Assembly: GCA_002710215.1 (NCBI GenBank)
Contig: PAJQ01000013.1
Span: 11,871-48,053, forward strand
DNA from: Chloroflexota bacterium
Lineage (GTDB): Bacteria; Chloroflexota; Dehalococcoidia; Lucifugimonadales; UBA3495
Length of the DNA stretch: 36,183 bases
Reading direction: 5' to 3'
The notes under the pieces were generated by a model. That model was not told where the DNA came from and searched no databases. It saw nothing but the letters and a program-made list of their open reading frames with translations. Below are positions 1-36,183 of this stretch, piece by piece. A program made the translations under genes and the position numbers. How positions within the stretch are numbered: the stretch's first letter is position 1; every line of letters begins with the position of its first letter.

Positions 1-138
1 GGCCAAAACAGCCCGGTCTTCTACCTCTTTGAGCGCTTCCGAGGTTAGGCTCCCTTCGTTGAAGGACGCCCGGGCCGCCTTAACCTCGTCCGGGCGGAGT
101 AAGCTGCCGACGTGATCCGCACGATAGCTTCCGTGCAT
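1..138 (-). CDS. MetE-type methyltransferase, N-terminal part (cut by window edge)
   Basis: The first 46 codons of a gene that runs off the left edge. The reading starts with ATG at 138, with GGAGG about 8 nt upstream. The protein begins with a YRADHVGSLLRP-type motif, which is typical of the N-terminus of short cobalamin-independent methionine synthase homologues (YxjG/YxjH-like, about 350-380 aa). These match only the C-terminal catalytic half of MetE. The next gene on the same strand, another MetE-type protein, ends 33 nt upstream, so the two are probably co-transcribed. Zinc ligands lie in the missing part, so activity cannot be judged. The real methyl donor and acceptor are unknown; homocysteine or another thiol is possible. 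Confidence 0.75.
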   Translation of the reverse strand, partial: MHGSYRADHVGSLLRPDEVKAARASFNEGSLTSEALKEVEDRAVLA

Positions 139-171
139 CCCTTGTCCTCCTGACGCAAATTGCTGCTAATC

Positions 172-1227
172 TTACGCTGGACGCACCGATCGATTCAAGC
201 CCAAAGCATCTCTCACCATCCTAGCGCCCAAGGTCATCGCTTGTAGCTTCCCGAATGCAGTTTCTCTGGACAGGTACTTCATGCCGCAGTCCGGAGCAAC
301 CTGAAGCCGTTCGGGTGGAACGTAGCGCAGGGCTTCGCGGATAATCCCGGCGACCGTTTCCGGCGATTCGACGCCCTGGCCGCCCAGATCCAGTACCCCC
401 AATATGATTGTCTTGTCAGTAAATTTTTGTAGCACGGATAGGTCCAACTTGGGCTGGGCCGATTCGATAGATATCTGCCGCACCGAAGAATCCCCCAGCT
501 CCGTCAGGAAGTCGTATGCGCCAGGTTTGTCGCTGACGACGGCCGCGTAACCGAAGCACAGATGCAGAGCGGTGACGCCATCGACCCCTTCCAGCGCTTT
601 ATTGATGGCCCTGACCGCGTACTCCCTGGCCCCATCGGGATTGTTCCGTAGCCAGGGCTCATCTAGTTGGACAACATCGGCCCCGGCTTGGAACAGCTCT
701 TTGACTTCCTGGTTTACGCAGGCGGCGTAGTCCATGGCCAGACTTTCCCGGTCCACATAAAATTCGTTCTGGGCTTGATGGGCCATGGTGAAAGGCCCCG
801 GGACAGTCACCTTGATTTGGCTCTCAGTATTCTTGCGCAGGAATTCAACGTCGGCCACCTGCACCGGCCCCAACCGGCGGATCGGCCCCACGACCCGGGG
901 CACTAGAGTAGTCTGCCCACCACTGCCGGCTATCTCCCCCGGCCGCTCTATGTCTATGCCCTCCAGCGCCGTGGCGAAACGGTTGGAGTAGCTCTCCCGA
1001 CGGATCTCTCCGTCGCTGATGATGTCCACTCCGGCCCGCTCCATGTCCCGGATGGCCAATATCGTAGCGTCGTCCTGAGCCTCGGCCAGGAATCGTTCCG
1101 GGATGCGCCAAAGCCCTTGATAGCGAACCCTGGGCACTCTGGCCGACATGAGGGCTTCACGGTCGATGAGCCAGTCCGGTTGGGGATAGCTGCCCACCAC
1201 CGTGGTGAGCAGATTGCCTTCCGCCAT
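172..1227 (-). CDS. Cobalamin-independent methionine synthase (MetE) C-domain-like protein
   Basis: A 351-aa protein matching only the catalytic C-terminal barrel of MetE; full MetE is about 750 aa. The expected zinc/thiolate ligands are visible: His222 and Cys224 (LHLCFGY), Glu255 (ISIESAQ) and Cys314 (APDCGMKY). The QLDEP substrate motif is at 187-191 and SDGE at 71-74. By family it should transfer a methyl group to or from a thiol; the folate donor of true MetE is not assured because the N-terminal half is absent. The frame stays open upstream to 1425. I chose ATG 1227 because it has a GGAG site 8 nt before it and starts at the family N-terminus. A sigma70-like promoter lies just upstream (1271-1299). 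It probably forms an operon with the truncated MetE-like gene downstream. Confidence 0.85.
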   Translation of the reverse strand: MAEGNLLTTVVGSYPQPDWLIDREALMSARVPRVRYQGLWRIPERFLAEAQDDATILAIRDMERAGVDIISDGEIRRESYSNRFATALEGIDIERPGEIAGSGGQTTLVPRVVGPIRRLGPVQVADVEFLRKNTESQIKVTVPGPFTMAHQAQNEFYVDRESLAMDYAACVNQEVKELFQAGADVVQLDEPWLRNNPDGAREYAVRAINKALEGVDGVTALHLCFGYAAVVSDKPGAYDFLTELGDSSVRQISIESAQPKLDLSVLQKFTDKTIILGVLDLGGQGVESPETVAGIIREALRYVPPERLQVAPDCGMKYLSRETAFGKLQAMTLGARMVRDALGLNRSVRPA

Positions 1228-1270
1228 ATCCAAGTCTCCGGAATTCATGCGTGGGGTGATAGGTAAAGCT

Positions 1271-1299
1271 ATGTTATGTTCACCCAATATCGCTGTCAA
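1271..1299 (-). promoter_or_regulatory. Sigma70-like promoter of the MetE-like genes
   Basis: On the minus strand, TTGACA (1294-1299), a 17-nt spacer and TAACAT (1271-1276). It points toward the ATG at 1227 with a leader of about 35-40 nt. A perfect -35 box with ideal spacing makes this one of the better promoters in the window. Confidence 0.6.
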
Positions 1300-1487
1300 C
1301 GGAATATCAACCGCAAAGTTTCGTGACCGACCCCCGATCTTTACCAAGACTGAGATATGCACAAAAACCGACCACGTCACCATGATACAATTCTCCATCC
1401 ACGGGGCCGGCAGCCATCGCGCCATCTACACCGGGCCTCGCCGGCCATCTAAACAACGTGCAGATTCAGGAAAAGGGAGATGCTCTA

Positions 1488-2408
1488 ATGGCTGATCTGG
1501 TAATGCGCACCGCCATTGGCAACTACGGCCAAACCAAGGGTCTGAAGGACGGCACCACCACTTCCGATAAGTTCGATATGGAGCACATCGACGTCTCCCC
1601 GGTCACCAGCATATTCCGCCGCATGGTTCGGGGGCTGGAGTTCGACGTGTGCGAGATGGCCCTTTCCACCTACCTGTGCGCCAGGGCCCATGGAAAAGCC
1701 TTCACGGGAATCCCCATCTTCCTGACCCGCAGCTTCTACCACGGCGGCATCACCTACAACCAAAAGTCGGGAATAAAGTCGCCGGACGACTTGGCGGGAC
1801 GCAAGATAGGAGTGCGCGGTTACACCGTGACCCCCGGAGTATGGACCAGAGGGTTGTTGCAGACCGTCTACGGGTTGGACCTGAACTCGGTAACCTGGGT
1901 TTTGTCCGGCGACGAGCACGTGGCCGAATACGTGGCCCCTCCCAACGTGGTGTCCTCATCCAACGGCGACCTAAACGCTATGCTTCTGTCCGGCGAGATC
2001 GACGCCGCCATCGGTGCCGGAGCCTCCGATTCGCCGGACATCAAACACCTCTTCTCGGACTCCGATGGAGCCGACGCGGATTGGTTCAACAGCACTGGCA
2101 TCTACCCCATAAGCCACATGCTGGTGGCCAAGAACGGCCATCTGGAGAGCAATCCATGGCTGGCCGGGGAACTGTTCTCACTGTTCCAAGCCGCCAAGAA
2201 ACCTTACCTAGAGTTCCTCCACTCTTCCGGAGACAAGAGCCCTGCCGACCAAGCGCTGCTGAAGATGGCCAAGATTGTTGGCGACGACCCCATACCCTTC
2301 GGCCTGGATAGCTCCCGGAAAACCCTGGAGACCTTCATCAACTTCAACGTGGACCAGAAGGTGATTCCGGATTGGGTGGACGTTGACGATGTTTTCGCCG
2401 CCATATGA
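1488..2408 (+). CDS. 4,5-dihydroxyphthalate decarboxylase-like / substrate-binding-fold protein
   Basis: A 306-aa protein related to 4,5-dihydroxyphthalate decarboxylase (Pht5) and, more broadly, to periplasmic-binding-protein-like folds of the NMT1/TAUT type. Visible family features are a central PIFLTRSFYHGG segment, the DLAGRKIGVRGYTVTPGVW stretch and a second-lobe region with SGEIDAAIGAG. No signal peptide is seen, so it is probably cytoplasmic and more likely an enzyme than a transporter component. The start at 1488 has GGGAG 8 nt upstream; an earlier in-frame ATG at 1458 has no such site. It is divergent from the MetE-like gene, with a 260-bp shared upstream region. An extended -10-like TGATACAAT sits at 1383-1391. 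The substrate is unknown; aromatic acid decarboxylation is only the family default. Confidence 0.75.
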   Translation: MADLVMRTAIGNYGQTKGLKDGTTTSDKFDMEHIDVSPVTSIFRRMVRGLEFDVCEMALSTYLCARAHGKAFTGIPIFLTRSFYHGGITYNQKSGIKSPDDLAGRKIGVRGYTVTPGVWTRGLLQTVYGLDLNSVTWVLSGDEHVAEYVAPPNVVSSSNGDLNAMLLSGEIDAAIGAGASDSPDIKHLFSDSDGADADWFNSTGIYPISHMLVAKNGHLESNPWLAGELFSLFQAAKKPYLEFLHSSGDKSPADQALLKMAKIVGDDPIPFGLDSSRKTLETFINFNVDQKVIPDWVDVDDVFAAI

Positions 2409-2655
2409 GACGGCTCGTAGGCGCACGGCCTGCCGTGACCTTCATTTCTAGAGGTTAGGTCTGTGCAGGCGAAAACCTGAGATTCTTCACCAGCTTCGGC
2501 TGGTTCGAAATGACAAAATGAGGAGGGGCGGAACGCAGCAGGAGACAAAGTCCCTTCCCCCTCGAGGGGGGAAGGTTAGGATGGGGGTGAAACTCCCCAT
2601 CTGGAACCATTGCTACGAGGAGAAACTACGCAGCAGGAGACGGGGAAGAAAACTC
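2409..2655. repeat. Intergenic repeats: UUCG hairpin and CCCTTCCCCC/GGGGGAAGG element
   Basis: This 247-bp gap lies between convergent genes and holds no credible gene. It contains a 6-bp hairpin with a TTCG tetraloop (2489-2504), which may act as a terminator. At about 2552-2587 there is an inverted CCTTCCCCC/GGGGGAAGG element continuing into TTAGGATGGGGG. Near-copies of that element occur at about 14946-14982 and, inverted, at about 32840-32861. Confidence 0.55.
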
Positions 2656-3978
2656 CTACAGAATTACTCCCTCATTCTGCAACGTGGTAATGTCGTCCCA
2701 GGTATAGCCCAAGGTCTCGATGAGGATCTCCTCGGTATTCTCCCCATGAGCCGGAGCCATCTTCCTGGTCGACAATGGCGTCTTGTTATAGCCCAGGGGT
2801 GTTTGCAGCCATTTGGACGGCCCCACCACCGGGTGGTCGAAGTCGACGATGTAGTTGTTGGCGATCACTTGAGGGTCGCTGGGCAGGTCGAACACATCCT
2901 GAACCCGTTCCCAAATGATGTCTTCATTGCCAGTGAACAGCTCCGCCCACTCCTCCCGCGCTCTGGTGATGAAGATCTCGTCTAGAACTGCAACCAACTC
3001 TTCCCGGTATTCCGTGCGGCTGTCCATCGAACCGAATCGCTCGTCTTCCAACAGGTCAGTCCGGTCGATGGCTTTGCAGATGAACGGCCAGTAGCGGTCG
3101 CTCTGGTTCATGGAAAAGGCGATCCACTTGCCGTCCTCGCACTTGTAGTAATTCCACAGGGGGTTCCGGGCCATACTACGATCGGTTCGGGCAGGGGCGT
3201 TATTGGTGACCAGCGCCATGCCGTAGCGCATGCCCCCCAGCCACATCACGCTGCCCAGGTGCGAGGCATCTACTTTCTGCCCGAAGCCCAATCTCTCTCT
3301 GGCGACCAACCCGCCCAGGACACCGTAGGAGAGCATGATTCCCGCGATCTGGTCGGCCATGCCGCCCACACTGTAGGGTATCCCATCGTCAGGCCCGGCC
3401 CAGAAGAGCGAGCCGGATCTAGACTCGCCGGTCAGGGCGAAAGCGGGTTTGTTGGCGTCGGGACCCTTGGCGCCGTAGCCGGTGGCGGCCCCGTACACGA
3501 TCATGGGGTTGTGTTTCACCAAGTCGTCATAGCCAAGGCCAAGCCGCTCCGCTACGCCGTTTCGGAAGTTTTCGACGAACACGTCGGACTTAGCCACCAG
3601 CTTGCACATGACCTCAAGACCTTTGGGATTCTTCAAGTCGATGGCGATGCTCTTCTTCTGCCGGTTCAAGCATTCGAAGTAGGAGTTGATGCCCCCGGGC
3701 AAAACCGACGACGCGCCGGCCACCCGGTTGAATTGCCGTCCCAGGTCGCCATCCAAGGACTCCACCTTGATAACCTCTGCGCCCAAGTCGGCCAGCATCA
3801 TGGTGGAAACCGGACCGAACTGCCACATGGTCCAGTCAACGACGCGGATGCCGTCCAGAGGACCGGTTATACCGCTAAGGCCGTTACTCCCATTCGAGCC
3901 GGAAGATAGACGAGACCCGCAAGCGTCACAAAATTTGGCATCTAGGCGATTTTCCCGTTCACAACGCGCACAATTCAT
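2656..3978 (-). CDS. Zinc-ribbon/CaiB-BaiF CoA-transferase fusion lacking the catalytic Asp
   Basis: A 440-aa protein. Residues 1-25 form a small zinc ribbon with Cys3-x2-Cys6 and Cys17-x2-Cys20. Residues 40-440 are a class III CoA-transferase (CaiB/BaiF, formyl-CoA transferase family) starting at LDGIRVVDWT and containing ADLGAEVIKVE. The nucleophilic Asp of the family sits three residues after a Ser in an S-x-x-D motif. Here that motif reads S239-H-L-G242, so Asp is replaced by Gly. There is no Met between the ribbon and the CaiB core, which supports a genuine fusion. The ATG at 3978 has AGGA about 14 nt upstream, a weak and distant site. It is the last gene of a minus-strand set with the formyltransferase and a ThDP enzyme. 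It could be an inactive or regulatory paralogue, or use another residue. Confidence 0.8.
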   Translation of the reverse strand: MNCARCERENRLDAKFCDACGSRLSSGSNGSNGLSGITGPLDGIRVVDWTMWQFGPVSTMMLADLGAEVIKVESLDGDLGRQFNRVAGASSVLPGGINSYFECLNRQKKSIAIDLKNPKGLEVMCKLVAKSDVFVENFRNGVAERLGLGYDDLVKHNPMIVYGAATGYGAKGPDANKPAFALTGESRSGSLFWAGPDDGIPYSVGGMADQIAGIMLSYGVLGGLVARERLGFGQKVDASHLGSVMWLGGMRYGMALVTNNAPARTDRSMARNPLWNYYKCEDGKWIAFSMNQSDRYWPFICKAIDRTDLLEDERFGSMDSRTEYREELVAVLDEIFITRAREEWAELFTGNEDIIWERVQDVFDLPSDPQVIANNYIVDFDHPVVGPSKWLQTPLGYNKTPLSTRKMAPAHGENTEEILIETLGYTWDDITTLQNEGVIL

Positions 3979-4044
3979 TAAAGACCTAATCCTACTTAAT
4001 AAAATCGAATCGACGACAGTTGCGGGGACATGGAATCAACTCAG

Positions 4045-4076
4045 TCAACTATACCAGACCTGACGTGTATAGTTGA
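4045..4076. promoter_or_regulatory. Perfect 10-bp inverted repeat, candidate operator or hairpin
   Basis: TCAACTATAC (4045-4054) and its exact reverse complement GTATAGTTGA (4067-4076) are separated by 12 nt. The element lies between the end of the formyltransferase gene and the start of the zinc-ribbon CaiB gene. It is AT-rich against a GC-rich background and has no T-run. An operator therefore seems more likely than a terminator. Confidence 0.4.
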
Positions 4077-4151
4077 GCCGAGGCGGGTATGCGGAGCCTT
4101 GCCCCGAGAATGTTTCCAGATTGCCAAAGTGAAGACGGACGTGGGATTAAC

Positions 4152-5084
4152 CTAAGTCCCGAAACGGGCGCCAGCTTTGAGACCCACTGCTTGCATCCAT
4201 TCCGGGGCCATGACTTTCCCAGAGCCGGCGGGCTGGACCCTCTGGACGAACAATGCGCCACCCTGGGAAGCTACCGAGAACCCGTCATCAGCAACTTCGA
4301 TAACCTCACCGGGCGGTTTGCCGCTGTCGCCGGGACGGATGGACGTTCGGAAAAACTGGATCGATTCCCCATTGATCGTGGTGGTGGCTCCGGGGCTCGG
4401 ATCGCTGCCGCGGATCAGATTGTATATCTCGCTGGCCGGGCTGCTCCAATCTATGGAAACATCGGCGGCCCGGCACCACCCTTCGTAAGTTGCGTTAGAC
4501 TCGTCCTGCACTAATTTGGGCGCGGCACCCCCGGAAACCATTCCCACCGCCTCGGCCATGGCCGCCACGCCCATGGGGAAGAGTTTGTCGAAATATACCG
4601 ATCCTAGAGTGTCGTCGGGTCCAATCTCAACGGTTTTTTGCAACAGAACCGGGCCGGTATCCAGCCCCTTGTCCGGCCAGAAAATAGTCAGCCCAGTTTC
4701 CGATTCACCTTGGATGATCGGCCAGTTGATGGAGCTGGGTCCACGGTGCTTGGGCAACAATGACGGATGGTACTGGATGGTGCCCCTGCCGGGGGCTTCT
4801 AATATCTCGTCCGGAACTATGTCGGTGACGAAGGCCATCACGCCCAAGTCCGCGTTCAAGGCCTTGAACGCGTCTATAGCTTCTTGGGCGCGCATACGGC
4901 GGAATTGCAATACTGGAATGCCGCGCTCTTGGGCCGCCACTTTAAGGGGGTCCAGAGGCCGTCCTTCCCGGTCGGGAGGTACGAAGGCCCCTACCACGTT
5001 TTCACCCTGCTCGGTCAAAGCCTCCAGGACCTTCCCGCCGAAGGCTTCTTGGCCAATCATAACGATGCGCATGTCACCAGCCAT
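4152..5084 (-). CDS. Formyltransferase resembling the hydrolase domain of 10-formyl-THF dehydrogenase
   Basis: A 310-aa stand-alone formyltransferase-fold protein. It resembles the N-terminal hydrolase domain of 10-formyltetrahydrofolate dehydrogenase (ALDH1L1/FDH) more than methionyl-tRNA formyltransferase. Shared features are QYHPSLLPKHRGPSSINW (104-121), TIFWPDKGLDTGPVLLQK (133-150), a LFP motif and the late ATYEG and RGSDPSPGA motifs. Catalytic His106 and Asp142 are present with the FDH numbering. The third position (Asn108 in Fmt, Ile104 in FDH) is Gln104 here. A C-terminal subdomain follows, but there is no aldehyde dehydrogenase domain. ATG 5084 has AAGGA about 10 nt upstream. It lies between a ThDP lyase and a CoA-transferase, suggesting a role in moving formyl groups between CoA and folate. 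The exact reaction is inferred. Confidence 0.8.
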   Translation of the reverse strand: MAGDMRIVMIGQEAFGGKVLEALTEQGENVVGAFVPPDREGRPLDPLKVAAQERGIPVLQFRRMRAQEAIDAFKALNADLGVMAFVTDIVPDEILEAPGRGTIQYHPSLLPKHRGPSSINWPIIQGESETGLTIFWPDKGLDTGPVLLQKTVEIGPDDTLGSVYFDKLFPMGVAAMAEAVGMVSGGAAPKLVQDESNATYEGWCRAADVSIDWSSPASEIYNLIRGSDPSPGATTTINGESIQFFRTSIRPGDSGKPPGEVIEVADDGFSVASQGGALFVQRVQPAGSGKVMAPEWMQAVGLKAGARFGT

Positions 5085-5148
5085 GCTTTCTTATCCTTTC
5101 ATAAACGCTGAGTTTCTATCCGCATGCCTCGGAGGCTGAAAGCCCCGG

Positions 5149-5215
5149 CCCTTCGACAGGCTCAGTGCGTACGTCCCTCTGCTGAAGGACCGTTCGTGGT
5201 GAGCTTGTCGAACCA
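5149..5215. repeat. Imperfect inverted repeat, MITE-like intergenic element
   Basis: TTCGACAGGCTCA (5152-5164) and TGAGCTTGTCGAA (5200-5212) are inverted copies matching at 12 of 13 positions, with a 35-nt loop. This type of element is widespread in intergenic DNA of many bacteria. It sits in the 156-bp gap between the first ThDP gene and the formyltransferase gene. It could form an RNA hairpin. Confidence 0.5.
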
Positions 5216-5240
5216 CACTGTTGGATTCTCGGATAGACGG

Positions 5241-6905
5241 TTAATATTGCCGAGTCTGCCTGGAGCGGCCTCCCATGTTCCCGTAGGAAACGTTTTGGTC
5301 GGTAACTATGTCCAGCAACGCGGCCTTGCCCGAGGCAAACGCGCGCTCAAGAGCCGGACGGATCTGCTCCGGGTCGGTGACGCGTTCGCTATGTCCGCCC
5401 ATTCCTTCCATGATCTTGGCGTAGTCGGTGTCCTGGGACAGGTAGGTGCCGATGGCCCGGGCGCCCCGGCGCAGTGTCCCCTGGGTAGTTTGGTTCCAGG
5501 CGCCGTTGTTACCCAAGATTGAGACGATGGGCAGATCGAACCGGATGTAGCTCTCCACGTCGAAACCGGTTAGCCCAAAAGCGCCGTCTCCGTACATGAT
5601 GCACACCTGCTTACCGGGCCGAGCCAGTTGGGCCGCGGCGGCGAAACCGCTGCCGGCTCCCAAACAACCGAAGCTACCCGGATCCAGCCAATGTCCGGGC
5701 AGATTGATGCCCAGTACTCTAGCGGCGAAGGTGACCCAGTCGCCCCCATCACCGATGACCGTGGCGTCATAGTCCAGGAAGTCCCGCAATTCTTTCATCA
5801 CCCTCATGGGATGAATGGGGATCTGGGTGCTGTTCAGCATCTCTTCGTCGGCCGCCTTCAGTGCCGCGTCCTCGGTTATAACCTCTTCGACCCAGGCCTT
5901 ACCCGGTGACTTATAGCCGGTGCTTCGGAGTTGGTCCATGATTTGGCCCAGGACGGCTTTGGTATCGCCAACCACTCCCACGTCCACGTCCCGGTTCTTA
6001 CCGATCTCGGTAGCGTCCATCATAATCTCGATCAACTTTGGGTTTTGGGGAAACATGTGCTCCGAGCCGTACCCCAACCTGAAGTCGATGGGAGTGCCGA
6101 TGAGCATCACCGTGTCCGACTTTACCAACCCGTAGCGGCGGCCCAGGCTGCCCAGGTTGGGGTGGTCGGCGGGGACGCTACCGCGTCCCATGGCGTTCAG
6201 GAACACCGGAGAGTCAATCATCTCCACGAACTCGCGCAGTTCCTCCGATGCGTCGCTCCACCATACGTCGGACCCGGCCAGAATCATGGGCCGTTCGGTG
6301 GTTTTGAGGATGTCCACGACTTTGGAGATGTATTCCGGGTCTCCATAAGCCTTGGCCTCGGTCCGGTATCTTTGGGGATAACGGACGTCATCCTCTTCAC
6401 ACTTGCCGTTGACCACGTCTATGGGAATCTCCAGATAGGCCGGTCCGGGGACGCCGGAAGTTGCCTGGCGGAAGGCTTCAGCAACGTATTCCGGGATGCG
6501 TTCGACCCGCTTCACTTGCTCGGAGAACTTGGCGATGGGCTTCATGAACGTCACGCTGTCGAAGTCTTGTAGTCCGCCCTTCAGGTGTTCTCCGATGGCT
6601 GCGTTTCCCCCGATAAGAATCATTGGGCTAGGGGCCTGGAAAGCGTTCGCCAGCGCGGTGACGGCGTCGGTAACGCCGGGGCCGGCGGTGACGATAGCCA
6701 CGCCGGGTTTGCCGGTAACTTTGGCCCAGCCTTCCGCCGCGTGACCCGCCACCTGCTCATGGCGGAAGTCCACGACCTTGATGCCTTCATCCACACAACC
6801 TTCGTATAGGTTGTAGATATGCCCACCGTTCAGGGTAAATACGTATTCAACCCCCTCTTGCTTTAGGGCTTTAGCGAAGAGATGTCCACCGTCTATTTCT
6901 GCCAT
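5241..6905 (-). CDS. ThDP-dependent lyase, ILVBL/2-hydroxyacyl-CoA lyase-like
   Basis: A 554-aa three-domain ThDP enzyme of the acetolactate synthase superfamily. The cofactor-activating Glu is Glu50 (FRHEQ), followed by VAIVTAGPGVTDAVTALANA. The ThDP/Mg motif runs from GDG (439-441) to NN (466-467). The N-terminal pattern FTLNGGHI with VVDFRHE resembles ILVBL (HACL2), which cleaves 2-hydroxyacyl-CoA to formyl-CoA and an aldehyde; oxalyl-CoA decarboxylase and acetolactate synthase are alternatives. ATG 6905 was chosen over the more upstream 6971 because GGGAGG lies 5 nt before it and the family N-terminus starts there. It follows a CoA-transferase gene on the same strand with a 258-bp gap that contains a palindrome, so it may have its own promoter. 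Confidence 0.85.
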   Translation of the reverse strand: MAEIDGGHLFAKALKQEGVEYVFTLNGGHIYNLYEGCVDEGIKVVDFRHEQVAGHAAEGWAKVTGKPGVAIVTAGPGVTDAVTALANAFQAPSPMILIGGNAAIGEHLKGGLQDFDSVTFMKPIAKFSEQVKRVERIPEYVAEAFRQATSGVPGPAYLEIPIDVVNGKCEEDDVRYPQRYRTEAKAYGDPEYISKVVDILKTTERPMILAGSDVWWSDASEELREFVEMIDSPVFLNAMGRGSVPADHPNLGSLGRRYGLVKSDTVMLIGTPIDFRLGYGSEHMFPQNPKLIEIMMDATEIGKNRDVDVGVVGDTKAVLGQIMDQLRSTGYKSPGKAWVEEVITEDAALKAADEEMLNSTQIPIHPMRVMKELRDFLDYDATVIGDGGDWVTFAARVLGINLPGHWLDPGSFGCLGAGSGFAAAAQLARPGKQVCIMYGDGAFGLTGFDVESYIRFDLPIVSILGNNGAWNQTTQGTLRRGARAIGTYLSQDTDYAKIMEGMGGHSERVTDPEQIRPALERAFASGKAALLDIVTDQNVSYGNMGGRSRQTRQY

Positions 6906-6938
6906 TCTGCCTCCCTGGGTTGTATCGCAAAGCTTACG

Positions 6939-6959
6939 TTTTGCCAAACCTTGGCAAAA
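6939..6959. promoter_or_regulatory. Perfect 9-bp palindrome upstream of the ThDP gene
   Basis: TTTTGCCAA (6939-6947), a 3-nt spacer, then TTGGCAAAA (6951-6959), followed by further A residues. It lies 34 nt upstream of the ATG at 6905. The symmetry and position fit an operator. The long A/T tails would also allow a short terminator hairpin on the minus strand for the upstream CoA-transferase transcript. Confidence 0.4.
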
Positions 6960-6996
6960 AAATCGCGCCATCGACCGTCACTAATCACAGTAACCA

Positions 6997-7167
6997 GATC
7001 AACAAGGTCACCGGGTCTTGGACGATGGAGGGCAACAAACTCGAATATTCCACATCTTGGCTGGGACGGGCATTCCCTTCCGCCCGCCTCTGATTGCCTT
7101 GGACGTTTACAACGATCCCAATGCAGCTGCCCGAGAGATTATAGCAACCTTCGAGGAATCTTATTAA
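6997..7167 (+). other. Open stretch without a start, possible gene remnant
   Basis: Between two minus-strand genes, a plus-strand frame is open for 56 codons to a TAA. Its last part reads like protein: GIPFRPPLIALDVYNDP followed by a short helix-like AAAREIIATFEESY end. No ATG or ribosome site is seen, and it overlaps the stop of the CoA-transferase by 4 nt. I do not recognise a family. It may be the tail of a lost gene or chance. Confidence 0.2.
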
Positions 7168-8372
7168 ATAACCTCATTCTCCTTTAGTCGAGCCAGTTCT
7201 TCCTCTCCATAGCCGAAGAAATCGCGGTAAACCTCGGCGTTATGCTCTCCCAGAAGCGGCGAGGTGGTGACCTCCACGGGCGATTCGGACAATTTGATTG
7301 GAGACCCCGGGAGGTTGAGGGTACCTCTCTTCTGGTGCTCCACTTCGGTGATCATTCCCCGCTCGCGCAAATGCTCGTCCTGGTGGAGGTCCACGGCGTT
7401 CATGGTGGCTCCAGCGGGGACCCCGGCAGCCCCCATCAGATTCATGACCTCGAACTTGGTCCGCTGGGAGGTCCAGGCTTCGATCATCTCGTTGACTTCC
7501 TGCTCGTGGTCGGACCGCCACTTCGGGTCGGAGTAGTTGGGGTCTCCCACCAGGTCGTCCCTTCCTATCACCTCTAGAAGCGCGTCCCACATGCGGGGCC
7601 GCACCGGTTGAGCGTAAATGAAGCAATAATCGTCGGGCCCCCCCGGCATACACTTGTAGATGTCGGCGGGCACGCCTCCCCCTACCACATGGTTGCCAGG
7701 CCGGTCCAAGGGTTCCCCCGTCTCGTAGTAGCTGCGCAACCGAGGGCGGCAAAAGTTCACGATGCAGTCTTGCATGGAGACCTCGACCACCTGGCCTTGT
7801 CCAGTAGTCTGCCTTTGCCACAAGGCTCCCAATATGCCTATCGCGGCGTGAAGACCGGTACCGGTGTCCCCGATGGTGGGCCCGGGCTTCAGGGGCGGGC
7901 TCCCTGGGAATCCGGTCATGGTCATAGCGCCGCCCATGGCCTGGGCAATCATGTCGAAGGCCTTGTAGTCGGCGTAGGGTCCGGTAGTTCCGAATCCCTT
8001 GATCCGGGCCATGATGATCCGGGGATTCACCTCTTTGAGCACGTCATAGCCCAGTCCTAGCCGTTCCATCGCGCCGGGGGCCATGTTCTCGGCCACAATG
8101 TCTCCCTGCCGTACCATATCCAAGAACATGGACTTGCCTTCCTCACTCCTGAGGTTGAGGGTCACACTTCGCTTGTTCAGGTTCAACACGATGAAGTAGA
8201 AGCTGTCCACACCGGGAATGTCCGTTCGGCTGCGCCGGCCCGGGTCGCCGTCCTTGGGCTCCTCCACTTTGATAACATCGGCCCCGAGCCATGCTAGTGC
8301 CTCAGTGCAAGACGTGCCGGCCTCAAACTGAGTAAGGTCGATGACCTTTATTCCATCAAGAGCTTTTGCCAT
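7164..8372 (-). CDS. CaiB/BaiF (formyl-CoA transferase-like) CoA-transferase 1
   Basis: A 402-aa class III CoA-transferase with a complete fold. It has the N-terminal GIKVIDLTQFEAGT and AWLGADVIKVEEP motifs, the middle ARIKGFGTTGPYADYKAFD segment, and the nucleophile Asp202 in VEVSMQDC. Family members move CoA from a donor such as formyl-CoA or succinyl-CoA onto a carboxylate by a ping-pong aspartyl-CoA mechanism. It aligns without gaps over the first 200 residues with the CoA-transferase at 10781-11989, so the two are close paralogues. ATG 8372 has GGGAGG 8 nt upstream. A strong promoter at 8670-8698 implies a leader of about 290 nt. It is followed on the same strand by a ThDP lyase gene, suggesting paired acid activation and cleavage. 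The acid is unknown; oxalate is only one candidate. Confidence 0.88.
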   Translation of the reverse strand: MAKALDGIKVIDLTQFEAGTSCTEALAWLGADVIKVEEPKDGDPGRRSRTDIPGVDSFYFIVLNLNKRSVTLNLRSEEGKSMFLDMVRQGDIVAENMAPGAMERLGLGYDVLKEVNPRIIMARIKGFGTTGPYADYKAFDMIAQAMGGAMTMTGFPGSPPLKPGPTIGDTGTGLHAAIGILGALWQRQTTGQGQVVEVSMQDCIVNFCRPRLRSYYETGEPLDRPGNHVVGGGVPADIYKCMPGGPDDYCFIYAQPVRPRMWDALLEVIGRDDLVGDPNYSDPKWRSDHEQEVNEMIEAWTSQRTKFEVMNLMGAAGVPAGATMNAVDLHQDEHLRERGMITEVEHQKRGTLNLPGSPIKLSESPVEVTTSPLLGEHNAEVYRDFFGYGEEELARLKENEVI

Positions 8373-8669
8373 TTTGGCGCCTCCCTACTGTTGTCTGCCG
8401 AACAGGTATTCTGGCCTTTCAGGCCGAGGTTGGAAATCGTCCGAACAGTCCCCACCGGCGGCACCGGAGGACAGCCGGTATTCCGTTCGGACATTACTGC
8501 CTGGTGGCCCCCCTCGGTGCGTCTGAATGCTAGATCGTGGCAACGGCCTGATTCCAATCGGTGCCCTGGTGATTATGCAGTGCGCTTGCTCATACGAGCC
8601 ACGTCAGCTTCTCGGACAACCAACGCCACTTCGTCCTGCACATCCCCACGTCTCACGTTGAACAAAAGC

Positions 8670-8698
8670 AGTGTAGTAGGGCTACTCCGGGCTGTCAA
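8670..8698 (-). promoter_or_regulatory. Sigma70-like promoter for CoA-transferase 1
   Basis: On the minus strand, TTGACA (8693-8698), a 17-nt spacer and TACACT (8670-8675). The -35 box is perfect. Transcription would begin near 8663 and run into the CoA-transferase at 8372, giving an unusually long leader. Confidence 0.6.
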
Positions 8699-8789
8699 TG
8701 CAGCGGATTGGTCCGTCAGCGAAGCCAAATCGTCCAACTTCAGCGGGGTTCTGCTCTATTCTTCAAGAAATGCTCCAGTCCGTCAAATT

Positions 8790-8815
8790 GACAGAGAATG
8801 TATAATTTTTCTGTC
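8790..8815. promoter_or_regulatory. Near-perfect inverted repeat around TATAAT, candidate operator
   Basis: GACAGAGAA (8790-8798) and TTTTCTGTC (8807-8815) pair at 8 of 9 positions around an 8-nt centre containing TATAAT (8801-8806). If that is the -10 box of the ThDP gene starting at 8959, a repressor bound here would block it. No good -35 box is found at 16-18 nt. Confidence 0.35.
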
Positions 8816-8958
8816 GCCCCGCAAATACGTTAAGTCTGCTTGTGTTCGGCGTAAAGCCGACCCAAGAAACTCTGGGCGTTGCGGCCAGAATCTCCCGGCG
8901 GAGTACCGCTGGCCCCCCAATTACCAAGATAAAATCATCGAGACTTAGGAGGAATGTC

Positions 8959-10653
8959 ATGGCTCAGGTAGAAGGAAGTTCACTAGTAGCCCAAGCGATC
9001 GCCCGGGAGGGAGTTGAGACCCTCTTCGGTCTGGCCGGCGGTCCCATACAGGACATCATGGGGTTCGCCCCCCATTTCGGCGTCCGTCCCATCGGTGTAC
9101 GCCACGAGCAGGCGGCAGCCTTCTCCGCCGCCGCGTACGGCTTCGTTAAGAATCAGGTAGGCGTTGCCGTGTTGGCGGCAGGTCCTGCAGTCAGCAATGG
9201 AGTCACCGGCGCCCATGTGGCCTACGACAACTGTCTTCCCCTGGTGATTTTGGGGGGATCAGGCGCCCAAGGAGGCCGCTACACCGGCACCTTCCAGGAA
9301 ACGGAAAACGTGCCGATGTACAAGGGCATAACCAAGATGGCGGTGCAGGTGGACAGCACTCGGCGTATACCCGAATACATGGCCATGGCCTTCCGCAAGG
9401 CCCGCACCGGACGGCCGGGACCGGTCTACATCGACCTGCCTTCGGACGTGCTGCAAAACGAGGTCGACGAGGAGAGCGTCAACTGGCCCAGCAACTACTA
9501 CACCGACGTCCCTCCCATGGGCAACCCGGACCAGATCAAGCGGGCCGCCGATCTGTTGATCAACGCGGAACGTCCCATGATGATCATCGGTAAGGGAGTC
9601 CGCTGGTCCGAGCCCACGGAAGAGCTTCGCCAATTAGTGGAGACTCTGGGAATGCCCTACGTTACCTCCCCCATGGGACGGGGCTTCATTCCCGATGACC
9701 ATCCCATGAACTTCGCCGCCGCCCGAAGCGCCATCATGAGCAACGCTGACGTGGTGCTCATCGCAGGTTCCAGGCTTAACTGGATGTTCGGCTTCGGACG
9801 CCAGTTCCCGGCGGACGCCAAGATAATCCACATCGACATCGAAGCCGAGGAGATTGGCGCCAACCGGGCGGCGGAAGTAGGCATAGTCGGCGACTCGAAG
9901 GCGGTGCTGCAGCAGATTCTGGCCGAGATGGAGGGCCGAACCGCCGGATTGTCCGAGCGCGCTGAAGAGGGACCTTGGCTAACGGCCTTACGGGACCGCG
10001 TGGAGAAGAACGCCGAGAGTATCCAGTCCCGCCTGACCTCCGACGCCAACCCCATAATCACCCACCGGCTACTTCACGAGGTGAGCCAGGTGTTCCCCCG
10101 AGACACCATCTACACCGTGGACGGCCAGACCACTTTGGCCACCGGACGGCAGGTATTGCAGAGCTACACTCCGGCCAGCCGTCTGAACTCCGGGTCCAAC
10201 GGCTGCATGGGCGTGGGCGTTCCCTTCGCCGTGGGCGCCAAGCTGGCCCGGCCGGAAGCGCCTGTAGTCAGCGTCAACGGCGACTGCGCCTTCGGCTTCA
10301 ATGCGATGGAGATGGAAACGGCGGTGCGCCACAATGTCCCGATAGTATTCGTAATCAACAACAACTCGGGCATCGTCGGCGGGGCCTTGGAATCCCGCAT
10401 GGGTCTGCCCGAAGGCTACACGGAACGGGTCGCCACCTACACTCCCGACATCCGCTACGACAAAATCCTGGAGGCCTTCGGCGGCCACACCGAGAACGTC
10501 ACCCAACCCTCGGAGATCCGGGCTGCCCTGGAGCGTGCGCTCCAAGCCACGAAAGAAGGCAAAGTCGCCTGCGTCAACGTGATGTCCGAGCACATGGAGA
10601 TCGCCCCCTCCCGTGACGGCCGCGCCGGCGCGCTAATGGGCTACGACCGGTAG
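8959..10653 (+). CDS. ThDP-dependent lyase, oxalyl-CoA decarboxylase/2-hydroxyacyl-CoA lyase-like
   Basis: A 564-aa ThDP enzyme. Glu50 (VRHEQ) activates the cofactor. The C-terminal motif is NGDCAFGFNAMEMET, with GDC at 441-443 and INNN about 23 residues on. Oxalyl-CoA decarboxylase and 2-hydroxyacyl-CoA lyases have a very similar GDSAFGFSGME pattern, so this assignment is better than acetolactate synthase. Expected products are formyl-CoA plus CO2 or an aldehyde. AGGAGG lies 6 nt before ATG 8959; upstream in-frame starts lack a site and extend into noncoding-like sequence. It is divergent from CoA-transferase 1 and convergent with CoA-transferase 2, so it is the only plus-strand member of the island. 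Confidence 0.85.
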   Translation: MAQVEGSSLVAQAIAREGVETLFGLAGGPIQDIMGFAPHFGVRPIGVRHEQAAAFSAAAYGFVKNQVGVAVLAAGPAVSNGVTGAHVAYDNCLPLVILGGSGAQGGRYTGTFQETENVPMYKGITKMAVQVDSTRRIPEYMAMAFRKARTGRPGPVYIDLPSDVLQNEVDEESVNWPSNYYTDVPPMGNPDQIKRAADLLINAERPMMIIGKGVRWSEPTEELRQLVETLGMPYVTSPMGRGFIPDDHPMNFAAARSAIMSNADVVLIAGSRLNWMFGFGRQFPADAKIIHIDIEAEEIGANRAAEVGIVGDSKAVLQQILAEMEGRTAGLSERAEEGPWLTALRDRVEKNAESIQSRLTSDANPIITHRLLHEVSQVFPRDTIYTVDGQTTLATGRQVLQSYTPASRLNSGSNGCMGVGVPFAVGAKLARPEAPVVSVNGDCAFGFNAMEMETAVRHNVPIVFVINNNSGIVGGALESRMGLPEGYTERVATYTPDIRYDKILEAFGGHTENVTQPSEIRAALERALQATKEGKVACVNVMSEHMEIAPSRDGRAGALMGYDR

Positions 10654-10682
10654 CCATACACGGAACCACCTGGTTCAGGGTG

Positions 10683-10708
10683 TAGGGGCACGGCTAGCCG
10701 TGCCCCTA
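10683..10708. terminator. 26-bp perfect palindrome between convergent genes
   Basis: TAGGGGCACGGCT followed at once by its exact reverse complement AGCCGTGCCCCTA. It is centred in the gap between two convergent genes, 29 nt after the stop at 10653. It could form a strong hairpin on either transcript, although without a clear T-run. A partial relative (GCACGGC..GCCGTG) lies near 2421-2435, so it may be a dispersed repeat that is also used as a terminator. Confidence 0.5.
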
Positions 10709-10780
10709 TGGCGTTCGAAATGCAGAGGTTTCATTTAATTCACCCCCTACCAGTGGGAGAGGGGCAGGAGCGTGAGTAGT

Positions 10781-11989
10781 TTACGGAATCAGCTTCTGCT
10801 CCTTTAACTCCGCTAGGTCGCCGTCAGTCATCTGCAGTAACTCTTTCAGGACCTCTTCTGTCTGCATACCCAGAGACGGAGCGATCTGCAGTTCGGCGGG
10901 TGAGTCGGACATCTTTACTGGGCAGCCGGGAACCATGAAGGCGCCTCGGTCCGGATGTTCCAGGGTCACTATCATCTCTCGCGCCGCCAGTTGGGGGTCG
11001 CTGTAGATGTCCACGGCGTTCAGGGTGGGGCCGCAGGGAACACCGGCCTTGCCCAGGATGTGGAACACCTCGTATTTGGTCCGCTCCATCGTCCAGGCTT
11101 CAATCATTTCGTTCAGTTCATCGGTGTGTTCCGTCACCCAGTCAATGTCCGAGTAATTGGGATCGCTGGCCATCTCGTCACCGCCGATGGCCCGGATCAG
11201 CGCCAGCCAAAGGTTGGTGCGCCGGGGCATGGCCGCCATGTAGACCCAATCGTCCGACCCGCCGGGTTTGCAGGGGTAGGTCCGGGTGCCCGGCATACCC
11301 GAAGTGTTGTTGCCGGCCCGGGGGCGGGATTGACCGGTTTCGTTGAAGGTGGACATGGCAACCCTCGTCAGGTTCACCACGGCATCCTGCATCGCCACTT
11401 CCACAACTTGTCCCTTCCCGGTGGTCTGCCTCTGCCACAGGGCGGCCATTATGCCCACGGCGGCGTGGAGGCCGGTGCCCGTGTCGCCGATGGTCGCGCC
11501 GGGGCGGATGGGAGGGTCGTCGGCATTGCCGGTCACGGCCATGGACCCACCGGTGGCCTGGGCGATCATGTCAAAGCTTTTGTAATCGGCGTAGGGGCCG
11601 TAGGTGCCGAACCCCTTGATCCTGGCTAGAATAATCTTGGGGTTAACCTCGCTGAGCACGTCGTAGCCCAACCCCAACCTCTCCAGGGTGCCGGGAGCCA
11701 GGTTCTCCGCCACGATGTCGCCCTGCCGCACCAGCTCGAAGAAGATGTCCTTCCCCCGTTGTTGCTTCAGGTCCAGGGCCAAGCTTCGCTTGTTGGAATT
11801 CAGGTTGATGAAGTAGCCGCTGTCCACTCCGGGAATGTTGGAATTGCCATACCGTCCGGGGTCGCCGTGAGTCGGCTCTTCCACTTTGATAACATCAGCT
11901 CCCAGCCACGCCAGCAACTGCGTGCACGAAGTGCCCGCCTCAAACTGAGTCAGGTCGATGATTCGGACTCCCTCTAACGCTTTACCCAC
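10781..11989 (-). CDS. CaiB/BaiF (formyl-CoA transferase-like) CoA-transferase 2
   Basis: A 402-aa class III CoA-transferase with the same length and residue numbering as CoA-transferase 1. It has the IDLTQFEAGTSCT and LAWLGADVIKVEEP motifs, GPYADYKSFDMIAQA, and nucleophile Asp202 in VEVAMQDA. Differences concentrate after residue 205, around the NETGQSRPRAGNN segment that helps shape the acyl pocket. A different acid substrate from paralogue 1 is therefore likely. The start is GTG at 11989, with AAGGAGG 8 nt upstream; no ATG fits. It lies 64 nt downstream of the ThDP lyase at 12054-13724 on the same strand, consistent with an operon of lyase then transferase. Confidence 0.88.
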   Translation of the reverse strand: MGKALEGVRIIDLTQFEAGTSCTQLLAWLGADVIKVEEPTHGDPGRYGNSNIPGVDSGYFINLNSNKRSLALDLKQQRGKDIFFELVRQGDIVAENLAPGTLERLGLGYDVLSEVNPKIILARIKGFGTYGPYADYKSFDMIAQATGGSMAVTGNADDPPIRPGATIGDTGTGLHAAVGIMAALWQRQTTGKGQVVEVAMQDAVVNLTRVAMSTFNETGQSRPRAGNNTSGMPGTRTYPCKPGGSDDWVYMAAMPRRTNLWLALIRAIGGDEMASDPNYSDIDWVTEHTDELNEMIEAWTMERTKYEVFHILGKAGVPCGPTLNAVDIYSDPQLAAREMIVTLEHPDRGAFMVPGCPVKMSDSPAELQIAPSLGMQTEEVLKELLQMTDGDLAELKEQKLIP

Positions 11990-12053
11990 GTTTCACGCCT
12001 CCTTCCCGATTGGCAATAAGTTGGCTCCCCACCGTCCAGGTCTGTGTGATCGC

Positions 12054-13724
12054 CTATGAATAACCCATGCGCCCTTCCCGAGCCAACCAGGCAAACTGCT
12101 GCTGACGCCTGCCGGCGCCGGGGTCCATTATCACGTTGACAACGGAGGCTTTGCCGGAGCTAAAGGCCCTTTCCAGCGCGGGCCGAATCTCTTCGGGGCC
12201 TTGAACAAACTCTCCGTGTCCTCCCAGCGCCTCCATCATCACGTCAAATCGGAGATTGGGGGTGAAGTCGTTTGGGTCTTCTTCTTTCTCCACGTGCGTC
12301 CGGACCCACTTGTCGATGTTGGCGTTTTGGAAAATCACCCAGACGATGGGCAACTTGAACCGGGCGGCAGTTTCGATGTCCATGCCGTTAAAACCAAAAG
12401 CCCAGTCTCCCTGCAGGCAGATGACCGGCTTGTCCGGGTGCACCACCTGGGAAGCGATGGCAAAGGGGACGCCAGTGCCGACGCAGCCGGCCACTCCGGC
12501 ATCCAACCGGTGCCTGGGATACCACACCGGCACCACCTGGCGGGAGATGTCCATGGTGCTTGCTCCATCTGCCACAATTATGGCGTCCTTGGGCAGGTAA
12601 TCCCGAATCTCCTTCAATATTCGGTAGTAGCCTATCGAACTGGCGTCGCTGTTAAGCATGGGTTCGATGGACTCGGCGTTCTCCTTGGACTTAGCATTCA
12701 ATTCGCTGAGCCAGGCGCTTTCGCCGTAGGAAACGGGCACGTCGTCCAATGCGCTCACCATCTGGCCAATAACCATCTTGGCGTCTCCCACCAGACCGAC
12801 GGTAGCGGGAACGTTGGTCCCGATCTCCGTACCTTCTATATCGATCTGCACCAGCTTGAAATCCGGGGCGAACCGTGGCGGCTGACCGAAGTGGAAAAGC
12901 CAGTTGAACCTGGCTCCCACCATCAAGATGGTATCCGCGCCCTTCAAGGCTTGGGTCCTGGCGGCGGAAACGTTCATCGGGTGTTCCGGCGGCAGCATTC
13001 CCATTCCCATCGGCGACGTCAAGAAGGGAATCTGTGTGCGGTCAACGAACTGCAGCAACTCATCCTCGGCCCAGGACCAGGCAGCTCCCTTGCCCACGAT
13101 TAGCAGGGGACGCTCGGCCTCCGCCAGGACTTCTAAAGCTTTCTTGATCTCCTGTGGGTCGGCCAGGGGCCGGGCCGGTTCGGGAGCCGGTTGGGGAATG
13201 GGAACATTGGCCTCGTCCACCAAGCCGGATATCATTTCGGCGGGCAGGTCAATGTAGACCGGGCCGGGACGCCCCGACATCGCTTGCTTCATCGCGACGT
13301 TGATCAGGGTAGGTATGCGGCTAATGCTGTCCACCGTGGCAGTCCACTTACAGATGGGGGCCGTGGTCTCAACCTGGGGCAATTCCTGAAAGTCACCCAT
13401 GTTGCGGCGGCGCAGTTCAGCCGAACCGCCGATGACCAACAAGGGCCAGCAGTTGCTGTAAGCGTTGGCTATCCCGGTGAGAGTATTTGTCTGGCCAACG
13501 CCTGAAGCAGCGATACAAACCCCCACGGACCGGGTCAGGTAAGAGTGAGCCTGAGCCGCCATGCATGCGACTTGCTCATGGCGAACGGCGATCGCCTTAT
13601 GCCCGGCGGACGCCCATCCATTTACTATGTCTCCCACGGGATCGCCGGGCAGGACGTAGATCGTATCCACTCCCTCACGTCTCAGGGACTCTATCACCAA
13701 CTGTGCTCCACTTATCTCAGCCAT
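12054..13724 (-). CDS. ThDP-dependent lyase, 2-hydroxyacyl-CoA lyase/oxalyl-CoA decarboxylase-like
   Basis: A 556-aa ThDP enzyme. Glu50 (VRHEQ) is the cofactor-activating residue. The segment IANAYSNCWPLLVIGGS is characteristic of the 2-hydroxyacyl-CoA lyase/oxalyl-CoA decarboxylase branch. The ThDP motif reads QGDWAFGFNGMDIET (GDW at 439-441), followed by IFQN where many relatives have NN. The start is ATG 13724, with GGAG 7 nt upstream; the frame remains open to 13835 but that extension is not family-like. A promoter-like pair lies at 13798-13826. Together with CoA-transferase 2, 64 nt downstream, it forms a two-gene unit. The substrate chain length is not predictable from the sequence. Confidence 0.85.
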   Translation of the reverse strand: MAEISGAQLVIESLRREGVDTIYVLPGDPVGDIVNGWASAGHKAIAVRHEQVACMAAQAHSYLTRSVGVCIAASGVGQTNTLTGIANAYSNCWPLLVIGGSAELRRRNMGDFQELPQVETTAPICKWTATVDSISRIPTLINVAMKQAMSGRPGPVYIDLPAEMISGLVDEANVPIPQPAPEPARPLADPQEIKKALEVLAEAERPLLIVGKGAAWSWAEDELLQFVDRTQIPFLTSPMGMGMLPPEHPMNVSAARTQALKGADTILMVGARFNWLFHFGQPPRFAPDFKLVQIDIEGTEIGTNVPATVGLVGDAKMVIGQMVSALDDVPVSYGESAWLSELNAKSKENAESIEPMLNSDASSIGYYRILKEIRDYLPKDAIIVADGASTMDISRQVVPVWYPRHRLDAGVAGCVGTGVPFAIASQVVHPDKPVICLQGDWAFGFNGMDIETAARFKLPIVWVIFQNANIDKWVRTHVEKEEDPNDFTPNLRFDVMMEALGGHGEFVQGPEEIRPALERAFSSGKASVVNVIMDPGAGRRQQQFAWLAREGRMGYS

Positions 13725-13797
13725 GGCTACGCTCCAAATTGAGGATTTCGCCGCCCGGACGGGACACTTGACAGGCGGCGCGGGTTCCGGTGCCAGG

Positions 13798-13826
13798 AGC
13801 CTAATACCCCGGAACATCGGTGTCAA
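13798..13826 (-). promoter_or_regulatory. Sigma70-like promoter of the lyase/CoA-transferase 2 unit
   Basis: On the minus strand, TTGACA (13821-13826), a 17-nt spacer and TAGGCT (13798-13803). The leader to ATG 13724 would be about 65 nt. The -35 box is perfect; the -10 box is weak. Confidence 0.45.
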
Positions 13827-13862
13827 GGGAGACAAAGCGGGCTAGGTTCGTTTCAGCGGCGT

Positions 13863-13870
13863 GATATAAT
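13863..13870 (+). promoter_or_regulatory. Extended -10 promoter element of the duplicated-domain gene
   Basis: GTGATATAAT (13861-13870) includes an extended -10 box, TGATATAAT (13862-13870). No clear -35 box is present, as is common for extended -10 promoters. The same GTGATATAATC string occurs upstream of the amidohydrolase gene at 23593. The leader to ATG 13995 would be about 118 nt. Confidence 0.45.
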
Positions 13871-13994
13871 CCGTCCAATATTCGCCGGGGCCGTCTGACC
13901 CAAGTACTCCCAGGCACGACGCCAGGCGGCCGGTGCGTTTTCGCCCGCAAAGTACCATTACCCCAAAACACATATATTAGCCGGAGGTTTATCG

Positions 13995-14849
13995 ATGATG
14001 CAGCAAAAGGGCAGGGCCAAGTTCGAAGCCGGACCAGTGACATTCATCGTTCAGCACGAGCTGTGGGACGGCAACGTTCAGGATCACTCGGACCAGGGAG
14101 TCGCCGTTCTAGTAGCGAATCAGGATGAAACGACGCTGTTGCGTTTCAATTGTTTCGACATCGAGAAGAGCTACGTATACGGCCCAGAAAAAGAGAACAA
14201 GCTCTTCCGCATGGATCACACCACCGATGGCAACCCGATCAACTGGACCATGCAGCAGATTCGAAACAATCTGTCCATCATGCTGGAGACGGCCGGGTAC
14301 GCCGACATCGCCAAAGACGTAGACGCGAAACAAGTTGAGAAGGTTCTTCCCGACGTCGAAGCCCATGCCCGCGAGATGTACGCCACGGGCCGGAACACCG
14401 TCAAGCACAACCGGGGCACCGACATATTTGAAGTCGGCAACATTCGGTTCGGCCTGGAGATGCGGCGGCAGGCCAGCGGCGACGGAGGCTTGGCCATCCA
14501 CGTTTTGGCCGACCTGGCCGGGACGCCGGGCCGTCATTACACGGAAGAAACCGAATTGCTGGCCTTTGATTGCTTCCGCGACGCTCCTCATTACCATTAC
14601 GGGCCCAGGAACAAGAATCACCGGATATTCTTCGACAAGACTTTGGTTCCAGACACCCTGGGGTGGACCCTGAAGCAGTTCAAGTCCCGGAAACTAGCCG
14701 CCATGATTGACCGGGCAGGATACCCCGGCGTCGCCGCCGACCTGGACCAAGAACTGATGGACTCCGTCATGCCCGCCATGGAAAAGAGGGCCCGGGAAAT
14801 GGAAGCCGCAGGTATACCCGCCGAGGTTACCGGCAACCTAAACGGCTAG
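13995..14849 (+). CDS. Uncharacterised protein with two tandem copies of one domain
   Basis: A 284-aa protein I cannot assign to a named family. It consists of two homologous halves, about residues 10-132 and 145-273. Each half starts with FE(A/V)G. Each then has a signature F-(N/D)-C-F-x5-Y-x-YGP (51-64 and 191-204). A WT-x-(K/Q)-Q segment, an AGY and a helical EA-x-AREM-x-A-type end follow. The first half is richer in acidic residues. No signal peptide or membrane segment is seen, so it is probably cytoplasmic. GGAGG lies 7 nt before ATG 13995; a second ATG follows directly. It is divergent from the lyase/CoA-transferase unit. The paired conserved Cys, Tyr and acidic residues could bind a ligand or metal, but this is only a guess. 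Confidence 0.75.
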   Translation: MMQQKGRAKFEAGPVTFIVQHELWDGNVQDHSDQGVAVLVANQDETTLLRFNCFDIEKSYVYGPEKENKLFRMDHTTDGNPINWTMQQIRNNLSIMLETAGYADIAKDVDAKQVEKVLPDVEAHAREMYATGRNTVKHNRGTDIFEVGNIRFGLEMRRQASGDGGLAIHVLADLAGTPGRHYTEETELLAFDCFRDAPHYHYGPRNKNHRIFFDKTLVPDTLGWTLKQFKSRKLAAMIDRAGYPGVAADLDQELMDSVMPAMEKRAREMEAAGIPAEVTGNLNG

Positions 14850-14886
14850 TCTTCCTTATAGTTAGCGATAAGCCAACAGCCAACAA

Positions 14887-14982
14887 CCCCCCACTCCAAC
14901 TCTCCCCCCACTCCAACTCTCCCCCTTTTAGGAGAGAGAGCCAACCCCTTCCCCCCTTGCGGGGGAAGGTTAGGATGGGGGG
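14887..14982. repeat. Tandem 17-bp repeat and GC-rich intergenic element
   Basis: Two exact 17-bp copies of CCCCCCACTCCAACTCT lie side by side (14887-14903 and 14904-14920). They are followed by the CCTTCCCCC/GGGGGAAGGTTAGGATGGGG element (about 14946-14982) also seen at about 2552-2587. An inverted relative of both parts occurs at 32840-32887. This is intergenic and noncoding. Confidence 0.65.
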
Positions 14983-15033
14983 TATCGCCCACTCAGAAAA
15001 CACAGCCCAATTCCCATGATTGGGGAGGATTTT

Positions 15034-15612
15034 ATGGCAATCAGACTATCGAGGATTGGTCACGTAGCGCTCCGGGTCCGGGACTTGCAGCGGGCCAAAA
15101 AGTTCTATACCGAGGTAATGGGGTTCAAAATCGCGGAGGAGGATCCCGAGCACGGCAACGACGTGTTCATGAGCCTTGGCCACGACGACCATAACGACGG
15201 ACATACTTTTGATCTGGTCCAAGTGGAAGACCCCCAAACCGCAACTCCCCCTCCGGACCGGAACGGTGTCGGCTACGCCCACATCGCGATCAAAGTCGAT
15301 ACCCACGACGACCTCAAGGCGGCCCACGACCACCTGGTCTCCCACAGCGTCAGCGTCGACCGGATGATTGAGCACGCCAACCAGCGGAGCATCTACTTCG
15401 CCGATCCCGATGGCAACCGGTTGGAGATCTACTACGAGTATCCGACGGCTCGGGAGCTGTTCCGGCGGGGCCGGGGCGACCGGGACTTCATCTTCACCTT
15501 TGACGACCCGGTACCTCCCTGGGCCACGGAGGTGCCCGAAGATTGGGACCCGGAAACCACGGCGGAGAGGTACCACCGGGGCACGGTCAAGACGATGGAA
15601 CAGTCCTCGTAA
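15034..15612 (+). CDS. VOC-family protein (glyoxalase/extradiol dioxygenase fold)
   Basis: A 192-aa vicinal-oxygen-chelate protein. The expected metal ligands are all present: His10 (RIGHVAL), His83 (YAHIAI) and Glu131 (GNRLEIYYE). Two beta-alpha-beta modules span about residues 6-60 and 80-135, followed by a 55-residue tail rich in Asp, Arg and Pro that resembles the C-terminal extension of extradiol ring-cleavage dioxygenases. ATG 15034 has GGGGAGG 5 nt upstream; an earlier ATG at 15016 lacks a site. It is followed 59 nt later by a second VOC gene. With the flavin monooxygenase downstream it suggests breakdown of an aromatic or other oxygenated compound. Substrate unknown. Confidence 0.85.
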   Translation: MAIRLSRIGHVALRVRDLQRAKKFYTEVMGFKIAEEDPEHGNDVFMSLGHDDHNDGHTFDLVQVEDPQTATPPPDRNGVGYAHIAIKVDTHDDLKAAHDHLVSHSVSVDRMIEHANQRSIYFADPDGNRLEIYYEYPTARELFRRGRGDRDFIFTFDDPVPPWATEVPEDWDPETTAERYHRGTVKTMEQSS

Positions 15613-15671
15613 CCATCAGCCCACGTAGCGCCAACCAGTCTCAAAAAGCGAACAAGTAGGAGGAAGGTAAC

Positions 15672-16202
15672 ATGGTCACAGGTCTTGGACATCTAGGCAT
15701 AATTTGCGACGACTTCCTGAAGATGCGGGACTTCTACACCCGCGTCCTGGGTCTAACGGTTACCGATGAAGATCCGGAGCGGGGCAGTTGTTTCCTCAGC
15801 GCCCACCCGGACACCGAGCATCACGAATTGAACCTGGGTCAGGCCAGAGGACCGGAACATCCGGACGGCGCCCGTCCCCGAACCCAGAACGTAGGGCAGG
15901 TTTCCTTCATCGTAGAAGACATGGCCGCCTTGCGTGAGTTTAACCGCAGGTTCAAGAAAGAGGGAACTGAGATTCTCAGGACCGTAACCCACGGAATCTC
16001 GGTCAGCATCTACTACAACGACCCCGAGAACAACATCGGCGAGGTCTATTACAAGACCGGCTACGTCGTTAAACAAGGCTTCGGTCGCCCCATAGACCTA
16101 GACACTCAGACCGACGAAGAGATACTGGCCTTCTCCAAGTCGTTCGAAGAGAGCGAAGGCCCCTTCCAAGGCGCCAAACTCCCCGTAGGCCAAGCCGACT
16201 AA
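15672..16202 (+). CDS. VOC-family protein with Gln at the second metal-ligand position
   Basis: A 176-aa VOC protein. His7 (GLGHLGI) and Glu124 (NNIGEVYY) match two metal ligands. The central ligand, His83 in its neighbour, aligns with Gln76 (NVGQVSFIV). Gln is used as a ligand by glyoxalase I, so the metal site may still work. The closing segment GYVVKQGFGRPIDLD and an acidic helix follow the fold. AGGAGG lies 8 nt before ATG 15672. It is probably co-transcribed with the preceding VOC gene, and a GC-rich hairpin at 16228-16247 follows. Confidence 0.82.
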   Translation: MVTGLGHLGIICDDFLKMRDFYTRVLGLTVTDEDPERGSCFLSAHPDTEHHELNLGQARGPEHPDGARPRTQNVGQVSFIVEDMAALREFNRRFKKEGTEILRTVTHGISVSIYYNDPENNIGEVYYKTGYVVKQGFGRPIDLDTQTDEEILAFSKSFEESEGPFQGAKLPVGQAD

Positions 16203-16227
16203 AAATTGGCGAACCCCTCTCCGCTAG

Positions 16228-16247
16228 CCCCCCTTTTGTAAGGGGGG
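16228..16247 (+). terminator. GC-rich hairpin after the VOC pair
   Basis: CCCCCCTT-TTGT-AAGGGGGG forms an 8-bp stem with a 4-nt loop, 25 nt after the VOC stop codon. It is followed by TT and then mixed sequence, so it is not a perfect intrinsic terminator. It may be one of the GC-rich repeats of this genome. Confidence 0.45.
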
Positions 16248-16404
16248 TTGGGAGGATTTCCACCCGCCACCCGCCACCGTTGAGTCCAACTCCGTAAGCC
16301 CCAACCCCCTCCAATCACCACCTACCCTACCCCTTCGTATAGCTGTACAATCCTAGAACCATGCCCACCACACCCGGCAAACCCACCTCATTTGGAGGCC
16401 GTCC

Positions 16405-17448
16405 TTGAAGTTTGGTATCTTCGATCACGTAGAGCGGCGGGACGATGTACCCTTGGACCGGCAATACGCCGATCGTCTCGAACTGCTCGCCCAGGCCGAT
16501 AAGGGCGGCATATACTGCTACCACGTGGCCGAGCACCACCATTCCCCGCTCTCGGCAGCTCCTTGCCCGGGCCTATATCTGTCCGCCATCGCTGGGAAAA
16601 CGGACCGAATCAACTTCGGCCCTTTGGTGTACGTGCTGCCCCTTTATCATCCCTTGCGGCTGGCGGAAGAGATCTGCATGTTGGACAGCCTGAGCGGCGG
16701 CCGCTACCACGTGGGTATAGGCAAGGGCGCTCCCGTAGGGGAGGAGTTCGCCATGTGGGGCGGCGACCCCACCGAGGTTACCGAGCGATTTGAGGAAACC
16801 CTCGAGATACTCATGATGGCGCTGACTCAGGAATTCGTGAACTTCTCCGGCAAGTTCTACCAGTTCAAAGACCTCTCGATGGAGCTCAAACCCAAGCAGA
16901 CTCCCCACCCTCCCCTTTGGTATCCAGGAAATCCGGTAACCGCCGGCAGATACGGCGCGAACTTCATCAACTTTGGAAGCATAGAGAGCCTCCCGGCCAC
17001 CGTGGAGATCTTCAAAGAAAACTATCAGAAGCACGTCGATGAAGATAGTTCATCGGCGTTCCAGCCAGATGAACCTCTTTACGGCGGCACCAAACGGATA
17101 TATCTGGCCGACACCGATGAAGATGCCGTGAATCGAGCACGTTCGGCCTACGCGGTTTATCGTGCTAATTTCAGAAAACCTCTGCCGGGAGGCACATGGA
17201 GAAGGCCGACTACCTTTGGCACACCTGACACCGGCGGACATCCATGGGACACAGACTTCGATCAGGCGTGCGCCGGCGAGCAGGTAATCGCAGGTTCACC
17301 CGCCACGGTCAAAGAATTCGTGGAACGCTATGCCTCGGAAAGCAACTGCAACTACTTAGTCTCATCTGTCCAATGGGGCGACCTCAGCCACGATGAAGCA
17401 TCCTATTCCCTGGGACTTTTTATGTCCGATGTAATGCCAGGGGTATAA
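16405..17448 (+). CDS. Luciferase-like (LLM) flavin-dependent monooxygenase
   Basis: A 347-aa LLM-class oxidoreductase of the bacterial luciferase superfamily (FMN or F420 dependent). Motifs are KFGIFDHVERR at the N-terminus, CYHVAEHHH around residue 42, HPLRLAEEICMLDSLSGGR with GIGKG in the middle, and a GSPATVKEFVERY helix near the end. The start is TTG at 16405, with GGAGG 7 nt upstream; no ATG fits the family start. Such enzymes need reduced flavin from a partner reductase, and an FMN reductase gene lies at 32992-33570. Upstream VOC and downstream OsmC, HIBADH-like and FAH-like genes suggest oxidative breakdown of an organic substrate. Confidence 0.87.
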   Translation: MKFGIFDHVERRDDVPLDRQYADRLELLAQADKGGIYCYHVAEHHHSPLSAAPCPGLYLSAIAGKTDRINFGPLVYVLPLYHPLRLAEEICMLDSLSGGRYHVGIGKGAPVGEEFAMWGGDPTEVTERFEETLEILMMALTQEFVNFSGKFYQFKDLSMELKPKQTPHPPLWYPGNPVTAGRYGANFINFGSIESLPATVEIFKENYQKHVDEDSSSAFQPDEPLYGGTKRIYLADTDEDAVNRARSAYAVYRANFRKPLPGGTWRRPTTFGTPDTGGHPWDTDFDQACAGEQVIAGSPATVKEFVERYASESNCNYLVSSVQWGDLSHDEASYSLGLFMSDVMPGV

Positions 17449-17540
17449 GGAATTTGAGGGCCTTGGAAGCGGCCCAGGACTGACTTGCCACCGAAGCAAT
17501 TGGACCCATTATCGGAAAACGCATTCCAAGGAACCCCCCA

Positions 17541-17549
17541 TGCTATACT
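17541..17549 (+). promoter_or_regulatory. Extended -10 promoter element of the OsmC-like gene
   Basis: TGCTATACT fits the TGnTATAAT extended -10 pattern with one mismatch. The leader to ATG 17581 would be about 25 nt. No clear -35 box. Confidence 0.4.
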
Positions 17550-17580
17550 TCCCGAAATCTAATCCCATCTGGAGGCAGCG

Positions 17581-18105
17581 ATGACTACACCGGCTCCTTC
17601 CTCCCAGCCCGCATCCGCGGACATCATCTCTAGGTCCTTCTCCATGGAGGGCAGCGCCAAGATGATGGAGCGGCAGAACAAACAAGCCGAGATCCGCGGC
17701 TTCACCATCAACTGCGCCGAACGGGAGCCCATGGGAGATAATTCCGCTCCTTCGCCCTTGGCCTACTTCGCCTCATCCATCTTATTTTGAGAGATGACCC
17801 AAATTGAGCGGTACGCTCAAATGATGAAGGTTGAAGTCAGCAACGTAACAGCTACCATCGCTTTGCACGTGGCGTCCGAAGGTTCTGTGCTGGCCCAGAC
17901 GGTCCAAGCCCGGGCTGACAAGATCGAGATCCACTACGAGATAGAGTCTTCCAACACCCCGGCAGAGGTAGCCGGTCTTCTAAAAAACGCTAGGAACGGT
18001 TGCTACGTTAGGCAGACGATAGCCGACCCCAAACTGTTCCACGACACCGTCAACCTGAACGGTAGCCCCTTCAACATGGACGACTACCCGGCCCCAACCC
18101 GGTAA
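17581..18105 (+). CDS. OsmC-like protein with in-frame TGA at the catalytic Cys, probable selenoprotein
   Basis: One continuous frame of 174 residues is interrupted only by TGA at 17788-17790 (codon 70). Before it the frame reads through GDNSAPSPLAYFASSILF; after it, EMTQIERYAQMMKVEV. OsmC/Ohr-family thiol peroxidases have the redox Cys exactly here, after the APSPL..Y motif and before a TQ..RYA helix. The second family Cys is present at residue 141 (NGCYVRQTI). A hairpin suited to selenocysteine insertion follows the TGA (17804-17820). I read codon 70 as selenocysteine. The likely role is reduction of hydroperoxides or other electrophiles in the cytoplasm. GGAGG lies 5 nt before ATG 17581. 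Alternatives are a nonsense mutation, or a second start at 17794, which would lack the N-terminal strands. Confidence 0.82.
17788..17820 (+). promoter_or_regulatory. Candidate bacterial SECIS element (TGA plus stem-loop)
   Basis: TGA (17788-17790) is followed by 20 nt and then the loop GTA (17811-17813). The stem is a perfect 7 bp: TTGAGCG (17804-17810) with CGCTCAA (17814-17820). Bacterial SECIS hairpins lie within the coding region just after the UGA, with the apical loop roughly 16-37 nt downstream and a G among the first loop bases. All three conditions hold. The stem lies inside otherwise normal coding sequence. Confidence 0.75.
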
Positions 18106-18202
18106 CGGTTAACCTGGTTCTATTTACCCGATCAAGCTGAACCTGGCCAGCCGTCATTGGCAGGGACGGCAACGGTGTGGCCGGCATCGATGGAGGTTTC
18201 CC

Positions 18203-18832
18203 GTGGCGCTAAAGAGCTTTGGTACCACGAACGTGGCCTGGGAAGAACGGGTGAACTTTGAGCGGTTTCGCACCGATCGATTGTCTCGTATAAAAGGTTT
18301 GCTTAAAGAGTCCGAACTTGGGGCGTTGCTGACCTTCGACATGAACAACATCCGGTACCAGACCGCCACCATCATCGGCACCTGGGTCCAGGACAAACTG
18401 GCGCGGTTCGTTCTTTTACCTCAAGATGACGAACCGGTCTCATGGCACTTTGGCTCGGCAGCACGGCACCATCAGCTCTACTGTCCTTGGTTGGGCGAGC
18501 GGTCCAGGGCCGGAATCTCCACCTTGCGGTGCGCCACGCCGCCGGAAGCTGGCCTGTCAGAGGACGTGGCGAAGAAGGTGCGGACTGACCTGGAGCAGAG
18601 AGGGATTCAGAACGAGCCCATTGGTGTGGAAGTGGTGGAAATGGAAGAAAAAGCGGTTGTCACCAAGGACGGAGTCGAAGTCATTACCCGCTTCCCGGCC
18701 GAAGAGTTTATTGTCGCCGGCCTGCGCTACTTCACCGCATCCGGCCCGTTGCCCACCGAACGGGAAGCCCAGTCCCACCTGAACCCGCCGTCCTCCGGCA
18801 TACCGGCGGGAATCGCCGGCGCCCATCCCTGA
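18203..18832 (+). pseudogene. M24 (Xaa-Pro peptidase-like) gene with large in-frame internal deletion
   Basis: A 209-aa product. Residues 1 to about 148 match the creatinase/prolidase N-terminal domain (WEERVNFERFRTDRL, LLTFDMNNIRYQT, YCPWL, GISTLR, IGVEVVEM). The sequence then jumps straight to the extreme C-terminus of the same family (EEKAVVTKDGVEVITRFPAEE and REAQSHLN). The whole metallopeptidase core of roughly 200 residues, with its five metal ligands, is missing, yet the frame is intact. The start is GTG 18203, with GGAGG 6 nt upstream. Full-length relatives are about 400 aa. The product cannot be an active peptidase, so it is either a deletion pseudogene or an assembly collapse. It sits between the OsmC-like gene and a dehydrogenase gene on the same strand. 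Confidence 0.7.
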
Positions 18833-18856
18833 ACGATCACCAGCAAAGGACAGAAA

Positions 18857-19744
18857 ATGGCTAATCTTGGATTTGTCGGTCTGGGCTCCATGGGTGGAGA
18901 GATGGCGCGGCGGCTGTTGGAAGCTGGGCATTCGGTCACGGGTTACAATCGGACCAGGTCCAGGGCCCAGTGGCTGCTGGACTTGGGGATGGCCTGGGGG
19001 GAGACGCCGCGGGCGGTGGCCCAGTCGGCCGACGTCACCTTGAGCATGGTAAGGGACACCGAAGCGCTGCATGCCGTAACCGGCGGCCCTGACGGTCTGT
19101 TGGCGGGCTTGGGGCCGGGGAAAGTCTACATCGACATGAGCACCGTCAGTCCTGCCGCCAGCAAGCAGATCGCGGCCCAGGCCGCCGACGCCGGGGCCAA
19201 GATGTTCGACGCCCCCGTTTCTGGGAGCCTGATTACCTTGAAAGCAGGGCAGCTTTCCTTTATGGTCGGTGGAGACCAAGACGCTCTTGAGGAGGTTAAA
19301 CCCATATTGCAGGACATCGGGCCGACGGTTGATTACGTCGGCGCAAACGGTTTGGCCGCGATGATGAAAGTGGCAGTTAACCTGAACCTGCCGGTGCAGA
19401 TTCTGGCCTTCAGCGAGAGCCTGCTGTTGGCGGAGAAGATGGGCATCTCAAGGGAGCTGGCCACCACTGTCCTGTTAAACAGCGTGGTCGCTTCCCCGGC
19501 GTTGAAGTACCGCTTTCCAATGGTGTTGAACATGCCGAAAGAGCCCCTCTTCGACGTCAACATGATACAGAAAGACCTGCGGCTAGCCCTAGACGCCGGT
19601 GGTGAACTGGGCGTTCCCCTTCCGACCACCGCCGTCACCGATCAATTTCTTAACTCCGCCCAAGGAATGGGCCTCGCCGATCAAGACTTCGTTATCCTGT
19701 TCGACATACTCCGCCGGTTAGCCGGGGGCGCCCCAGAGGAATGA
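18857..19744 (+). CDS. NAD(P)-dependent beta-hydroxyacid dehydrogenase (HIBADH family)
   Basis: A 295-aa member of the 3-hydroxyisobutyrate/6-phosphogluconate dehydrogenase family. The Rossmann motif GLGSMG is at 8-13, the substrate motif DAPVSGS at 118-124 and catalytic Lys171 in AAMMKVAVN, with Asn175 following. After Tyr30 of HSVTGYNRTRSR comes Asn-Arg, which suggests NADP(H) preference, though this is not certain. It would oxidise a 3-hydroxy acid or reduce a semialdehyde. AAAGGA lies upstream of ATG 18857, and the gene starts 24 nt after the deleted M24 gene. GLGSMGGEM rather than GLGxMGxxM is a minor variation. Confidence 0.87.
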   Translation: MANLGFVGLGSMGGEMARRLLEAGHSVTGYNRTRSRAQWLLDLGMAWGETPRAVAQSADVTLSMVRDTEALHAVTGGPDGLLAGLGPGKVYIDMSTVSPAASKQIAAQAADAGAKMFDAPVSGSLITLKAGQLSFMVGGDQDALEEVKPILQDIGPTVDYVGANGLAAMMKVAVNLNLPVQILAFSESLLLAEKMGISRELATTVLLNSVVASPALKYRFPMVLNMPKEPLFDVNMIQKDLRLALDAGGELGVPLPTTAVTDQFLNSAQGMGLADQDFVILFDILRRLAGGAPEE

Positions 19745-19801
19745 CCGGCCCGGGCGACACCTACCCACGCCCAGGACAATGGTTAGCTCTACGGTAAAAA
19801 C

Positions 19802-19830
19802 TTGATAGCCATGAAAGTAGTGGTTATCAT
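19802..19830 (+). promoter_or_regulatory. Sigma70-like promoter of the FAH-family gene
   Basis: TTGATA (19802-19807), a 17-nt spacer and TATCAT (19825-19830), giving a leader of about 60 nt to ATG 19897. This suggests the FAH gene can be transcribed independently of the genes upstream. Confidence 0.55.
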
Positions 19831-19896
19831 GTTTTGGTTCAAATTGATGGAGAGCAGCTCCGGCACAACCAGCTATCGATAATATTTGGAGGAAAC

Positions 19897-20817
19897 ATGA
19901 AACTGCTTTTTTACGACGACTTTAAACTTGGCGCTCTCAAGGGAGACTCGGTGGTCGACCTGTCCGGGGCCGTGAGCGGTATCCAGCATACTTCGCCCCA
20001 GGACCTGCTCAACCGGCTGATCGAGAACTTCTCACAGCACAAGGCTGGTCTAGAAGCAGCAATCAGCAGCGGAACCGGAGTGCCTTTGAATTCGGTTAGG
20101 ATCAGGTCGCCACTGCCTCATCCCAACATCGTAGCCATGGCCGTCAACTATATGGAAGATGGAACCAGAGAAGCCCCGGCGCCCATCAACGCTTTCCAGA
20201 AGTCGCCCAACGCCGTTATCGGCAGCGGGGACACCATGGTCCTGCCCGATGTTCCAGCCACCATCTTCGAAGGCGAAGCGGAAATGGCGTTGGTCATCGG
20301 CAAGCGGGCGTCCAACATAACCCCGGAAAACGCCTTCGACCACATCTTCGGCTACGTGAACTTCATCGACGGCTCAGCTCGTGGACTGGAGCCGCCCGGG
20401 AACACTTTCTATCAGATGAAGTCCCGGGAGACCTTCGCCCCCATGGGACCGGTCATCGTCACCACCGACGAGATATCTGACGTGGACAATCTACAGATCA
20501 GGCTGTGGGTCAACGAAGAGCTCAAGCAGAACTTCAACACCAGCGACATGGCCCACAAGATCCCCAGAATCATGGAGTGGGTATCTTCGATCCACACCTT
20601 GGAGCCCGGTGACGTGGTTGCCACCGGCACTAACCATCGCGGCCTGAGCGCTTTCCAGGACGGGGACAAGATCGACTTGGAGGTTGAGGGTCTGGGAACT
20701 CTCCACTTCAACGTTCAGGACGACCTGAAGCGGACGTGGGCCAGGGAAACCCGGCTGGACCGGGCCGATCAAGGCTTGGAAGGAACCACGCCCCAGATCT
20801 CTGGAAAGTATACCTAA
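19897..20817 (+). CDS. Fumarylacetoacetate hydrolase (FAH) family protein
   Basis: A 306-aa FAH-fold protein. Metal ligands are visible as Glu127 and Glu129 (GEAEMALVIGK) and Asp158 (NFIDGS). The C-terminal GDVVATGTNHRG loop matches the family's GD-(V/L)-(I/V)-x-TGTP-x-G segment, with Asn replacing the usual Pro. Family activities include C-C hydrolysis of acylpyruvates, hydratase/decarboxylase steps of aromatic meta-cleavage and oxaloacetate decarboxylation. ATG 19897 has TTGGAGG 4-5 nt upstream; the frame is open upstream but without a ribosome site. A good promoter and a terminator flank the gene, so it can be a single transcription unit. Confidence 0.86.
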   Translation: MKLLFYDDFKLGALKGDSVVDLSGAVSGIQHTSPQDLLNRLIENFSQHKAGLEAAISSGTGVPLNSVRIRSPLPHPNIVAMAVNYMEDGTREAPAPINAFQKSPNAVIGSGDTMVLPDVPATIFEGEAEMALVIGKRASNITPENAFDHIFGYVNFIDGSARGLEPPGNTFYQMKSRETFAPMGPVIVTTDEISDVDNLQIRLWVNEELKQNFNTSDMAHKIPRIMEWVSSIHTLEPGDVVATGTNHRGLSAFQDGDKIDLEVEGLGTLHFNVQDDLKRTWARETRLDRADQGLEGTTPQISGKYT

Positions 20818-20857
20818 TAGCTGATACCGCCATTGGTCTCGTCAACAAGACCGCATA

Positions 20858-20883
20858 CGCCCCGGCAGAATATCGCCGGGGCG
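20858..20883 (+). terminator. Intrinsic-terminator-like hairpin after the FAH gene
   Basis: CGCCCCGGC (20858-20866) and GCCGGGGCG (20875-20883) form a perfect 9-bp stem with an 8-nt loop, followed by TTGATTCTT. It lies 41 nt after the FAH stop. It also faces the end of the decayed kinase on the other strand, so it may serve both. Confidence 0.6.
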
Positions 20884-20910
20884 TTGATTCTTCCGGGGCT
20901 CCTCGAAGAA

Positions 20911-21270
20911 CTAGGCCTTCAGTACTTCCTGAACTTTGGCTAGAAGGTCCGCCGGCATGAACGGTTTCTGGACGAATGAAACGTTGCCGACCAGTTCACC
21001 GTTTTGAAACTCCATATCGTTGGTGCACCCGGAGGTTAGCAGAACTTTGGTGTTGGGCCGAAGTGTTTTAAGCTGCTCGGCCAAGTCTTTTCCGCCCATC
21101 TGGATCATCCTACTGGTATCCACCACCAGGATTTAGGTCAAATATCTTAGCCTCGATGATTCGGCGCCAAGAGAATGCCATGAGTTGTTGGGTGAGATTG
21201 GAAGCCCGTTCGGCGGCTTTCTGGATCTCCTCAAAATAAACCCGCTGAGGCGCGACAACTGGAGCAGATC
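20911..21270 (-). pseudogene. Decayed hybrid histidine kinase (HisKA fragment plus partial receiver)
   Basis: Two fragments of a hybrid sensor kinase remain. At about 21140-21260 the minus strand encodes the end of a dimerisation domain: YFEEIQKAAERASNLTQQL, then MAFSWRRIIEAKIFDLN. At 20911-21126, in a different frame, it encodes the second half of a response-regulator receiver: GGKDLAEQLKTLRPNTKVLL, then TSG and a FVQKPF motif with the conserved Lys. The whole ATPase domain and the first half of the receiver are missing, and a frameshift separates the pieces. The receiver piece alone has 71 codons from a GTG but no complete fold. This is a pseudogene. Confidence 0.7.
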
Positions 21271-21499
21271 GTCGTTCGACTCAGTCATGCGATCAAAGGG
21301 CGCCGCCACGCCTAAACGTTAGTAGCACGACACCAGCGGCGGCGGATTTGCTTAAGAGGAGTTACACCCATCACCCCAAAGGGAAGACCTGTTAGAACAT
21401 ATGGGGCTTACCCATATCGGTAAAGGGAAGCTTCTGAGAGAAGCCGGTAGTATCTTTCGATGAGGTTCGATGGGCCGGAAAGCGGCCGGACCGGGCAGA
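21271..21499. other. Noncoding remnant between decayed kinase and LLM gene
   Basis: No gene or clear motif is seen. It may hold further degraded upstream sequence of the kinase; I could not trace it. It separates the kinase remnant from the end of the LLM gene at 21500. Confidence 0.3.
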
Positions 21500-22561
21500 C
21501 TACCGGAAGTTTGGCATAACTTCCTGCGCGAAAAGGCTCGCCGACGCCCGGGCCTCATCGTAGGTTATCCGGTTAAAGTTCACCTGCAACGAGGCGATGT
21601 CGAAACCATCCAGTTGATCCCGGTACCCGGCTATCTGCTGGCTGATGTCATCGGGTGTGCCCACCCAAACCGTGCCGGCCTCCACCATCGACCGGAAGGT
21701 CGCGGTTTGTCGCCTCTCGTAGCTCGCTTCGTATCCAGGATAGTCCTTGGAAGAAGCTCCGACACCCCAACCCGCATCCTTCTCCGACGCCGCGGCCAGC
21801 GACCGCAGGTAACGGTTCAGATTGGGCTCGGCGATACGGATGGCCTCCTCCCGGTCCTGGTGGCAAAACAAGTGAAAGCCCAGCGCTATCTTTCCTTGGC
21901 CTCCATGCCCCGCTTCTTTCCAGGCGTCCCGGTACATGCTGGTTATTTCCCGGGTTTGCGGTCCGGCGAAGGGCACGAGCATAAGATTGAATCCATTTGA
22001 CGCCGCCGCCAGTATCGATTGGGGCGTCCCCAGGGCGGCGACCCAGAACGGCGGCCGGGGTTTCTGGGTGGGCCGGGGCAGGGACGTGACGTTCTTGAAG
22101 CGGTGGAACTGGCCTTCGAAAGTGACGTTTTCCTCTTCCAGAAGCAGACGGATCGCTGCCACCCCCTCGTCGAAGCGCGCCCGGCTTTCGTCCATCGAAC
22201 GTTCCAAACGTTGGAACTCATGGGGCAGGAAGGCCCGGGCGAATCCGCAATCCAACCGGCCATTGGAGATAGCGTCCAGCATGCCGATCTCCCCGGCCAC
22301 CTTCAGGGGATGGTTGAACGCGGGTACCAGCGCCCCTGTGATTAGCCTGGCTTTGCTGGTGCGCTGGGACGCCGCGGTTAGGAATATGTGGGGCGCCGGA
22401 CTGTAGCCGCCGTAAGGTTCGAAGTAATGCTCCACAGTGCGGACGTGGGTGTATCCCAAATCATCGCAAAGATTGGTGAGGTCTAAGGACTCGTTCCAAT
22501 ACTGTTGGGCTGACTTCTCATCGGGAGACACATCGGGGAAAAACTGCAGGCCGAATTCCAT
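21500..22561 (-). CDS. Luciferase-like (LLM) flavin-dependent monooxygenase
   Basis: A 353-aa LLM-class oxidoreductase. Family features are MEFGLQFFPDVSP at the start, VRTVEHYFEPYGGYSPAPH around residues 40-58, HPLKVAGEIGMLDAISNGR and GFARAF in the middle, WVAALGTPQS near 180 and GTPDDISQQI near the C-terminus. It should use reduced flavin and O2 to oxygenate an organic substrate in the cytoplasm. ATG 22561 has GGAG 11 nt upstream; the frame is open to 22657 but that part overlaps the SDR gene. It starts 26 nt after the SDR gene on the same strand, so the two form an operon: alcohol/ketone chemistry by the SDR and oxygenation by the LLM. Confidence 0.86.
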   Translation of the reverse strand: MEFGLQFFPDVSPDEKSAQQYWNESLDLTNLCDDLGYTHVRTVEHYFEPYGGYSPAPHIFLTAASQRTSKARLITGALVPAFNHPLKVAGEIGMLDAISNGRLDCGFARAFLPHEFQRLERSMDESRARFDEGVAAIRLLLEEENVTFEGQFHRFKNVTSLPRPTQKPRPPFWVAALGTPQSILAAASNGFNLMLVPFAGPQTREITSMYRDAWKEAGHGGQGKIALGFHLFCHQDREEAIRIAEPNLNRYLRSLAAASEKDAGWGVGASSKDYPGYEASYERRQTATFRSMVEAGTVWVGTPDDISQQIAGYRDQLDGFDIASLQVNFNRITYDEARASASLFAQEVMPNFR

Positions 22562-22587
22562 CTTTTCAACAACTCCAGAACCGTTGG

Positions 22588-23352
22588 TTAGTGCATCTGC
22601 GCTCCGCCGTCCACAACCATGGTTTGCCCCGTCATGAAGTCGCTGTCGGAAGAACACAGAAACAAGACCGCTCCCACCAGGTCTTGGGGACTCTCAAGCC
22701 GTTTTAGAGACCTGGCTTGCATGCGGGTCTGGAACCGTATCTGCTTTTCCTCGTCGTCCTCATCCATGCTGACGGTCAGACCGGGGGCTACCGCGTTCAC
22801 ATTGATATTGTAGTCTCCCAGTTCCCTAGCCAAGGCCCTAGTAAGACCGATCACACCGGCTTTAGAAGTCACGTAGTGGAGCATCTGGGTCGAACCGTTA
22901 AAAACCGTCCCGGAGCTAATGTTCACGATCTTGCCGCTGCCCTGATCTTTCATCTGGGGGACCACCGCCCGGCAGGACAGGAACACCCCGCGAAGGTTTA
23001 CCGCCATCAGCCGATCCCATTCATCGATGGGTATCTCTTCGAAGGGTCCTCGAGTAACGGCGGGGCGCTGATAGATCGCGGCGTTGTTTACTAGGCCGTC
23101 GATGCGGCCGAAGCGTTCCATCGCTGCCCGGGCCATGTCATCGGTGGACTCAGGTTGCGACACATCGGCGGTTACGGCCAGAGCATCGAAGCCGGCTTCG
23201 CCCAAGGATGCCGCCACCGCCTCGGCTCCCTGTCCATCGATATCGGCCACCACCACCCGGGCGCCTTCAGCCGCCAACCCTTCACAGTAGGCCCGGCCGA
23301 TACCGTGGGCGCCTCCGGTAACGATTAATATCTGGTCTTTAAGCCTGTCCAT
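22588..23352 (-). CDS. Short-chain dehydrogenase/reductase (SDR)
   Basis: A 254-aa classical SDR. It has the cofactor motif TGGAHGIG (12-19), Asp37 in VVVADIDG favouring NAD(H), NNA at 89-91, and the catalytic set Asn119, Ser147, Tyr160 and Lys164 (YVTSK). The tail DFMTGQTMVVDGG is typical. It interconverts an alcohol and a ketone or aldehyde; the substrate is not predictable. ATG 23352 was preferred over the upstream open frame to 23451 because AGAGGA lies 8 nt before it and the family start fits. A promoter-like pair lies at 23389-23417. It is the first gene of an operon with the LLM monooxygenase. Confidence 0.88.
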   Translation of the reverse strand: MDRLKDQILIVTGGAHGIGRAYCEGLAAEGARVVVADIDGQGAEAVAASLGEAGFDALAVTADVSQPESTDDMARAAMERFGRIDGLVNNAAIYQRPAVTRGPFEEIPIDEWDRLMAVNLRGVFLSCRAVVPQMKDQGSGKIVNISSGTVFNGSTQMLHYVTSKAGVIGLTRALARELGDYNINVNAVAPGLTVSMDEDDEEKQIRFQTRMQARSLKRLESPQDLVGAVLFLCSSDSDFMTGQTMVVDGGAQMH

Positions 23353-23388
23353 AGCGCTCTTCCTCTGTTCTGCTTCAGTCACGCCGGA

Positions 23389-23417
23389 ATGGTACGTCGA
23401 GCCAGACGGGTTGTCTA
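23389..23417 (-). promoter_or_regulatory. Sigma70-like promoter of the SDR/LLM operon
   Basis: On the minus strand, TAGACA (23412-23417), a 17-nt spacer and TACCAT (23389-23394). The leader is about 30 nt. Confidence 0.45.
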
Positions 23418-23462
23418 CTTTTTGAGTGGGTAGTGACCGCGAGCCCACCATTGCCGGGGCGG

Positions 23463-23471
23463 TGATATAAT
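23463..23471 (+). promoter_or_regulatory. Extended -10 promoter element of the amidohydrolase gene
   Basis: TGATATAAT (23463-23471) within GGTGATATAATC, the same string as upstream of the gene at 13995. No good -35 box. The leader to ATG 23593 is about 115 nt and contains a GC-rich hairpin. Confidence 0.45.
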
Positions 23472-23529
23472 CGCACCGCTAATTCGGAGCAGTGTACCCC
23501 CGACCCCGCCACCTATTCCATAGCCAGCA

Positions 23530-23553
23530 TCCCTCTCCCGTCGGGAGAGAGGA
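23530..23553. repeat. CCTCTCCC/GGGAGAGG hairpin repeat
   Basis: An inverted CCCTCTCCC...GGGAGAGAGG element followed by GGGTGAGGGC, inside the leader of the amidohydrolase gene. A related element with the same GGGTGAGGGC tail lies at 25918-25955. This is one of the dispersed GC-rich intergenic repeats. Confidence 0.5.
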
Positions 23554-23592
23554 CGAGGGTGAGGGCCAAATCGCAAGGAGAGAAGCGTCCAT

Positions 23593-24801
23593 ATGAGTCA
23601 GAAACTTTGTATCTCAGCGGATTCTCATGTCGTCGAGTCGGCCGAGTTCTTCGAGCCACTGGAGAAGCTTTTCGGTGAAGACGCTCCCCGCATGGTGATC
23701 GCGGACCCGGGCCGGGGTCCCCAACTAGACCTGCGCAACGGGAAGTTGGGCATCGGCCTTTCCGGCTTTTTCATGCAGAACGTTGACTTCACCACACCGG
23801 AAGCTATGGAGATGCGTAAGCTGGGATACGCATTGGCCCGGCCGGGCTGCTATGACGTTCCAGAGCGCCTGAACGACCAAGAACTGGACGGCCTTGCCGC
23901 CGAGATCGTGTACCCCAGCGTGATCTTCAACCTTTACCAGATCGAGAACCTGGACATAGTGAAAGCGTCTTTCGCCCTGTATAACGACTGGGTGGCCGAT
24001 TACTGCAGGCAGGCCCCAGACCGTCTGTTCCCCTTGGCCAGCCTGCAGCTCTTTGACCTGGACGAAGCCATCCAAGAGATGGAGCGGTCCAAGAAGCTGG
24101 GACACGTTGGCGTCTCGATAGCGGCCACCGCACCCCCGGACCGGCTATATTCCGACCCGTTCTACGACAAGTTCTGGGAGGCCGCCCAGGCCATGAATAT
24201 GCCCATGCACTGGCATATATTCACCGGCGCAACCGACAACCACGGCCTGCCCTTCCGCCAAGCGGGCAGCGCCCTGTCCTTCGCCGGGGTCATGTTCACC
24301 ATCGCCGACATCATCCAGTCAGGTGTGTGCGAACGGTTCCCGGGCCTGCGGTTCGTCGTGACCGAGTTCGAGACCGGCTGGGTCGGGATAATGCTGAAGC
24401 GCTTGGACTGGGCCTACATCAGAGGCGGCGGCGAGAAGGTCTTCGGCCTGCCGATGTTGCCCAGCGAATATTGGAAGCGCAACTTCCGGGTAACCTTCGA
24501 GGACGACCCATTGGGAATCATGACCAGGGATTTCATCGGCACCAGCACCATGATGTGGGGCAGCGACTACCCTCACGGCGACTCGATTTTCCCCCATTCC
24601 CAACAGGTGCTGAGCGAGATCCTGTCCGACTGCACGCCGGAAGAGCGCTATGAGTTGACGGTGAAAAACGTGGTGGAGCTTTATGACCTTCCCTTCGAAC
24701 TGGAGGGGCCGGACCAAGCTCTGCTCAACTCCATACCCACACCGGAAGTTAAAACCTGGCGCAACGCCATGCCTTCCCGGGCCATGATGACCCGTGTCTA
24801 G
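23593..24801 (+). CDS. Amidohydrolase-2 family metal-dependent hydrolase/decarboxylase
   Basis: A 402-aa TIM-barrel protein of the amidohydrolase-related family, which includes ACMSD-like and gamma-resorcylate-type decarboxylases. Metal-site motifs are SADSHVVE at 8-15, MHWHIF in the middle and GSDYPHGDS near residue 320. A Trp- and Asp-rich pocket and the late YELTVKNVVELYDL helix are typical. Expected chemistry is hydrolysis or nonoxidative decarboxylation of an aromatic or related acid. ATG 23593 has AAGGAG about 11-12 nt upstream, slightly far. It is convergent with a second, more distant amidohydrolase, with only 30 nt between their stops. Confidence 0.85.
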   Translation: MSQKLCISADSHVVESAEFFEPLEKLFGEDAPRMVIADPGRGPQLDLRNGKLGIGLSGFFMQNVDFTTPEAMEMRKLGYALARPGCYDVPERLNDQELDGLAAEIVYPSVIFNLYQIENLDIVKASFALYNDWVADYCRQAPDRLFPLASLQLFDLDEAIQEMERSKKLGHVGVSIAATAPPDRLYSDPFYDKFWEAAQAMNMPMHWHIFTGATDNHGLPFRQAGSALSFAGVMFTIADIIQSGVCERFPGLRFVVTEFETGWVGIMLKRLDWAYIRGGGEKVFGLPMLPSEYWKRNFRVTFEDDPLGIMTRDFIGTSTMMWGSDYPHGDSIFPHSQQVLSEILSDCTPEERYELTVKNVVELYDLPFELEGPDQALLNSIPTPEVKTWRNAMPSRAMMTRV

Positions 24802-24831
24802 CCGGGACATCTTTTCGAGGACTGGTTGAGG

Positions 24832-25854
24832 CTACAACGCGTACAGCGCCTTGGCGTTGCGGTCCAAAAACTTGTCCACGGTGGCCGGGTCAATCTTCGC
24901 GTCCTCTCGTAGCTTGCGTAAAGCGATCAGCTCCGAAGACGTGTCGTTGTGGCCGTAATCGGTGCCGATGATGATGTTCTCTTTTCCCACGCTGTCCACC
25001 ACGTAGGCAATGTCGTCGGAAGTCTGGCAGGCCACGTACATCCGGTTTTCCCGGAGAGTGTCCTTGCCCAGCCACTCTTTGCCAATTCTGCGGAACCTTA
25101 GTTCCAAGTCATTGAGGGCATAGGGTATCCACTGGGAGCTCACTTCGATGAACGCCCATCGCAGATCGGGGTATTTCGCCGGCGTACCTTTCATCAGCAG
25201 ATCGTGGAATGCTCCGACCACGGGTAGTTTGAACTGGGCAAACCCGGAGTCCTGACTGAACAGGTCGTACATACCGAAGTTCCCGCTGCTGGCGTGGACG
25301 CAGATGGGAAGGTCCAGCTTGGCCGCCTCTTGATACATAGGGGCATAGTAGGAATCGGATAGCCGCCGGTCGCCGTCCGCCGAGCGCATGTAGACACCGC
25401 ATGCTCCGTTCTCCTTACCGAAGTGGAGCTCCTCGATGGCTTTATCCAGGCTCATAACCGGCGGGAGCACGACCCAACGCAACCTGTCGCCGCTTTTTTT
25501 CCAGATGTCTGCCAGCCACCGGTTATAGCTCTTGCACAATGCCACCTCGGCATCGGGCCGGCGGGTGAGCGGTCTGAGGAAGATGGTTGGGTACAGCACG
25601 TGTACGTCAACACCCAACTCATCCATGTGGGCCAGGCGGGCGTCTATATCGGACATCTCCCGGGCCTCGTCCGGGGTGTCCTTGCCGATGTTGCTGTTTT
25701 TGGCGAAGGTTCGGCCCTCCACCATCCAGTATTCCCGGTCTCCTCCGGCCTTGGGGACCACCACCTCGGGCTTGAAGGAAGATTCAAAGTCCTCCATGAA
25801 CTCCCAGGTGCGTTCCGTTTCCACCACGTGGGCATCGGAATCAATCACTGCCAT
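24832..25854 (-). CDS. Amidohydrolase-2 family metal-dependent hydrolase/decarboxylase
   Basis: A 340-aa protein of the same broad family as the convergent gene but clearly diverged and shorter. The first metal motif is IDSDAHVVE (4-12). CVHASSG sits mid-protein, and the last metal motif is IIGTDYGHND, with His in the position of the usual Pro-His pair. DRNAKALYAL ends the barrel. ATG 25854 has GGAAGG upstream. Substrate unknown. The nearby racemase-like gene is on the same strand with a 101-bp gap containing a GC-rich repeat, so co-transcription is possible. Confidence 0.84.
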   Translation of the reverse strand: MAVIDSDAHVVETERTWEFMEDFESSFKPEVVVPKAGGDREYWMVEGRTFAKNSNIGKDTPDEAREMSDIDARLAHMDELGVDVHVLYPTIFLRPLTRRPDAEVALCKSYNRWLADIWKKSGDRLRWVVLPPVMSLDKAIEELHFGKENGACGVYMRSADGDRRLSDSYYAPMYQEAAKLDLPICVHASSGNFGMYDLFSQDSGFAQFKLPVVGAFHDLLMKGTPAKYPDLRWAFIEVSSQWIPYALNDLELRFRRIGKEWLGKDTLRENRMYVACQTSDDIAYVVDSVGKENIIIGTDYGHNDTSSELIALRKLREDAKIDPATVDKFLDRNAKALYAL

Positions 25855-25917
25855 GGTACTTTCCTTCCTGTCCAGAATTTAGGTCTTACTGCCCCCCACC
25901 CACGATTTCATCCGGAG

Positions 25918-25955
25918 CGCCCCTCCCTCAGAGGGAGGGGGCCGGGGGTGAGGGC
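25918..25955. repeat. CCCTCCCTC/GAGGGAGGG hairpin repeat
   Basis: CCCCTCCCTC and GAGGGAGGGG are inverted with almost no loop, followed by GGGGGTGAGGGC. Same repeat type as at 23530. It lies just before the stop of the racemase-like gene on the other side. Confidence 0.5.
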
Positions 25956-26699
25956 TCACGGTGTTTCCAAGAGCCGTCCCCAACCGGAAACCGGCGGGGC
26001 GATGCCGTCATGGATCAGGCGCCAGGCCCGGGTGTTTCCGTTGGTGAACACGGGCTTGCCGTAATCCTCCTCCAGGATGGGAACCGCCGGCAGGGGCCGC
26101 CAGGCGCCACCGGGCAGGAACAGAGCGTCCGCTTGGGGCGCTTGCTTCATGGCCTCACGGCCCAGCTCAAATGCCAGCTTTACCCCCATCTCAATGCTCA
26201 TGCTGAACGCCTGCTGGGCCCACTGGCCTCTGGTGGTGACGGTCAGCACTTCGATTCCGGCATGGTCAAGATAGCGTATGAGGGCTTCATTTACTTGATC
26301 GGCCCAGCGGCTGCCCACGGCAATCTTGCTGACCCCCATGTGGTGCATGGCGGCAACCACGGCTTCGCCGGCGGTGTCTCCCGGGACTCCCAAAGTATTC
26401 CGGGTATCCTCGATCAGCTCCAGCACCCGCTGGCGTCCCAACTGGACCGAGATGGGTATGCCGTTCAAGGAAACCCGCTGAGCGCCACGGCTCACCAGGT
26501 CTTGGACACAATCGGCATAGCGGCCCATGGCGTCTTCCACGCCCTGAACCGTGTAGTCTTCGATTCCCAGGACGTTGGATAGAGTTACCACCTCCGGAGG
26601 CAACAAGGACTCCGACTGGGGGCTGGCGTCCCCGGTTTCGTCGCCTCTGGCCGGGGCAATAACGCCCCAACAGTAGCTTGGGTATTTCTGAGCGGTCAT
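25956..26699 (-). CDS. Asp/Glu racemase-superfamily protein without the catalytic cysteines
   Basis: A 247-aa protein with the layout of maleate isomerase/arylmalonate decarboxylase. It has an N-terminal WGVIAPA strand, a first active-site loop at about 77-82 and a second at 194-200 before the EEDYGKPVFTNGN motif. In the family these loops hold catalytic cysteines. Here they read VSLNGIP and LFLPGGAWRP, with no Cys. The only cysteines are Cys10 and Cys64, outside the loops. Racemase or isomerase chemistry by the usual mechanism therefore seems impossible. ATG 26699 was chosen, with AGAGGTG 7 nt upstream; the open frame to 26849 is not family-like. It is divergent from the aldo-keto reductase. 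Confidence 0.75.
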   Translation of the reverse strand: MTAQKYPSYCWGVIAPARGDETGDASPQSESLLPPEVVTLSNVLGIEDYTVQGVEDAMGRYADCVQDLVSRGAQRVSLNGIPISVQLGRQRVLELIEDTRNTLGVPGDTAGEAVVAAMHHMGVSKIAVGSRWADQVNEALIRYLDHAGIEVLTVTTRGQWAQQAFSMSIEMGVKLAFELGREAMKQAPQADALFLPGGAWRPLPAVPILEEDYGKPVFTNGNTRAWRLIHDGIAPPVSGWGRLLETP

Positions 26700-26787
26700 T
26701 GCGTCACCTCTCCATTGGGCGGGTACCTCGTACCCCGGCGGCCAACTGCCGTATTTTACCCCAATCACCAAATGCGGACACCTGGAA

Positions 26788-26816
26788 TTGTGGGACGGTT
26801 GGCGTTGTCGTACACT
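26788..26816 (+). promoter_or_regulatory. Sigma70-like promoter of the AKR/ThDP operon
   Basis: TTGTGG (26788-26793), a 17-nt spacer and TACACT (26811-26816). The leader to ATG 26874 is about 50 nt. Confidence 0.45.
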
Positions 26817-26873
26817 GAAGCCCATCGGCAACCAAATGCCACGAACCATAGCCTACACAGCGAGGAAATGCTG

Positions 26874-27860
26874 ATGGAATACCGCACCTTCGGGACCACC
26901 GATTTCCAGGTCTCGCCTATGGGCCTGGGTTGCTTGCGGATGTCCGAGCCCAGAGAAGGAGCGGACGACGGCGAGTCCATCGCCGCCATGCACATGGCTT
27001 TCGACTTGGGCATAAATTTCCTGGACACCTCGGCCAATTATGGACAAGGCCACAATCATGAGCTAATAGCCCGCGCCCTGAAGGGTAGGCGGGAGGATGT
27101 GATCGTTCACACCAAGTCGGGCAGCCCCCGAACGCCGGATGCCTCGGGTTCGCGAAGCGGCAGTTCTCCCGATTACCTCACTCGGGTATGCGAAGAAAGT
27201 CTACGGCGTCTCGAAATCGAGACCCTGGACATCTTTTGCATGTCCAGAGTAGACCCAAACGTGCCCATCGAGGAGTCGGTGGGAGCCATGGCCCGGCTGG
27301 TCGAGCAGGGCAAGACGCGCTACATCTCTCTGTCGGAAGCCGGTGCGGGGTCGATCCAACGGGCCAACAAGGTGCATCCCGTCGTCTCCCTACAGATGGA
27401 ATACTCTCTCTGGTCCAGGGACCCCGAGAGTGGCAACATCCAGGCTTGCCGGGACCACGGCATGGGGTTCATGGCCTATTCTCCCCTGGGCCGTGGATTC
27501 TTGGCGGGACAGTTCCGCGTCCTTGATGAACTCGAGGAGGGCGACGCCAGGCTGAATTCTCCCCGCTTCCAACCGGAAAACTTCCAGCAGAACCTGCGAC
27601 TCCTGGCCCAATTGGAATCCCTGGCCCAAGAGAAGTCCGCCACCCTGGCCCAATTAGCCCTGGCGTGGCTGATGGCTCAAGGCAACGACATCATCCCGAT
27701 CCCAGGGGCCAAGAGCCGCAACCACTTGGAGGAGAACGTCAAAGCCATCGACATTCAACTAACCAAGGACGACCTCGCGCGCCTGGACAAGATCATGCCC
27801 CCGGGCGCCGCCGCGGGTATGCGGCTGAACGACGCCCAACTCGCCCGAGTTAACATCTGA
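26874..27860 (+). CDS. Aldo-keto reductase with Ser in place of the catalytic His
   Basis: A 328-aa aldo-keto reductase of the bacterial YajO/YghZ-like type. Of the usual tetrad, Asp51 (FLDTS), Tyr56 (NYGQG) and Lys81 (VHTKSG) are present. The His of the strand that usually reads YY-x-HRVDP is Ser124 here (FCMSRVDP). NADPH-binding motifs late in the protein (IPIPGAKSRNHLEEN) are intact. ATG 26874 has GAGGAA 6 nt upstream; an ATG two codons earlier is too close to that site. The ThDP enzyme gene starts 14 nt after its stop, so they are co-transcribed. Reduction of an aldehyde is the family default, but loss of the His may change the reaction or slow it. Confidence 0.86.
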   Translation: MEYRTFGTTDFQVSPMGLGCLRMSEPREGADDGESIAAMHMAFDLGINFLDTSANYGQGHNHELIARALKGRREDVIVHTKSGSPRTPDASGSRSGSSPDYLTRVCEESLRRLEIETLDIFCMSRVDPNVPIEESVGAMARLVEQGKTRYISLSEAGAGSIQRANKVHPVVSLQMEYSLWSRDPESGNIQACRDHGMGFMAYSPLGRGFLAGQFRVLDELEEGDARLNSPRFQPENFQQNLRLLAQLESLAQEKSATLAQLALAWLMAQGNDIIPIPGAKSRNHLEENVKAIDIQLTKDDLARLDKIMPPGAAAGMRLNDAQLARVNI

Positions 27861-27874
27861 GAGCCGGAGGATTT

Positions 27875-29647
27875 ATGACTCAAACAAGTATGGGAAACTA
27901 CGAGGCAAGCTGGGGTCAATATGGGGCCGACGAGTGGTCCGACGCCATGGTAGCCTCCATGAAGCTGGGCGGGGTGGACAACCTCTTCTTCGTTTCCGGT
28001 TCGGAGATCGCTTTCTGGCAGGAATCTATAGCCAAGGCCAAGGAGCGGGAGTGGCCGGCCCCTCGCCTGGTTACGGTGACCCACGAGGGCGTCGCCCTTA
28101 ACGCCGCCGCCGGTGACGCCATGGTGTCGGGCAAGCCCTCGGCCACCGCCGTCCACGTGGACGTGGGAACTCTGAACTTTGGCGCCGCCATCCACACCGT
28201 CTGGCGAGGCTCTTATCCAGTGCTCATGACCGCTGGAACCGGCCCTCGAGGATTTCCCGGCTCCATGACCGGGGGAAGAGATAGCCCAGTTCAGTGGGTG
28301 CAGGAGCCCCGGGACCAGGGCGAGATCGTGCGGCAATACACCAAGGTGGACCACCGGCTGGAGCATCAGGATAATCCTGGCATGATGATTAGCCGCTTGC
28401 TCCAGGTAGCCATGAGTGAGCCCAAGGGCCCGGTTTACCTTACGGTGCCCCGTGAGACCGCCATGCAGCGCCTGCCCGGCGTCACCCGCTTCCCCACCCG
28501 CGACGAGATGGGGTTGGCGCGCCCGGCCTGGCCCGACCCCGCCGACGCCCGCCGGGCCGCGGAGTGGCTGATCAAAGCCAACAATCCTCTGTTGTGCCTG
28601 GCCAAGTCCGGGCGCAATCCTGAGTCGGTGGAGCACGTCGTGCGGCTGGCGGAACTGCTGGCCTTGCCGGTGGCCGAGGGCCACACCGACCGGCTCAACT
28701 TTCCCACGACCCATCCCTTGTTCGGAACCGGCCCGGCTCCCAAGGATGCCGACGCCCTGCTGGTCATGGAGTCGCCCATACCGTACAGCCCTGGTATGGA
28801 CTCCCCCCAGTCCAGCGCCAAAGTCATTTGGGTGGACGTGGACCCGGTCTTTTCCCGGTACAAGACCATGGAGCACCGCGCCGACCTGTGGCTGCCGGTT
28901 TCGACGGTGGGAGCTGCCCAGGCCATCTACGAAGCAGCTACCAGCTTGCTAACCGCCGGCGACATCTCCCGCATCGCTGACCGGCGGGCACGGCTGGAGG
29001 AACGAAAACGCGAGCAGGTAGCCGCCGCCGAGGAAACGGCGCTTAAGGCCGGTCAACGCCGCCCCATCCACCCCCGTTGGGTGGCCTACCAACTCGGGAA
29101 GATCCTGGAGCCGGATACCATCTTGCTGGACGACGCCCTGAGCAGCGCTCCCTTGGTTCAGACCTACCGTGCGCGAACCCAGCCCAGCACTTACTTCAAA
29201 AGCGGCGGCAGCAGCGGCGGTTGGGGCAGCGGCGCGGCCTTCGGGGCCAAATTAGCCCGGCCCCAAAGCGACGTCATCCTGGCCACCGGCGACGGATATT
29301 TCATGTTTGGCACTCCCATGGCCGCCCTTTGGGCCGCGGCGCATCACGGCGCACCATTTATGTCGGTGGTCTTCGTGAATCGCTCCTACAGCACCGGCAC
29401 CCGCGGTCTTATCGGCACCTACCCGGACGGGTCGGCGGCCAACGCCGGCAACTACGACGGCGGCCTTTTCGATCCACCGCCGGACTTTGCCAAAATGGCC
29501 GAAGCCGCCAATAGCTACGGCGAAACGGTCACCGAACCTGAGGAAGTGGGTCCCGCCTTGCGCCGGGGATTGGAGCACGTCCGCAACGGCACTCCCGCAG
29601 TGCTGGCGGTTATGCTACCCACTCTGGTGGAGGAAATGAGCTTGTAA
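27875..29647 (+). CDS. ThDP-dependent enzyme, divergent acetolactate synthase-like
   Basis: A 590-aa ThDP enzyme from a different branch than the three in the 5-14 kb island. The cofactor-activating Glu is Glu71 (VTHEGVALNAAAGDA). The C-terminal motif is GDG (472-474), followed 27 residues later by Asn502-Arg503 instead of Asn-Asn. The N-terminus is extended by about 20 residues rich in Trp and Tyr. A GGSSGGWGSG loop near 440 replaces the more usual GxMGxxLP-type segment. GGAGG lies 5 nt before ATG 27875. It is co-transcribed with the aldo-keto reductase, hinting at formation of a carbonyl product by this lyase and its reduction by the AKR. Substrate unknown. Confidence 0.82.
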   Translation: MTQTSMGNYEASWGQYGADEWSDAMVASMKLGGVDNLFFVSGSEIAFWQESIAKAKEREWPAPRLVTVTHEGVALNAAAGDAMVSGKPSATAVHVDVGTLNFGAAIHTVWRGSYPVLMTAGTGPRGFPGSMTGGRDSPVQWVQEPRDQGEIVRQYTKVDHRLEHQDNPGMMISRLLQVAMSEPKGPVYLTVPRETAMQRLPGVTRFPTRDEMGLARPAWPDPADARRAAEWLIKANNPLLCLAKSGRNPESVEHVVRLAELLALPVAEGHTDRLNFPTTHPLFGTGPAPKDADALLVMESPIPYSPGMDSPQSSAKVIWVDVDPVFSRYKTMEHRADLWLPVSTVGAAQAIYEAATSLLTAGDISRIADRRARLEERKREQVAAAEETALKAGQRRPIHPRWVAYQLGKILEPDTILLDDALSSAPLVQTYRARTQPSTYFKSGGSSGGWGSGAAFGAKLARPQSDVILATGDGYFMFGTPMAALWAAAHHGAPFMSVVFVNRSYSTGTRGLIGTYPDGSAANAGNYDGGLFDPPPDFAKMAEAANSYGETVTEPEEVGPALRRGLEHVRNGTPAVLAVMLPTLVEEMSL

Positions 29648-29658
29648 CCAAGTGCCGT

Positions 29659-29687
29659 TTGACCCCTAGTGGACAGACGGCTACAAT
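29659..29687 (+). promoter_or_regulatory. Sigma70-like promoter of the third VOC gene
   Basis: TTGACC (29659-29664), a 17-nt spacer and TACAAT (29682-29687), both boxes 5 of 6. The leader to ATG 29748 is about 55 nt. Confidence 0.6.
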
Positions 29688-29747
29688 TCTCGCAACATCT
29701 CCTGATACCGCCGAACCTCATTGCAAAACACAGAAGGAGGGTTCCTA

Positions 29748-30200
29748 ATGGGCAGAATCAGTGGTCTCAGTCATGTCGGAGTTTTCGTCAAAGACTTGGA
29801 TACCATGACCCAATTCTATTGCGATACCTTGGGCCTCACCGAGTCGCACCGCAATGGAGACCGGATGGTGTTCCTGTCCGCGGACGTCCAGAAAGAAGAC
29901 CATGAAGTAGTTCTGGTCCGTGGCCGGGACGGCGACGCCAAGATCATTCAGCAACTGTCGTTCCGGGTTGGTACCATCGACGACGTTAGGGCTTTCTATC
30001 AGACGTTCCAGCAGATGGGAGTCGAGATCCAGCAGACAGTGAGCCACGGGGCCGGGGCTTCCTGCTACTTCTACGATCCCGAAGGCAATCGCCTAGAGGT
30101 ATTCGCCGACATTGAGGTTGAAGGGGGGCGTGGCTACAGCGGACCCATCGACCTGGAAAAGAGCGCCGAGGAGTTAGTCGCCCAAATCAACGCCGGATAG
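29748..30200 (+). CDS. VOC-family protein (third copy)
   Basis: A 150-aa VOC protein. His9 (LSHVGVF) and Glu117 (GNRLEVFA) match metal ligands. The middle ligand position is Gln69 (IQQLSFRV), as in the VOC protein at 15672. The two modules are followed by a tail GYSGPIDLEKSAEEL similar in layout to the other VOC tails. AAGGAGG lies 7 nt before ATG 29748; the open frame further upstream to 29721 has no ribosome site. With its own promoter it appears to be a single-gene unit. Confidence 0.85.
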   Translation: MGRISGLSHVGVFVKDLDTMTQFYCDTLGLTESHRNGDRMVFLSADVQKEDHEVVLVRGRDGDAKIIQQLSFRVGTIDDVRAFYQTFQQMGVEIQQTVSHGAGASCYFYDPEGNRLEVFADIEVEGGRGYSGPIDLEKSAEELVAQINAG

Positions 30201-30527
30201 CGGCGGTCCGGGCAAGATTACCTCTGGCGGACACCCCCATCACCTCGGGCTCGCATCGAAAACGCGCGTCCCTGGAGGCCTTGGGGGTCGCTCTGTGTCT
30301 GTGGCCCTGAATAAAGGCACGGTAACGCTCACCGGAATTCCCAACGGCAACGACTACAGGAAAGACCTGCTGCGGCAACAACAATCGACGAACTGTAATC
30401 ATTCGAGAGTTCTGTGGCATATGGAATGCTCCCGACAACAGTTGTAAGATGGACCAAGAAGTAAATCACCCCGACTGGTAACCAAGCTGAATAAACCTAG
30501 CTGGACTTATAGGAGGAAACCCATTTC
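30201..30527. other. 327-bp intergenic region, nothing recognised
   Basis: No gene, hairpin or good promoter could be supported. Short open frames on both strands (for example 30187-30438 on the minus strand) look spurious. It carries the AGGAGG ribosome site of the next gene at 30511-30516. Confidence 0.4.
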
Positions 30528-32819
30528 ATGACCTCAAATTTAGTGCTTTCCAATGTGGAGTACGACGTAGTTGGCAAGAGGCCGATCAGACACGACGGTG
30601 TGGATAAAGTCACCGGTAAGGCCACCTATGGCGGGGATGTCAAAGTGCCCGGGCAGGTACGTGGCAAGATCCTCCGCAGTCCCCATTCCCACGCCAAGAT
30701 TAGATCCATCGACACCAGCGCCGCCGAGGCCCATCCTGGCGTGTTGGCCGTGGTCACCGCCAAAGACCTGGCTGAAGTGCCCGACATCCTGGCCGAGATC
30801 GGCGAGGACGCGGTACTGAGCCTCAAATACCTCAGCAACAACATTCTGGCCGGGGACAAGGTCCTGTACAAAGGGCATCCGGTGGCCGCCGTGGCCGCCG
30901 AAAGCGCCCACGAAGCCGAAGCGGCATTGAAGTTGATCAAAGTCGACTACGAGGTGTTGCCAACGGTGGTGACCGTGGAAGACGCCATGAAACCGGATGC
31001 CGCCATCCTTCACGAGCACATGACCACGGCCAGTTTCGACGACAACTTCCCCAAGCAGACCAATATTGCCGGCTACCAGCAACTCAAACTGGGTGACATA
31101 GACGAAGGTTTCAAACAAGCCGACTTTGTGGTGGAAGGAGAGTTCCGCACCAAGACGGTGCACCAGGGGTACATCGAGCCCCAGAGCGCCACCGCGCTCT
31201 GGAACCACAACGGCCGGGTGACCATCTGGAACAGCTCTCAGAATCCCTTCGGAATCAGAGACAACGTGGCCCGGATACTGGGATTGAAGTCCTCCCAGAT
31301 CAAGCTGATTCCTTTGGAGATCGGCGGTGGCTTCGGCGGAAAGAACTCCACTTACATCGAGGGCGTGGCCGCGGCCCTCTCCAAGAAATGCGGACGCCCC
31401 GTTTCTATCTCGCTAAGCCGTATCGAGGTTATGGAGGCTACCGGACCCGCCTGTGGCAGCTACATGAAGCTGAAGATTGGTGCGACCAAAGACGGCCGCA
31501 TCGTCGCCGCTAAGGCTTACCTGGCCTTCGAAGCTGGCGCTTATCCCGGCGCTCCCATCGGCGGCGCCACTTCCTGTATGTTTACCCCTTACGATATCCC
31601 AAACGTGCTCATCGACGGCTACGACGTGGTGAACAACAAGCCCAAAACGGCCGCCTACCGCGCCCCCGGCGCGCCCATCGCCGCCTTCCCAACCGAGGCG
31701 CTGCTGGACGAGTTGAGCGAAAAACTGGGGATGGACCCCGTCGAGTTCCGGCTGTTGAACGCGGCTAAAGAGGGGACCAGGCGGGCCGACGGCACCCTGA
31801 GCCCATTAGTCGGCGGTATCGAGATCCTGGAGGCGGTCAAAGCCCATCCCCATTACAACGCGCCCTTGGCAGGAAAGAACCAAGGCCGCGGCGTGGCTTT
31901 TGGGTTCTGGCGCAACAACTCCGGACCTTCATGCGCGATAGCCAACGTCAATCCCGACGGCACCATCATGCTGGTCGAAGGCTCCGTGGACATCGGTGGC
32001 AGCCGTACCGCGGTGGCCCAGCAACTGGCCGAAGTGCTCGGTATCCCCGTGACAGACGTATTCCCCGAGGTTGGGGACACCGACTCGATAGGCTACACCT
32101 CATTGACCGCCGGCAGCGGGGTCGCTTTCAAAACCGGGTGGGCCGTCTACGAAGCGGGACACGACATCATCCGCCAGTTGATTCAACGGGCAGCGATGAT
32201 ATGGGAAGCCTCACCAGACGATGTGGAGTACGTCCACGGCGCGCTGCAGCACAAGTCCGACCCGGAACTAAAATTGACCTTCAAGCAAATCACGCCCAGA
32301 CTCATCGAGACCGGCGGGCCGGTGGTGGGACGTGGCAACGTCAACCCCCGGGGCGTCGGCGCTTCTCTGGCGGCGACTTTGGTGGACGTGGAAGTCGACC
32401 CGGAAACCGGCAAGACCCAGGTTCTCCGTTGCACCGCCTTCCAAGACGTCGGGAAAGCGGTCCATCCCAGCTACGTGGAAGGCCAGCTCCAAGGCGGCAC
32501 CGTCCAGGGCTTGGGTTGGGCGCTGAACGAAGAGTACTTCATGAGCGACGACGGCCAGATGCTCAACTCCAGCTTCTTGGACTACCGCATGATGACCGCC
32601 CTGGACCTGCCGATGATTGACACAGTCGTCGTCGAGGTAGCCAACCCCGGCCACCCCTTCGGCGTAAGAGGCGTGGGCGAGGGCAACCTCGTCCCAGTCA
32701 TGGCCGCCGTGGCCAACTCGGTCTACCACGCCATCGGAAAGCGCATAAACGAGTTGCCCCTGTCGCCGGGCGCGATAATGGACGCGATCGAAGGGAACGG
32801 TAGCACTACGTCAAACTAG
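30528..32819 (+). CDS. Xanthine dehydrogenase/CoxL-family molybdenum-binding large subunit
   Basis: A 763-aa molybdenum hydroxylase large subunit. Residues about 15-130 are the a/b hammerhead domain (HDGVDKVTGKATYGGDV). The molybdopterin-binding motif IGGGFGGK comes after about residue 260, followed by AYRAPGAP. The catalytic Glu is Glu718 in GVGEGNL. Such enzymes hydroxylate aldehydes or N-heterocycles, or oxidise CO; the CODH-specific AYRCSFR loop is absent, so this is not a true CODH. Normally an iron-sulfur (CoxS) and often a flavin (CoxM) subunit are encoded next to it. Neither is here. ATG 30528 has AGGAGG 11 nt upstream, rather far. It could oxidise aldehydes made by the ThDP lyases, but this is only inference. 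Confidence 0.86.
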   Translation: MTSNLVLSNVEYDVVGKRPIRHDGVDKVTGKATYGGDVKVPGQVRGKILRSPHSHAKIRSIDTSAAEAHPGVLAVVTAKDLAEVPDILAEIGEDAVLSLKYLSNNILAGDKVLYKGHPVAAVAAESAHEAEAALKLIKVDYEVLPTVVTVEDAMKPDAAILHEHMTTASFDDNFPKQTNIAGYQQLKLGDIDEGFKQADFVVEGEFRTKTVHQGYIEPQSATALWNHNGRVTIWNSSQNPFGIRDNVARILGLKSSQIKLIPLEIGGGFGGKNSTYIEGVAAALSKKCGRPVSISLSRIEVMEATGPACGSYMKLKIGATKDGRIVAAKAYLAFEAGAYPGAPIGGATSCMFTPYDIPNVLIDGYDVVNNKPKTAAYRAPGAPIAAFPTEALLDELSEKLGMDPVEFRLLNAAKEGTRRADGTLSPLVGGIEILEAVKAHPHYNAPLAGKNQGRGVAFGFWRNNSGPSCAIANVNPDGTIMLVEGSVDIGGSRTAVAQQLAEVLGIPVTDVFPEVGDTDSIGYTSLTAGSGVAFKTGWAVYEAGHDIIRQLIQRAAMIWEASPDDVEYVHGALQHKSDPELKLTFKQITPRLIETGGPVVGRGNVNPRGVGASLAATLVDVEVDPETGKTQVLRCTAFQDVGKAVHPSYVEGQLQGGTVQGLGWALNEEYFMSDDGQMLNSSFLDYRMMTALDLPMIDTVVVEVANPGHPFGVRGVGEGNLVPVMAAVANSVYHAIGKRINELPLSPGAIMDAIEGNGSTTSN

Positions 32820-32837
32820 TTTTGTGACGCGGCCAAT

Positions 32838-32887
32838 CGCCCCCATCCTAGCCTTCCCCCTTTACGGGGAGAGTTAGAGTGGGGGTG
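32838..32887. repeat. Inverted copy of the GC-rich intergenic repeats
   Basis: CCCCCATCCTAGCCTTCCCCC is the reverse complement, with one mismatch, of the elements at about 2566-2587 and 14960-14982. It is followed by a GGGGAGAGTTAGAGTGGGGG stretch that is an inverted relative of the 17-bp tandem repeat at 14887. It lies in the gap between two convergent genes and may help stop transcription. Confidence 0.6.
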
Positions 32888-32991
32888 GACTTCGCGGTAG
32901 ATGCTAACACCGAGTTGACCGCCTGCTAGCATCGCTAGCTAGGACCAAGGTATTGGATCAAGGGGAATAGCCGCTGTGCCCGGCCTAACAA

Positions 32992-33570
32992 TCAACCAGC
33001 GGCCAGGGGCGGCGGCCCCGTCATTCCACCATTGTCCGCGGCCGCTCGCTGCATCGATACCACGGCTTTGGCTAGGCTCTGGAGATCGGAGATTGCCTGG
33101 GAGTCGTTAAGTTGGCCGTCTTGGAAATGGCGCGACTGTAGGTAAACCGCGCCGGGAACCAGGTGCGCGCCGAACCAGGCAAGCACCGGCCGCAGCTGGG
33201 TGTCCACCGTCAGGTAGTGGTGGTCGGTGGCGCCCATGGCCAGCAATCCGCACGCTTTCCCCATCAGGCCTTCCACCGGCACCAGGTCCAACAGGTTCTT
33301 CAGCGCCCCGGTGAACGACGCCCGGAAGATGGGCGTGGCGATGATGTACATATCCGCCGCCATCACCCGCTCCACTACGGCTTCGGTTTCGTCGGAGAAG
33401 TCCGGTGACGGGCGTCCATCAGCGAAGGATATCCGGTGGCCGCCCAGGTGGAGCAGGCTGGTTGATAAGGAATCCCCCTCATCCTCGACCGATCGCAACG
33501 CCAACTCCAGAGCCTGATACAACCTGCCAGGCCTGGTCACCGACCCGTGGATTCCGAGCAACGTGGGCAA
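32992..33570 (-). CDS. NAD(P)H-dependent FMN reductase
   Basis: A 192-aa flavodoxin-fold reductase of the NADPH-dependent FMN reductase family (SsuE/MsuE-like). It starts with the phosphate loop GIHGSVTRPGR. IIATPIFRASFTGALKNLLD, the flavin-binding and dimer segment, lies at about 75-94. A GLLAMGATDHHYL strand is in the second half. It supplies reduced FMN, and the window holds four luciferase-like monooxygenases that need it. The start is TTG at 33570, with GGAGG 7 nt upstream; no ATG is available. It is divergent from the lipoprotein gene, with a 213-bp control region. Confidence 0.87.
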   Translation of the reverse strand: MPTLLGIHGSVTRPGRLYQALELALRSVEDEGDSLSTSLLHLGGHRISFADGRPSPDFSDETEAVVERVMAADMYIIATPIFRASFTGALKNLLDLVPVEGLMGKACGLLAMGATDHHYLTVDTQLRPVLAWFGAHLVPGAVYLQSRHFQDGQLNDSQAISDLQSLAKAVVSMQRAAADNGGMTGPPPLAAG

Positions 33571-33657
33571 CTTTGAACCTCCAACCGCAGCCGTATTTCC
33601 CAGCTAGGATAACAGGGTGACGGGGTAATTTGGTAACTGCCATGCCCTATGAGTGCC

Positions 33658-33675
33658 AAACTTTTGCCAAAGTTT
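33658..33675. promoter_or_regulatory. Inverted repeat AAACTTT/AAAGTTT in the divergent region
   Basis: A perfect 7-bp inverted repeat (33658-33664 and 33669-33675) with a 4-nt centre. Overlapping it are two direct copies of TGCCAAA, 11 nt apart. That motif also forms the half-site core of the palindrome at 6939-6959. A transcription-factor site is possible. Confidence 0.3.
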
Positions 33676-33783
33676 TTGCAACATACGGGGTATACGATGG
33701 GCGCAATCTAACGAGGTGACAGGCATTCCGGCAGAAACAAGTAGCACACTTAGCCCCGCGTTTGTTACCTTCAGGAGCGCACT

Positions 33784-34314
33784 ATGGAGGCAAGAACAAA
33801 TCAGAGATTTTTTGGCAGCCGTCTAGCACCCTGGTTGTCCGTGATGGTGTTCTTAGGCATGCTGGCCTTGATCGGATGTGGTGCTTCAGTTTCCTCAAAA
33901 GAGGAGGACACCAAGCAGGTTGTCGCCAGGTTCATCGAGGAGTTTAAGAACAAAGCCAACCACGATATCGTCGACGAACTCATGACTCCCGGCTTCATTC
34001 ACCACCTAAAGGACCCACGGCTACCGGCGGGCCGGGCAGGCATGAAGCTGCTAGGCCAGGTCGTGGCAGGAGGATTTCCAGACGTACAAGCGACCGTGGA
34101 TGAATTGCTCACCGATGGAGACAGAGTGATCGAACGCACCTCGGCGGCGGCAACCCACACCGGGGATTTCAATGGCATACCGGCAACCGGCAATAAGGTA
34201 GCCTGGACCGAGATCCACATCTACCGCATGGAGAACGGCAAGATCGCCGAGATGTGGTCCGAAGTCGACCTTCTCAGTCTGCTCGTACAATTGGGGGCGA
34301 TTCCGGGAGCGTAA
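33784..34314 (+). CDS. SnoaL-like (ester cyclase type) lipoprotein
   Basis: A 176-aa protein with a lipoprotein signal: positive N-terminus, hydrophobic core WLSVMVFLGMLALI and lipobox LIGC with Cys32. The mature part (about 40-170) is an NTF2-like/SnoaL fold: VVARFIEEFKNKANHDIVDEL, GFIHH and HIYRMENGKIAEMWSEVD. SnoaL relatives include polyketide cyclases and hydrolases; the His-His and Asp residues in the pocket are compatible with an enzyme. Export and lipid anchoring are unusual for this fold and suggest action on an external substrate. AGGAG lies just before ATG 33784. Confidence 0.8.
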   Translation: MEARTNQRFFGSRLAPWLSVMVFLGMLALIGCGASVSSKEEDTKQVVARFIEEFKNKANHDIVDELMTPGFIHHLKDPRLPAGRAGMKLLGQVVAGGFPDVQATVDELLTDGDRVIERTSAAATHTGDFNGIPATGNKVAWTEIHIYRMENGKIAEMWSEVDLLSLLVQLGAIPGA

Positions 34315-34346
34315 TCCACAGAGCCCAAGGTCGTGCGAATCTTTCT

Positions 34347-35678
34347 TTACTGGGCCACGGTCGTTTTGGCATAACGGTTGGCCGGTTTTGCCAGGCCTAG
34401 ATTCCCCCGCAGGGTGTCGTGCTCGTACTCAGTCCGGAATAACCCTCGGTCTTTCAAGATTGGCAGGACGTGGTCGACAAAATCATCGAATCCCTGGGGT
34501 AAGACGGAGGCATTCATCATGAAACCGTCCGCCGCCCCGGCCTCGAACCAGGCTTGCATAGTGTCGGCAATATGCTCCGCTGTTCCGATGAATGGGCCCT
34601 TCGGCGTGGTTGACCGGAGGGCCATCTGACGCAGGGTCAATCCCTCTTCTCTGGATACCTTCTTTATCCTGTCCGTGGCGCTTTCCCAACCGTTACGGGC
34701 GAAGTCGCCAAGTTCAGGAAACTGCTCGTCCAAGTCGTACTGGGTAAAGTCGATGTCGTTGAAATACCGGCCCAGGTAATTGAGGGCATCGCCGATAACC
34801 ACTAAGTTGGCGATCTCCTGATACTTCTGTTCCGCTTCCGCCGCCGTCGATCCCACGATGGGGTTGCATCCCGGGAGCATCAGAATCTCTTCGGGGCGCC
34901 TGCCGTGCTTTACGGCCCGGCCTTTCACGTCTTGATAGAACTCACGGGCATCGTCGATGTTGGCTTGTCCCGTAAACACGGCGTCGGCCACCTGGGAGGC
35001 GAAGTCCTTTCCCGCTTCAGACGATCCGGCTTGGATTAGAATCGGCCTCCCTTGTTTAGACCGGGAGATGGTCAACGGCCCTTGGACGGAGAAGAATTCC
35101 CCTTTGTGGTTCACCCGGTGCAGCTTTTCCGGATCGATAAATTGCCCGGTTTCCTTGTTACGGACGAAGGCATCGTCCTCCCACGAATCCCATAGGCCCT
35201 TGGTCACTTCTATATATTCAGCAGCCATGCGGTACCGTAGGTCGTGTTGGGGATGTTCCGCCTTGCTGTAATTAAGGGCTGAACCTTCCAGCGGTGAAGT
35301 GACGATGTTCCAACCCGCCCGGCCGCCGCTGATGTGGTCGATGGACGCGAACTGCCGGGCCACGGTGAATGGTTCGCTATAGCTGGTGGACAGGGTGGCA
35401 GCCAGACCGATTTTGGTCGTGTCCATGGCCAGGGCCGCCAACAACGTCAGGGGCTCGAAACGGTTGAGAAAGTTGGGGTGGGCCTTTTCGCTGATGTACA
35501 GACCGTCGCCAAAAAACACGAAGTCCAGCTTGGCAGTTTCGGCTTTTCGAGTCAGTTGCCGGTAGTAGTCCAAGTTAATAGCGGCGTCGGCCACGGCGTT
35601 GGGATGCCGCCAAGAGGCCATGTTGCTTCCGGTTCCGGCTAGAAACGCGCCCAGACGCATCTTCCGCTCATTCGTCAT
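34347..35678 (-). CDS. LLM-class monooxygenase, NtaA/SnaA/DszA (nitrilotriacetate monooxygenase) type
   Basis: A 443-aa flavin-dependent monooxygenase of the NtaA/SnaA/DszA branch, longer than the other LLM proteins here. Motifs are [12 protein letters not shown] at the start, FVFFGDGLY near 53-61, [13 protein letters not shown], a diagnostic [12 protein letters not shown] segment and [15 protein letters not shown]. Family members use FMNH2 and O2 on chelators, dibenzothiophene sulfone or similar compounds. GGAAGG lies 7 nt before ATG 35678. The partner FMN reductase is encoded nearby on the same strand (32992-33570), with the lipoprotein gene between them on the other strand. Substrate unknown. 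Confidence 0.88.
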
Positions 35679-35899
35679 CTTGTAACCTTCCCTCTATCGG
35701 TAGTTAGCGGTAACGTATCGATTAGGTTTTTCGTCATTCCCGCGGAGGCCGAAATCCATGGAACGATTGCAGCTTCTACGCGCCTAGACACCGGCTTTCG
35801 CCGGTGTGACGGTTAGGTACCTTCTTATCCCGTCGGGGGTAGCTTCAACGCCGCTCAATGTATCGATTTAAGAGCCAATCGGATTTCCTTGACCTTTGA
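35679..35899. repeat. Intergenic repeat with CACCGGC/GCCGGTG hairpin
   Basis: This 221-bp gap contains a perfect 7-bp hairpin with a TTTC loop (35789-35806). Before it comes CGTCATTCCCGCGGAGGCCGA-like sequence typical of dispersed repeats. No gene is seen. Confidence 0.45.
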
Positions 35900-36183
35900 T
35901 CAAACCTGGACCTGTTCAAATAACTCGCTCAGTAATTCATAGGAGTGGAGTCTTTTCTTAAAGTCGGGGATGACCGTTTGGATGATTAATTCGTCAACTT
36001 GGTATCGACGCTGAATATCGGCCAATTTCTCTCCGACAGTGTCTGGAGAACCGTATATCACATTGGCCTCTTGAACCTCGAAGGTGCACCGTTCCTCGGA
36101 CTGCCTGCTGTACTCTTCGGCCGCATCCAGAGAAAACACGGTCAGCGTCCTGCCATTTTCCACGTAGATCCGGACCAGCTTTA
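35900..36183 (-). CDS. LLM-class flavin monooxygenase, C-terminal part (cut by window edge)
   Basis: The last 93 codons of a gene entering from the right edge; the start is outside. The end carries the LLM C-terminal signature: GSPDTVGEKLADIQRRYQVD, then ELIIQTVIPDFKKRLHSYEL. This resembles the ADELMVVTPIYDHEARLRSYELL pattern of MsnO8/alkanal-monooxygenase-like proteins. It is on the same strand as the NtaA-type gene, 221 bp upstream of it. No active-site statement is possible from this fragment. Confidence 0.8.
   Translation of the reverse strand, partial: KLVRIYVENGRTLTVFSLDAAEEYSRQSEERCTFEVQEANVIYGSPDTVGEKLADIQRRYQVDELIIQTVIPDFKKRLHSYELLSELFEQVQV

Follow-up and report, generated by a model that had tools for sequence, protein, structure and literature searches.

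The locus and its protein family

The window analysed here is a 36,183-nucleotide stretch from a 3.07-Mb draft genome of a Chloroflexota bacterium that is distributed over 76 contigs. It contains a gene, referred to below as type A, whose reading frame had been described in an earlier note on this DNA as 174 codons broken only by a TGA at codon 70. Translation confirmed this and showed the frame to end in TAA (Table 1). The assignment to the OsmC family was borne out as well, with the Pfam OsmC model matching residues 52–149 across the TGA (55 bits, E 8.7e-15).

Table 1. Features of the type A gene, in window coordinates.
Feature	Position	Strand	Basis
Shine-Dalgarno-like GGAGG preceding the ATG	17571–17575	+	Seen directly in the sequence
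Sec-OsmC gene (type A, P0001), 174 codons and TAA	17581–18105	+	Translation with TGA as U; Pfam, NCBIfam, AlphaFold2
TGA codon 70, predicted selenocysteine at the peroxidatic Cys position	17788–17790	+	TGA or Cys in homologues; solved structures
Bacterial SECIS hairpin, 7-bp stem with GTA loop	17804–17820	+	Covariation in 63 distinct sequences
Cys141 codon, second redox residue (putative resolving Cys)	18001–18003	+	Invariance; alignment with the second Cys of OsmC/Ohr

The product, P0001, carries the motif U70-E-M-T73, which is of the form UxxT, and scores 139.3 bits against the NCBIfam model NF041052 (OsmC_like_Se, 'OsmC-related (seleno)protein') where the cut-off is 95. The window gene is therefore a new member of the known OsmC-like UxxT selenoprotein family and no new kind, sharing with it the fold, the Sec position, the motif and a downstream SECIS element. 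The statement that such proteins had been reported from marine samples was correct: three sequences of an 'OsmC-like protein' (PF02566, motif UxxT) were described from the Sargasso Sea in 2005 (Zhang et al., PMC1088965), five OsmC-like selenoprotein sequences followed in the GOS study of 2008 (PMC2398784), and the OsmC-like UxxT selenoprotein is repeated in reviews of 2022 and 2026. The further expectation that ordinary annotation would split and miss the gene held in part. Standard translation does yield two fragments, but NCBI-style annotation need not miss the gene because current lists and NCBIfam already include the family.

Neighbouring genes in the window encode a luciferase-like monooxygenase, glyoxalase-fold proteins, an FAA hydrolase and a 3-hydroxyisobutyrate-dehydrogenase-like protein, which suggest a degradative region, though they are not conserved around the type A gene. 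A conserved gene neighbourhood that could serve as a clue to the substrate was not found, as flanking genes differ between species; in this sense the type A gene stands alone. Directly 3' of it lies a 209-residue open reading frame (18203–18832) with no Pfam match, whose closing TGA is separated from the next gene by 25 bases, and a protein with two copies of DUF7700 is encoded at 13995–14849, upstream of the glyoxalase-fold genes.

Fold and redox pair

AlphaFold2 predicted a confident OsmC fold for P0001 (mean pLDDT 93.6), and the best Foldseek matches of this model were all OsmC/Ohr proteins. In the model, residue 70 falls inside a long central helix (59–81), and Cys141 sits where helix 127–140 ends. 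In profile comparisons with solved structures these two residues aligned with both redox cysteines of OsmC/Ohr, which agrees with the earlier placement of codon 70 at the reactive Cys of the family and of the retained second redox Cys at residue 141. They were also the only invariant columns among 53 divergent type A sequences. Type A thus combines an OsmC fold with two redox positions, as do the cysteine peroxidases Xylella Ohr and E. coli OsmC; it differs from them in having a predicted Sec at the peroxidatic position and in its low sequence identity of 10–20%. In Xylella Ohr the redox pair is Cys61 and Cys125, and Arg19 and Glu51 are catalytic. Compared at 10–20% identity, this Arg and Glu have no clear equivalents in type A, where Arg77 is kept in 70 of the 70 homologues from the same order.

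The published UxxT motif takes Thr as the partner of Sec. Some type A homologues have UxxS or UxxV instead, and since invariance is confined to residue 70 and Cys141 while Thr is missing from some homologues, the distant Cys141 appears the more likely redox partner of Sec70, with which it would form a selenenylsulfide. The window gene in this way directs attention to Cys141.

An OsmC-fold selenoprotein of this kind might instead act in thiol-disulfide exchange or sulfur transfer, in the manner of YhfA, and have no peroxidase function. Among solved structures, 3cje, an OsmC-like protein from structural genomics, is nearest in sequence. A review files the family under COG1765/YhfA, whose activity is given as unknown in another paper (PMC5962072). 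The lack of a clear match to the catalytic Arg and Glu of Ohr points in the same direction. To our knowledge, some OsmC-family proteins are without demonstrated peroxidase activity. Against this stand the invariance of both peroxidase redox positions in the 53 sequences and the location of the predicted Sec at the peroxide-reacting position, where peroxidases typically bear it. We consider a role in thiol-disulfide exchange or sulfur transfer unlikely, though of some weight, and prefer the peroxidase.

The SECIS hairpin

The hairpin TTGAGCG-GTA-CGCTCAA was found exactly where it had been described, with a perfect 7-bp stem and a loop starting 20 nt after the TGA. Its covariation was evaluated in 63 distinct homologous sequences against a null in which codons were exchanged among sequences sharing the same amino acid in a column (2000 shuffles). 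Paired cells made up 86.8% of the stem as opposed to 73.6 ± 1.1% in the shuffled sets, none of which (0/2000) was as high, and complete 7-bp stems were present in 40 of the 63 sequences where 8.3 were expected; in the remaining 23 the stem was imperfect. The corresponding z of 11.7 overstates the significance because the shuffles leave relatedness unmodelled, yet compensatory changes on both sides of the stem, from GAGC/GCTC to GAGA/TCTC, GTCC/GGAC and GGCA/TGCC, are plain to read. The loop starts with GT in 59/63 sequences. The type A hairpin accordingly has a small apical loop with a G just downstream of the UGA and is under selection. It differs from the SECIS of E. coli, in which a bulged U17 is required (PMC8659212), in that its perfect stem has no such bulge, and this counts against our explanation, as do the 23 imperfect stems. 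Rfam models gave no match within the window at the gathering threshold.

Conservation of the TGA codon and the selenocysteine machinery

A homologue of the type A gene was present in 79 of 247 genomes of the same order. Of those examined in detail, 69/70 had TGA at the aligned codon 70, some of them in near-complete genomes of one or two contigs; the exception was a distant paralogue with Cys at this codon (L091). The nearest named relative found, at 96% identity, is L047, which belongs to a Station ALOHA metagenome assembly assigned to Dehalococcoidia. Outside the order, 22 further Sec forms and several Cys forms were observed, the clearest of the latter being L180 with VAFCLITQ in place of VAFULLTQ. 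The exchange of TGA and Cys among relatives that would be anticipated for a selenoprotein is consequently seen both inside and outside the order. Relative to the three and five sequences of the 2005 and 2008 reports, the window gene thus belongs to a long-standing family of Chloroflexota, SAR202-like Dehalococcoidia among them, widespread where a few metagenome fragments were known, and now with a covarying SECIS and, in the invariant Cys141, a probable partner of Sec.

Two type A sequences depart from this pattern. A decaying extra copy (L090, G053:C3:3465-5054), in a genome that keeps an intact one (L077), has Ser for the second Cys, an additional TGA and an A for the G of the SECIS loop. 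In L044 (G200:C42) a second TGA stands where relatives have Trp (NGCWVRAA to NGC-TGA-VRAA), through either degradation or error.

The machinery for selenocysteine insertion, which had been named as something to look for, is all encoded in the same genome. Full-length selB is found on contig C22 (347 bits), selA (554 bits) and tRNA-Sec (66 bits) on contig C21, and selD on C45 (385 bits). The selD gene has an in-frame TGA of its own (L012, G000:C45:8379-9299), as is also the case in known Sec-containing SelD. Among 40 related genomes, selB was detected in 37 and tRNA-Sec in 35 above curated cut-offs. In a sample of the phylum, selA occurred in 42 of the 43 genomes that carry type A or type B in the Sec form, compared with 322 of 400 overall (hypergeometric P = 6e-4), and the lone genome without it (G583) is an 85%-complete draft whose congeners have selA. 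This co-occurrence lends modest support to the use of Sec but leaves the Cys/Sec exchanges unexplained because Cys-form genomes also have selA; as these genomes carry both selB and selA, the two genes were uninformative in discriminating Sec from Cys forms.

Taken at face value, the two fragments produced by standard translation would fit a TGA that is a true stop, whether the gene is a pseudogene, has been split in two or contains a sequencing error. These readings are refuted by the conservation of the TGA, which 69 of 70 species-level homologues retain, including several from near-complete genomes assembled in one or two contigs. Purifying selection is moreover as strong downstream of the TGA (dN/dS 0.03–0.15) as upstream (0–0.20) in eight homologue pairs, the SECIS covaries, and the visibly decayed copy looks different, with its second Cys lost, an extra TGA and the loop G changed. 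A true stop is exceedingly improbable on these grounds. A recoded TGA standing for Trp or some other standard amino acid, for which long frames opened by reading through TGA would speak, deserves next to no credence and was rejected: 6 of the 29 main open reading frames of the window end in an ordinary TGA stop, all 143 Trp codons of the window are TGG with codon 70 as the only internal TGA, and homologues carry Cys and not Trp at this position. All the checks proposed in the earlier note turned out in its favour, and comparative sequence evidence supports the reading of codon 70 as selenocysteine.

Proposed mechanism

We hold with strong confidence that the type A gene would encode a small thiol peroxidase of OsmC/Ohr fold in which Sec replaces the peroxidatic Cys, the peroxidase activity being predicted from homology. 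Judging from the Sec genes of the genome and the covariation of the hairpin, SelB carrying Sec-tRNA would bind the hairpin 13 nt downstream of the UGA, leading to insertion of Sec at codon 70. The Ohr cycle begins with peroxide reduction by the peroxidatic Cys, which next condenses with the resolving Cys; a lipoylated protein then recycles the peroxidatic Cys (PMC5962072). By analogy, the selenolate of Sec70, midway along the central helix, would attack an organic hydroperoxide, and the resulting selenenic acid would condense with Cys141 to a selenenylsulfide. The latter could then be reduced back by a dithiol, perhaps that of a lipoylated protein as in Ohr.

A second OsmC gene with predicted selenocysteine at the other redox site

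A Pfam search of the same genome, outside the window, identified a second OsmC gene with one TGA, termed type B (P0002; G000:C15:92947-93381, equal to L002:1378-1815). It has Cys53 at the first redox site and the TGA, codon 120, at the second (KRRUPLYGSVAVATP, motif UPLY). AlphaFold2 again predicted an OsmC fold (pLDDT 93.3), and profile-profile alignment matched residue 70 of type A to Cys53 of type B and Cys141 of type A to residue 120. All homologues examined from the same order (50/50) have TGA at the second site and Cys at the first. Reading across Chloroflexota added 23 Sec forms, for a total of 73, and 4 with Cys at that codon (L151, L159, L163 and L167). A type B tree with well-supported branches requires at least three Cys/Sec changes.

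Both types share the OsmC fold, a predicted Sec, a SECIS roughly 20 nt after the TGA and a GT in its loop. They differ in layout, Cys53 and Sec120 of type B being the mirror image of Sec70 and Cys141 of type A. Two lineages that share a fold would therefore have acquired Sec at opposite members of the same redox pair. By homology, Cys53 would attack the peroxide and Sec120 resolve, or these roles would be swapped.

NF041052 did not match P0002 at E 0.001 and so fell short of its cut-off. The best NCBIfam match was an Ohr model, at 27 bits where the cut-off is 240, and no NCBIfam selenoprotein model matches type B. A 2026 inventory of 119 families and subfamilies, in which a different Sec position makes a separate subfamily, includes OsmC only as UxxT. 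No description of type B was found in the open-access papers searched, and an earlier description elsewhere is possible. Apparently type B is the novel part while type A was already known, and we have good confidence that Chloroflexota encode a second, hitherto undescribed OsmC selenoprotein subfamily with Sec at the second site and Cys at the first. If so, types A and B amount to a natural experiment that could show which of the two redox positions gains from selenium, and its effect on peroxide attack, resolution or re-reduction can be asked with two natural enzymes of the same genome.

In the type B hairpin, GGTCGC-NGTN-GCGACC, pairing was complete (100% of cells) across 71 sequences, all 71 of which had the loop core GT. 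Each of the bases flanking this core occupies a silent third codon position, in an Ala or a Val codon, and the two were complementary in 70/71 sequences (C-G in 50, G-C in 12 and A-T in 8; one had A-G), suggesting that the type B SECIS (e.g. L002:1752-1767) has an N-GU-N' closed loop that may be recognised by SelB. The peptide encoded by the stem, VAVAT or a near variant, is kept in the Sec forms of type B and absent from the four Cys forms.
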